Source: Streptococcus oralis (lineage in GTDB: Bacteria; Bacillota; Bacilli; Lactobacillales; Streptococcaceae). Taken from it: a stretch of DNA of 64,000 nt. How positions within the stretch are numbered: position 1 is the first letter of the stretch; every line of letters begins with the position of its first letter. The notes below the pieces were generated by a model. It ran no database searches. It had not been told where the DNA came from and saw nothing but the letters and a program-made list of their open reading frames with translations. A program made the position numbers and the translations under genes. The stretch is from positions 1 through 64,000 of the forward strand of contig NZ_KQ969523.1 of NCBI RefSeq assembly GCF_001578935.1, in the 5' to 3' direction. This document shows, piece by piece, positions 1-64,000 of this stretch.

Positions 1-628
1 TTGTAATGATTTTCACCTGGCAACGAACGGTTCTATCGTAGCGAAGAAAGTGATTTCGGATGATAGTTTGTGTCCTGCCTTCAAGGACAGTGATGATATT
101 GAGCTTTTCAAAATCTTGTGCAATGAAACTCATCTTGCCCTTAGTGAAGGCATACTCGTCCCAAGACATAATCTCTGGAAGACGAGAAAAATCATGATAA
201 AAACGGAAGTCATTCAGTTTACGTATGACAGTCGAAGTTGAAATAGCCAGCTGATGAGCAATATCGGTCATCGAAGTTTTTTCAATTAACTTTTGAGCAA
301 TCTTTTGATTGATCATACGAGGGATTTGGTGATTTTTCTTGACTAGGGAAGTCTCAGCGATTATCATTTTCGAACACTGATAGCACTTGAAACGACGCTT
401 TTTCAGAAGAATTCTGGTAGGCATACCAGTTGTTTCAAGGTAAGGAATCTTAGAAGGTTTTTGGAAGTCATATTTCTTCATTTGATTTCCGCAATGAGGA
501 CAAGATGGGGCTTCATAATCCAGTTTAGCGATGATTTCCTTGTGTGTATCCTTATTGATGATATCTAGAATCTGGATATTAGGGTCTTTAATATCGAGTA
601 GTTTTGTGATAAAATGTAATGGTTCCAT
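1..628 (-). CDS. ISL3-family transposase, N-terminal part
   Basis: The minus-strand frame starts with ATG at 628 (MEPLHFITKLLDIKD) and stays open for 209 codons to the window edge. It shows the N-terminal zinc finger of ISL3 transposases (CPHCG near residue 43, then CYQC near residue 82), a helix-turn-helix stretch (SMTDIAHQLAISTSTVIRKL) and the start of the DDE catalytic domain (MSWDEYAF). The frame is intact as far as it can be seen, so this copy may still encode an active enzyme. The missing C-terminus lies outside the window. Confidence 0.85.
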   Translation of the reverse strand, partial: MEPLHFITKLLDIKDPNIQILDIINKDTHKEIIAKLDYEAPSCPHCGNQMKKYDFQKPSKIPYLETTGMPTRILLKKRRFKCYQCSKMIIAETSLVKKNHQIPRMINQKIAQKLIEKTSMTDIAHQLAISTSTVIRKLNDFRFYHDFSRLPEIMSWDEYAFTKGKMSFIAQDFEKLNIITVLEGRTQTIIRNHFLRYDRTVRCQVKIIT

Positions 629-752
629 ATGATTCTTTCTAATGAGTTGTTTAGTCGCTTTTCATTATAGATCTTATGGGACTTTTTTTCTACAACAAAA
701 TAGGCTCCATAAGATCTATAGGGGATTTACCCACTACAAATATTATAGAGCC
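1..752 (-). mobile_element. ISL3-family insertion sequence (IS1167-like), cut by the window edge
   Basis: The minus strand holds the first two thirds or less of an ISL3-type transposase. The sequence next to it ends at about 752 in an AT-rich end that reads GGCTCTATAATA on the minus strand, which fits the GGCTCT-type terminal repeats of this family. A perfect 14-bp inverted repeat (666-679 with 707-720) lies between the transposase start and the end and could act as a terminator that stops outside transcription from entering the element. The run of T and A after 752 would contain the target duplication, but the other end is outside the window. The IS name is from memory of the family in pneumococci. 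Confidence 0.75.
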
Positions 753-933
753 TTTTTTATTTATAAATATAGTGGATTGTTGAAATTTCAAATTTTAATT
801 TTTAAATCTGTAATTACCTCTTTATTTTATTTTTAGTTCGTTTAGCTTTCAATTCTTCTTTTATAGGATTTGAAGCTTTGTTAGTTCCTTTTTTTGTTAG
901 ACTAGTGTTACTAATAAGAAAGGGAGTTTTTAT

Positions 934-1170
934 ATGCTTCAGAAATTTTATGATCGAGCATTTGTCTTTTTGAAACTAGTTGAACAAGAATATGCCTCTT
1001 TAGGTCAGAGTTGTGCAGAGTGGGAATCACTTCATCTTCGGTTTTTACTATATTACTTAATCCGATTTAAAATAAAAAGTGATAGGGACTTTTCACTATA
1101 TCACTTTAAAACAGCTTATCGTCTATATCTAGATAAATTCCTGCAAGGTGGTACAACTCTTATCCAATAG
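934..1170 (+). CDS. comW: ComW, competence sigma-factor activator
   Basis: A 78-residue protein, the same length as pneumococcal ComW and in the same place, directly upstream of purA. The conserved core is easy to see: MLQK at the start, W near residue 29, then FLLYYLIRF, RDFSLYHFKTAYRLYLDK, which matches the pneumococcal FLIYYLVRY / RDFIVYHYRVAYRLYLEK pattern from memory. ComW stabilises the competence sigma factor SigX/ComX and helps it bind core RNA polymerase, so it is required for full late-gene expression and transformation. The sequence is clearly diverged from the pneumococcal protein outside the core. A good Shine-Dalgarno (aagaaaggga) precedes the ATG. I could not identify a convincing ComE direct repeat upstream. 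It sits only about 180 bases from an IS end. Confidence 0.85.
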   Translation: MLQKFYDRAFVFLKLVEQEYASLGQSCAEWESLHLRFLLYYLIRFKIKSDRDFSLYHFKTAYRLYLDKFLQGGTTLIQ

Positions 1171-1174
1171 GAAG

Positions 1175-1216
1175 CATCTATATCATAATTACGAACGATG
1201 GTTATAGATGTATTTT
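1175..1216 (+). terminator. Possible comW terminator
   Basis: CATCTATA (1175-1182) pairs with TATAGATG (1203-1210), followed by an AT-rich stretch. The loop is 20 nt and the U-run is poor, so termination may be weak. Confidence 0.4.
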
Positions 1217-1337
1217 AAAAAAATATAGAATTAGCTTATAATCAGAGACTTCTGTATTTAGAAATGAGAGAATTTCCAAATCTTTTCTACTGTTTCTTCT
1301 TGATAAAATAGTGTTTTTTTCTTATAATAAATTGTGA

Positions 1338-2699
<1,362 letters not shown>

Positions 2700-2817
2700 G
2701 AGATTTTTAAGATTAGTTTAAGACAGGTTGGGTATACTATAGACAGTTACAAGAAGACCTCCTAACTTGTTGTAACAAATATCCTAAACTTTTCTTTTTC
2801 ATAATAATCTCCCTATT

Positions 2818-2844
2818 AAGTCACCGCATTCGGTGGCTTTTTTT
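2818..2844 (+). terminator. Rho-independent terminator after purA
   Basis: A stem built on CACCG (2822-2826) and CGGTG (2831-2835), extended by flanking pairs, with a CATT loop and a run of seven T. Positioned 120 bases after the purA stop and before tadA. Confidence 0.8.
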
Positions 2845-2899
2845 GTGTTGAGAATCATGATATAATAATAAAATCGACAAGTAGGAAAAGAGAAGAACG

Positions 2900-3367
2900 A
2901 TGAATTATACAGTTGAAGAAAAAGAAGCCTTTATGAGAGAGGCTTTGAGAGAGGCTGAGATTGCCTTAGAACACGATGAAATTCCAATTGGTTGTGTGAT
3001 TGTCAAGGATGGAGAAATCATTGGTAGGGGGCATAATGCGCGCGAGGAGTTGCAACGGGCGGTCATGCATGCAGAAATCATGGCTATAGAGAATGCGAAC
3101 TTGAGTGAGGAGAGTTGGCGCTTGCTGAATTGCACGCTTTTTGTGACCATTGAGCCGTGTGTGATGTGTAGCGGGGCGATTGGGCTTGCCCGTATTCCAA
3201 ACGTAGTCTACGGGGCTAAAAACCAGAAATTTGGTGCAGCTGGAAGTTTGTACGATATTTTGACAGATGAGCGTCTCAATCATCGTGTAGAGGTAGAAAC
3301 GGGAATTTTGAAAGATGACTGTGCAGCGATTATGCAGGACTTTTTCCGAAATCGACGGAAAAAATAA
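2900..3367 (+). CDS. tadA: tRNA-specific adenosine deaminase
   Basis: TadA deaminates A34 to inosine in the tRNA-Arg(ACG) anticodon. The 155-residue protein has the cytidine-deaminase zinc fold: HAE at 57-59 (zinc ligand His57 and proton-shuttling Glu59) and PCVMC at 86-90 (zinc ligands Cys87 and Cys90). The start has a Shine-Dalgarno (agagaag). Older annotations of streptococcal orthologues call it a cytidine/deoxycytidylate deaminase, but the MHAEIMAIE/EPCVMCSGA pattern is that of TadA. Confidence 0.93.
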   Translation: MNYTVEEKEAFMREALREAEIALEHDEIPIGCVIVKDGEIIGRGHNAREELQRAVMHAEIMAIENANLSEESWRLLNCTLFVTIEPCVMCSGAIGLARIPNVVYGAKNQKFGAAGSLYDILTDERLNHRVEVETGILKDDCAAIMQDFFRNRRKK

Positions 3368-3396
3368 TTTTTCTTTTAAAATGAATAGGAATGTGA

Positions 3397-3490
3397 TATA
3401 ATAAATAGTGGAGCAACAGTTCTGCGTGAAGCGGGTCAGGGGAGGAATCCAGCAGCCCTAAGCGAGTGTGAATTGTGTGCTCTTTTTTCG
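3397..3490 (+). ncRNA. ffs: Signal recognition particle RNA (scRNA), with its promoter
   Basis: The sequence GGGTCAGGGGAGGAATCCAG, then CAGCCCTAAGC (3433-3463), is the conserved symmetric and asymmetric loop core of bacterial SRP RNA, comparable with GGUCAGG...GGAAGCAGCC in E. coli 4.5S RNA. The flanks pair (GAGCA near 3411 with TGCTC near 3478-3482) to give a single hairpin of about 75-80 nt. A strong -10 (TATAAT, 3397-3402) sits just upstream and a T-run (TCTTTTTT) follows, so it is transcribed on its own. It is the short SRP RNA type without an Alu domain seen in streptococci. It binds Ffh for membrane-protein targeting. The exact ends are estimated. Confidence 0.88.
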
Positions 3491-3559
3491 TGCTTTTTTC
3501 GAATAAATAAGATAAAATAGCCTAGAATAAATGATTATGATTATAGAAAAGAGAAAAAT

Positions 3560-4003
3560 ATGAAAATTCGTGGTTTTGAATTGGTTTCGAGTTTTACAGA
3601 TGAAAATTTGTTACCTAAGCGTGAGACAGCCCATGCAGCTGGTTATGATTTAAAGGTTGCTGTGCGTACGGTTATTGCTCCAGGAGAGATTGTCTTGGTT
3701 CCGACAGGGGTTAAGGCTTATATGCAACCGACTGAGGTTCTCTACCTCTATGATCGCTCTTCAAATCCTCGTAAGAAGGGTTTGGTCTTGATTAACTCAG
3801 TTGGGGTCATTGATGGAGATTATTATGGGAATCCTGGGAATGAAGGCCATATCTTTGCTCAGATGAAAAACATTACTGACCAAGAAGTGATTCTCGAAGT
3901 TGGAGAACGTGTGGTTCAGGCTGTCTTTGCTCCATTTTTAATCGCAGACGGAGATGAGGCAGACGGCGTGCGAACTGGTGGTTTTGGATCGACAGGGCAT
4001 TAA
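3560..4003 (+). CDS. dut: Deoxyuridine triphosphatase (dUTPase)
   Basis: Hydrolyses dUTP to dUMP, keeping uracil out of DNA and supplying thymidylate synthesis. At 147 residues it is a trimeric-type dUTPase with the family motifs in order: AAGYDL (motif 1), DRSSNPRKKGL (motif 2), NSVGVIDGDYYGN (motif 3 with the catalytic Asp), GERVVQAVF (motif 4) and RTGGFGSTG at the C-terminus (the P-loop-like arm that closes over the substrate). Located between the SRP RNA and a hypothetical gene; dut and radA being neighbours gives a DNA-maintenance context. Confidence 0.95.
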   Translation: MKIRGFELVSSFTDENLLPKRETAHAAGYDLKVAVRTVIAPGEIVLVPTGVKAYMQPTEVLYLYDRSSNPRKKGLVLINSVGVIDGDYYGNPGNEGHIFAQMKNITDQEVILEVGERVVQAVFAPFLIADGDEADGVRTGGFGSTGH

Positions 4004-4066
4004 GATAAGGACCTGCTTTCAAAACCATAACAGGAGAAATCAGCTGATAGAAAGAAGGATAATAAA

Positions 4067-4555
4067 ATGAGTTATAAAGACTTTCAGTCTTTTACTCCAG
4101 AAAATTGTCAAGGGTATAAGAAAGTCTATAATATCAGTATTGGAGGATTTCTTTACTTAGCTTTTCTTCCGGAAGCCTATTATAAAATTCTTTGTATTTC
4201 TTCAGAATATATGTCAATAATTGACTGTGAAAATGATCAGGTAACTCCTGTAGATGGGGATTATGATGAGACGGAATTAGTAGCCATGTATGAGGGCTGT
4301 GATTCTCCCATTTCTATTGCGGGACAATATGGTGGAAGTCTCCCTTTGGACAATGGGGAAGATATCCGAGTGACAATGGAAAAAGATCAATCTGGGAAGT
4401 ATCCGATTTTAACCATTTTTTGGGAAAAGGATAAAGAAACTAGGGTACAAATTTATAAAGGTTATTTACCGTATATTTTTGGTTTTAGTCCGGATGGAGA
4501 GTATTATGCTTATGCAGATGATGGCGGGTTGACTGTTTTAAAGAAAGATAGTTGA
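4067..4555 (+). CDS. Hypothetical protein between dut and radA
   Basis: A 162-residue acidic protein that I do not recognise. It has a good Shine-Dalgarno (agaaggataa) and no signal peptide or membrane span. The C-terminal half has beta-strand-rich segments such as GFSPDGEYYAYADDGGLTVLK, which resembles a single beta-propeller-like blade. A hypothetical gene occupies the same place in pneumococci as I remember it. Its position 60 bases after dut suggests co-transcription with dut and possibly radA; no function is assigned. Confidence 0.7.
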   Translation: MSYKDFQSFTPENCQGYKKVYNISIGGFLYLAFLPEAYYKILCISSEYMSIIDCENDQVTPVDGDYDETELVAMYEGCDSPISIAGQYGGSLPLDNGEDIRVTMEKDQSGKYPILTIFWEKDKETRVQIYKGYLPYIFGFSPDGEYYAYADDGGLTVLKKDS

Positions 4556-4597
4556 TAGCGTGAAAAAAAGAAATTTTAAAATGAGAGGATTAGAATC

Positions 4598-5959
4598 ATC
4601 GCAAAGAAAAAAGCGACATTTGTATGTCAAAATTGTGGGTATAATTCCCCAAAATATCTAGGGCGTTGTCCTAACTGTGGGTCTTGGTCTTCTTTTGTAG
4701 AAGAGATCGATGTTGCCGAGGTCAAAAATGCCCGTGTGTCCTTGACAGGTGAGAAAACCAAGCCTATGAAACTGGCCGAGGTGACTTCCATCAATGTCAA
4801 TCGAACAAAGACGGAGATGGAGGAATTCAACCGTGTACTTGGAGGTGGAGTGGTACCAGGGAGTCTCGTCCTTATCGGTGGGGATCCAGGAATCGGGAAA
4901 TCAACCCTTCTCTTACAAGTCTCAACTCAGCTGTCCCAAGTGGGAACAGTTCTCTATGTCTCTGGGGAGGAGTCTGCCCAGCAGATCAAACTCCGTGCAG
5001 AGCGCTTGGGTGATATTGATAGTGAGTTTTATCTCTATGCAGAGACCAATATGCAGAGTGTTCGCGCAGAAGTAGAAAGAATTCAGCCAGCCTTCCTCAT
5101 TATTGACTCCATCCAGACCATTATGTCTCCTGAGATTTCAGGGGTGCAGGGGTCTGTGTCTCAGGTGCGTGAGGTGACCGCTGAGCTTATGCAGCTGGCT
5201 AAGACCAATAACATTGCCATCTTTATCGTAGGGCATGTGACTAAGGAAGGAACCTTGGCGGGTCCGCGTATGTTGGAGCATATGGTGGATACAGTGCTTT
5301 ACTTTGAAGGGGAGCGCCACCATACCTTTCGTATCTTGAGAGCAGTCAAAAACCGTTTTGGTTCCACTAATGAGATTGGCATCTTTGAGATGCAGTCGGG
5401 CGGATTGGTTGAGGTGCTCAATCCGAGTCAAGTTTTCCTAGAGGAGCGTTTGGATGGGGCTACTGGCTCTTCAATCGTTGTGACCATGGAAGGGACCCGT
5501 CCGATTTTGGCGGAGGTTCAGGCTTTGGTAACACCAACCATGTTTGGAAATGCTAAACGCACGACGACAGGACTTGATTTTAATCGTGCAAGTCTGATTA
5601 TGGCTGTTTTGGAAAAACGAGCAGGGCTTCTCTTGCAAAACCAGGATGCCTATCTCAAATCTGCTGGTGGTGTGAAATTGGATGAGCCTGCCATTGACTT
5701 AGCCGTTGCAGTGGCTATTGCCTCTAGTTACAAGGACAAGCCTACCAATCCTCAGGAATGTTTTGTGGGTGAACTGGGCTTGACCGGAGAAATTCGGCGC
5801 GTGAATCGTATCGAACAACGTATCAATGAAGCTGCAAAGCTAGGCTTTACCAAGATTTATGTACCCAAGAATTCCTTGACAGGAATCACTCCACCCAAGG
5901 AAATTGAGGTCATTGGTGTGACAACGATTCAGGAAGTTTTGAAAAAGGTCTTTGCATAA
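4598..5959 (+). CDS. radA: DNA repair/recombination ATPase RadA, probable AUC start
   Basis: RadA (Sms) is a RecA-related hexameric helicase that extends recombination D-loops; in streptococci it is important for transformation. Visible domains: N-terminal zinc finger (Cys10, Cys13, Cys24, Cys27), Walker [10 protein letters not shown] at about 95-103, the RadA signature KNRFG at about 251-255, and a C-terminal Lon-protease-like domain ending KKVFA. The frame is open from a stop at 4577, but between there and the zinc finger it contains no ATG, GTG or TTG. The candidates are ATT (4589), ATC (4595) and ATC (4598). Starting at 4598 gives [14 protein letters not shown], the usual RadA N-terminus, with GAGAGGA as Shine-Dalgarno. 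The first conventional codon, GTG at 4736, would delete the whole zinc finger. Confidence 0.9.
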
Positions 5960-6031
5960 TCCGTGACAAATCCTCTTAAAAATGATAAGATAGGAGAAAT
6001 ATTTGATTATCAAATTTTTGAGGAGGGAATC

Positions 6032-6526
6032 GTGTCGTATTTTGAACAGTTTATGAAAGCTAATCAGGCTTATGTTGCCCTACATGGACAGTTAAATTTG
6101 CCAATCAAACCCAAAACAAGAGTGGCTATTGTGACCTGCATGGACTCACGTCTGCACGTTGCGCAAGCTCTAGGTTTGGCACTTGGGGATGCTCATATCT
6201 TGCGGAATGCGGGTGGTCGAGTGACTGAAGACATGATTCGTTCACTGGTGATTTCCCAGCAACAAATGGGGACTAGAGAGATTGTAGTACTTCACCATAC
6301 AGACTGTGGAGCTCAAACCTTTCAAAATGAAAGTTTTCATGAACAGTTGAAACACGAGCTCGGAGTTGATGTGTCTGATCAAGATTTTTTACCATTTCAG
6401 GATGTTGAAGAGAGTGTGAGAGAGGATATGCAATTGCTTCGAGAATCTCCACTGATTCCTGATGATGTGGTTATTTCAGGTGCTGTCTATGATGTGGATA
6501 CAGGAAGTATGAGAGAAGTATACTAA
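6032..6526 (+). CDS. Beta-class carbonic anhydrase
   Basis: Interconverts CO2 and bicarbonate, which feeds carboxylation reactions including purine synthesis. The 164-residue beta-class enzyme has the zinc and catalytic residues: Cys36, Asp38 and Arg40 in TCMDSRL, and His89 and Cys92 in HHTDCG. I chose the GTG at 6032 because GAGGAGGG sits 5 bases before it and the product then begins MSYFEQF like family members; an upstream GTG at 5963 would add 23 residues with no Shine-Dalgarno of note. Follows radA closely. Confidence 0.9.
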   Translation: MSYFEQFMKANQAYVALHGQLNLPIKPKTRVAIVTCMDSRLHVAQALGLALGDAHILRNAGGRVTEDMIRSLVISQQQMGTREIVVLHHTDCGAQTFQNESFHEQLKHELGVDVSDQDFLPFQDVEESVREDMQLLRESPLIPDDVVISGAVYDVDTGSMREVY

Positions 6527-6615
6527 CTTTGTCTCGAAAAAATCTCATCTTAGCATAAAATCGATTGTTAAAATGTAGGATTTTTAATTTTAATATAGCT
6601 AATATAAAATAGTAT

Positions 6616-6654
6616 AAAACAAGGGTATAAATGTTTGCTCTTGTTTTATTTTTG
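6616..6654 (+). terminator. Likely terminator after carbonic anhydrase gene
   Basis: AAAACAAG (6616-6623) pairs with CTTGTTTT (6640-6647) followed by ATTTTTG. It ends just before the prs promoter. Confidence 0.55.
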
Positions 6655-6655
6655 A

Positions 6656-6684
6656 TTGAAAAATAAAGGAAAAAGCGCTACAAT
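6656..6684 (+). promoter_or_regulatory. prs promoter
   Basis: TTGAAA (6656-6661), a 17-base spacer and TACAAT (6679-6684). It lies about 55 bases before the prs ATG. Confidence 0.7.
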
Positions 6685-6739
6685 GGTAGATGGAAAATGT
6701 TGTGTAAAAACAAGTGATACATAAATACCGGAGGAAATC

Positions 6740-7708
6740 ATGTCTTTTTCTGATTTAAAGCTGTTTGCCCTTTCTTCTAATAGAGAATTGGCAGAGCGTG
6801 TGGCGCAAGAAATTGGGATAGAGTTGGGGAAATCGACTGTTCGTCAATTTTCAGACGGGGAGATTCAGGTCAACATCGAAGAATCAATCCGTGGAAAACA
6901 CGTCTTTATCCTACAGTCAACTAGTTCACCTGTAAATGATAATTTACTTGAAATTTTGATTATGGTGGACGCATTGAAGCGTGCCAGTGCAGAATCTGTC
7001 AACGTTGTCATGCCTTACTATGGCTATGCACGTCAGGATAGAAAGGCGCGCGCACGTGAGCCAATCACTTCAAAACTTGTTGCAAATATGCTAGAAGTTG
7101 CTGGGGTAGATCGTTTGTTGACGATTGATTTGCACGCTGCACAGATTCAGGGATTCTTTGATATTCCTGTAGATCACTTGATGGGTGCTCCATTGATTGC
7201 GGACTATTTTGAACGTCGTGGCATGGTTGGCTCTGACTACGTGGTTGTCAGTCCAGACCATGGTGGAGTGACTCGTGCTCGTAAATTGGCAGAGTTTTTG
7301 AAAACTCCGATTGCGATTATTGACAAACGCCGTAGTGTAGACAAGATGAATACCAGTGAAGTGATGAATATTATCGGTAAGGTAGAAGGTAAGACTTGTA
7401 TCTTGATTGACGATATGATCGATACAGCTGGAACTATTTGTCATGCGGCGGACGCTCTTGCTGAAGCAGGTGCTGTTGAAGTATATGCAAGCTGTACGCA
7501 CCCAGTACTTTCTGGTCCTGCTATGGACAATATCCAAAAATCAGCTATTAAGAAATTGGTTGTTTTGGATACCATCTACCTACCAGAAGAGCGTTTGATT
7601 GATAAGATTGAACAAATTTCGATTGCTCATCTTTTAGGTGATGCTATTATCCGTATTCATGAAAAACGTCCTCTTTCTCCATTATTTAGTATCGAGAAAA
7701 AAATCTAA
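6740..7708 (+). CDS. prs: Ribose-phosphate pyrophosphokinase (PRPP synthetase)
   Basis: Transfers pyrophosphate from ATP to ribose 5-phosphate to make PRPP, the starting substrate for the purine pathway encoded further along, and for pyrimidine, NAD, His and Trp synthesis. The 322-residue length is normal. Visible are [14 protein letters not shown] near the N-terminus, the flexible-loop region [28 protein letters not shown], and the PRPP-binding signature [29 protein letters not shown] is the Shine-Dalgarno. Monocistronic, with its own promoter and terminator. Confidence 0.96.
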
Positions 7709-7731
7709 TCTTTCACTTGAAATAGATAGTT

Positions 7732-7767
7732 CTCCTAGCAAGTTTCTTTTCTTGCTAGGAGATTTTT
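7732..7767 (+). terminator. Strong terminator after prs
   Basis: CTCCTAGCAAG (7732-7742) and CTTGCTAGGAG (7751-7761) form a perfect 11-bp stem with an 8-base loop, followed by ATTTTTG. Confidence 0.9.
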
Positions 7768-7827
7768 GTAGTCAAAACCTGCAAGCCTTTTCAAAATGTG
7801 CTATACTGAGAAAAAAGGAGGATTTCT

Positions 7828-8265
7828 ATGAGTCAAGAATTTATCAACCCAAGTGATGGAGTAATCCGTCAGTATCTTGCAACCAGTAAAACATTAGCGG
7901 TAGTGGGTTTGTCCGATCGTGAGGAAACAACTAGTAATCGAGTGACCAAGGAAATGCAAGCTCGGGGCTATAAAATCATTCCAGTTAATCCCAAGGCTAC
8001 AGGTGGGGAAATCTTGGGAGAGAAGGTTTATGCGAGTCTAGCTGAGATTCCTTTTCCTGTGGACATTATCAATGTATACCGACGTAGCGAGTTTTTACCA
8101 GATGTGGCGCGTGATTTTCTCAAGGCTGATGCTAAGATTTTCTGGGCTCAACTGGGACTTGAAAGTCTAGAAGCGGAAGAAATCCTGCGTGCTGGAGGAT
8201 GCGATGACATTGTGATGAATCGCTGTATTAAGAGAGAACATACTCGCTTAATTCTTGAACAATAA
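7828..8265 (+). CDS. CoA-binding (Rossmann) protein, YccU/YneT type
   Basis: A 145-residue single-domain protein with the CoA_binding_2 fold: LAVVGLSDREETTSNRVTKEM is the nucleotide-binding loop, followed by GYKIIPVNPKATGGEILGEKVYASLAEIP and VDIINVYRRSEFLPDVARDFL, ending in CDDIVMNRCIKREH. Members bind CoA or acyl-CoA like the small subunit fold of succinyl-CoA synthetase, but their physiological role is not settled. AAAAGGAGG gives a strong ribosome site. In pneumococcal genomes as I remember them, polA lies directly upstream of this gene; here prs does. Confidence 0.85.
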   Translation: MSQEFINPSDGVIRQYLATSKTLAVVGLSDREETTSNRVTKEMQARGYKIIPVNPKATGGEILGEKVYASLAEIPFPVDIINVYRRSEFLPDVARDFLKADAKIFWAQLGLESLEAEEILRAGGCDDIVMNRCIKREHTRLILEQ

Positions 8266-8289
8266 AAAGGTAGCCATGGGCTACCTTTT
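8265..8289. terminator. Bidirectional terminator between convergent genes
   Basis: AAAAGGTAGCC, ATG, GGCTACCTTTT: a perfect 11-bp stem with a 3-base loop, ending both the CoA-binding gene and the minus-strand yeiH-like gene. Confidence 0.9.
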
Positions 8290-8292
8290 GTG

Positions 8293-9303
8293 TTATAAAG
8301 TACCAATCAATGCTTGCATGCCAAGACTGGTGAGGATGATGGCAATCCAGCAAAGGGCTCCGAGGACAATAGATTTGCCACTGGATCTAACCATGGCAAT
8401 TAGATTAGTTTTGAGACCGATGGCACTCATGGCCATGATGATGAGGAATTTAGAGAGTTGTTTGAGAGGGGTAAAGAAGCTACTGGACACACCGAGAGAG
8501 GTAAGGAGAGTCGTTAAGAGAGAGGCCAGGATAAAATAAAGGATAAAAAGTGGGAAAACTTTTTTCAGTTGTAGGCCTTGCTTATTCTCTTGCTGGCGAC
8601 TTTGCCAGTAGGAGAGGAAGAGAGTGATAGGGATGATCGCTAAGGTGCGCGTGAGTTTAACAATGGTTGCCGACTCGAGGGTATTGGTCTGATAAAGACT
8701 GTCCCAAGCACTAGCTGTGGCCGTTACAGAAGAAGTATCATTGACCGCAGTTCCTGCAAAGAGAGCAAAGCCATCATTGGATAGATGAAGCCAGGTTCCT
8801 AGAGTTGGAAAGATGAGCGCAGCCAAGATATTGAAGAAAAAGATAACGGAAATGGCTTGGGCAACTTCTTTTTCCTTGGCATGGATAACGGGCGCTGTCG
8901 CAGCAATGGCAGAACCACCACAGATAGAAGAACCCACTCCAATCAAGGTAGCCAGTTTTGTATCTAGCACAAAGAAACGCTGGAAGAGGTAGGCGACGAT
9001 TAAGGAAATCGAAATGGTGGAAAGGATGACAGGGAGTGAAGTTTGTCCAACTGCAAAGACTTGCGAGATATTGAGACCAAAACCAAGCAAGATAACAGCA
9101 TACTGGAGTAATTTTTTGGAACTAAAGGTCAAACCAGCATCCAGTTGTTTATAGGATGAGAGAAAGTGATGGAGAAGCATTCCCATAAAAATCGCAAAAA
9201 CGGGTGCGCCAATGACAGGGAAGAATTCGCCTAAGTACCAAGATAGGATGGAAATGAGAAGGCAGGCCAAGATGCCTGCTCCATTTTTTGATAAAAATGA
9301 CAT
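8293..9303 (-). CDS. YeiH/UPF0324-family membrane protein (putative anion exporter)
   Basis: A 336-residue polytopic protein with about ten hydrophobic segments. Family features are MGMLLHHF after the second span, [20 protein letters not shown], the [14 protein letters not shown] motif in the central loop, and [18 protein letters not shown] in the second half. The family is annotated as putative sulfate exporters; no substrate can be assigned from sequence. It is transcribed alone on the minus strand, between a bidirectional terminator and the divergent aminotransferase promoter. Confidence 0.85.
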
Positions 9304-9393
9304 ATAAACCTCCGAAAATAAGCACTTATTATTATAGTCCTGTTGAGAAGAAAAGTAAAACAGAAAGTGAAAAATGCGGGGTTCAGATGGATT

Positions 9394-9422
9394 TTGCGGT
9401 CAGGGAGCTTTTGTAGTATAAT
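9394..9422 (+). promoter_or_regulatory. Promoter of aminotransferase-recO-plsX-acpP operon
   Basis: TTGCGG (9394-9399), 17 bases, TATAAT (9417-9422); the aminotransferase ATG follows at 9455 after AAGGGGG. Confidence 0.7.
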
Positions 9423-9454
9423 AGTACTATGTTCTGTAAGCAAGGGGGATATCT

Positions 9455-10624
9455 ATGGACTTAACCAAGCGCTTTAATAAACAGTTAGACAAGATTCAAG
9501 TTTCCTTGATTCGCCAGTTTGACCAGGCTATTTCGGAGATTCCTGGGGTCCTGCGTTTGACCTTGGGAGAACCTGATTTTACAACGCCAGATCACGTCAA
9601 GGAGGCGGCTAAGCGGGCCATCGACCAGAACCAATCCTACTACACAGGGATGAGTGGTCTGTTAACATTACGTCAGGCAGCCAGTGATTTTGTAAAAGAA
9701 AAATACCAGCTAGATTACAATTCTGAAAATGAAATTTTGGTTACAATTGGGGCGACAGAGGCTTTATCTGCTACTTTGACAGCTATTTTGGAAGAGGGGG
9801 ACAAGGTGCTCTTGCCAGCTCCTGCCTATCCAGGATATGAACCGATTGTCAATCTGGTTGGGGCAGAGATTGTCGAGATTGATACAACTGAAAATGGTTT
9901 TGTCTTGACTCCTGAGATGTTGGAAAAGGCCATTTTGGAGCAAGGGGACAAGCTCAAAGCCGTCATTCTCAACTATCCAGCTAATCCGACAGGAATTACC
10001 TATAGTCGGGAGCAGTTGGAAGCCTTGGCAGACGTTTTACGCAAGTATGAGATTTTCGTTGTCTGTGATGAGGTTTATTCAGAATTAACCTATACAGGCG
10101 AAGCCCATGTATCTCTGGGAACTATGCTGAGAGACCAGGCTATTATTATCAATGGCTTGTCTAAATCGCATGCTATGACAGGTTGGCGTTTAGGCTTTAT
10201 CTTTGCTCCTGCGGCTTTCACAGCTCAGTTAATCAAGAGTCACCAGTACTTGGTCACTGCCGCAAATACCATGGCTCAACATGCTGCGGTGGAGGCTTTG
10301 ACCGCTGGTAAAAACGATGCAGAACCTATGAAGAATGAATACATCCAGCGTCGTGATTATATCATCGAAAAGATGACTGCTCTTGGTTTTGAGATTATCA
10401 AACCAGATGGGGCCTTCTATATCTTTGCTAAGATTCCAGCGGGCTACAATCAAGACTCCTTTGCTTTTCTGAAGGATTTTGCTCAGAAGAAGGCCGTTGC
10501 CTTTATCCCTGGCGCCGCCTTTGGGCGTTACGGAGAAGGCTATGTGCGTCTGTCTTATGCAGCTAGCATGGAGACTATCAAAGAAGCCATGAAACGACTT
10601 GAGGAGTACATGAGAGAAGCATGA
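9455..10624 (+). CDS. PLP-dependent aminotransferase (class I/II, aromatic type)
   Basis: A 389-residue fold-type I aminotransferase. [11 protein letters not shown] and the Y-Y-TGMSG loop match the aspartate/aromatic family. NYPANPTG carries the Asn that contacts [12 protein letters not shown] the Asp that pairs with the pyridine nitrogen, and [13 protein letters not shown] the Schiff-base Lys; [20 protein letters not shown] holds the substrate carboxylate Arg. It is usually annotated as an aromatic amino acid aminotransferase (araT or patA type) in streptococci; the exact substrate is not shown by sequence. Its stop overlaps recO by ATGA, so the two are translationally coupled. Confidence 0.9.
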
Positions 10625-11391
10625 TTCAGTCTATCACGAGTCAAGGCTTGGTGCTCTACAATCGTAATTTTCGTGAGGATGACAAGTTAGTCAAGATTTT
10701 TACCGAGCAGGCTGGCAAGCGCATGTTTTTCGTCAAACACGCTGGTCAGTCCAAACTAGCTCCGGTTATTCAGCCCTTGGTGTTAGCGCGATTTCTCTTA
10801 CGAATCAATGATGATGGGCTCAGCTATATCGAGGACTACCATGAGGTGATGACCTTTCCTAAGATTAATAGTGACCTCTTTGTCATGGCCTATGCAACCT
10901 ATGTGGCTGCTCTTGCAGATGCTAGTTTGCAGGATAACCAGCAGGATGCTCCCTTGTTTGCTTTCTTGAGGAAGACTCTGGAGTTGATGGAAGCAGGGAT
11001 AGATTATCAGGTTTTAACCAATATTTTTGAAATTCAAATCTTGACTCGATTTGGAATCAGCCTTAATTTTAATGAGTGTGTCTTTTGCCATCGGGTGGGT
11101 CAGGCTTTTGACTTTTCTTTCAAATATGGAGCCTGCCTCTGTCCAGAGCATTATCATGAAGATGAGAGACGTTGCCATCTCAATCCCAATATCCCTTATC
11201 TGCTCAATCAATTTCAGGCTATTGATTTTGAAACCTTGGAGACTATTTCGCTTAAGGCAGAAATCAAGCAAGAGCTACGCCAATTTATGGATCAACTCTA
11301 CGAAGAGTACGTTGGGATTCACCTAAAATCAAAGAAATTTATTGATTCCCTGGCAGACTGGGGACAATTACTAAAAGAGGAAGACAAATGA
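10621..11391 (+). CDS. recO: DNA recombination mediator RecO
   Basis: RecO works with RecR (and RecF) to load RecA onto SSB-coated single strands. The 256-residue protein has the N-terminal OB-fold ([26 protein letters not shown]) and the Cys cluster of the zinc-binding region (CVFCH...CLCPEH, about residues 152-182). It overlaps the aminotransferase stop and the plsX start by 4 bases each, so it is embedded in a lipid/amino-acid operon. Confidence 0.95.
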
Positions 11392-12380
11392 AAAAAATCG
11401 CAGTAGATGCTATGGGGGGCGATTACGCACCTCAAGCCATCGTTGAGGGTGTCAACCAAGCCCTTGCTGACTTTTCAGATATTGAGATTCAACTATATGG
11501 AGATGAAAGCAAGATCAAGCAATATCTAACGGCTACAGAGCGCGTCAGCATTATCCATACGGATGAGAAAATCAACTCAGACGATGAGCCGACAAAAGCT
11601 ATCCGTAAGAAGAAAAATGCCAGCATGGTATTAGCAGCTAAGGCTGTCAAGGATGGAGAGGCAGACGCTGTCCTCTCAGCTGGGAATACAGGTGCCTTGT
11701 TGGCTGCAGGATTCTTCATTGTAGGTCGTATCAAGAATATCGACCGTCCTGGACTCATGTCGACCTTACCGACCATTGATGGAAAAGGGTTTGATATGCT
11801 AGATCTCGGTGCCAATGCGGAAAATACAGCCCATCATCTGCACCAATACGCTGTTTTGGGTTCCTTCTATGCGAAAAATGTTCGTGGGATTTCGAGACCA
11901 CGTGTTGGTTTGCTCAACAATGGAACAGAAAGTAGCAAGGGAGATCCCCTTCGCAAGGAAACATACGACTTGCTAGTAGCTGATGAGAATCTGAACTTTG
12001 TCGGAAATGTGGAAGCGCGTGATTTGATGAATGGCGTTGCGGATGTTGTCGTAACAGATGGTTTCACGGGAAACGCTGTTCTCAAATCCATTGAAGGTAC
12101 AGCTTTGGGAATCATGGGCTTACTTAAAAATGCTATTACGGGTGGTGGCCTTCGAGCGAAGCTAGGTGCTCTCCTTCTCAAGGATAGTCTTAAGGGGTTG
12201 AAGACACAGCTCAACTATTCAGATGTTGGAGGAGCAGTCTTGTTTGGCGTCAAGGCGCCAGTTGTAAAAACTCATGGCTCAAGTGATGCCAAGGCTGTGT
12301 ACAGTACGATTCGTCAGATTCGTACCATGCTAGAAACAGACGTAGTTGCTCAAACTGCGCGTGAATTTTCAGGAGAATAA
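11388..12380 (+). CDS. plsX: Phosphate acyltransferase PlsX
   Basis: Converts acyl-ACP and phosphate to acyl-phosphate, which PlsY uses to acylate glycerol 3-phosphate: the entry to phospholipid synthesis. The 330-residue protein shows [12 protein letters not shown] at the N-terminus, [27 protein letters not shown] and [16 protein letters not shown], all family hallmarks. It is a peripheral membrane enzyme with no signal peptide. ATGA overlap with recO, and only 5 bases before acpP. Confidence 0.96.
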
Positions 12381-12385
12381 AAAAG

Positions 12386-12622
12386 ATGACAGAAAAAGAA
12401 ATTTTTGACCGTATTGTAACCATTATCCAAGAGCGACAGGGAGAGGACTTTGTCGTAACAGAGGCCTTGAGTTTGAAAGATGACCTAGATGCGGACTCAG
12501 TGGACTTGATGGAGTTCGTCCTAACGCTAGAAGATGAATTTGGTATCGAAATCACTGATGAGGAAATCGATCAACTTCAAAGTGTAGCGGATGTAGTAGC
12601 GATTATTAAAGATAAAAAATAG
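12386..12622 (+). CDS. acpP: Acyl carrier protein
   Basis: A 78-residue acidic carrier protein. DADSVDLMEFVL contains the DSxDL motif whose Ser takes the 4'-phosphopantetheine arm. It directly follows plsX, which consumes acyl-ACP. Streptococci carry a second ACP in the fab cluster; this plsX-linked copy is the other one by position. Confidence 0.93.
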   Translation: MTEKEIFDRIVTIIQERQGEDFVVTEALSLKDDLDADSVDLMEFVLTLEDEFGIEITDEEIDQLQSVADVVAIIKDKK

Positions 12623-12627
12623 CCAAA

Positions 12628-12655
12628 AGCAACATGCAAGTCATGTTGTTTTTTT
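12628..12655 (+). terminator. Terminator after acpP
   Basis: CAACATG (12630-12636), CAAGT loop, CATGTTG (12642-12648), seven T. It separates the housekeeping operon from the peptide island. Confidence 0.85.
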
Positions 12656-12728
12656 ATTTGCGGAAAAAAGAGAAACTTTTAGTAGAAATTGCGAATAAAG
12701 AGATGAGAAAGAAAAAGGAGGAACGTTT

Positions 12729-12779
12729 ATGTATGTGACCGGTTTTTATCCGTGGTTTATTAAGTGGTTTTTAAAATAA
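12729..12779 (+). CDS. Mini-peptide 1 (16 residues)
   Basis: The frame reads MYVTGFYPWFIKWFLK. AGGAGG (12716-12721) stands 7 bases before the ATG, an ideal ribosome site. The peptide is strongly hydrophobic, with two Trp, four Phe/Tyr near them, one Pro, and a net positive charge from two Lys. It has no leader, no double-glycine site and no signal sequence, so if expressed it would act as such or after simple trimming. I do not recognise a family. Possibilities are a leaderless membrane-active peptide, a pheromone precursor or a small membrane regulator. No function is assigned. Confidence 0.6.
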   Translation: MYVTGFYPWFIKWFLK

Positions 12780-12852
12780 AAATGAATGAATTGTTCATTT
12801 TCGAATTGTTTTTCGAATAGATAGGTAAGAAAAAAAGAAAGGAGATTACGCG

Positions 12853-12903
12853 ATGTATTTACCAATCTTATTACCATGGTTGATCAAATGGTATTTAAAA
12901 TAA
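12853..12903 (+). CDS. Mini-peptide 2 (16 residues)
   Basis: The frame reads MYLPILLPWLIKWYLK. AAAGGAG (12838-12844) is spaced 8 bases before the ATG. It shares MY, PW(L/F)IKW and the LK end with mini-peptide 1. Conservation of the encoded pattern across units with diverged nucleotide sequence suggests selection for the peptide rather than chance. Confidence 0.6.
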   Translation: MYLPILLPWLIKWYLK

Positions 12904-12975
12904 ATGAAATTTACCTGTTCATTTTAAATTACTTCTCGAATAGATAAGTGAGAAGAAAAGGAAGGAGAGAAGAAA

Positions 12976-13026
12976 ATGATTTCAGTAATTTACCCAATCT
13001 GGCTATTTAAGTGGCTTAGAGGTTAA
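12976..13026 (+). CDS. Mini-peptide 3 (16 residues)
   Basis: The frame reads MISVIYPIWLFKWLRG. AAGGAG (12962-12967) stands 8 bases before the ATG. It is more diverged than the other two but keeps YP, the W-x-x-KW spacing and a basic C-terminus. It ends 35 bases before the first double-glycine bacteriocin gene, with no terminator between, so read-through into the bacteriocin genes is likely. Confidence 0.58.
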   Translation: MISVIYPIWLFKWLRG

Positions 13027-13061
13027 AGATTAAATATATAGAAAAAATAAGGAGAAAAAAG

Positions 13062-13259
13062 ATGACAAATTTTGACAACATGGAACAGAACTTTGTAGCT
13101 CTTACAGAAGAAGAGTTGACGGATGTGAATGGGGGGCTTGCACCAATTATTATTGGTGGTGTAGTTATTAGTTGGAAATTAATTGGAGGTGTGGCTGCGC
13201 TTGCTACAACTTCAGCAGGTGTAGGAGTAGCTGCGGGCTATTATGCTAATAGACCATAA
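13062..13259 (+). CDS. Class IIb bacteriocin peptide A (double-glycine leader)
   Basis: A 65-residue precursor. The leader ends LTEEELTDVNGG at residue 25, the classic double-glycine processing site for C39-peptidase transporters such as ComA or BlpA. The mature 40-residue peptide (starting LAPIIIGG) is Gly/Ala-rich with repeated GxxxG-type spacing (for example GVGVAAG), typical of the helix-helix partners in two-peptide bacteriocins. AAGGAG precedes the ATG. The likely partner is the 51-residue precursor at 13473, and the small membrane proteins that follow each peptide are the likely immunity proteins. ComAB, encoded 1.2 kb downstream, is a plausible exporter. Confidence 0.82.
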   Translation: MTNFDNMEQNFVALTEEELTDVNGGLAPIIIGGVVISWKLIGGVAALATTSAGVGVAAGYYANRP

Positions 13260-13273
13260 TTTTGGAGATATGT

Positions 13274-13480
13274 ATGAAATTCGTTAAAATGATACTAAAG
13301 GTTTGGCCTGAACTTATGGTATTACTTAGTTCAATATCTTATACAATCATCAGGTTAGTAGCTGATGTAAATAAGATATCCTTACCTACTTGGTTTGATG
13401 ATTTTAATATACCGACAATTTCATTGTTTTTAATGGTGTTCATTTTATTATATAGAAGTAAAGGAGAAGAGAATGGATAA
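13274..13480 (+). CDS. Small membrane protein, putative bacteriocin immunity
   Basis: 68 residues from the ATG at 13274 (MKFVKMILKVWPEL), preceded by GGAG. A TTG at 13262 in frame would add four residues but overlies the ribosome site. Two hydrophobic spans (about residues 10-30 and 48-62) with a short polar middle, SLPTWFDDFNIPT. The position between the two bacteriocin peptides and the 8-base overlap with the second peptide gene support an immunity role. A decayed copy of this gene lies at 14014-14223. Confidence 0.7.
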   Translation: MKFVKMILKVWPELMVLLSSISYTIIRLVADVNKISLPTWFDDFNIPTISLFLMVFILLYRSKGEENG

Positions 13481-13628
13481 ATTTCAAGTAATTGATGAGA
13501 AAGATTTGCAAGCAATCGAAGGAGGAATTGAGCCTATTTCGATTATATTTGGTCTAAGTGCTATTGCATTCAGCGCATTTGGAGCTGGTTACAAATTTGG
13601 TTCAGATTTGGCTCGTCGCGGTCGTTAG
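13473..13628 (+). CDS. Class IIb bacteriocin peptide B (double-glycine leader)
   Basis: A 51-residue precursor, MDKFQVIDEKDLQAIEGG then a 33-residue mature peptide beginning IEPISIIFG and ending ARRGR. The GG at 17-18 is the processing site. The mature part has GxxxG (GYKFG) and a basic tail. It starts inside the end of the preceding immunity gene (AAGGAG upstream), which indicates translational coupling. Complements peptide A as the second half of a two-peptide system. Confidence 0.78.
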   Translation: MDKFQVIDEKDLQAIEGGIEPISIIFGLSAIAFSAFGAGYKFGSDLARRGR

Positions 13629-13631
13629 GTA

Positions 13632-13847
13632 ATGAACAATCGTAACCTAAATCTCAATACATTGTTACCTAAGCTAGCCACTATACTTCCTTTGTTAGGA
13701 ATAGGTCTTAATCTTACGCTTCATCTAATTCGTACGAGTTCGCTAGTATCTTTTGATTGGCAATGGAGTTTAATAGGTTTGATTGCTGCAGGCTATTTTG
13801 GTATTTTTTGTAAGGATTTGAAGAAAAATAATCAAAACTATAAATGA
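13632..13847 (+). CDS. Small membrane protein, putative second immunity protein
   Basis: A 71-residue protein with two hydrophobic segments (LATILPLLGIGLNLTLHLI and WSLIGLIAAGYFGIF) and a basic C-terminus KDLKKNNQNYK. It starts 3 bases after peptide B. No close family is recognised; the role is inferred from place and size. Confidence 0.6.
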   Translation: MNNRNLNLNTLLPKLATILPLLGIGLNLTLHLIRTSSLVSFDWQWSLIGLIAAGYFGIFCKDLKKNNQNYK

Positions 13848-13912
13848 TGAATCTGAATGGAAAGGATTTTGTGCATGTAAATGGCGGAGTTTTTCCACCT
13901 TGTTTTATCTAG
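13844..13912 (+). pseudogene. Remnant of a third double-glycine peptide gene
   Basis: The frame reads MMNLNGKDFVHVNGGVFPPCFI then stops. VNGG at residues 12-15 looks like the end of a double-glycine leader, but only seven residues follow. The next 70 bases in another frame encode a Gly/Tyr/Lys-rich stretch (YGGYKYK), which fits a frameshifted mature region. It overlaps the previous gene's stop. Confidence 0.45.
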
Positions 13913-14013
13913 AGACTTATCCGATTCTGCTTAGTTTGTTTTATGGAGGATACAAGTACAAAACAATAGATAGTAAGATAGAGAATTGATGGAATGTCAG
14001 ATTGGAGTTGGAG

Positions 14014-14223
14014 ATGAAAGTCGTTTAATTGCTACAAAAAGCTTGACCAGAGTTTATTGTATTGTTTAGCTCTATAACTTATCTAATGATTAGAATTGTG
14101 GCTGATGTAAACAAAATAAATTTACCTACGTGGTTTGAATGTTTTGATATACCTACGATTTCATTATTTTTGATGACATTTATCTCACTTTATAGAAGTA
14201 AAGAGAATATCATTTCAGAATAG
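14014..14223 (+). pseudogene. Decayed copy of the bacteriocin immunity gene
   Basis: Translated in one frame from ATG 14014 this aligns along its whole length with the protein at 13274-13480, for example SSITYLMIRIVADVNK, INLPTWFECFDIPTISLFLM and FISLYRSKE, but codons 5 and 11 are stops (TAA, TGA). The duplicate is therefore inactivated. It shows the bacteriocin-immunity unit was duplicated and then lost. Confidence 0.85.
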
Positions 14224-14288
14224 TTTATTTCTAGGCATTCATTTTTTAATGGTTACTTTAAACAGGCGGAACTTTTGTTCTGCTTTTT

Positions 14289-14337
14289 ACATTTAAATGA
14301 TAGTTTATACTTTTTAAAGTGCGTTTTAGGTGTAAAA
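14289..14337 (+). promoter_or_regulatory. Possible ComE-type direct repeat and promoter of comAB
   Basis: ACATTTAAA (14289-14297) and ACTTTTTAA (14309-14317) start 20 bases apart, similar to the ComE direct repeat (consensus from memory aCAnTTcaG, 12 bases, aCAgTTgaG), and an AT-rich -10-like TGTAAAAAT follows at 14331. comAB is an early competence operon driven by ComE in pneumococci. The match to consensus is only partial. Confidence 0.4.
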
Positions 14338-14432
14338 ATGGTTTGTTTAGGAATGTTTTCCTGTTTTTATCCTTATTTGGTTAAAATAATCTTACAAATT
14401 TTTAAAGAGATTGTTAGAAAAAGGAGAAGGAT

Positions 14433-16586
14433 ATGAAATTTGGGAAAAGGCACTATCGTCCACAGGTGGATCAGATGGATTGTGGCGTGGCTTCCTTAGC
14501 CATGGTATTTGGCTACTATGGTAGTTATTACTCCTTGGCTCATCTACGAGAATTAGCCAAGACGACCATGGATGGGACGACGGCTTTGGGGCTTGTAAAG
14601 GTAGCAGAGGAGATTGGGTTTGAGACGCGGGCTATCAAGGCGGATATGACGCTCTTTGATCTGCCAGATTTGACCTTTCCTTTTGTGGCTCATGTGCTCA
14701 AGGAAGGGAAGTTGCTCCACTACTATGTGGTGATAGGTCAGGATAAAAAGCACATCCATATCGCTGATCCAGATCCTGATGTCAAGCTGACCAAGATTTC
14801 CCGTGAGCGATTTGCGCAAGAGTGGACAGGGGTTAGTATTTTTATGGCGCCATCTCCGAGCTATAAACCTCATAAGGAGAAAAAACAGGGGCTCTTATCC
14901 TTCATGCCGATTTTACTCAAACAGCATGGCTTAATTACCAATATCGTTCTAGCGACACTCTTGGTAACACTGATTAACATTGTAGGTTCTTATTATCTAC
15001 AGTCTATCATTGATAGTTACGTACCAGATCAGATGCGCTCGACACTGGGTATTATCTCTATTGGGCTGGTCATCGTCTATATCCTCCAGCAGATTTTGTC
15101 CTACGCGCAGGAATATCTCCTACTGATCCTTGGGCAACGCTTGTCGATTGACGTGATTTTGTCCTACATCAAGCATGTTTTTCACCTGCCAATGTCCTTT
15201 TTTGCGACACGCAGGACAGGAGAAATCGTGTCTCGTTTTACAGATGCCAACAGTATCATCGATGCGCTGGCGTCGACCATTCTGTCGATTTTCCTAGATG
15301 TGTCGACGATTTTGATTATCTCGCTGGTCTTGTTTTCACAAAATATGACGCTCTTTTTCATTAGTTTACTTGCACTCCCCATCTATACAGTGATTATCTT
15401 TGCCTTTATGAAGCCGTTTGAAAAGATGAATCGGGATACCATGGAAGCCAATGCGGTTCTGTCTTCTTCTATCATCGAGGACATCAACGGTATTGAGACT
15501 ATCAAGTCCTTGACTAGCGAAAGTCAGCGTTACCAAAAGATTGACAAGGAATTTGTGGCTTATCTGAAAAAATCCTTTACCTATAGTCGGGCAGAAAGCC
15601 AGCAAAAGGCTCTGAAAAAAGTTGCCCAGCTCCTGCTCAATGTTGCCGTTCTCTGGCTGGGAGCTATTCTTGTCATGGATGGGAAAATGAGTTTGGGTCA
15701 GCTGATTACTTATAACACCCTGCTTGTTTACTTTACCAATCCTTTGGAAAATATCATTAACCTACAAACCAAACTTCAGACAGCGCAGGTTGCCAATAAT
15801 CGCTTAAATGAGGTCTATCTAGTAGCTTCGGAGTTTGAGGAGAAGAAAACGGTAGAAGATTTGAGCATGATGCAAGGGGATATGACCTTTAAACAAGTTC
15901 ACTATAAGTATGGCTATGGGCGTGATGTCTTGTCGGATATCAATTTGACCATTCCACAAGGGTCTAAGATGGCTTTTGTGGGGATTTCGGGGTCAGGAAA
16001 GACCACCTTGGCCAAGATGATGGTTAATTTTTACGACCCAAGTCAAGGGGAGATTAGTCTGGGTGGTGTCAATCTCAATCAGATTGATAAAAAAGCCCTG
16101 CGCCAGTATATTAACTATTTGCCTCAACAGCCCTATGTCTTTAACGGAACGATTTTGGAGAATCTTCTCCTTGGAGCCAAGGAGGGGACGACTCAGGAAG
16201 ATATCTTACGGGCGGTTGAGTTGGCCGAGATTCGGGAGGATATTGAGCGTATGCCCCTGAATTATCAGACAGAATTAACTTCGGATGGGGCTGGAATTTC
16301 TGGTGGGCAACGGCAACGAATCGCTCTGGCGCGTGCTCTCTTGACAGATGCGCCTGTCTTGATATTGGATGAGGCGACCAGCAGTCTGGATATTTTGACA
16401 GAGAAGCGGATCGTGGATAATCTTATGGCTTTGGACAAGACCTTGATTTTCATCGCCCATCGCTTGACCATCGCTGAGCGGACAGAAAAGGTTGTTGTTT
16501 TGGCTCAGGGCAAGATTGTCGAAGAAGGCACCCATGCAGACTTGCTTGCTAGAGGTGGCTTTTACGCCCATTTGGTGAATAGCTAG
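14433..16586 (+). CDS. comA: ComA, competence-stimulating peptide ABC transporter/protease
   Basis: Exports and matures CSP, cutting after the double glycine of ComC; it can also process bacteriocin precursors. The 717-residue length equals pneumococcal ComA. N-terminal C39 peptidase with Cys17, His96 and Asp112; six-span membrane domain about 160-450; ABC domain with Walker A GISGSGKTT, signature ISGGQRQR, Walker B VLILDEATSSLD and switch FIAHRL. Forms the secretion complex with ComB. AAAAGGAGAAGG is a strong ribosome site. The neighbouring double-glycine bacteriocin genes are plausible extra substrates. Confidence 0.96.
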   Translation: MKFGKRHYRPQVDQMDCGVASLAMVFGYYGSYYSLAHLRELAKTTMDGTTALGLVKVAEEIGFETRAIKADMTLFDLPDLTFPFVAHVLKEGKLLHYYVVIGQDKKHIHIADPDPDVKLTKISRERFAQEWTGVSIFMAPSPSYKPHKEKKQGLLSFMPILLKQHGLITNIVLATLLVTLINIVGSYYLQSIIDSYVPDQMRSTLGIISIGLVIVYILQQILSYAQEYLLLILGQRLSIDVILSYIKHVFHLPMSFFATRRTGEIVSRFTDANSIIDALASTILSIFLDVSTILIISLVLFSQNMTLFFISLLALPIYTVIIFAFMKPFEKMNRDTMEANAVLSSSIIEDINGIETIKSLTSESQRYQKIDKEFVAYLKKSFTYSRAESQQKALKKVAQLLLNVAVLWLGAILVMDGKMSLGQLITYNTLLVYFTNPLENIINLQTKLQTAQVANNRLNEVYLVASEFEEKKTVEDLSMMQGDMTFKQVHYKYGYGRDVLSDINLTIPQGSKMAFVGISGSGKTTLAKMMVNFYDPSQGEISLGGVNLNQIDKKALRQYINYLPQQPYVFNGTILENLLLGAKEGTTQEDILRAVELAEIREDIERMPLNYQTELTSDGAGISGGQRQRIALARALLTDAPVLILDEATSSLDILTEKRIVDNLMALDKTLIFIAHRLTIAERTEKVVVLAQGKIVEEGTHADLLARGGFYAHLVNS

Positions 16587-16598
16587 AAAGAGGAGAAG

Positions 16599-17948
16599 AT
16601 GAAACCAGAATTTTTAGAAAGTGCGGAGTTTTATAATCGTCGTTATCATAATTTTTCCAGTCGGGTGATTTTACCTATGTCACTTCTGTTCGTGTTTTTA
16701 CTAGGATTTGCAGTTTTTGCAGAGAAGGAGATTAGTTTGTCTACCCAAGCGACTGTCGAACCTAGTCGGATCATTGCCAATATCCAGTCGACTAGCAATC
16801 AACGCATTGTGGCCAATTATCTGGAAGAAAATAAGTTGGTCAAGCAGGGGGAACTACTCGTTCAGTACCAGCAAGGGGCGGAGGCTGTCCAGGTCGAAGC
16901 ATACGCCAGTCAATTGGAGATGTTAAAGGATCAAAAAAAGCAGTTGGGGTATTTGCAATCCAGTTTGAAAGAGGGGAGTGATCAATTTCCAGAGGCGGAT
17001 AAGTTTGGTTATCAGGAGATGTTTCGAGACTATCTCAGCCAAGCAAATGGTCTAAGAAGCAATGTTTCTCAGCAAAATGCCAGCATCTCCTCGCAGAATG
17101 CGGCAGCAAGTCAGAGCCAGGCCGAGATTGGCAATCTTATCAGCCAAACAGAGGAAAAAATACGAGACTACAAAACAGCCAAGTCAGCGATTGAAAAGGG
17201 AGGTCAACTGGATAGTCAGAATCCAGCCTACTCTTTTTACCAGACCTATAAAAACCAAGGTGAAGAAAATCCGCAAGCTAAATCGCAAGTTATTGCGCAA
17301 GTGGATGTACAAATTGCCCAGCTAGAGTCTAGTCTAGCTACGTATCGTGTACAGTATGCGGGTTCTGGAGCTCAGCAGGCCCACGCAACGGGACTGGATA
17401 GTCAACTGGAATCGCTCAAATCTCAGCACTTAGTCAAAGTTGGCCAGGAATTAACTCTTCTAGATCAGAAAATTTTGGAGGCGGAATCGGGTAAGAAGGT
17501 ACAGGGAGGTCTCCTCGATAAGGGGAAGATTACAGCAAGTGAGGATGGGGTGCTTCACCTTAATCCTGAGACCAGTGAAACTACGATGGTCGCAGAAGGA
17601 ACCTTGCTAGCCCAACTCTATCCATCCTTGGAAAAAGAAGGAAAAACCAAACTCACAGCCTATCTCAGTTCAAAAGATGTTGCTAGAGTCAAGATTGGGG
17701 ACTCTGTTCGTTATACTACGACTAATGATGCCAAGAATCAAATTTTCCTGGATTCCACGATTACAAGTATCGATGCGACAGCTACAAAAACTGAACAAGG
17801 AAATTTCTTTAAAATTGAGGCGGAGACCCATCTGACTTCTAAGCAGGCTACAAAACTTCGCTATGGTTTAGAAGGTCGTCTACAGATGATTACAGGGAAG
17901 AAAAGCTATCTCCGTTATTTTTGGGATCAATTTTTGAATAAAGGGTAA
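16599..17948 (+). CDS. comB: ComB, competence peptide transport accessory protein
   Basis: A 449-residue HlyD/membrane-fusion-type protein that partners ComA. One N-terminal membrane span ([19 protein letters not shown]), a biotinyl-lipoyl-like hairpin half, a long coiled coil rich in Gln/Ser (about 95-290), then the second lipoyl half and a C-terminal beta domain. It starts 12 bases after comA in the same operon and is followed by a good terminator. Confidence 0.95.
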
Positions 17949-17979
17949 TATTCGTGTTTTTCATAGGATAAATGATTTT

Positions 17980-18016
17980 AAAACTGTAAGAAGAGTTCAT
18001 CTTGCAGTTTTTCTTT
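17980..18016 (+). terminator. Terminator after comAB
   Basis: AAAACTGTAAGA (17980-17991) pairs with TCTTGCAGTTTT (18000-18011) with one G-U pair, then TTCTTT. Confidence 0.8.
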
Positions 18017-18042
18017 ACGCTTAAAACAGGAAAACGTTATTT

Positions 18043-18102
18043 ATTCGTAAAAACCTTGAATTTTTCATGCTTTTGTGGTAGAATGTGCACAAGTAAAACG
18101 AA
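18043..18102 (+). promoter_or_regulatory. purC promoter with PurR-box-like sites
   Basis: TTGAAT (18056-18061), 17 bases, TAGAAT (18079-18084). ATTCGTAAAA (18043-18052) lies just upstream of the -35 and AAAACGAA (18095-18102) in the leader. Both resemble halves of the lactic PurBox AWWWCCGAACWWT, in inverted orientation. The same two words occur before purD, which supports a shared purine regulator; the CC of the consensus is AC here. Confidence 0.5.
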
Positions 18103-18116
18103 AGGCGAACTTTAAA

Positions 18117-18824
18117 ATGTCAAAACAACTGATCTATTCGGGAAAAGCTAAGGATATCTATACAACTGAGGATGAAAATCTCATTATTTCAACTTACAAG
18201 GACCAGGCAACTGCCTTCAACGGTGTCAAGAAGGAGCAGATTGCAGGCAAGGGAGTCTTGAATAATCAGATTTCATCTTTTATTTTTGAGAAATTAAATG
18301 CGGCTGGTGTGGAGACTCACTTTGTAGAGAAACTTTCGGATACAGAGCAACTCAATAAAAAGGTTGAGATTATTCCTTTGGAAGTCGTACTTCGTAATTA
18401 CACGGCTGGTTCCTTTTCAAAACGTTTTGGCGTTGATGAAGGTATCGCATTTGAGACTCCAATTGTCGAATTTTACTATAAAAATGATGATTTGGATGAT
18501 CCCTTTATCAATGACGAGCATGTGAAATTCCTTAAAATTGCGGATGACCAGCAGATTGCTTACTTGAAGGAAGAAACCCGTCGTATCAATGAGCTCTTGA
18601 AAGCTTGGTTTGCTGAGATTGGGCTTAAGTTGATTGACTTTAAGCTAGAGTTTGGTTTTGACAAGGATGGCAAGATTATCTTGGCAGACGAGTTTTCACC
18701 AGATAACTGCCGTTTGTGGGATGCAGATGGCAACCACATGGACAAGGATGTTTTCCGTAGAGGATTGGGAGAACTAACTGATGTTTACGAGATTGTCTGG
18801 GAAAAGTTGCAAGGTTTAAAATAA
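18117..18824 (+). CDS. purC: SAICAR synthetase
   Basis: Condenses CAIR with aspartate using ATP to make SAICAR. 235 residues from the ATG at 18117 ([15 protein letters not shown]), the normal family start; an in-frame ATG at 18075 lies within the -35/-10 region and is not used. Motifs include SGKAKDIY at the nucleotide site, [12 protein letters not shown] and DFKLEFGFD, and [12 protein letters not shown]. First gene of the purine run. Confidence 0.96.
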
Positions 18825-18879
18825 CACCTTCAAGGTCGTTGGATACATTGCAAGAGTTGAAATAAAGGAATAAGAATTG

Positions 18880-21800
18880 ATGGATAAACGTATTTTTGTT
18901 GAAAAAAAGGCTGATTTTCAGGTCAAGTCAGAGAGTTTGGTAAGGGAGCTCCAGCACAACTTGGGACTTTCAACTTTGAAAAGTATTCGCATTGTGCAGG
19001 TTTATGATGTCTTTGATTTGGCAGAGGACTTGTTTGCACCTGCAGAGAAGCACATTTTCTCTGAGCAGGTGACAGACCATGTCTTGGACGAAGCGGCTGT
19101 GCAGGCGGATCTTGCAAACTATGCTTTCTTTGCTATTGAAAGCCTGCCAGGGCAGTTTGACCAACGAGCAGCTTCTTCACAGGAAGCCTTGCTTTTGCTG
19201 GGAAGTTCGAGTGATGTGACAGTCAACACAGCCCAACTTTATCTGGTCAATAAGGATATTGATGCGACTGAGTTAGAAGCGGTCAAGAACTACCTGCTCA
19301 ATCCAGTTGATTCTCGTTTCAAGGATATCACGACAGGAATTGCCAAGCAGGAATTTTCAGAGTCAGACAAGACCATTCCAAAATTGACTTTCTTTGAAAG
19401 CTATACGGCAGAAGACTTTGCCCGCTACAAGGCCGAGCAAGGGATGGCCATGGAAGTGGACGATTTGCTCTTTATCCAAGACTACTTCAAGTCAATCGGG
19501 CGCGTGCCGACGGAAACAGAGCTCAAGGTTTTGGACACTTACTGGTCTGACCACTGCCGTCACACGACTTTTGAGACAGAGTTGAAACAGATTGATTTCT
19601 CAGCTTCTAAATTTCAAAAACAATTGCAGGCGACTTATGATAAGTATATTGCCATGCGTGATGAGTTGGGACGTTCGGAGAAACCACAGACTTTGATGGA
19701 TATGGCGACTATTTTTGGTCGTTATGAGCGTGCTAATGGTCGTTTGGACGATATGGAAGTGTCTGACGAAATCAATGCCTGTTCGGTCGAAATCGAAGTG
19801 GACGTTGATGGTGTCAAGGAACCTTGGCTCCTCATGTTTAAAAACGAAACCCACAATCACCCAACGGAAATTGAACCATTTGGTGGCGCGGCTACTTGTA
19901 TCGGTGGAGCCATTCGTGACCCATTGTCAGGTCGTTCTTATGTTTACCAAGCTATGCGTATCTCAGGTGCTGGTGACATTACAGCGCCGATTTCAGAAAC
20001 GCGCGCTGGGAAATTGCCTCAACAAGTCATTTCGAAGACAGCGGCTCATGGTTATTCTTCGTATGGGAACCAAATTGGTCTGGCGACGACTTACGTTCGT
20101 GAATACTTTCACCCAGGTTTTGTAGCCAAACGCATGGAGCTAGGTGCAGTTGTCGGTGCTGCTCCTAAGGGAAATGTAGTCCGTGAAAAACCGGAAGCCG
20201 GTGATGTGATTATCTTGCTCGGTGGTAAGACTGGACGTGATGGTGTCGGTGGTGCAACGGGATCTTCTAAGGTTCAAACAGTTGAGTCTGTAGAGACTGC
20301 TGGTGCTGAGGTTCAAAAAGGGAATGCCATCGAAGAGCGCAAGATTCAACGTCTTTTCCGTAATGGAGATGTCACTCGTCTCATCAAGAAGTCCAATGAC
20401 TTTGGAGCAGGTGGTGTCTGTGTGGCTATCGGTGAATTGGCAGATGGTCTTGAAATCGACCTCAACAAGGTTCCTCTTAAATACCAAGGTTTGAACGGTA
20501 CAGAAATTGCCATTTCTGAATCACAAGAACGGATGGCAGTTGTGGTGCGTCCTGAAGACGTAGATGCCTTCGTTGCTGAATGTAACAAAGAAAATATTGA
20601 TGCTGTTGTGGTGGCGACAGTAACTGAAAAACCAAATCTAGTCATGTACTGGAATGGTGAAACGATTGTCGACTTGGAACGTCGTTTCCTTGATACCAAT
20701 GGTGTGCGCGTGGTCGTTGATGCCAAGGTTGTGGACAAGGATGTCAAACTCCCAGAAGAACGCACAACAAGTGCTGACACACTTGAAGCTGATACCCTTG
20801 CGGTTCTGTCTGATTTGAACCATGCGAGTCAAAAGGGCTTACAGACTATCTTTGACTGTTCGGTCGGTCGTTCAACGATCAATCACCCACTTGGTGGTCG
20901 CTACCAACTCACACCAACTGAGGCTTCTGTGCAGAAATTGCCAGTCCAACACGGGGTGACCAATACTGCGTCTGTCATGGCGCAAGGTTTCAACCCTTAT
21001 GTGGCAGAATGGTCTCCATACCACGGTGCTGCCTATGCGGTTATCGAAGCGACTGCTCGTTTGGTGACTGCTGGTGCAAACTGGTCTAAGGCTCGTTTCT
21101 CATACCAAGAATATTTCGAGCGCATGGACAAACAGGCTGAGCGTTTTGGTCAGCCAGTAGCAGCTCTCCTAGGCTCTATCGAAGCACAAATCCAGCTTGG
21201 CTTGCCATCTATTGGTGGTAAGGACTCCATGTCTGGTACTTTTGAAGAATTGACGGTACCACCAACCTTGGTTGCCTTTGGGGTAACGACAGCAGATAGC
21301 CGTAAGGTCCTCTCTCCTGAGTTCAAGACTGCTGGTGAAAACATCTACTACATCCCAGGTCAAGCTCTTTCTGCAGAGATTGATTTTGACTTGATTAAGT
21401 CTAATTTTGCCAAGTTTGAAGGCATTCAAAAGGCTCACAAAGTGACATCTGCATCAGCTGTCAAATATGGTGGTGTCCTTGAAAGCTTGGCTCTTGCTAC
21501 TTTTGGGAATCATATCGGTGCAGAGGTAACCTTGCCTGAACTTGAAACGGCTTTGACAGCTCAATTAGGCGGATTTGTCTTCACATCTCCTGAAGAAATC
21601 ACTCGAGTAGAGAAAATCGGTCAAACAAAAGCAGACTTTACACTCCTTGTCAACGGTGTGAAGCTAGATGGACAGAAACTTGACAGTGCCTTTCAAGGTA
21701 AACTGGAAGAAGTTTACCCTACTGAATTTGCACAAGCTAGAGAACTTGCAGAAGTTCCAGCTGTCGCTTCTGATGCAGTCATCAAAGCCAAGGAAACTAT

Positions 21801-22605
21801 TGAAAAACCTGTTGTTTACATCCCAGTCTTCCCAGGTACCAACTCTGAATATGACTCAGCTAAAGCCTTCGAAAAAGAAGGTGCAGAGGTTAACTTGGTG
21901 CCATTTGTGACCTTGAATGAAGAAGCTATTGTCAAGTCAGTTGAAACTATGGTTGACAATGTTAGCAAGGCGAACATCCTCTTCTTTGCAGGTGGATTCT
22001 CAGCTGCGGATGAGCCAGATGGGTCAGCTAAGTTTATCGTCAATATCCTACTTAATGAAAAAGTACGTGCAGCCATTGATAGCTTTATCGCTCGTGGTGG
22101 CTTGATTATCGGTATCTGTAATGGGTTCCAAGCCTTGGTCAAATCAGGTCTTCTTCCCTACGGAAACTTTGAAGATGCAAGTAGCACTAGTCCAACCCTC
22201 TTCTACAATGATGCCAACCAACACGTGGCCAAGATGGTGGAAACTCGGATTGCCAATACCAACTCACCATGGTTGGCTGGAGTACAAGTGGGCGATATCC
22301 ATGCCATTCCAGTATCGCACGGTGAAGGGAAATTTGTCGTGACAGCTGAGGAATTTGCAGAGCTCCGTGACAATGGTCAAATCTTCAGCCAATACGTTGA
22401 TTTTGACGGCAAACCAAGTATGGATTCTAAGTACAATCCAAATGGTTCTGTTAATGCCATCGAAGGAATTACTAGCAAGAACGGTCAAATCATCGGTAAG
22501 ATGGGCCATTCAGAACGTTATGAAGATGGTCTTTTCCAAAATATTCCAGGAAATAAAGACCAGTACCTGTTTGCATCGGCTGTGCGTTATTTTACAGGGA
22601 AATAA
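18880..22605 (+). CDS. purL: FGAM synthase, single-chain PurL
   Basis: Makes FGAM from FGAR, glutamine and ATP. 1,241 residues: the large single-chain form, which combines the synthetase and a C-terminal class I glutamine amidotransferase, instead of separate PurL, PurQ and PurS as in Bacillus. Synthetase domain motifs TYWSDHCRHTTFET and FKNETHNHPTEIEPFGGAATC; the amidotransferase at about 990-1240 has FPGTNSEYDSA, GFSAADEPDG and GICNGFQAL with the nucleophilic Cys. AAAGGAATAAG precedes the ATG at 18880; the TTG before it is not needed. This single-chain form fits the absence of purQ and purS here. Confidence 0.96.
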   Translation: MDKRIFVEKKADFQVKSESLVRELQHNLGLSTLKSIRIVQVYDVFDLAEDLFAPAEKHIFSEQVTDHVLDEAAVQADLANYAFFAIESLPGQFDQRAASSQEALLLLGSSSDVTVNTAQLYLVNKDIDATELEAVKNYLLNPVDSRFKDITTGIAKQEFSESDKTIPKLTFFESYTAEDFARYKAEQGMAMEVDDLLFIQDYFKSIGRVPTETELKVLDTYWSDHCRHTTFETELKQIDFSASKFQKQLQATYDKYIAMRDELGRSEKPQTLMDMATIFGRYERANGRLDDMEVSDEINACSVEIEVDVDGVKEPWLLMFKNETHNHPTEIEPFGGAATCIGGAIRDPLSGRSYVYQAMRISGAGDITAPISETRAGKLPQQVISKTAAHGYSSYGNQIGLATTYVREYFHPGFVAKRMELGAVVGAAPKGNVVREKPEAGDVIILLGGKTGRDGVGGATGSSKVQTVESVETAGAEVQKGNAIEERKIQRLFRNGDVTRLIKKSNDFGAGGVCVAIGELADGLEIDLNKVPLKYQGLNGTEIAISESQERMAVVVRPEDVDAFVAECNKENIDAVVVATVTEKPNLVMYWNGETIVDLERRFLDTNGVRVVVDAKVVDKDVKLPEERTTSADTLEADTLAVLSDLNHASQKGLQTIFDCSVGRSTINHPLGGRYQLTPTEASVQKLPVQHGVTNTASVMAQGFNPYVAEWSPYHGAAYAVIEATARLVTAGANWSKARFSYQEYFERMDKQAERFGQPVAALLGSIEAQIQLGLPSIGGKDSMSGTFEELTVPPTLVAFGVTTADSRKVLSPEFKTAGENIYYIPGQALSAEIDFDLIKSNFAKFEGIQKAHKVTSASAVKYGGVLESLALATFGNHIGAEVTLPELETALTAQLGGFVFTSPEEITRVEKIGQTKADFTLLVNGVKLDGQKLDSAFQGKLEEVYPTEFAQARELAEVPAVASDAVIKAKETIEKPVVYIPVFPGTNSEYDSAKAFEKEGAEVNLVPFVTLNEEAIVKSVETMVDNVSKANILFFAGGFSAADEPDGSAKFIVNILLNEKVRAAIDSFIARGGLIIGICNGFQALVKSGLLPYGNFEDASSTSPTLFYNDANQHVAKMVETRIANTNSPWLAGVQVGDIHAIPVSHGEGKFVVTAEEFAELRDNGQIFSQYVDFDGKPSMDSKYNPNGSVNAIEGITSKNGQIIGKMGHSERYEDGLFQNIPGNKDQYLFASAVRYFTGK

Positions 22606-22617
22606 AAGGTATAAAAA

Positions 22618-24060
22618 ATGACATACGAAGTAAAATCTCTTAATGAAGAATGTGGTGTTTTCGGTATCTGGGGGCATCCAGATGCTGCTAAATTGACCTA
22701 TTTTGGTCTCCACAGTCTTCAACACCGTGGTCAGGAGGGGGCAGGAATCCTCTCCAATGACCAAGGGAAACTAAAGCGTCATCGTGACATGGGGCTTTTA
22801 TCAGAAGTGTTCAGAAACCCAGCTAATTTGGATAAACTGACTGGAACGAGCGCGATTGGGCATGTTCGTTACGCGACTGCTGGCGAAGCTTCTGTGGATA
22901 ACATCCAGCCCTTCCTCTTTCGCTTTCATGATATGCAGTTTGGACTTGCTCATAACGGAAACTTGACCAATGCCGAATCGCTCAAGAAAGAATTGGAACA
23001 AAGAGGAGCTATTTTCAGTTCAACTTCGGACTCGGAAATCTTGGCTCACCTCATTCGTCGGAGTCACAATCCCAACTTGATGGGCAAAATCAAAGAGGCG
23101 CTTAGCCTTGTCAAAGGTGGATTTGCTTATATCCTGCTGTTTGAGGACAAGTTGATTGCGGCTCTTGATCCTAATGGTTTTCGTCCACTTTCTATTGGGA
23201 AAATGGCAAACGGAGCGGTGGTCGTTTCGTCAGAAACCTGTGCTTTTGAAGTCATTGGTGCCGAGTGGATTCGTGATGTGAAACCAGGGGAAATTGTGAT
23301 TGTGGATGACAATGGGATTCAGTACGATAGCTATACGAATGATACCCAATTGGCGATTTGCTCTATGGAGTATATCTATTTTGCCCGACCTGACTCTAAT
23401 ATCCATGGTGTCAACGTCCATACAGCTCGTAAGAGAATGGGAGCTCAACTGGCGCGTGAATTCAAGCATGAGGCGGATATCGTGGTCGGTGTGCCAAATT
23501 CCTCACTCAGCGCAGCCATGGGCTTTGCGGAGGAGTCTGGTCTGCCAAATGAAATGGGTCTCATCAAAAACCAATACACCCAACGCACCTTTATTCAACC
23601 GACTCAAGAATTGCGGGAGCAAGGGGTGCGGATGAAACTGTCTGCTGTTTCGGGCGTTGTCAAAGGCAAACGTGTGGTGATGGTGGATGATTCTATTGTT
23701 CGTGGGACAACCTCTCGCCGTATCGTTCAGCTTTTGAAAGAAGCGGGTGCTTCTGAAGTTCACGTTGCCATTGGTAGTCCAGCGCTAGCTTATCCATGTT
23801 TTTACGGGATTGATATCCAGACGCGTCAGGAGCTGATTGCGGCCAATCATACGGTCGAAGAAACTCGCCAAATCATTGGTGCGGATAGCCTGACCTATCT
23901 TTCGATTGATGGCCTGATTAATTCTATCGGCATCGAAACAGATGCGCCAAACGGTGGTCTCTGTGTCGCTTACTTTGACGGCGACTACCCAACTCCTCTC
24001 TACGACTATGAAGAAGACTATCGTAGAAGTTTGGATGAAAAGACCAGTTTTTACAAATAG
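22618..24060 (+). CDS. purF: Amidophosphoribosyltransferase
   Basis: Commits PRPP to purines by transferring the glutamine amide. 480 residues. Cys12 in NEECGVFGIWGH follows an 11-residue propeptide and would be the N-terminal nucleophile after processing. The C-terminal phosphoribosyltransferase domain has the PRPP loop VVMVDDSIVRGTTSRR. The C-terminal region lacks the four-Cys iron-sulfur signature I would need to see to claim a B. subtilis-type cluster. It starts 12 bases after purL. Confidence 0.96.
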   Translation: MTYEVKSLNEECGVFGIWGHPDAAKLTYFGLHSLQHRGQEGAGILSNDQGKLKRHRDMGLLSEVFRNPANLDKLTGTSAIGHVRYATAGEASVDNIQPFLFRFHDMQFGLAHNGNLTNAESLKKELEQRGAIFSSTSDSEILAHLIRRSHNPNLMGKIKEALSLVKGGFAYILLFEDKLIAALDPNGFRPLSIGKMANGAVVVSSETCAFEVIGAEWIRDVKPGEIVIVDDNGIQYDSYTNDTQLAICSMEYIYFARPDSNIHGVNVHTARKRMGAQLAREFKHEADIVVGVPNSSLSAAMGFAEESGLPNEMGLIKNQYTQRTFIQPTQELREQGVRMKLSAVSGVVKGKRVVMVDDSIVRGTTSRRIVQLLKEAGASEVHVAIGSPALAYPCFYGIDIQTRQELIAANHTVEETRQIIGADSLTYLSIDGLINSIGIETDAPNGGLCVAYFDGDYPTPLYDYEEDYRRSLDEKTSFYK

Positions 24061-24099
24061 GTGGATGACGATTCTCCATTAAAGAAAAGGAATAAACAA

Positions 24100-25122
24100 A
24101 TGACAAATAAAAATGCTTATGCGCAATCCGGTGTGGATGTTGAAGCGGGTTATGAAGTTGTTGAACGGATCAAAAAGCATGTGGCTCGTACGGAGCGTGC
24201 AGGTGTCATGGGAGCTCTAGGTGGCTTTGGTGGCATGTTTGATCTTTCAAAAACAGGTGTCAAAGAGCCGGTCTTGATCTCAGGGACTGACGGTGTCGGG
24301 ACCAAGCTCATGCTGGCTATCAAATACGATAAGCATGATACCATCGGTCAGGACTGTGTGGCCATGTGTGTTAATGACATCATCGCTGCAGGTGCGGAAC
24401 CTCTTTACTTCCTTGACTACGTAGCGACTGGCAAGAATGAACCAGCTAAACTAGAGCAAGTGGTTGCTGGTGTGGCAGAAGGTTGTGTGCAGGCAGGCGC
24501 CGCCCTCATTGGCGGGGAAACGGCTGAAATGCCTGGTATGTATGGCGCAGATGACTACGATCTGGCTGGTTTTGCAGTCGGTGTGGCTGAAAAATCTCAA
24601 ATCATAGACGGTTCAAAAGTAGCAGAAGGTGATGTCCTTCTCGGACTTGCTTCGAGCGGGATTCACTCAAATGGTTACTCACTCGTGCGTCGTGTCTTTG
24701 CCGACTATACAGGTGAGGAAGTTTTGCCAGAATTGGAAGGCAAGCAACTCAAGGAAGTCCTTCTTGAGCCGACTCGTATCTATGTCAAAGCTGTCTTACC
24801 ACTCATCAAGGAAGGGTTGGTCAACGGTATTGCCCACATCACAGGTGGTGGCTTTATCGAGAATGTTCCTCGTATGTTTGCGGCTGACCTAGCTGCGGAG
24901 ATTGAAGAAGACAAGGTTCCAGTCCTTCCTATTTTCAAAGCTCTTGAAAAATACGGTGAAATCAAGCATGAAGAAATGTTTGAAATCTTTAATATGGGAG
25001 TTGGACTCATGTTGGCAGTTAGCCCTGAAAATGTAGGTCGTGTCAAAGAATTGCTGGATGAACCAGTCTATGAAATTGGTCGCATCGTCAAGAAAGAAAA
25101 CGAAAGTGTCATCATCAAATGA
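24100..25122 (+). CDS. purM: AIR synthetase (phosphoribosylformylglycinamidine cyclo-ligase)
   Basis: Closes the imidazole ring, FGAM to AIR. 340 residues from the ATG at 24100 ([17 protein letters not shown]) with AAAAGGAAT upstream; an in-frame GTG at 24061 would add 13 residues not seen in the family. Motifs: [59 protein letters not shown]. Its last codon overlaps purN (ATGA). Confidence 0.96.
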
Positions 25123-25670
25123 AAAAAATAGCAGTTTTTGCCTCTGGTAATGGCTCGAATTTTCAGGTGATTGCCGAAAAATTTCCGGTAGAGTTTGTCT
25201 TTTCAGACCATCGTGACGCCTATGTGCTGGAGCGTGCAGACAAGCTCGGCATTCTATCCTATGCTTTTGAACTCAAGGAGTTTGAGAACAAGGCAGACTA
25301 TGAAGCAGCCCTTGTCGAACTCTTGGAAGAACACCAGATTGACTTGGTTTGTCTAGCAGGCTACATGAAAATCGTTGGGCCAACCTTATTGGAGGCTTAT
25401 GAAGGTCGAATCATCAACATTCATCCAGCCTACCTGCCCGAATTTCCGGGAGCTCATGGGATTGAGGACGCTTGGAATGCTGGCGTTACTGAGAGTGGTG
25501 TGACCATTCACTGGGTGGACTCGGGTGTGGATACAGGAAAGGTTATCAAGCAAGTACGCGTACCACGACTAGCTGATGATACCATCGATAGCTTTGAAGC
25601 TCGGATTCATGAAGCGGAGTATAAGTTGTATCCAGAAGTATTGGATAGTTTGGGAGTTGCACGAAAATAA
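25119..25670 (+). CDS. purN: GAR transformylase
   Basis: Formylates GAR with 10-formyl-tetrahydrofolate. 183 residues; [10 protein letters not shown] at the start binds the phosphate, [13 protein letters not shown], then [20 protein letters not shown] with the catalytic Asn-His and, later, [13 protein letters not shown] with the catalytic Asp. Translationally coupled to purM. Confidence 0.95.
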
Positions 25671-25730
25671 GAAGGAAGTCATAGATGATTTTGTGGCAAG
25701 GATTAAAAGTCATCTGCTAAGGAGAAATTT

Positions 25731-26438
25731 ATGGGTTTGTTTGATTTTTTTAAGAAAAAACCTTCTAGCGAAGAAACGTCGACTAAAGATGAGGGAAAGA
25801 TTGTTATCAAATCTGAAAATACAGATGATAGCGCTCCGGGATGGGAAGCTATTGATGCAGAATTTGATCGTCTCTATCCTGATCAGCCCAATCCCCGGCA
25901 TTATGGAACACTTGTCAAATATATGTTTGGTGGTCCAGATCCGCTTGATGGCATCAGTGTTTATGATGCAGGAGATTTTTGGCATTTTGTTGGCTATGGT
26001 TTGTCGGAGTTATACACAAAAGAAAGCTCGAACCCTGAATACAGTGGTTATGGGATTGAACTGACTTTTAAGTTGAAAAAATCAAATAATGACGAAGAAG
26101 AAATCAAGAATGGCTGTGGTTTGTTGCAGTATGTGGCAAGATATATTTTTCAAACAGGTAAAGTGGTTTTGCCAGAAGAATACATTTATACCAAGCAAAC
26201 GGTAGGAATTGATGCCCAACAGAAATCTAATTTGACAGGGTTCTTTACTGCTACTGATGATTTAGCTAAGCCTCTAGATACTCCGCATGGAAAAGTGGAA
26301 TTTGTGACCTTAATTGGTGCGACAGATGCCGAATTGCGAAGTGTGTACGAAAGTGAAACTAGTAAGCTTGAGGTCAGAAAACTGTTAAAAGAACTTGGGA
26401 ATCAGCTTACAGACTATGATCGCCAGTCTTTAGTTTAA
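25731..26438 (+). CDS. SUFU (suppressor of fused) domain protein
   Basis: A 235-residue protein. After a short basic N-terminus ([13 protein letters not shown]) comes a SUFU-like domain: [25 protein letters not shown], then [29 protein letters not shown] and [11 protein letters not shown]. Bacterial SUFU proteins such as the YqcF type are often immunity proteins or antitoxins for polymorphic toxins. No toxin gene is adjacent here, so this may be an orphan immunity gene. It interrupts the purine run between purN and purH, where I remember an unrelated vanZ-like gene in the pneumococcus. AAGGAG precedes the ATG. Confidence 0.82.
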
Positions 26439-26479
26439 ATGATGTGAAAGCACATCTTGATACAATGAAAGGAAAAAAC

Positions 26480-28026
26480 ATGACTAAACGCGCCTTAATC
26501 AGCATCTCAGACAAAGCGGGCATTGTTGAATTTGCCCAAGAACTCAAAAAACTTGGTTGGGATATTATCTCAACAGGTGGGACCAAAGTTGTCCTTGACA
26601 ATGCTGGGGTAGATACCATTGCGATCGACGATGTGACTGGGTTCCCAGAAATGATGGACGGTCGTGTCAAGACCCTGCACCCGAATATCCACGGTGGTCT
26701 CCTCGCTCGTCGTGACTTGGATAGCCACCTTCAAGCGGCTAAGGACAATAAGATCGAGCTCATTGACCTTGTGGTGGTAAACCTTTACCCATTCAAGGAA
26801 ACGATTCTCAAACCAGATGTGACCTACGCTGACGCGGTGGAGAATATTGATATCGGTGGGCCATCCATGCTTCGCTCTGCGGCTAAAAACCATGCCAGTG
26901 TAACGGTTGTGGTAGACCCTGCTGACTATGCTGTGGTTTTGGACGAATTGGCAGCAAATGGTGAAACAAGTTACGAAACTCGCCAACGTTTAGCAGCCAA
27001 GGTTTTCCGTCACACAGCAGCTTATGATGCTTTGATTGCGGCATATTTCACAGCTCAAGTGGGCGAAAGCAAACCTGAAAAACTCACTTTGACCTATGAC
27101 CTCAAGCAACCAATGCGTTACGGTGAAAACCCTCAGCAGGATGCAGACTTCTACCAAAAAGCTCTTCCTACGGAATACTCCATTGCATCCGCTAAACAGC
27201 TCAACGGTAAGGAATTGTCCTTCAACAATATCCGTGATGCGGATGCCGCTATCCGTATCATCCGTGACTTCAAAGATCGTCCAACAGTTGTGGCTTTGAA
27301 ACACATGAACCCATGTGGAATCGGTCAAGCTGACGATATCGAAACTGCTTGGGATTATGCTTATGAGTCTGACCCAGTGTCTATCTTTGGTGGAATTGTC
27401 GTCCTTAACCGTGAGGTGGATGCTGCGACAGCTGAGAAGATGCACGGTGTTTTCCTTGAGATCATCATCGCACCGAGCTATACGGATGAAGCGCTAGCCA
27501 TTTTGACCAACAAAAGAAAAATTTGCGTATTCTTGCCTTGCCATTTGACGCTCAAGAGGCTAGCGAAGTGGAAGCAGAGTACACAGGCGTGGTTGGTGGA
27601 CTTCTTGTGCAAAACCAAGATGTGGTCAAAGAAAGTCCAGCTGACTGGCAAGTGGTGAGCAAGCGCCAACCAACTGAGACAGAGGCGACGGCCCTTGAGT
27701 TCGCTTGGAAAGCTATCAAGTACGTCAAATCAAACGGGATCATCGTGACCAATGACCACATGACACTTGGCGTTGGCCCTGGTCAAACCAACCGTGTGGC
27801 TTCTGTTCGTATTGCGATTGACCAAGCTAAAGACCGCCTTGACGGCGCTGTGCTTGCTTCTGATGCCTTCTTCCCATTTGCAGATAACGTGGAAGAAATT
27901 GCTAAAGCAGGCATTAAAGCCATCATCCAACCAGGTGGCTCAGTTCGTGACCAAGAGTCTATCGAATCGGCGGACAAATACGGCTTGACTATGGTCTTCA
28001 CAGGAGTAAGACATTTTAGACATTAA
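26480..28026 (+). pseudogene. purH: PurH (AICAR transformylase/IMP cyclohydrolase) with a one-base frameshift
   Basis: PurH does the last two steps to IMP. From ATG 26480 the N-terminal cyclohydrolase domain is intact ([41 protein letters not shown]). The transformylase domain runs through [14 protein letters not shown] and MNPCGIGQA. At about 27512-27521 the frame shifts: N-K-R-K-I-C-V is read where the second frame gives K-N-L-R-I-L-A. The second frame continues to the normal end TGVRHFRH. Restoring one A in the CAAAAG run (27511-27516) would give a single 515-residue protein, the usual length. Without it the main frame ends at 27658 after about 392 residues, lacking the end of the transformylase. 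It is either a true lesion or a homopolymer sequencing error. Confidence 0.9.
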
Positions 28027-28032
28027 GAAAAC

Positions 28033-28068
28033 AAAAGGGAAGAAAACAGTTTCTTTCCTTTTTTGGCT
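28033..28068 (+). terminator. Terminator after purH
   Basis: An imperfect stem AAGGGAAGAAA with TTTCTTTCCTT around a short ACAG loop, ending in a T-run (CCTTTTTTGG). Confidence 0.65.
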
Positions 28069-28092
28069 TAAAATGCTAAGTGAAACAAGATT

Positions 28093-28136
28093 AAAACGAA
28101 CATTTGTGATATAATATTAGTAAATAATTCGTAAAA
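28093..28136 (+). promoter_or_regulatory. purD promoter with PurR-box-like sites
   Basis: AAAACGAACATTT (28093-28105) is close to the PurBox AWWWCCGAACWWT. TATAAT (28110-28115) is the -10. ATTCGTAAAA (28127-28136), the same 10 bases as upstream of purC, follows. purD therefore starts a second purine transcript. Confidence 0.55.
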
Positions 28137-28147
28137 GAGGTTGAGAG

Positions 28148-29413
28148 ATGAAGCTGTTAGTTGTCGGTTCGGGTGGTCGTGAACATGCGATTGCTAAGAA
28201 GTTGCTTGAGTCAAAAGACGTTGAAAAGGTTTTTGTAGCTCCTGGGAATGACGGGATGACCTTAGATGGACTTGATTTGGTAAATATCTCTATTTCCGAA
28301 CATTCTAAGTTAATTGAGTTTGCAAAGGCCAACGATATTGCTTGGACCTTCATCGGGCCAGATGATGCCCTTGCTGCTGGAATTGTGGATGATTTTAACC
28401 AAGCTGATCTCAAGGCTTTTGGTCCGACTAGGGCTGCAGCAGAGCTGGAGTGGTCCAAGGATTTTGCTAAGGAAATCATGGTCAAATATGACGTTCCGAC
28501 AGCAGCCTATGGCACATTTTCAGATTTCGAGACAGCTAAGGCTTATATCGAGGAGAAAGGCGTTCCAATCGTCGTCAAGGCAGATGGATTGGCGCTCGGG
28601 AAAGGGGTTGTCGTTGCTGAAACGGTTGAGCAAGCAATCGAAGCCGCTCACGAGATGCTTTTGGACAATAAGTTCGGTGACTCTGGTGCGCGTGTGGTTA
28701 TCGAGGAATTCCTTGACGGAGAAGAGTTCTCTCTCTTTGCCTTTGTTAATGGCGACAAGTTTTACATCATGCCAACGGCTCAGGATCACAAACGTGCTTA
28801 CGATGGCGACAAGGGTCCGAACACGGGTGGTATGGGTGCCTATGCGCCAGTTCCACACTTGCCACAGAGTGTGGTTGCCACAGCGGTTGACACCATTGTC
28901 AAGCCAGTCCTTGAAGGCATGATTAAAGAAGGTCGTCCGTATCTTGGTGTCCTATACGCGGGGCTTATCTTGACAGCTGATGGTCCGAAAGTCATTGAGT
29001 TCAATGCTCGTTTTGGAGATCCTGAAACGCAAATCATCTTGCCTCGTTTGACATCTGACTTTGCGCAAAATATCACGGATATCCTCGATGGCAAGGAGCC
29101 AAACATCACGTGGACGAACAAGGGAGTGACTCTGGGTGTGGTTGTCGCATCAAACGGTTACCCACTGGCTTATGAGAAGGGTGTCAAGTTGCCAGCCAAA
29201 ACTGATGGCGACATCATCACTTACTATGCAGGAGCTAAGTTTGCGGAAAATAGCAGAGCACTGCTATCAAATGGCGGACGTGTCTATATGCTCGTCACAA
29301 CAGCAGACACCGTCAAAGATGGCCAAAACATCATCTATAACGAACTCGATAAACAAAACACAGAAGGCCTCTTCTACCGAACAGATATCGGAAGCAAGGC
29401 CATAAAAGATTAA
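28148..29413 (+). CDS. purD: GAR synthetase
   Basis: Joins phosphoribosylamine and glycine with ATP. 421 residues of the ATP-grasp type: MKLLVVGSGGREHAIA at the N-terminus, VVKADGLALGKGVVVAET at the ATP site, GPNTGGMGAYAPVPH and VIEFNARFGDPETQ for Mg-ATP. It has its own promoter after the purH terminator. Confidence 0.96.
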   Translation: MKLLVVGSGGREHAIAKKLLESKDVEKVFVAPGNDGMTLDGLDLVNISISEHSKLIEFAKANDIAWTFIGPDDALAAGIVDDFNQADLKAFGPTRAAAELEWSKDFAKEIMVKYDVPTAAYGTFSDFETAKAYIEEKGVPIVVKADGLALGKGVVVAETVEQAIEAAHEMLLDNKFGDSGARVVIEEFLDGEEFSLFAFVNGDKFYIMPTAQDHKRAYDGDKGPNTGGMGAYAPVPHLPQSVVATAVDTIVKPVLEGMIKEGRPYLGVLYAGLILTADGPKVIEFNARFGDPETQIILPRLTSDFAQNITDILDGKEPNITWTNKGVTLGVVVASNGYPLAYEKGVKLPAKTDGDIITYYAGAKFAENSRALLSNGGRVYMLVTTADTVKDGQNIIYNELDKQNTEGLFYRTDIGSKAIKD

Positions 29414-29429
29414 CAGATACTAAAATTGT

Positions 29430-29590
29430 CATGGCGAGCGAAGCGAGCCACTATAGGATAATCGTCGCAGTAGTGGAACTCCTAGTAGCAAAGCTACTAG
29501 GAGCGGAAAACTGGAGACCTAGGCTCCAGTTTTAGTAATGGAACGCCTTAGGCGGTCGCTTACGTCCGCACTACATTAGACGATTATTAA
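29430..29590 (+). repeat. Multi-hairpin intergenic element between purD and purE
   Basis: An outer inverted repeat, ATAATCGTC-gca-GTAGTG (29458-29475) with CACTAC-atta-GACGATTAT (29569-29587), encloses two perfect hairpins: CTCCTAGTAGC/GCTACTAGGAG (29479-29489, 29493-29503; 3-base loop) and AAAACTGGAG/CTCCAGTTTT (29507-29516, 29524-29533). A weaker one lies around CGCCTTAGGCG. It is GC-richer than nearby spacers and holds no gene. It could be a small non-autonomous mobile element or a structured RNA. It does not look like BOX or RUP as I remember them. Confidence 0.65.
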
Positions 29591-29603
29591 AAAAGGAGAA
29601 GAA

Positions 29604-30092
29604 ATGAAGCCAGCAATTTCCATTATCATGGGCTCAAAATCCGACTGGGCGACCATGCAAAAAACCGCCGAAGTTCTGGACCGCTTCGGTGTAGCCTACG
29701 AAAAGAAGGTTGTCTCTGCCCACCGTACACCGGACCTCATGTTCAGACATGCTGAAGAAGCTCGTAGTCGCGGCATCAAGGTCATTATCGCAGGTGCTGG
29801 TGGCGCAGCCCATTTGCCAGGGATGGTCGCAGCGAAAACAACCCTTCCTGTCATCGGGGTGCCTGTCAAATCGCGTGCCCTTAGTGGAGTGGACTCGCTC
29901 TACTCTATCGTACAGATGCCGGGTGGTGTGCCAGTCGCAACTATGGCTATCGGTGAAGCAGGTGCGACCAATGCGGCTCTCTTTGCACTCCGTCTCCTTT
30001 CAGTAGAAGATCAGGCTATCGCGACAGCATTGGCAGATTTCGCAGAAGAGCAAGGAAAAATCGCAGAGGAGTCTACCAATGAGCTCATCTAA
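29604..30092 (+). CDS. purE: N5-CAIR mutase
   Basis: Class I PurE converts N5-CAIR to CAIR. 162 residues: [21 protein letters not shown] with the catalytic His, [23 protein letters not shown] and [13 protein letters not shown]. It needs PurK, which overlaps it by 14 bases. AAAGGAGAAG is the ribosome site, next to the structured element. Confidence 0.96.
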
Positions 30093-31170
30093 AACAATCG
30101 GAATTATCGGTGGTGGTCAGCTGGGTCAGATGATGGCCATTTCTGCTATCTACATGGGGCACAAGGTTATCGCACTGGATCCTGCGGCGGATTGCCCGGC
30201 CTCTCGTGTGGCGGAAATCATCGTGGCTCCTTATAACGATGTGGATGCCCTCCGTCAGTTGGCTGAGCGTTGCGATGTCCTGACCTATGAGTTTGAAAAT
30301 GTCGATGCCAGCGGTTTGGATACTGTTATCAAGGATGGTCAGCTTCCTCAAGGAACAGACCTGCTTCGCATCTCCCAAAATCGCATTTTTGAAAAGGACT
30401 TTCTCTCAAATAGGGCCCAAGTCACTGTGGCACCCTACAAGGTTGTGACTTCTAGCCAAGACTTGGCAGATATCGACCTCTCCAAAAACTATGTCCTCAA
30501 GACTGCGACTGGTGGATACGACGGGCATGGTCAGAAGGTCATTCGTTCAGAAGCAGACTTGGAAGAAGCTTATGCACTAGCTGACTCAGCAGACTGTGTC
30601 TTGGAAGAATTCGTCAGCTTTGACCTTGAAATTTCTGTCATCGTGTCAGGAAATGGCAAGGATGTGACGGTTTCCCCAGTTCAGGAAAATATTCACCGAA
30701 ACAATATCCTATCTAAGACCATTGTGCCAGCTCGCATTTCAGAAAGTCTAGCTGAAAAGGCCAAGGCAATGGCAGTACGAATCGCTGAGCAACTCAACTT
30801 GTCTGGAACCCTTTGTGTGGAAATGTTTGCGACAGCTGATGACATCATCGTCAATGAGATTGCCCCCCGCCCACATAATTCTGGGCATTACTCCATCGAA
30901 GCCTGTGACTTCTCTCAGTTTGACACCCATATCTTGGGTGTTCTCGGAGCACCATTGCCAGTTATCAAATTGCATGCGCCTGCAGTCATGCTCAACGTCC
31001 TCGGCCAACACGTCGAGGCTGCTAAAAAGTATGTCGCAGAAAATCCAAGCGCCCACCTCCACATGTATGGTAAAATAGAAGCAAAGCACAACCGCAAGAT
31101 GGGACATGTGACTTTGTTTAGCGATGTACCGGATAGTGTGGTTGAGTTTGGAGAAGGGATTGATTTTTAG
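30079..31170 (+). CDS. purK: N5-CAIR synthetase
   Basis: ATP-grasp enzyme making N5-CAIR from AIR, bicarbonate and ATP. 363 residues; [16 protein letters not shown] is the N-terminal nucleotide-fold loop, [17 protein letters not shown] the ATP site, and [18 protein letters not shown] the metal-binding end. Bicarbonate supply links it to the carbonic anhydrase gene upstream. Confidence 0.95.
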
Positions 31171-31179
31171 GACATGCCT

Positions 31180-31413
31180 ATGATATAACTCATCGTCAAC
31201 GCATTTGTTGAAAAAGATAAGACTGGAGCAGTCGTCGAAGTCTTGTATGCTAGTAGCAATCACGAAAAAGTGAGAGCTAAGTATGAAGAGTTGATTGCTC
31301 AATATCCTGAAAACTATTTAGCTATTTATGGTCTACTACTGAATACGGATTTGAATACACTAAATCACTATCCATTAGTGTGGATTGGGAAAGAAGAGTT
31401 TGAGATTGGATAA
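31180..31413 (+). pseudogene. Small conserved gene with an early nonsense codon
   Basis: From ATG 31180 the third codon is TAA, but the frame then stays open for 75 codons: LIVNAFVEKDKTGAVVEVLY, EKVRAKYEELIAQYPENYL, and PLVWIGKEEFEIG. This matches a small hypothetical protein that I remember after purK in pneumococci, where the third codon is probably TAC. There is no good alternative start nearby, so the gene is probably dead. No function is known to me. Confidence 0.65.
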
Positions 31414-31432
31414 AAATTAAGGTTGAAGTGAG

Positions 31433-33592
31433 ATGAAGAAAATAGATTTACACACTCATACACAAATTTGTAAACAAGGTGATGGAAAAAAAAGAGAAAT
31501 TTCACCAGAAGAATTTGTGAAAAAAATGAGAGAAAATAGTATTGAAATTTGTGCAATAACTAATCATAATAAATTTGATATTCTGGAATTTAAAAAGATT
31601 AGAGAACTAGATGATGAATTAACAATTTTCCCAGGTATGGAAATTGATGTTACTTTATACAATGGGCAACATAAACATATAATTGTAGTAGTTAATCCAG
31701 AAAAAATGCAAAAATTTGATGAAGTCTTTGATGAAGAATCTAGAAATTACGATGATTATATTATAAGTTATGAAGAATTTATTGCTAAAGTAAAGTCTTT
31801 TCCCAAAACTGAAATTATTGTAATACCACATTTTTATTTAAAAGATAAACAAAGAGGGGTGACCATCGAGGAAGCCAATAAACTAAGAGAAGATTTAGAG
31901 GGCTATATTGTTGTATTAGAACCAAAAAGTATACAAGCAATGGGGATAATTAATTCTCATAATGATTTGGCATTATTTGGTAGCGACGTAAAAGATTGGA
32001 ATTCATATAGCGAATATATATTACCTGAAATAAAATATAAAATTGATTCTTTTGCGAAGTTTTACAAGCTTGCAGAAAATCCAGCATTATTTATAAAGAC
32101 TATATTGGAAGACACCACATACTATGAAATTAATAGAAGTGATGATACAAAGTACCCTAACTTAAGAAAACCAATAAAAATATTTGAAGATATAAATATT
32201 ATTTTTGGAGAAAAAGGAGCGGGTAAAACAATATTCGTTAAAAATTATGTATATCCAACTCTTAAGAATCTTGGGAAAAATGTATTTTTTCATGAAGGTA
32301 AAGATTACAATACAGAGTATGAAGACATAATTAATGAATTAAATAATAAGATTGCGATTGATGAGGAAAAGAAAAATAGGATTACACAAATAATTCGAAC
32401 TCTATTTGATTACTCAGAATTAAATAATTTTAATGGATTAGAACAAATAATTAAATTTAGAAAATCAGCATTAAGTAATAAAAATGCTGAAAGAATTTGT
32501 AAAAAAGATTCCAGAATATCTGTTTCTATTAGCACAGAAGATATTACGATGGTTTTAAGTGAAACAAATCGAAAATTTAAGAAAATAAATGCCGTTGAAG
32601 AAATTAACGAAAGTGTGAATAGGGAGTTAACGAGTAGAGAAAAATTAGATAGCGAATTAAAAATTCTGAAACAAGATATTTTGAAGGATACAGAAAGTTA
32701 TATTAAGAAAGCTTTTTCAAATAAAGGGATAATACGTTCAATTGATAGCATTAAAGAGAGTATAAAAAAGCAAACAGGTTCAGATTCTGCACCAACACAT
32801 ATTAAATTCTCAGAATTGGTTGAAAAAAGATTAAATAGAATAAAATACAACAAACGATTAATGGATTTATTCGAAGAAATAGAAGATATTAAAATTAGTT
32901 CATTGGGGAAATTACCACAAAAAGGAGAAGTTCAGATAGAATCGGTAATAAAAGTACTTCCAGAAACAGAAGTCTTTAGCACCGAATCTCTTTTTGATAA
33001 AAATGGTTTACCTGCGCGAAGAAAATTAATGAAAAAATTTAATCATTTTGATATTAACACTTGTTTCAGTACAATCAATCAATATTTTGATGCGTCAGAA
33101 AAATCTATTGATATAGATGATTTTGTTAATAAAGTTATAAAGCATTCATATCAAATTTATTTAATTGACGAAAACAGAGATAGAAAGAATTATATACCAT
33201 CAGAGGGTGAAAAAGCCATACTATCAATAAGTGCAATTTTAGAAAACAACCAGTACGATTTCTATATATTCGATGAGATTGAAAGAGGATTGGGTAATAG
33301 ATACATCAGTTCTTATTTGATTCCAAAAATTAAAGAACTAAGAGATAGAGGTAAGACTGTTATAATATCAACTCATAATGCTAATATCGCAATTAATACA
33401 TTACCTAGTCAAACAATTTACAGTGCTTATGATGTTTTACATGAAGAACCAGAGTTTTATGTTGGTAATATGTACAGTAATACATTAGAAAATAGTAAAT
33501 CGGACATATTGAAATGGGAAAAGATTGCTTTATTACATCTAGAAGGTAGTGAGGAAATGTTTACCAACAGGAGGGATATATATGGAATTTGA
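31433..33592 (+). CDS. PHP-domain ABC/SMC-type ATPase, TrlF-like; putative defence protein
   Basis: 719 residues in two parts. Residues 1-230 form a PHP metal-dependent phosphoesterase: HTH at 7-9, His45 in TNHN, Glu70 in PGME, His82, His133 in IPHF and Asp185 in GSD. Residues 245-719 form an ABC/SMC-type ATPase: Walker A FGEKGAGKT at 258-266, a Lys/Glu-rich coiled-coil-like middle (about 380-490), signature SEGEK at 590-594, Walker B YIFDEIERG at 611-619, and the THN switch at 647-649. The layout matches the TrlF-type AAA-like ATPases, which occur near restriction or other defence genes. The gene is very AT-rich compared with purK and purB, which suggests transfer. It overlaps the next gene by 11 bases. 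Confidence 0.8.
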   Translation: MKKIDLHTHTQICKQGDGKKREISPEEFVKKMRENSIEICAITNHNKFDILEFKKIRELDDELTIFPGMEIDVTLYNGQHKHIIVVVNPEKMQKFDEVFDEESRNYDDYIISYEEFIAKVKSFPKTEIIVIPHFYLKDKQRGVTIEEANKLREDLEGYIVVLEPKSIQAMGIINSHNDLALFGSDVKDWNSYSEYILPEIKYKIDSFAKFYKLAENPALFIKTILEDTTYYEINRSDDTKYPNLRKPIKIFEDINIIFGEKGAGKTIFVKNYVYPTLKNLGKNVFFHEGKDYNTEYEDIINELNNKIAIDEEKKNRITQIIRTLFDYSELNNFNGLEQIIKFRKSALSNKNAERICKKDSRISVSISTEDITMVLSETNRKFKKINAVEEINESVNRELTSREKLDSELKILKQDILKDTESYIKKAFSNKGIIRSIDSIKESIKKQTGSDSAPTHIKFSELVEKRLNRIKYNKRLMDLFEEIEDIKISSLGKLPQKGEVQIESVIKVLPETEVFSTESLFDKNGLPARRKLMKKFNHFDINTCFSTINQYFDASEKSIDIDDFVNKVIKHSYQIYLIDENRDRKNYIPSEGEKAILSISAILENNQYDFYIFDEIERGLGNRYISSYLIPKIKELRDRGKTVIISTHNANIAINTLPSQTIYSAYDVLHEEPEFYVGNMYSNTLENSKSDILKWEKIALLHLEGSEEMFTNRRDIYGI

Positions 33593-33896
33593 TGTGTTGA
33601 CATTGAAATTTAATGATTTAGGTGATGGACTCGGATTGAAGTTAGAAAACGAAATTCTTGGCAGTTCGATAAACTTAGAAAGTGAAGATATAACAGATTT
33701 AAAAGATTTTTTTGATAAAATATTTGATTATGTTATTAGAACTGGGAAGCTTATCGAATTTCAGTTAGATAACTATACTGATAAAACGTTATTTCAAGTA
33801 GTAGCAGAGGATTTAGTTAAACAAGTTAACGCTGAAATTAAAGATTCTGCTAAAAATTTTGAAGAAATAATAGCATTCAAATCTCAAACAAATTAG
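33582..33896 (+). CDS. Small partner protein of the PHP-ATPase
   Basis: 104 residues from ATG 33582 (MEFDVLTLKFND), preceded by GGAGGG 6 bases upstream; the start lies inside the end of the ATPase gene, so translation is coupled. It is acidic, with no membrane span, signal peptide or Cys. Predicted strands at the N-terminus and helices after LKDFFDKIFDYVIRTG. I do not recognise a family. It shares the low GC of the ATPase gene and is probably a subunit, antitoxin or regulator of it. Confidence 0.65.
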   Translation: MEFDVLTLKFNDLGDGLGLKLENEILGSSINLESEDITDLKDFFDKIFDYVIRTGKLIEFQLDNYTDKTLFQVVAEDLVKQVNAEIKDSAKNFEEIIAFKSQTN

Positions 33897-33914
33897 CATA
33901 ATAGGAGAAACAAC

Positions 33915-35213
33915 ATGATCAACCGTTACTCTCGCCCTGAGATGGCGAACATTTGGAGTGAAGAAAATAAATACCGTGCTTGGCTTGAGGTGGAAATCTT
34001 GGCTGACGAGGCATGGGCTGAATTGGGAGAAATCCCTAAGGAAGATGTGGCTTTGATCCGCGAGAAGGCGGACTTTGACATCGACCGTATTTTGGAGATT
34101 GAGCAGGAGACGCGCCACGATGTGGTGGCTTTCACGCGTGCGGTTTCTGAAACGCTTGGCGAAGAGCGCAAGTGGGTTCACTATGGCTTGACCTCTACTG
34201 ACGTGGTGGATACGGCCTATGGTTACCTTTACAAGCAGGCAAACGACATCATCCGTCGTGACCTTGAAAACTTCACCAACATCATCGCTGACAAAGCGAA
34301 AGAGCACAAGTTCACGATCATGATGGGGCGTACCCACGGGGTACACGCGGAACCTACAACTTTTGGTCTTAAATTGGCGACTTGGTACAGCGAAATGAAG
34401 CGCAATATCGAGCGTTTCGAGCATGCGGCTGCTGGAGTGGAAGCTGGTAAGATTTCTGGTGCGGTTGGAAACTTCGCCAACATCCCACCATTTGTTGAAA
34501 AATACGTCTGCGACAAACTGGGTATCCGTGCTCAAGAAATCTCTACACAAGTACTTCCTCGTGACCTTCACGCTGAGTACTTTGCAGTTCTTGCTAGCAT
34601 CGCAACTTCAATCGAGCGTATGGCGACTGAGATTCGTGGTTTGCAAAAATCTGAGCAGCGCGAAGTAGAAGAGTTCTTTGCCAAAGGTCAAAAAGGCTCT
34701 TCAGCAATGCCTCACAAACGCAACCCAATCGGTTCTGAGAATATGACAGGTCTTGCGCGTGTCATCCGTGGTCACATGGTGACGGCCTATGAGAACGTTG
34801 CTCTCTGGCACGAACGTGACATTTCCCACTCATCAGCTGAGCGTATCATCACACCAGATACGACTATTCTGATCGACTACATGCTCAACCGCTTTGGAAA
34901 TATCGTCAAGAACTTGACGGTATTCCCAGAAAACATGATCCGCAACATGAACTCTACGTTTGGTCTGATCTTTAGCCAACGTGCCATGTTGACCTTGATT
35001 GAAAAAGGCATGACCCGTGAGCAAGCTTACGACCTTGTTCAGCCAAAGACTGCCCAATCATGGGATAACCAAGTAGACTTCAAACCGCTTCTAGAAGCGG
35101 ATCCAGAAGTGACGTCACGCCTCACACAAGAGGAAATTGATGAGATCTTTAACCCAGTTTATTACACCAAACGTGTGGATGATATCTTTGAACGTATCGG
35201 TTTGGGTGACTAA
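33915..35213 (+). CDS. purB: Adenylosuccinate lyase
   Basis: Acts twice: SAICAR to AICAR, and adenylosuccinate to AMP (after PurA). 432 residues; signature [11 protein letters not shown] with the flexible catalytic loop, plus [13 protein letters not shown] and [17 protein letters not shown] with a catalytic His. GGAGAAAC precedes the ATG. It follows the AT-rich insert; whether it is read from purK or its own promoter is not clear. Confidence 0.96.
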
Positions 35214-35223
35214 TCTTAACAAT

Positions 35224-35251
35224 AAAAAGCGAGATTCAATCTCGCTTTTTT
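35224..35251. terminator. Bidirectional terminator between purB and strH
   Basis: AAAAAGCGAGAT, TCA, ATCTCGCTTTTTT: a near-perfect stem with A- and T-runs at both ends, serving the convergent genes. Confidence 0.9.
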
Positions 35252-35270
35252 GTATGCTTATCGAAGAGGT

Positions 35271-38786
<3,516 letters not shown>

Positions 38787-38798
38787 TTATTATCATAT

Positions 38799-38855
38799 AT
38801 GATAGCGTTTACATAAAACCAAATTTATTTTATTATCTCAGGAGTAAAATGTCAA
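38799..38855 (-). promoter_or_regulatory. strH promoter with perfect cre site
   Basis: On the minus strand TTGACA (38855-38850), 17 bases, TAAAAT (38832-38827). Just downstream, ATGTAAACGCTATCAT (38814-38799) matches the CcpA cre consensus WTGNAANCGNWNNCAW at every position. Bound CcpA there would block early transcription, so strH should be repressed by good sugars. Confidence 0.8.
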
Positions 38856-39038
38856 GTGGGTTTATATAAGAACTATAATAAATAGAGGAAATCATAAGAT
38901 TTAGAAGAAAATAGTCTATAAAGAGTGAAATAAGAGAATCAGTCGGTATTTTACTGTTTTTAGTAAAAACACTACTAATTAAAGAATTGCCTTTTGTCAT
39001 GTGTTCATACTAAATTATGCATGCTATAATGAATATAG

Positions 39039-39065
39039 AAAAAGCCTGAGCTGGGCTCAAGCTTT
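39039..39065 (-). terminator. Terminator of the GntR regulator gene
   Basis: AAAGCTTGAGC, CCA, GCTCAGGCTTT on the minus strand, followed by TT and AT-rich sequence. Confidence 0.75.
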
Positions 39066-39068
39066 CTC

Positions 39069-39785
39069 TTAATGACCTCGGTTACATGAGATGAATTTGA
39101 TTTTGTAGTAGTCTGCTCGCTTATAAGTTTCACTATAGGCAAGGACTTGGCCAGTGGCCTCAAGTTTTGTAGTCTTCGTTTGGAAGACAGTTGGGAATTG
39201 TGTATCGATTCCGAGTACAGAAGCAGCATGCTCTGGTGTTGGGAATGCGATTTCGTTGATTTCCTCAAAATGTTCATCACTCATGTGAATGTGATAATCC
39301 AATTTGAAACGTGCATAGATAGAGCTATAATAGTCAAGATTTGGATAGTTGGCATTGATGTATTGCTCAGGAATATAAGATGTGTGGTAGATGTATGTCA
39401 CATCGTTTGTCTGACGAATACGTTCAATCTTATAGTAGAATTGATCTCCACGTAGTCCAAGTTTATCTAAATATTCAAATTTGTTTCCACGCTCGATAGA
39501 AAGGACAGTAACTTTATCGTCTTTTGTTTCAAAGATTTCGACATCTGAAAACTCAACGAGTTTATGTTTACGTGCGCGTGAAACAAACGTACCTTTTCCT
39601 TGTTGACGAACGATGTAGCCGTCTTTAGCAAGGTCGTTCAAGGCACGAACAACTGTGATAGAACTCACATCGTACATCGCGATCAATTCGGCTTCGGTAT
39701 AAAATTTATCTCCACTTGCAAATTGACCAGAGATGATTTTGTTTTTTAATTCATCTTTAATATATTGGTATTTAGGAATAGCCAT
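39069..39785 (-). CDS. GntR/HutC-family regulator of the bgaC-PTS operon
   Basis: 238 residues from the ATG at 39785 (MAIPKYQYIKDELKNKIISGQF), with GAGGTGAAA as ribosome site; an ATG 51 codons upstream would add an unlikely hydrophobic tail. N-terminal winged helix (YTEAELIAMYDVSSITVVRALNDLAKDGYIVRQQGKGTFV) and C-terminal UTRA effector domain, as in the HutC group, which sense phosphorylated sugars or amino acids. It is divergent from bgaC, which is therefore the probable target. The ligand is not known; a sugar phosphate from the PTS is likely. Confidence 0.88.
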   Translation of the reverse strand: MAIPKYQYIKDELKNKIISGQFASGDKFYTEAELIAMYDVSSITVVRALNDLAKDGYIVRQQGKGTFVSRARKHKLVEFSDVEIFETKDDKVTVLSIERGNKFEYLDKLGLRGDQFYYKIERIRQTNDVTYIYHTSYIPEQYINANYPNLDYYSSIYARFKLDYHIHMSDEHFEEINEIAFPTPEHAASVLGIDTQFPTVFQTKTTKLEATGQVLAYSETYKRADYYKIKFISCNRGH

Positions 39786-39889
39786 AATTTCACCTCGATT
39801 CTCTCTCTCCAACCTAGATTTTACCATAAATAAAGAAAAAATAGTAGTATTAAGGTCAAAAAAATTAAAATAATAGACTAAAAATGTTA

Positions 39890-40056
39890 TTTTACATGTA
39901 AAAAAATTCATTTGATGGCCTTGTAAATTATCATACATAAAAAGATGGTTTTCATACTATTTTTAGATAATTTTGGTAAATGGTAAGTAAAAAAATAGAA
40001 AAATTTTAAATATTTTTCTAAACCCTATTGACAAATGCAAAAGATTTGATTATAGT
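39890..40056 (+). promoter_or_regulatory. Divergent GntR/bgaC control region with two palindromes
   Basis: bgaC promoter: TTGACA (40028-40033), 17 bases, TATAGT (40051-40056). TAGAAAAAT-N7-ATTTTTCTA (39996-40020), a perfect 9-bp dyad, ends 7 bases upstream of the -35. TTTTACATGTAAAA (39890-39903) is a second perfect palindrome nearer the regulator gene. Either could be the GntR operator. The 321-base gap between the genes holds no other reading frame of note. Confidence 0.5.
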
Positions 40057-40106
40057 TAATATTATAATAAATGAAAGCGCAAACTTAATTCGTCAGAGGT
40101 AATAAC

Positions 40107-49664: not shown

Positions 49665-50231
49665 ATGCCCCAAGATTTGCGTATCAAAAAAACAAAGCTA
49701 GCCATTCGTCAATCGGTGCTAGGTTTGCTTGCTGAAAAACCATTCAAGAAAATTACAGTAGCAGAGATTATTCATACAGCAGAAATCAATCGAGGGACTT
49801 TTTACGCCCACTATCTCGATAAGTACGATCTGTTAGAGAAGATTGAAATGGAGGTAGGAGAAGAGTTTTCTGCTGCGATTCAGGATTTGACGGCTCGAAC
49901 CTTACAAGAAAACTGGGAGCAGGGAGATAGTTTTGACCATATCCTACTCATTTTGACTTACGTTGAGGAAAATCAAGAATTGTTCAAATTAATGGCAGAA
50001 AGAAAGTTAAGCTCGGCTTGGTTTGATGACATTGTCGCTACTTATTTCCAAAGTATTTTTCCAAGAGAGGCTGGAGACGATGTTTGGGCCTTGTACAAAC
50101 AGGATGTTTTAAAGGCGAGCATTGTAGCTACCGCTAATCGTTGGGTTTTGGGTGCTTGTCGTGAAAATAAGGAAGATCTAGCATCTTGGATGACGGAGAC
50201 GGAGCAACTCATTTTATTTGATCATACGTAA
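49665..50231 (+). CDS. TetR/AcrR-family regulator
   Basis: 188 residues from ATG 49665 (MPQDLRIKKTKLAIRQSVLGLL), with AAAAAGGAG upstream; a non-ATG extension upstream would cover the -10. N-terminal helix-turn-helix KPFKKITVAEIIHTAEINRGTFYAHYLDKYDLL. The C-terminal ligand domain has no recognisable specificity. Flanked by redox and detoxification genes whose promoters carry a common dyad; it is probably their repressor. Confidence 0.88.
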   Translation: MPQDLRIKKTKLAIRQSVLGLLAEKPFKKITVAEIIHTAEINRGTFYAHYLDKYDLLEKIEMEVGEEFSAAIQDLTARTLQENWEQGDSFDHILLILTYVEENQELFKLMAERKLSSAWFDDIVATYFQSIFPREAGDDVWALYKQDVLKASIVATANRWVLGACRENKEDLASWMTETEQLILFDHT

Positions 50232-50287
50232 ACCATACAGATCCTTAAAAAGTGTTCGATAAGCAACAGATTGTCATTTATTGCTGA

Positions 50288-50339
50288 TTGAACGCTTTTT
50301 ATATTCGCGTATAATAAAACATGTAAATAAAAACAACAC
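50288..50339 (+). promoter_or_regulatory. Promoter of the MBL-SnoaL operon, weak half operator
   Basis: TTGAAC (50288-50293), 16 bases, TATAAT (50310-50315). ATGTAA (50321-50326) stands where the left half of the dyad lies at the FMN reductase promoter, but the right half (ACAC) is degenerate. The promoter geometry, with a 16-base spacer, is the same as the other two. Confidence 0.5.
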
Positions 50340-50369
50340 CTAACAATAATCATATTTGGAGGAAAGAAA

Positions 50370-51188
50370 ATGGCTAAAGATTTTACATTGTCTGATGGCA
50401 CGAAATTACATGTTTTTACAGCTGATGAGATGGGCTTCATGGTCACATCGACCTTGGTGGTTCGCAAGCAAAAGGCTTTGTTAATTGGGGCACGTTTTAG
50501 ACTCTCAGATGGCCGAGAAATCGTGGAGTATCTCAAAGAAAACAAGCTAGAATTAGAACAGATTTTCATTATCCATGGGGATCCAGATTATTATTTTGGT
50601 TTAGAAGAAGTCAAGGCAGCATTTCCAGAGGTTGTAGCCGTAGCGACACCTTTTGTGGTGGAACATATCCTAGCGACTGTAGAAAACAAACTCGAAGTTT
50701 GGCGTGATTTTCTGGGAGACGATCTACCAAAAAATGTCGTGATTCCATCTGTCATGACTGAGCAGGTCATTGAGTTTCAAGGAACAAGCTGGAAATTGTA
50801 TGGTTCTGAGCCTTCCCAAGTCAATCTCTGGAATGAAGAGACAAAAACACTTATCGGTGGCGTTAATGTGTTCAACGAAAGTCACTTGTTCCTTGCAGAT
50901 ACACCAACTATAAAGGAATTACGTGACTGGCAAGGGCGTTTGCGTGAATTATTAGCTTTGGATGCCGATTTAGTAGTTGTGAGCCATGGTGATGAGAGTC
51001 GTTCCTTTGACAATCAAGCCTTACAATTCTCGCTAGACTATATTGAGTACGCGATTGAACTAAAAGGTTATGTTCAGGATTCAGAAACTTTTAAAGAAAA
51101 AATTCAGGAGCGTTTTCCAAATCTTCGTAACGAATCAGTTCTCGACATGAGTGCCAAAGTTATGACAGGTGAAATGGTATGGGGGTAA
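50370..51188 (+). CDS. Metallo-beta-lactamase-fold protein with altered metal motif
   Basis: 272 residues of MBL-fold type. The usual HxHxDH is HGDPDY here (IFIIHGDPDYYFG), so two of the three His ligands are replaced by Asp and Tyr. GGVNVFNESHLFLADTPTIKELRDW and VVVSHGDESRS are later landmarks. This may be a single-metal or non-catalytic version; some members are annotated as hydrolases. AGGAGG precedes the ATG. Followed at once by a SnoaL-like gene. Confidence 0.75.
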   Translation: MAKDFTLSDGTKLHVFTADEMGFMVTSTLVVRKQKALLIGARFRLSDGREIVEYLKENKLELEQIFIIHGDPDYYFGLEEVKAAFPEVVAVATPFVVEHILATVENKLEVWRDFLGDDLPKNVVIPSVMTEQVIEFQGTSWKLYGSEPSQVNLWNEETKTLIGGVNVFNESHLFLADTPTIKELRDWQGRLRELLALDADLVVVSHGDESRSFDNQALQFSLDYIEYAIELKGYVQDSETFKEKIQERFPNLRNESVLDMSAKVMTGEMVWG

Positions 51189-51193
51189 TAGAA

Positions 51194-51592
51194 ATGACAG
51201 TTGATTACAAAGAATTGGTAGCCCAGTCTTACCAAGCAATGGCTGAAGGGCGGATAGCGGACTTTAAAGCTTATTTTGCAGACCAATTGGTCTGGCAAGA
51301 GGCAGAAGGTTTCCCTTATGGTGGTGTTTACCATGGGATTGATGCGGTTGTTGACCATGTTCATAGTCGTCTAGGCTCAGAATGGATGGACTATCAGGCG
51401 ACACCAAAATCGTATTTTGTGAGTGAGAATCAAGTCGTCGTTCATGGGCAATACAGTGGGACTTACAAGAAAACCAATAAATTTTTTAGAGCAGACTTTG
51501 CACATTTTTATCGATTTGACGAGGCGGGAAAAGTTGTCAACTTTATTCAAGTTGTTGATAGTGCCCTCGTACAAGCCGCAATGACATTATAG
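51194..51592 (+). CDS. SnoaL/NTF2-like protein
   Basis: 132 residues from ATG 51194 (MTVDYKELVAQSYQAMAEGRI), with GGGGGT upstream; an ATG at 51179 overlapping the previous gene would add five residues. The cone-shaped NTF2 fold is suggested by AYFADQLVWQEAEGFPYGGVYHGIDAVVDHV and HFYRFDEAGKVVNFIQVVDSALV. Members bind or isomerise small molecules; the substrate is unknown. Confidence 0.75.
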   Translation: MTVDYKELVAQSYQAMAEGRIADFKAYFADQLVWQEAEGFPYGGVYHGIDAVVDHVHSRLGSEWMDYQATPKSYFVSENQVVVHGQYSGTYKKTNKFFRADFAHFYRFDEAGKVVNFIQVVDSALVQAAMTL

Positions 51593-51608
51593 AAAGACAG
51601 GTAATAAA

Positions 51609-52511
51609 ATGAAAACATCTACAAAAACATGGATCGCAGGAGTAACAGCAGTCGTCGTTTTAGGAGCAGGAGGAATCTATTATATGAACCAACAACAATC
51701 AGCACAAGTAACTTTACAAGAAACCAATCAAATTTCAAAAATGAGTAATACAGAAAAAGCAGTCGCTTTGTTGAAATCCTTTGAAACGGGAGATACGGGG
51801 GTTGCTAAGCAAGTTTTGAAAAAAGACTATATTCAACACAATCAGACCGTAGCTACAGGCTTGGATGGCTTCCTTCAAATCATGGAAGGAGCTAAAAACG
51901 GTGGAAGAGCTGCGACTGTTGATATTAAGCGTCAATTTGAAGATGGCAATACCGTCGTCTTACATAGTGTCTACAACTTTGGTGGACAAGAAATGGTCGG
52001 ATTTGATGTTTTCAAATTTGATGATGCAGGTATGATCACGGAGCACTGGGACAATCTTAGCCCTGTTCGCGACGCTAACTACAGTGGTCACACACAGTTT
52101 GATGGTGCAGCGACAATTGATACCAGTGTGAATGGAGAAGAAACTAAGAAACTGGTTTCGACTTATATCGATGATATTATCTATGGTCAACATCCTGAAA
52201 AATTGGACTCATACTTTGATGGTGATCACTATATCCAGCATAATGCAGATATGGTTGACACAGTTTCAGGTTTTAAAGCTTCTCTTCAACAGATGGCCCA
52301 AATGGGAATCAATATGGATTATAAAACAACGCACCAAGTCCTTGCCCAAGGTGACTTTGCCTTGGTTATTAGTGAAGGAAACTTGGCTGGAAAAGAGACA
52401 GCTTTCTATGATCTTTACCGTGTAGAAAATGGGAAAATCGCAGAACATTGGGATGTTCTTGCAGATGTCATCGCTGATTCGGAAGCAGCAAATACGAACG
52501 GGAAATTTTAA
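51609..52511 (+). CDS. Membrane-anchored protein with two tandem SnoaL/NTF2-like domains
   Basis: 300 residues. An N-terminal span (TWIAGVTAVVVLGAGGIYYM) without a lipobox Cys anchors it outside the membrane. Two similar domains follow, about 48-165 and 178-290; each has YIQHN (DYIQHNQTVATGLDGF and HYIQHNADMVDTVSGF) and ends in EHWD (ITEHWDNLSPV, IAEHWDVLADV), so the protein arose by internal duplication. The His-containing repeats are shared with SnoaL-like cyclases, but no activity is known to me. Confidence 0.78.
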   Translation: MKTSTKTWIAGVTAVVVLGAGGIYYMNQQQSAQVTLQETNQISKMSNTEKAVALLKSFETGDTGVAKQVLKKDYIQHNQTVATGLDGFLQIMEGAKNGGRAATVDIKRQFEDGNTVVLHSVYNFGGQEMVGFDVFKFDDAGMITEHWDNLSPVRDANYSGHTQFDGAATIDTSVNGEETKKLVSTYIDDIIYGQHPEKLDSYFDGDHYIQHNADMVDTVSGFKASLQQMAQMGINMDYKTTHQVLAQGDFALVISEGNLAGKETAFYDLYRVENGKIAEHWDVLADVIADSEAANTNGKF

Positions 52512-52568
52512 ATCGAATGGATCAGCATTTAAAAATAACAATAATTAGTAATTTTTTGAGCCAATCGA

Positions 52569-52623
52569 TTGACATTCCGTTTAAATAGAGTATAATAGAT
52601 AATGTAATAAAACAAATTACAAC
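52569..52623 (+). promoter_or_regulatory. FMN reductase promoter with shared operator
   Basis: TTGACA (52569-52574), 16 bases, TATAAT (52591-52596). TGTAAT-N7-ATTACA (52603-52621), a perfect dyad, follows. It shares GTAA-N9-TTAC and the right arm TTACAACAA (52617-52624 region: TTACAACAAG) with the operator before the VOC gene. Confidence 0.75.
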
Positions 52624-52690
52624 AAGAAAGGTTCTTATGAATATCATTAACCAAATGAAACAATTGTTTAAGAAGAAAGAGGAAACAAAC

Positions 52691-53230
52691 ATGAAAAACA
52701 TTTTATTTATCGTCGGATCTCTTCGAGAGGGTTCATTTAACCACCAAATGGCTAAAAAAGCAGAAGACTTGCTTGCTGGAAAAGCAAACGTTACTTACCT
52801 GGACTACAAGGACATTCCGTTGATGAACCAAGACTTGGAAATACCAACCTTGCCAGCAGTTCAAGCTGCGCGTGATGCAGTTCTTGCAGCAGACGCTATC
52901 TGGCTCTTCTCACCAGTTTACAACTTTGCCATCCCAGGTACAGTGAAAAACTTGATTGACTGGTTGAGTCGTGCGCTTGATTTGTCAGAAACTCGTGGCC
53001 CATCAGCTCTTCAAGACAAGATTGTAACGGTTTCTTCTGTAGCTAATGGAGGTCATGAACAATTGTTTGGTGCTTACCAAGCTCTCCTTCCATTTGTTCG
53101 GATGCAAGTTGTCGGAGACTTTACTGGAACAACTGTAAATCCAGAAGCATGGGGAACAGGGGAACTTGTATTGAACGAGGAAGCTATTTCTGGACTTGAA
53201 AAACAAGCTCAAGCTCTTCTCCAAGCCTAA
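52691..53230 (+). CDS. NADPH-dependent FMN reductase/quinone reductase
   Basis: 179 residues from ATG 52691 ([22 protein letters not shown]), preceded by AAAGAGGAAAC; an ATG at 52637 in frame, also with a ribosome site (AAGAAAGG), would add 18 mostly basic residues. Flavodoxin-like fold: GSLREGSFN binds FMN phosphate, [25 protein letters not shown] is the family signature. Such enzymes reduce flavins, quinones or azo dyes. Under the same dyad as the VOC gene. Confidence 0.88.
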
Positions 53231-53250
53231 TTTCTATAAAACATCTATAA

Positions 53251-53306
53251 AAACTGCTCTCCAAATCTTGGGCTCAAACTCTAGCATTTGGAGAGCAGTT
53301 TGTTTT
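53251..53306 (+). terminator. Terminator after FMN reductase
   Basis: AAACTGCTCTCCAAAT (53251-53266) and ATTTGGAGAGCAGTTT (53286-53301): a perfect 16-bp stem, loop of 19, followed by TGTTTTG. Confidence 0.85.
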
Positions 53307-53350
53307 GATCTTCATTGAGTATAAGAGCATGCGATTTCTCACTAGGAACA

Positions 53351-53385
53351 AAAACACCATCTGATAGAAAATCAGACGGTGTTTT
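53351..53385. terminator. Terminator of the esterase gene, possibly bidirectional
   Basis: AAAACACCATCTGAT and ATCAGACGGTGTTTT with a 5-base loop and one mismatch; the A-run on the plus strand is the T-run for the minus-strand gene. Confidence 0.8.
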
Positions 53386-53386
53386 C

Positions 53387-54313
53387 TTATTCTTTCAAAA
53401 AGTCTTGAAGGGCGGGCAGGGCCGTCTGGCTAAAGGTCTCGTCGATCCAATGACCTCCTCCTTCCACAGTCACGAGTTGGCTATTTGGAATGGTTTGACT
53501 GGCTTCTAGCGCATAGCGGTAAGGGACGATAGTATCATTTGTGCCATGAACGATAAGGGTCGGAGCTGTGATCTTCTCTTGAATGGTGCGGGCATCCCCA
53601 TCCAGGGCATCAATCAAGTAGATTTTCCCAAGGGTGGCCCCGTGGTGGGTCAGGCTGTCTGGCAGATCTTCAAAGGCTGGGCTCCCAAGTTCTTGATAAG
53701 TTTCCTTGACATCATCAAAAAGGACAAAGGCAGGAAAGATCAGGGCTAATTTGTACACATGGTCTGGATAAGTGCTGGCGTAGAGACTAGCCACCACCCC
53801 ACCCTGACTGACTCCAATCAAGCTCATCTGCTTAGGATTGACAAAGCTTTCGGAGCGGAGTTTGTCCATGACTTGGCTCAAATCAGTCAACTCGGTCTGG
53901 ATAGACATATGGAGCATGTCCTGTCCCCCACTCTTTGACCGACGGCTTCCACCATAAAAGTCAAAGCCATAAACCAGGAAGCCTTGTTTGGCTAGCGCCT
54001 GCATATAACTCCGATACATGTCGTGGGTATTATTAAAGCCGTGTGAAATGACAATGGTTGGCAACTGTTTTGTTTGATAATCGCGGGGAGCTGTGATAGT
54101 TCCGACAAGATTTTTGTCGCCATAAACCACCGAATAGGCTTCTTCTACAATATCCTCTGTTGGAGAAAGGGACGAGGCTGTCCTTTCTTCCACTTGTGTC
54201 GTGCTGCTTTGTGTGGTTTCCTGCTGACTGGTTGTCGGCTTTTTCTGTGAAGACCAGAAAAAAAGAGCCAGTCCAATCAAAGCAAGTAGAGTAATCGAGA
54301 TCAGATATTTCAT
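53387..54313 (-). CDS. Membrane-anchored alpha/beta hydrolase (esterase type)
   Basis: 308 residues. N-terminal span (YLISITLLALIGLALFFW) then a Ser/Thr/Gln-rich linker places the catalytic domain outside the cell. HGFNNTHDMYRSY is the oxyanion region, nucleophile Ser in GVSQGGVVAS, Asp in HGTNDTIVPY, His in GGGHWIDE. It resembles bacterial feruloyl/cinnamoyl-type esterases and BAAT-like hydrolases; the substrate is not known. Confidence 0.85.
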   Translation of the reverse strand: MKYLISITLLALIGLALFFWSSQKKPTTSQQETTQSSTTQVEERTASSLSPTEDIVEEAYSVVYGDKNLVGTITAPRDYQTKQLPTIVISHGFNNTHDMYRSYMQALAKQGFLVYGFDFYGGSRRSKSGGQDMLHMSIQTELTDLSQVMDKLRSESFVNPKQMSLIGVSQGGVVASLYASTYPDHVYKLALIFPAFVLFDDVKETYQELGSPAFEDLPDSLTHHGATLGKIYLIDALDGDARTIQEKITAPTLIVHGTNDTIVPYRYALEASQTIPNSQLVTVEGGGHWIDETFSQTALPALQDFLKE

Positions 54314-54451
54314 GGGTTTCCTCTGCTTTCAGTAATACCACTAGTATATAGAAAAACGAGGCGATGCGCAAGAAATTGGTTGATTAGAGTTGTATTTACG
54401 GGATTTTATTTGGTAAAATAAATAGTAGAAAACATAAATGAGGGGAAGAAA

Positions 54452-55615
54452 ATGAGATCACCAATGGATGAATTTGCTCAAAAAGCAGTAAAGTTTATAG
54501 AAGAATATGGAGACAATTATCCAAGTGATGAGGAAGCTTTACAAGCTTTTGTGGCCCAATGGAATCAGGCTCTAGCGACAGGAGAATCCTTCCTTGAGGA
54601 GACAGTGGAAGACCGAGCTTGGGAGCTTTTAGAAGAAGCGATGTTGGAGGAAGAAGGTTCTAAAAAGCGCTTAAAACTAGCAAGGCAGGCTTTGGAGTTG
54701 GATTCAGATAATCTGGATGCCAAACAAATCTTACTCGAGGAGCTCACTCCTGTAGAGGAACTAAGAGAACTCAAAAAACTAGAACGCCAGACACTCGAAG
54801 GATTAGAAGCTCCAGAATTGGGATGGCCTTATCTAGAGAATCGCCCCTATCTTTCCTTGAAATACAATCTCATCATCGGATATATGAAGCAGTCCATGTA
54901 TCGACAAGCTGAAAGAGAACTGAAGGAAATCTTGCTCCTCGATGAGAACGATCACCAAGGCATGCGCTATGAACTGATGGCTGTCTACACTCGTTTAGAG
55001 GATTATGAGAGTGCCAAATCCTTTTTTGAGAAGGATGAGGTGGCTCACCATGAGGATGATCAGATGGTCTTACCGATGCTTGTGGTAGCACTTCAGACAG
55101 GGCATATGATGGAGGCTGACTTTTACTTTAAAATGCTCTATGCGCTCAATCCAGAGTTTGAACACCTTCTTAACCTCTTGAAAAAGAAAGATCCAGCAGT
55201 TCTTCAGAATCAAATAAAGATGTCTGAGGTAGGATTCTATCAACCAAACAGTATGCAAAGTCTTTTGTTGGCCTTATCTCGCTTGGGGGATTTTGTGGGA
55301 ACCACTTACTTTATTACATGGTTACTGGAAACCCACGATGCAATGCCTAAAAAGGCAAAGAAAAATGGTGAAAGGCAAGACAGTCAGATCATTTCTCTTG
55401 CTCGAATGCTTAATCAACATCTGTCACCGGGTGAAGCCTTGCGTGGATTGTCTGCTAGTGCAGAGAGAATATTACGTCAAAAGGGCTTGGTAGACTTTAA
55501 AGATTTTAAAAAGAAAACTGAAGAGGAAGTTGCTGCCATATCAGGAATCGGAAAAAAGAGTATGGAAACTCTCAAGAAAAACGGAGTGATATTTAAGAAA
55601 AAACGAAAGAAATAA
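54452..55615 (+). CDS. TPR-repeat protein with C-terminal HhH-like segment
   Basis: 387 residues, acidic. Helical repeats such as SKKRLKLARQALELDSDNLDAKQIL, QAERELKEILLLDENDHQGMRYELMAVYTRLEDYESAKSFF and LVVALQTGHMMEADFYFKMLYALNPEF are tetratricopeptide-like. The last 40 residues (LVDFKDFKKKTEEEVAAISGIGKKSMETLKK then KKKRKK) contain a helix-hairpin-helix-like GIGKK and a basic tail, which could bind nucleic acid. No signal peptide. Function unknown. Confidence 0.75.
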   Translation: MRSPMDEFAQKAVKFIEEYGDNYPSDEEALQAFVAQWNQALATGESFLEETVEDRAWELLEEAMLEEEGSKKRLKLARQALELDSDNLDAKQILLEELTPVEELRELKKLERQTLEGLEAPELGWPYLENRPYLSLKYNLIIGYMKQSMYRQAERELKEILLLDENDHQGMRYELMAVYTRLEDYESAKSFFEKDEVAHHEDDQMVLPMLVVALQTGHMMEADFYFKMLYALNPEFEHLLNLLKKKDPAVLQNQIKMSEVGFYQPNSMQSLLLALSRLGDFVGTTYFITWLLETHDAMPKKAKKNGERQDSQIISLARMLNQHLSPGEALRGLSASAERILRQKGLVDFKDFKKKTEEEVAAISGIGKKSMETLKKNGVIFKKKRKK

Positions 55616-55625
55616 ACTAAAATCC

Positions 55626-55660
55626 CTCATCTAGGAGCAGTTTTTCTAGATGAGAGACAT
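55626..55660 (+). terminator. Hairpin after the TPR gene
   Basis: CTCATCTAG (55626-55634) and CTAGATGAG (55646-55654); T-run lies in the loop, so it would stop plus-strand transcripts only weakly. Confidence 0.5.
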
Positions 55661-55687
55661 ACAGCTTAGGTTGGGAAAGAGTTTGGT

Positions 55688-56371
55688 TTACAAATTCTTT
55701 CTCTTTTTTGCATTTTTGGTTATGGATAGGGTGCTTTGAGGAATTTCTCTTGTTAGGTAGTTCAGCACTTGAAAATCATCTGAACTGGATTTGAGATCCA
55801 CTTCATAGACAAGGCGCAATGCTTGACCTGTTTGCCCTGTGTCTAGAGAGATGAGTTCGACTGTTGAGCAAAATTGTTCCAAGTGTGTTTGGATTGTGGC
55901 TGTTTCTTCTTCCTTATTTGGTAAAGTAATCGTCAGTAGTCTTCGACGTTGAGGAGTGTATTTCCCTTGCTGGAATTCTAAAAGAAGCCAGATACCCAAA
56001 ATCAGGAGCGTAGAGAGAATTGCCAAGAAGATATATCCAGATCCAGCAGCTAATCCAATAATCATCGCTAAAAAGATGGCAATCAACTCTCTGGAACCAC
56101 TCGTAGCGGAGCGAAAACGAATGAGGCTAAAGGTTCCTGCAACAGCAATAGAGGTGCCCAGACTCCCATTGACAAGAAAAATGACCAGAGTCATCAAGCA
56201 GGGCAACAAAATGAGGCTAATTGCAAATTCTCGTGTATAGAGGGTACGAAACTTGTAGACCCAGCTGAGCGCACCTCCTAAAAGGAGGCTGATGAATAGA
56301 GCGACTAGAAGCTTGAGCGGATCGGCTGTAACATTGGTATTGGTAAATAGTGAGTTAAAAAGATACTGCAT
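55688..56371 (-). CDS. DUF4956 membrane protein
   Basis: 227 residues with four N-terminal spans (LLVALFISLLLGGALSWVY; FAISLILLPCLMTLVIFLV; LGTSIAVAGTFSLIRFRS; IFLAMIIGLAAGSGYIFLA then ILSTLLILGIWLLLEF) and a cytoplasmic ferredoxin-like C-terminal domain. AGTFSLIRFRSATSGSRELIAIF is the family hallmark. These proteins occur beside VTC-domain enzymes, as here (10 bases after the VTC gene). Confidence 0.85.
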   Translation of the reverse strand: MQYLFNSLFTNTNVTADPLKLLVALFISLLLGGALSWVYKFRTLYTREFAISLILLPCLMTLVIFLVNGSLGTSIAVAGTFSLIRFRSATSGSRELIAIFLAMIIGLAAGSGYIFLAILSTLLILGIWLLLEFQQGKYTPQRRRLLTITLPNKEEETATIQTHLEQFCSTVELISLDTGQTGQALRLVYEVDLKSSSDDFQVLNYLTREIPQSTLSITKNAKKRKNL

Positions 56372-56380
56372 AAGGTTTTC

Positions 56381-57139
56381 CTACACTTTCTGTACAGGGC
56401 GTGGACGATAGGCAAGTCCTTGTGACTTATGGTAGGCACAACTGTATTTTGAAAATTTTTGCTCTACCAATCCATACTTATCTAGGATAGCCTGTAGCCA
56501 TTGAGGTTTTTGTTCCAAAGATTTGACTTCCATAATGACAGCATCGTCCTCTAAGAGCGCTGCTCCGTCCTTGCCGGCAAAGAAACTGACATTTTGATCG
56601 CGATAGGTCAAGTTTTGATCAAGAGTCACACGAATTTTTTGATAAGGAAGGATTCCCCTTTCCCTTTTTTCTTTCAGCGAAAAGCGATCGTAATAGATAT
56701 ACATGCGAGAAGTGAGGGGTTGGTGGTAGCGTTGACGTAGTTCATGCACTTGCTCTAAAAGCGAGTAATCTGTCATCGTCTCATCTTCTAATCCGTGAGT
56801 GAGGAGCTGAGTGATAGATGTCGGGGTAGACAAGGTGCGGTATTTGTGTCCAATTCCATTCTCATCCTTGGATTTAACCTCTAGAAATGCAGGGCTGTCT
56901 ACTGTTGGCTGATCAAGATAGGATCGCATGCGAATTTTCTCTTTACGAAAATTTCCCATTAAAGAATCTTGAATTAATTGAAAATCTTCTGTATCAAAGT
57001 AAATATTTGAAATGGTTGAGATTGGATAGTCATCCTCCACCAAATATTCTTTTAGGTCTTTAATCAAGGCGTCTACATCTGATTTGGAGACGAGATATTT
57101 GGTCTCAATTCGTTTAAAAGTAGTTTCAAGTGGTTTCAT
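56381..57139 (-). CDS. VTC-domain protein (polyphosphate polymerase-like)
   Basis: 252 residues. FKRIETKYLVSKSDV at the start, FDTEDF, KIRMRSYLD, LEVKSKDENGIGHKYR, SRMYIYYDRFSLKEK and VIMEVKSLEQKPQWL give the basic and acidic lining of the VTC tunnel. The yeast VTC4 relative makes polyphosphate from ATP; bacterial members are only partly studied. No membrane span. Starts the minus-strand pair with DUF4956. Confidence 0.87.
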   Translation of the reverse strand: MKPLETTFKRIETKYLVSKSDVDALIKDLKEYLVEDDYPISTISNIYFDTEDFQLIQDSLMGNFRKEKIRMRSYLDQPTVDSPAFLEVKSKDENGIGHKYRTLSTPTSITQLLTHGLEDETMTDYSLLEQVHELRQRYHQPLTSRMYIYYDRFSLKEKRERGILPYQKIRVTLDQNLTYRDQNVSFFAGKDGAALLEDDAVIMEVKSLEQKPQWLQAILDKYGLVEQKFSKYSCAYHKSQGLAYRPRPVQKV

Positions 57140-57324
57140 GTTCTTCTCCTTCGGTTTGTTTTCTTTATTTAATTGAAAATCAGTTTAATAAACTTTTCTG
57201 AAAGTTTCATTAATCGAACCTTAAATAAAACCAAAATTAAGAAAATTTTCAGGAATCTTTTAGATTTATTTTAGAAATAAACAATAAAATGTATAACTAT
57301 ATTACACGAATGCGAGGAAAGAAT

Positions 57325-58539
57325 ATGAAATCAAAAAAATGGACCTTATTAGTCACGAGTATGGCAACTGTTACTTTATTAACAGCCTGTGCTCAGTCAT
57401 CGACCAAATCAAACGCAAATGCAACGACAACTAATACAGTGACAAGCACGTCTACTAAATCGAGCCAAACATCTTATTTTACAGACAAGGACTATGACAC
57501 TTCCTTTGATGAAAGTACGGCTTCTAAGATTGAGCTATCTGGCTCATCTGCAAACGTCTCTGGGGATGGTGTGACAGTCTCTGGTTCAACAGTGACCATC
57601 TCAAAAGCAGGGACTTATGTCATCTCAGGTCAGTCTGATGGTGTTCAGATCAAGGTCGAAGCAGGTAAGGAAGACGATGTGCATCTAGTACTCAAGGGAG
57701 TAACTATGACAAATGCCAATGCCCCAATCTCTGCAACAACCGCAGGTCATGTCTATCTGACCTTAGCCGAAGGAACAACCAATAGTCTTTCTGATTCAAG
57801 CTCTAACAGTGATGACAAAGCGGATGCAGCTCTCTTTTCAAAAGGAGACTTGACCATCAATGGTTCGGGAACACTGACAGTAGAAGGTAAAAAAAATAAT
57901 GGTATCAAAGCCAATGATACGCTCCATATCACAGGAGGCACCTTTAATATCACGGCTGTTGGTGACGCCTTTAATGTCAACGATGAACTGAACATCACTG
58001 GTACAACCATGACCATTGATGCAAAGGAAGACGCAGTTAAGGTAGATAATGATGAAGACCTTTCAGTAGGGAATATGTACCTAGCCAACAACACTATGAC
58101 CATTACAGCGGGTGATGACGGCATCCACGCTTCAGGGAATCTGGTGATTGATAGTGGGGCTTACACCGTTAAGAATTCGACGGAAGGGATAGAAGGGAAA
58201 ACGATTACCATCAATGGCGGAGACATCAATGTTTATTCAACAGATGATGGGGTCAATGCCGCTAATAAAAATGCCCAACAGAGTGATATTTCCTTTACCA
58301 TGAATGGTGGGAACCTAACGGTAGAAGTCGGTCAAGGGGATACCGACCCGATTGATTCAAACGGCGACATTACTGTTACAGGTGGAACAATCAATCTAAA
58401 AGGTCCTTCTGGTTTTGACTTTGATGGTAAGGCAACTTATACAGGTGGTGATATTACCATCAATGGTGAAAAGCAGACAGAGATCGTCAACTCTATGCCC
58501 GGAGGTGGCTTTGGTCCTAGAGGAGATAGAAATCCTTGA
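57325..58539 (+). CDS. Lipoprotein with Cthe_2159-like carbohydrate-binding beta-helix domain
   Basis: 404 residues from ATG 57325 (MKSKKWTLLVTSMATVTLLTACAQSS), with GAGGAAAG upstream. LLTAC is a lipobox, so Cys24 is lipidated. After a Ser/Thr/Asn linker (to about 60) comes a repetitive beta-helix: GDGVTVSGSTVTISKAGTYVISG, LTINGSGTLTVEGKKNNGIKANDTLHITGG, EDAVKVDN, GDDGIHASGNLVIDSGAYTV, each rung with DG(V/I) or NG-I turns and acidic Ca-type loops. The family binds polysaccharide. It is divergent from VTC/DUF4956; in other species a CotH kinase often joins them, not here. Confidence 0.85.
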   Translation: MKSKKWTLLVTSMATVTLLTACAQSSTKSNANATTTNTVTSTSTKSSQTSYFTDKDYDTSFDESTASKIELSGSSANVSGDGVTVSGSTVTISKAGTYVISGQSDGVQIKVEAGKEDDVHLVLKGVTMTNANAPISATTAGHVYLTLAEGTTNSLSDSSSNSDDKADAALFSKGDLTINGSGTLTVEGKKNNGIKANDTLHITGGTFNITAVGDAFNVNDELNITGTTMTIDAKEDAVKVDNDEDLSVGNMYLANNTMTITAGDDGIHASGNLVIDSGAYTVKNSTEGIEGKTITINGGDINVYSTDDGVNAANKNAQQSDISFTMNGGNLTVEVGQGDTDPIDSNGDITVTGGTINLKGPSGFDFDGKATYTGGDITINGEKQTEIVNSMPGGGFGPRGDRNP

Positions 58540-58646
58540 TAGAGCGTGTTAGTCTGTAGACAGTCTCTTTTGACTTGCCTTACGGTTAAACTAAATATCT
58601 GGATTTTTCCTTTTGTTTGAAGTTGTAAAAACTCTCTTAACATAGA

Positions 58647-58696
58647 AAAAACGCATAAAATCATGTTAATAAAAGCAGTGATTTTATGCGTTTTTA
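58647..58696. terminator. Terminator after the lipoprotein gene
   Basis: AAAAACGCATAAAATCA (58647-58663) and TGATTTTATGCGTTTTT (58679-58695), a perfect 17-bp stem with A and T tails at both ends, serving both convergent genes. Confidence 0.9.
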
Positions 58697-58712
58697 GTTA
58701 CCTTATTCTTTG

Positions 58713-59789
58713 TCAGTTTGAATTAGAAATTTCATGTTTATTTCCAAGTGTTTTAATGATCTGGCAGAGCTGGTCGACTTCTTCTTGCTTGCTAGACCAT
58801 GAAGTAGCAAAACGGATGACGGTATGCTTATCATCATATTTTTCCCAGTAAGAGAAACTCACATTTTGAGCCAATTTTTTCATCTGTTCATCATTCACAA
58901 TACAGAAGACCTGATTGGTTGGATTTTCAAAATAAAGGGGGAGACCAGCATTTTTACAAGCTAGACGAATTTGGTTGGCGTAGGAGATCGCATCTTTGCC
59001 AATCGTCTGATAGAGTTTGTCTTTAAACAATTCGTCAAATTGGATGCCTAAAAGTCTTCCTTTGGCTAGAAGGGCGCCGTGTTGTTTGATAATGGTGGTC
59101 ATGTGAGGAAGGAGTTGAGGATTTGGGATAACGACTGCTTCCCCGAGAAGAGCACCACATTTGGTCCCGCCGATATAGAATGCGTCGCATAAGCGAGCCA
59201 AATCAGCAAGGCTGACATCATTTTCAGGGCAGGCAAGTGCGTAAGCAAGACGAGCACCATCTACGAAAAGTTTGACATTCTTTTCCTTACACACATGAGA
59301 AATAGCTTCTAATTCTGCTTTTGAATAAAGAGTTCCGAGCTCAGTTGGTTGAGAGAGATAGACCATTCCTGGCATGACCATATGCTCATGATTTTTATCA
59401 GCCCAATAATCTTCAATGGTTTCTTTAATTTGCTGGGCAGTCAATTTTCCATCGCTTCCCTCTAGTTCGAGTACCTTGTGACCTCCAAATTCGATGGCTC
59501 CTGCCTCATGCACGCTGATATGGCCAGTTTTTGCAGCAATCACCCCTTGGTAAGATTGGAGGAGACTAGCAATCATGACTTGATTGGTCTGGGTTCCACC
59601 GACAAGAAAATGGACAGCTGCCTGCGGACAAACGCAGGCCTTTCGGATGCTTTCAACAGCACTGGCACTAATCGCATCGTTCCCATATCCGCTCATTTCC
59701 ATTTCATTGGTTTCCATGATTCGTTTGAGAATCGCAGGATGGGCTCCTTGGAGATAATCATTGGCAAAATTTAAGATTTGGTTTGTCAT
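58713..59789 (-). CDS. Low-specificity threonine aldolase (beta-eliminating lyase family)
   Basis: 358 residues from the ATG at 59789 (MTNQILNFANDYLQGAHP), with GAGGTCTC before it; an ATG 17 codons upstream is not conserved in type. PLP fold-type I: SGYGNDAISASAVESIR, HFLVGGTQTNQVM, VFVDGAR-type LFVDGARLAYALA with the Asp, and YIGGTKCGALLGEAV with the Schiff-base Lys. Splits threonine to glycine and acetaldehyde. Divergent LysR regulator next to it. Confidence 0.88.
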   Translation of the reverse strand: MTNQILNFANDYLQGAHPAILKRIMETNEMEMSGYGNDAISASAVESIRKACVCPQAAVHFLVGGTQTNQVMIASLLQSYQGVIAAKTGHISVHEAGAIEFGGHKVLELEGSDGKLTAQQIKETIEDYWADKNHEHMVMPGMVYLSQPTELGTLYSKAELEAISHVCKEKNVKLFVDGARLAYALACPENDVSLADLARLCDAFYIGGTKCGALLGEAVVIPNPQLLPHMTTIIKQHGALLAKGRLLGIQFDELFKDKLYQTIGKDAISYANQIRLACKNAGLPLYFENPTNQVFCIVNDEQMKKLAQNVSFSYWEKYDDKHTVIRFATSWSSKQEEVDQLCQIIKTLGNKHEISNSN

Positions 59790-59907
59790 AAGAGACCTCT
59801 TTCTTGGTTGATAGATCCATTGTACAGGAAATAATATCATTACACAAACGTCAAAAAATCATACAAACTATGATAAAATGGAATAGATAAAAGAAAAGGA
59901 GTGAGAA

Positions 59908-60798
59908 ATGGATGCAAGTAAGTGCCAGGCAGTTCTAATCGCCAGTGAAACAGGTTCTTTTTCAGCTGCAGCAGAACAACTCAATTATACTCAGTCGGGG
60001 ATCACGAGAATGATTTCGAGTTTGGAAGAGGAAATAGAATTTTCCTTGTTTATCCGCAGTAAAAAAGGAGTTCGCTTGACGGAGAATGGGAAATTGATGG
60101 TGCCTTATTTCAGGGAAATCGTTGAATCTAGTCAGGTTGCGCAAGAGATGAGCGATGATATAAAAGGAGTCGTTCGTGGTTCTATCACGATTGCCTGTTA
60201 CTTTAGTGTATCTTCTATGTGGATGCCTCGTCTTTTAAAAGTCTTTTCAGAAAGTTATCCCAATATCCAGATCAAGTTGTTGGAGGGTGGGAATAAAGAA
60301 ATAGCTAAGTGGTTGGCTGAAAAATCGGTTGATATCTGTCTCTGTGCAGAGCCCGAGGACAAGACGGACTATAGTTGGGAAGAACTCTATCGGGATCCAC
60401 TTCTTGTTTGGCTACCCAAAAATCATCCTAAGGCTAGACAAAATCGCTATGAGATAAAGGATTTGGAGACAGAGGACTTTATCCAAACCTTACCTGGTCA
60501 AGACACAGACCAGGACAGACTGATCGAGCAGGAAGGTTTAAATTTAAAAACACGTTTTACAACAAAAGACGGTTTTACGACCTACCAGTTAGTAAAAGCA
60601 GGTTTAGGAGTGAGTTTTAATCAGGCTATGATCGCACAGGATTGGAAAGAAGATGTAGTACAGTTGCCTCTAAATCCACCACGTTTTGTCTCGCTGGGCC
60701 TTGCTTTGCCAAAACAGAAACCGACTTCTCCAGCGGTGCAACGATTTCTCAAGTGTATGGAAGAGGAGATGTCAGATTTGATAAAGACAACTCCTTGA
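59908..60798 (+). CDS. LysR-family regulator
   Basis: 296 residues. N-terminal winged helix (CQAVLIASETGSFSAAAEQLNYTQSGITRMISSLEEEIEFSLF) and a PBP-type effector domain. It is divergent from the threonine aldolase gene (118 bases between) and so probably controls it; the -10 is within TATGATAAAAT near 59870. The co-inducer is unknown. Confidence 0.88.
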   Translation: MDASKCQAVLIASETGSFSAAAEQLNYTQSGITRMISSLEEEIEFSLFIRSKKGVRLTENGKLMVPYFREIVESSQVAQEMSDDIKGVVRGSITIACYFSVSSMWMPRLLKVFSESYPNIQIKLLEGGNKEIAKWLAEKSVDICLCAEPEDKTDYSWEELYRDPLLVWLPKNHPKARQNRYEIKDLETEDFIQTLPGQDTDQDRLIEQEGLNLKTRFTTKDGFTTYQLVKAGLGVSFNQAMIAQDWKEDVVQLPLNPPRFVSLGLALPKQKPTSPAVQRFLKCMEEEMSDLIKTTP

Positions 60799-60822
60799 CA
60801 CTCCGTCAGCTTTTGATACAAT
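60795..60822 (+). promoter_or_regulatory. Promoter of the nucleoside phosphorylase gene
   Basis: TTGACA (60795-60800), 16 bases, TACAAT (60817-60822); the -35 overlaps the LysR stop codon. AGAGGAGG follows before the ATG at 60848. Confidence 0.75.
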
Positions 60823-60847
60823 AGTACAAAATTAGAGGAGGTGGGCT

Positions 60848-61612
60848 ATGATTCAGAAACATGCAATTCCCATTTTAGAGTTTGATGACAATCCTCAGGC
60901 GGTCCTTATGCCAACACATGAGGGATTGGACTTAAAGTTGCCAAAGAAGTGTATCTATGCATTTTTAGGTGAGGAGATTGACCGCTATGCGAGGGAAGTA
61001 GGTGCGGATTGTGTTGGTGAGTTCGTTTCGGCCACCAAGACTTATCCAGTCTACGTCCTCAACTACAAGGGCGAGGAGACCTGTCTGGCCCAGGCGCCCG
61101 TAGGCTCTGCCCCAGCGGCCCAGTTTATGGATTGGTTGATTGGCTATGGTGTGGAGCAAATCATCTCTACTGGTACCTGTGGCGTCCTAGCCGATATAGA
61201 GGAGAATGCCTTTCTCGTCCCTATTCGCGCTCTGCGAGATGAGGGGACCAGCTACCACTATGTAGCGCCTTCTCGTTATATGGAGATGCAGCTTGAGGCT
61301 ATCTCTACTATTGAGCAAGTCTTGGAGCAAAGAGGCATCCCTTACGAGGAAGTTATGACCTGGACGACAGATGGTTTTTACCGAGAGACGGCTGAAAAGG
61401 TAGCCTATCGTAAGGAAGAAGGCTGCGCTGTTGTGGAGATGGAGTGCTCGGCTCTTGCGGCAGTAGCTCAGCTACGTGGAGTTGTCTGGGGGGAATTGCT
61501 CTTTACCGCAGATTCCTTGGCAGATCTAGACAACTACGACAGTCGTGACTGGGGCTCGGAAGCTTTTGATAAGGCGCTCGAACTCTGTCTTGCTATTGTG
61601 CACCACATGTGA
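60848..61612 (+). CDS. Nucleoside phosphorylase (uridine phosphorylase-like)
   Basis: 254 residues of the PNP/UDP family: VLAQAPVGSAPAAQFMDWLIG, IISTGTCGVLADIEENAFLVP, and GCAVVEMECSALAAVAQLRGVVWGELLFTADSL with the ribose-binding Glu. It cleaves nucleosides with phosphate; pyrimidine or purine preference cannot be read. Possibly a salvage gene. Confidence 0.82.
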   Translation: MIQKHAIPILEFDDNPQAVLMPTHEGLDLKLPKKCIYAFLGEEIDRYAREVGADCVGEFVSATKTYPVYVLNYKGEETCLAQAPVGSAPAAQFMDWLIGYGVEQIISTGTCGVLADIEENAFLVPIRALRDEGTSYHYVAPSRYMEMQLEAISTIEQVLEQRGIPYEEVMTWTTDGFYRETAEKVAYRKEEGCAVVEMECSALAAVAQLRGVVWGELLFTADSLADLDNYDSRDWGSEAFDKALELCLAIVHHM

Positions 61613-61645
61613 GTGCTCTTACTGTTTTTATGGTAGAATGTAGCT

Positions 61646-63025
61646 ATGTTATTCAAATCTTTTTTGGAAAAAATCAAGACGACGCTGGTTCGATTATCGC
61701 CAGCCCGTCGCATCTTTTTAAGTTTTGCCTTAGTGATCTTCTTAGGCTCGCTCCTTTTAAGCCTTCCCTTTGTGCAAGCAACAACGTCACAAGCGACCTA
61801 CTTTGATCATCTCTTTACAACGGTATCCATGGTCTGTGTGACAGGGCTCTTCACCCTGCCAGTGGCCTCTACTTACAATATCTGGGGGCAGTTGATCTGT
61901 ATGTTGTTGATTCAGATCGGTGGTTTGGGGCTTATGACCTTTATCGGAATCTTTTATATCCAAGGCAAGCAAAAGCTCAGTCTTCGTGGCCGGGAGACCA
62001 TTCAAGAAAGTTTCAGTTATGGAGAAACCCAGTCTCTAAAGGATTTCATCCGCTCGATCTTTCTGACGACCTTTTTGGTGGAAGGGCTTGGTGCCTTTTT
62101 TCTGAGTTTCCGCTTCATTCCTGAATTTGGCTGGGGACGGGGGACTCTGACCTCTATCTTTTTAGCCATTTCGGCTTTTTGCAATGCTGGATTTGATAAT
62201 TTTGGAAGTACGAGTCTGGCGGTCTTTCAGACGGATCCTTTGATCAATCTAGTGATTGCGGGTTTGATTATCACGGGTGGTCTAGGATTTATGGTCTGGT
62301 TTGACCTAGCTACCCAGTTGGGAAAGAAGAAAAAACGCCGCCTGCGTTTCCATACCAAGTTGGTTCTCTTTTTAACGGCGGGAATTCTACTCTTTGGAAC
62401 CGTATCGACTTTGTTCATCGAGTGGAACAATTCTGGAACGATTGGAAATCTCAGCGCTCCAGAGAAACTGCTGGTCAGCTTTTTTCAGACAGTCAGCATG
62501 AGGACAGCAGGCTTTGCTTCTATTGACTATACACAGGCTCGACCGGTCACCTTGCTGCTCTACATCTTGCAGATGTTTCTGGGTGGGGCACCTGGAGGGA
62601 CGGCAGGGGGACTCAAGATTACGACCTTCTTTGTCTTGTTGGCCTTCGCTCGTAGCGAACTATTGGGCTTACCTCATGCCAATGTGGCTCGGAGAACTAT
62701 TGAACCTCGAACCGTGCAAAAATCTTTTAGTGTTTTTATTATCTTCTTGCTAACATTCTTGCTGGGCTTGATTCTGCTAGGGATAACAGCAGAGGGAAAT
62801 CCGCGCTTTATCTACCTCATGTTTGAGACCATTTCAGCCCTTGCGACAGTTGGGGTGACGGCGAATTTAACACCAGAGTTAGGCAAGTTAGCTCTCAGTA
62901 TCGTTATGTTGTTGATGTTTATCGGCCGTATTGGCCCCTTGACACTACTGGTCAGTGTAGCAGAATACCAGCCAGACAAGAAAGATTTGATTCACTATAT
63001 GAAAGCAGATATCACCATTGGATAA
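61646..63025 (+). CDS. trkH: Potassium uptake channel TrkH/KtrB
   Basis: 459 residues with four M1-P-M2 units. Selectivity-filter motifs appear in order: VCVTGL, CNAGFDNF, RTAGFAS, ATVGVTANL, each with the filter Gly. The membrane partner of the following RCK protein. In pneumococci the pair is inhibited by c-di-AMP. Confidence 0.93.
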   Translation: MLFKSFLEKIKTTLVRLSPARRIFLSFALVIFLGSLLLSLPFVQATTSQATYFDHLFTTVSMVCVTGLFTLPVASTYNIWGQLICMLLIQIGGLGLMTFIGIFYIQGKQKLSLRGRETIQESFSYGETQSLKDFIRSIFLTTFLVEGLGAFFLSFRFIPEFGWGRGTLTSIFLAISAFCNAGFDNFGSTSLAVFQTDPLINLVIAGLIITGGLGFMVWFDLATQLGKKKKRRLRFHTKLVLFLTAGILLFGTVSTLFIEWNNSGTIGNLSAPEKLLVSFFQTVSMRTAGFASIDYTQARPVTLLLYILQMFLGGAPGGTAGGLKITTFFVLLAFARSELLGLPHANVARRTIEPRTVQKSFSVFIIFLLTFLLGLILLGITAEGNPRFIYLMFETISALATVGVTANLTPELGKLALSIVMLLMFIGRIGPLTLLVSVAEYQPDKKDLIHYMKADITIG

Positions 63026-63038
63026 GAAAGGAAGAACG

Positions 63039-63704
63039 ATGTCAGATCGGACAATTGGAATTTTAGGCTTGGGAATTTTTGGGAGTAGTGTTTTGGCTGC
63101 TCTTGCCAAGCATCATATGAATATCATTGCTATTGATGACCACGAGGAACGCATTAATCAATTTGAACCTGTGCTGGCGCGTGGGGTAGTTGGAGATATC
63201 ACGGATGAAGAACTCCTTCTATCAGCGGGAATTGACACCTGCGATACCGTAGTTGTTGCAACGGGGGAAAATCTGGAATCCAGTGTTCTTGCAGTCATGC
63301 ACTGTAAAAGTCTAGGGGTGCCTACCGTCATTGCCAAGGTAAAAAGTCACATGGCTAAAAAGGTACTGGAGAAAATTGGTGCGGACTCGGTCATCTCACC
63401 GGAATTTGAAATGGGACGTTCGTTAGCGCAGAGAATTCTCTTCCATAACAGCGTAGATGTCTTTCAGTTGGACAAGAATGTTTCAATTGTCGAGATGAGA
63501 ATCCCCCAATCTTGGGCGGGGAAAAGCCTTAGCCAGCTAGATTTACGTGGACGATACAATCTCAATGTACTTGGATTTCGTGACTATGAAAATGCTCCTC
63601 TGGATGTTCAATTCGGTCCCGATGACCTTTTACGGTCAGGCGCCTATATCATGGCGGTGATTAATAACCAACATTTGGATACTCTAACAGAGCTGAGTGA
63701 GTAG
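63039..63704 (+). CDS. cabP: RCK-type K+ uptake regulator, c-di-AMP binding (CabP)
   Basis: 221 residues from ATG 63039 (MSDRTIGILGLGIFGSS), with AAAGGAAGAAC upstream. GLGIFGSSVLAAL is the RCK_N nucleotide-binding loop with DDHEERI after strand 2; RCK_C (about 140-221) contains the site that in pneumococcal CabP binds c-di-AMP. It gates TrkH. The name rests on pneumococcal synteny from memory. Confidence 0.9.
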   Translation: MSDRTIGILGLGIFGSSVLAALAKHHMNIIAIDDHEERINQFEPVLARGVVGDITDEELLLSAGIDTCDTVVVATGENLESSVLAVMHCKSLGVPTVIAKVKSHMAKKVLEKIGADSVISPEFEMGRSLAQRILFHNSVDVFQLDKNVSIVEMRIPQSWAGKSLSQLDLRGRYNLNVLGFRDYENAPLDVQFGPDDLLRSGAYIMAVINNQHLDTLTELSE

Positions 63705-63752
63705 GAGAGGAATGCAACCTAAGATAAGCCTAAATTTGAACTAAAAAATCCC

Positions 63753-63940
63753 TTTACAAATCTAGCTTTTCATGGTACAATAGCCTTTGTGTGAAATAGC
63801 AGCAGGAAAGCATGAAGCTCGTCAACAGGTGTCTTATGACAAGTAACCTTGGCTGTTTAGGCGAAGGGCATCTGCACGAATCAGGGCTTTCTAAGTGACT
63901 ATTTCCACCGAAATATTATTTATATCAGGAGGACATACAC
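63753..63940 (+). promoter_or_regulatory. rpsD promoter and S4-type autoregulatory leader
   Basis: TTTACA (63753-63758), 17 bases, TACAAT (63776-63781). The 150-base leader has paired segments (for example GCTCGTCAACAGGTGTC and GACAAGTAACCTTGGCTG, then GGGCATCTGCACG) before AGGAGG and ATG. Firmicute rpsD genes carry an S4-binding leader of this size, through which S4 represses its own translation. Confidence 0.7.
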
Positions 63941-64000
63941 ATGTCACGTTATACAGGACCATCTTGGAAACAAGCTCGTCGCCTTGGCCTTTCACTTACA
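63941..64000 (+). CDS. rpsD: Ribosomal protein S4, first 20 codons
   Basis: MSRYTGPSWKQARRLGLSLT, the conserved streptococcal S4 N-terminus, runs off the window. S4 starts 30S assembly by binding 16S rRNA. CAGGAGGACATACAC precedes the ATG. Confidence 0.93.
   Translation, partial: MSRYTGPSWKQARRLGLSLT

Follow-up and report, generated by a model that had tools for sequence, protein, structure and literature searches.

Most of the SigX boxes that we examined in the cab locus of Streptococcus oralis and related streptococci appear, judging from the DNA, to be the heads of conserved micro-ORFs. The ORFs of classes A to C are under frame-specific purifying selection at the amino acid level, and the ORFs of a further class, D, are under weaker constraint and frequently broken. 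Our overall reading, to which we give a little less than an even chance, is that the repeated cab SigX boxes mark a multigene family whose products are leaderless membrane peptides of 16 residues made under the competence program. Each micro-gene would have its own promoter, and the family would span the S. oralis-mitis-infantis clade, with runs of five (and one locus of seven) among S. mitis-like strains. In this reading, the peptides would be a part, overlooked so far, of the killing, self-protection, or DNA release that accompanies competence.

The window analyzed here is a stretch of 64,000 nucleotides of S. oralis DNA (contig NZ_KQ969523.1, positions 1 to 64,000). An initial annotation of this stretch had described three tandem 16-residue ORFs, each with a box and a strong Shine-Dalgarno sequence and repeated with a period of ∼123 bases. 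Inspection of the sequence and a script check bore out this description, so the array itself is confirmed, and such units were also found in many other genomes; the interpretation that accompanied it is partly supported. The array consists of the following elements.

12690..12697, + strand: SigX box 1, TGCGAATA, of a class A unit; 7/8 positions match TACGAATA, with CGAATA at 12692
12716..12721, + strand: Shine-Dalgarno AGGAGG of unit 1 (sequence, script check)
12729..12779, + strand: ORF 1, MYVTGFYPWFIKWFLK, class A, the acpP-adjacent unit (class A pN/pS, 0.19)
12812..12819, + strand: SigX box 2, TTCGAATA; 7/8 to TACGAATA, with CGAATA at 12814
12840..12844, + strand: Shine-Dalgarno AGGAG of unit 2 (sequence, script check)
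12853..12903, + strand: ORF 2, MYLPILLPWLIKWYLK, class B (class B pN/pS, 0.25)
12935..12942, + strand: SigX box 3, CTCGAATA; 6/8 to TACGAATA, with CGAATA at 12937
12962..12967, + strand: Shine-Dalgarno AAGGAG of unit 3 (sequence, script check)
12976..13026, + strand: ORF 3, MISVIYPIWLFKWLRG, class D (constraint weaker, frequently broken in relatives)

Each ORF is 51 bases long and encodes 16 residues, the units start 124 and 123 bases apart, and the box-to-ATG gaps are 31, 33, and 33 bases in units 1, 2, and 3, respectively. The com-box scores of 7, 7, and 6 of 8 given by the initial annotation were reproduced by script, and its statement that the peptides have no leader or signal is consistent with their sequences. 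Upstream of the box, units 2 and 3 have a clear T-run, whereas that of unit 1 is weaker. The full architecture, CGAATA-N18..34-GGAG-N4..12-ATG, has exactly three matches in the window, all of them array units, versus a mean of 0.17 in the shuffled window, with 0 of 100 shuffles reaching three. The box alone showed no enrichment in the window (TNCGAATA occurs 6 times versus 6.6 expected). Peptides 1 and 2 are clearly similar, as their score was reached by 0 of 20,000 shuffles, and peptide 3 weakly resembles them, since 2.3% and 1.5% of shuffles reached its score with peptides 1 and 2, respectively.

The array is followed by two bacteriocin genes and is bordered by acpP and comA, as listed below.

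12386..12622, + strand: acpP, acyl carrier protein, upstream border of the cab locus (Pfam PF00550, NCBIfam NF009104)
12625..12653, + strand: intrinsic-terminator-like hairpin 3' of acpP (consensus scan; a shorter one was also called on the reverse strand)
13062..13259, + strand: first double-glycine (GG) bacteriocin of the cab operon, 65 aa (NCBIfam TIGR03949, E 8.8e-10)
13274..13480, + strand: 68-aa hydrophobic protein, putative cab immunity gene (from position and hydrophobicity, with no accepted Pfam or NCBIfam match)
13473..13628, + strand: second double-glycine bacteriocin, 51 aa (TIGR03949, E 1.7e-8)
13632..13847, + strand: 71-aa hydrophobic protein, putative immunity gene (from position only)
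14433..16586, + strand: comA, peptidase-ABC exporter, downstream border (Peptidase_C39, TIGR01193)

TIGR03949 is the class IIb bacteriocin family of lactobin A/cerein 7B, and two such genes lie between acpP and comA. With its GG-leader bacteriocins between acpP and comAB, the array locus is the known cab (competence-associated bacteriocins) locus of Mitis-group streptococci. It shares with the cab locus described in S. mitis (PMC6001120, PMC13059744) the place between plsX-acpP and comAB, the boxes, the GG-leader bacteriocins, and a link to SigX-dependent transcription. Because of the terminator-like hairpin after acpP, the array is probably the start of a new transcription unit. A consensus scan found no terminator-like site between the units, so read-through from one unit to the next is possible. 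In the same locus, a 202-nt direct repeat with 74% identity links positions 14002-14203 to 13262-13463; the copy at 14002-14203 is a degraded duplicate of the putative immunity gene and perhaps a trace of cab cassette shuffling.

To describe the spread of the array, we used its DNA as a query against 197 Streptococcus genomes, 62 of which matched at an E value of 0.001 or better; 51 matched below 1e-15, and the other 11 had weak matches only (9e-7 or worse). A sequence model of the unit matched 134 of the 197 genomes at an E value of 0.01, and the 51 with matches below 1e-10 were the same 51 as found with the DNA query, although one of them (G127) contains only a decayed class D unit, i.e., a relic. 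The peptide pattern P-W-x-I-K-W-(F/Y)-x-K was present in 33 of the 197 genomes and the reversed control pattern in none. Scanning 84,980 species genomes for W-x-x-K-x-(F/Y)-(F/L)-K-stop returned 56 stretches, with several genomes giving two and records close to the source genome possibly omitted; 55 were labeled Streptococcus (mitis, oralis, infantis, pseudopneumoniae, pneumoniae, thalassemiae, shenyangsis, hohhotensis, and unnamed species), and the remaining one was a Clostridia record without a box or a start. Up to five motif-matching units are consecutive, and locus L064 contains seven, in two runs. In acpP-adjacent loci, a class A unit (MYVT... or MYMPI...) comes first, except where the first unit is broken or hidden by N, and class C (MYLPIFYPWFTKLFFK and similar) makes up the bulk of the expansions in S. 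mitis-like genomes. This spread, together with the selection tests described below, supports the conserved peptide family that the initial annotation had proposed.

We then asked what lies behind the boxes. In 25 complete acpP-comA regions, fetched via unit matches (2 more, from one genome represented twice, were dropped for N runs), there are 79 forward [TCA]NCGAATA boxes. Sixty-four of them head a motif ORF of 15 to 18 residues at the right distance, 4 lead into a GG-leader peptide, 2 into a longer ORF, and 9 into nothing of this kind; the same regions have 8 further boxes on the reverse strand. CGAATA is near-invariant across units. A second model contained upstream DNA only and no coding base, its training units having originally been found by the peptide motif. 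After removal from its 490 raw matches of those under 20 bits, cut by locus ends, in N runs, or identical repeats, 219 matches were considered; 171 carry an ORF of 16 to 18 residues, and all 171 ORFs fit the peptide motif. The remainder comprised 15 matches leading into a GG peptide, 19 in which no start was recognized, 8 lacking a standard box, and 6 of other kinds. Reading of the 19 showed 13 class D copies whose ATG or frame was lost or recombined, two intact units with a poor Shine-Dalgarno sequence, one GTG start, one ATG changed to ACG, and two non-units. The 8 without a standard box (rows from which duplicates were not removed) have CGAATG or CGAAAA and ORFs that look intact, and among the 6 of other kinds, three are A or C ORFs that have been shortened, one is an intact unit that the script misread, and two belong to other genes. 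Nine stretches with weak matches unlinked to the locus were considered; three of them fit the upstream model, and none had a 16-mer. One presumably resembles dprA and another coiA. In genome G181 (locus L181), a TACGAATA box is followed at 32 bases by a 20-residue ORF, MKPIILFFTHRRHSCLSHFN, which is perhaps an unrelated micro-ORF.

Published work on the S. mitis cab locus treats the boxes as promoter repeats (PMC6001120, PMC13059744), whereas here most boxes head ORFs. One explanation would be that the repeated SigX boxes only amplify bacteriocin transcription and that the ORFs are by-products of the repeat. Consistent with this, replacement of five boxes by one in S. mitis G22 lowered reporter expression, and box number, which ranges from 2 to 38 per cab locus, scales with locus size (Borralho 2026, PMC13059744). 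However, the ORFs show amino-acid-level purifying selection that is specific to the reading frame. Pairwise in-frame pN/pS was 0.19 for class A (21 distinct ORFs), 0.25 for class B (8 ORFs), 0.21 for class C (24 ORFs), and 0.34 for both A2 (3 ORFs) and D (20 ORFs), with 14 of 180 rows left out as outside the family or as duplicate starts. For classes A to C pooled, the value was 0.28 in frame versus 1.13 and 1.40 in the shifted frames. The p values of these tests are optimistic, since the ORFs were selected by motif or model and concerted evolution among repeats makes changes nonindependent, while the frame contrast stands. The fraction of differing pairs was 0.40 at third codon positions, 0.16 at first, and 0.15 at second (permutation p, 0.0007); minimum spanning trees of the 57 A to C ORFs contained 71 synonymous and 52 nonsynonymous changes, with an expected synonymous fraction of 0.27 (dN/dS about 0.28; p, 1.6e-12); and the tree of 19 class D ORFs contained 16 and 20, respectively (dN/dS, 0.44; p, 0.012). 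Third codon positions are thus ∼2.5 times more variable than the others, and in shifted frames dN/dS was about 2 for A to C and 0.8 to 1.1 for D. Frame-specific purifying selection, as expected of a translated small-protein family, is seen for classes A to C and is weaker for class D, which often loses its ATG or frame. As for the reporter result, the 1-box construct dropped four boxes together, and by the present architecture the ORFs would have gone with them, suggesting that peptides were lost along with promoters. A promoter effect may hold as well, yet it leaves the ORFs unexplained, and we regard amplification alone as unlikely.

The link of the array to competence, also put forward by the initial annotation, is well supported. 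Among the weak matches of the unit model (E 1.6e-6 to 1e-2), 25 loci in 16 genomes were inspected. NCBIfam names for the genes behind them were dprA (L170, L182), comGA (L178), and radC (L185); L183, without an NCBIfam match, is what we take to be coiA; L168 is a decayed class D unit; and other loci carry the same sequences as those promoters, on one strand or the other, a promoter reading of the 25 loci that leaves out L169, L179, L180, L186, and some others. The genes dprA, comGA, radC, and coiA are late-competence genes. Since a model of the 16-mer unit finds the dprA, comGA, and radC promoters in genomes lacking the array, the box and leader of the unit are built like core SigX promoters, and the weakness of the dprA, comGA, and radC matches is as expected, because the promoters alone match. 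In agreement, the cab operon is reported to be SigX dependent in S. mitis NCTC 12261 (PMC6001120) and G22 (PMC13059744). Salvadori 2018 (PMC6001120) describes the operon before comAB as CSP induced in two S. mitis strains and as SigX dependent by RT-PCR, with two or three SigX boxes whose number had no clear explanation; a table of the same paper gives the SM12261_0044 promoter as TTT-0-TtCGAATA-33-ATG. Borralho 2026 (PMC13059744), which names the locus cab, reports that reporter expression was lost without both sigX genes. A TTCGAATA box is also found at 3498-3505 of the window, 54 bases before dut, which agrees with the reported ComX regulation of the dut operon (dut-radA) in pneumococcus (PMC6560143).

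The 16-mers could also act as leader or arrest peptides, with translating or stalled ribosomes tuning the translation or stability of the cab message. In each presumed SigX message the short ORF would be near the 5' end, and the best conserved codons (W and K with the surrounding region) are in the second half of the ORF, both of which fit such a role. Yet no conserved RNA structure or pairing was found in the unit, and shuffles fold as well as the window's own units do. Nor did the consensus scan find a hairpin resembling an attenuator between units, and only the third ORF is directly followed by the bacteriocin gene, the other two being separated from it by one or two units. An Rfam search of 12300-14500 gave one match, with an E value of 0.66, far below the threshold of its family. 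We consider leader peptides rather unlikely, if somewhat more probable than a pure promoter repeat.

Small hydrophobic type I toxins encoded in tandem are known from E. coli, namely, Ibs/Sib and Ldr/Rdl, and the 16-mers resemble them as very short hydrophobic tandem ORFs. By analogy, the 16-mers might be toxin- or immunity-like membrane peptides that work inside the producer, for example on its membrane or against the CabAB that it makes, with no antisense antitoxin involved. They recall Ibs and Ldr in size, hydrophobicity, and multiplication in tandem, they have no secretion signal, and tight SigX control would make an antitoxin unnecessary. In contrast to the E. coli systems, however, no antisense promoter inside the array and no conserved structure or pairing were found, and expression is tied to a sigma factor. 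The consensus scan found no sigma-70-like site inside the array on either strand; a lone weak reverse-strand site (9/12) at 13178-13149 points toward the array but is no more than expected by chance, as sigma-70-like sites were rarer than in shuffles (4 found versus 8.8 expected). A type I toxin with an antisense RNA was accordingly left without support by the reverse-strand promoter scan, which is a weak test. We place toxin- or immunity-like peptides second in probability, at a modest level.

The composition of the peptides suggests another activity. Classes A to C have roughly the form M-Y-x-P-I-x-Y/L-P-W-x-I/T-K-W/L-F/Y-x-K, the mean net charge over 47 variants is +1.9 (one of the seven peptides computed individually has a charge of 0), and the Wimley-White interfacial sum of these seven peptides is -5.6 to -7.4 kcal/mol. 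Charge and interfacial transfer sum favor membrane binding. No helical amphipathicity beyond that of shuffles was found in the seven peptides, as 0.13 to 0.69 of shuffles reached the observed hydrophobic moment, which gives no indication of a classical lytic peptide with an amphipathic helix. The phenol-soluble modulin alpha peptides of Staphylococcus aureus are tandem, leaderless, amphipathic helices of ∼20 residues made under quorum control from one agr-controlled operon. The 16-mers are likewise tandem, leaderless, and short but differ in sequence, have a SigX box for every peptide, and are no more amphipathic than shuffles. Indolicidin and tritrpticin, short cationic Trp/Pro-rich animal peptides cut from larger precursors, are similar in composition only (cationic, with Trp, aromatic residues, and Pro), and we claim no homology.

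We therefore favor, tentatively and with the highest probability among the readings considered though short of one half, that the units encode leaderless, cationic, aromatic accessory membrane-active peptides made with the cab bacteriocins; toxin- or immunity-like peptides come next, followed in order by leader peptides, promoter repeats, and signals. Most cab SigX boxes would then be the own promoters of tiny genes, whose products would be leaderless peptides of 16 to 17 residues with a net charge of about +2, rich in Trp, Phe, and Tyr. In late competence, SigX would transcribe the array, each unit starting a message that carries its 16-mer first and that may continue through the units behind it and on into the two-peptide cab bacteriocin operon. 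Most likely, the membrane interface would be where the peptides reside, and they would assist competence-linked predation as membrane-active effectors. They might leave the cell together with the bacteriocins or after them, or they might act on the membrane of the producer itself. We infer this translation, export, membrane activity, and role from the features described above. Several findings speak against this reading: no exporter for leaderless peptides is apparent adjoining the array, class D is often broken, and some loci uncouple the 16-mers from the bacteriocins.

Concerning this last point, the evidence for a link between 16-mers and bacteriocins is mixed. Among 26 regions fetched by unit matches, 25 have both and 1 has neither, but these regions were unit selected, and a comA-first search gave exceptions both ways, so strict co-occurrence was rejected and is not claimed. 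Fifty-one genomes have comA at 83% identity or more, and 49 of them also match the unit model below 1e-10 (G127 with its relic only). The two others are G039, which looks pneumococcus-like and has a BlpU-like peptide without a SigX box or 16-mer, and G078, which has no units and no acpP in the stretch fetched. Conversely, in S. oralis DD21 and CR140 (G108 and G062; L204 and L205), the order is acpP, units A and D, and purC. The two ORFs are kept there, while comAB and the cab genes are gone from that place, an outcome that would be expected from a strictly bacteriocin-accessory role only after a recent deletion. Both strains have CGAATG before D, and one has a changed Shine-Dalgarno sequence before A, as if the constraint on these units were fading. 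DD21 and CR140 have a different comA-like gene (73% identity) with GG peptides on another contig. In another streptococcus (L200 of G181), SigX-type TACGAATA boxes precede several GG bacteriocins upstream of a comA-like gene, and none of these boxes is followed by a 16-mer, showing that 16-mers are not needed for such bacteriocin loci in general.

SIP, the leaderless signal of S. pyogenes, contains Trp. Signals of this kind, taken up and sensed by an RRNPP-type receptor, are the least probable of our readings and seem improbable for the 16-mers. A leaderless short signal has indeed been described in S. pyogenes (PMC6565748), but each array encodes several different variants; no Rgg/PlcR-type or other regulator gene was seen by eye between acpP and comA in the window; and the regulators that do adjoin some arrays belong to the kinase/LytTR type. 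Many S. mitis-type loci have, between acpP and the 16-mers, a gene for a LytTR-type response regulator; at about 2400-4220 of L069 it is preceded by a kinase-like gene (names from reading of the sequence), and the LytTR motif further occurs in L061, L064, L073, L077, L107, and others.

The initial annotation had known of no description of such an array. That statement does not hold for the tandem SigX boxes, which have been published, but stands for the 16-residue ORFs, which are undescribed in the open papers searched: none of 11 distinct peptide strings was found in these 5.39 million papers, subscription papers, preprints, and supplements being outside the scope of the search. The promoter array is thus known, and the peptide family behind it appears to be new. 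The ORF scan described in Borralho 2026 (PMC13059744) took ORFs of 100 to 300 nt with a GG motif, so ORFs of 51 nt fall outside it, and the main text of that paper does not contain the terms small or short ORF, leaderless, or untranslated. More generally, ORF scans with a length floor can miss a multigene family. A precedent for tiny ORFs may exist in S. pneumoniae D39, where ribosome profiling identified rio3 and rio4 in or by srf-02, between spv_0047 and spv_2084/2085 (PMC9426450); by position (TIGR4 sp_0041-sp_0042), this is probably the same chromosomal interval as the array. The sequences of rio3 and rio4 differ from those of the 16-mers and have no SigX-box units, and they are a precedent only for tiny ORFs being translated there and mattering. 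A conserved micro-ORF behind most boxes examined offers a testable answer to the box number left unexplained by Salvadori 2018 (PMC6001120). The late-competence regulon of common human commensals would gain a candidate gene family, and the finding points to a product, so far undescribed, that oral streptococci make while taking up DNA and killing their neighbors.

Finally, the SigX leader of the 16-mers also precedes a pair of GG-peptide genes in L069 (4703-4998), L072 (about 6577 onward), and L064. The proteins of this pair begin with MKEHYYGF... or MKEHQYEF... and with MNEMNDKY..., and the predicted mature peptide of the first gene has 20 residues, the size published for SM12261_0044 (PMC6001120).
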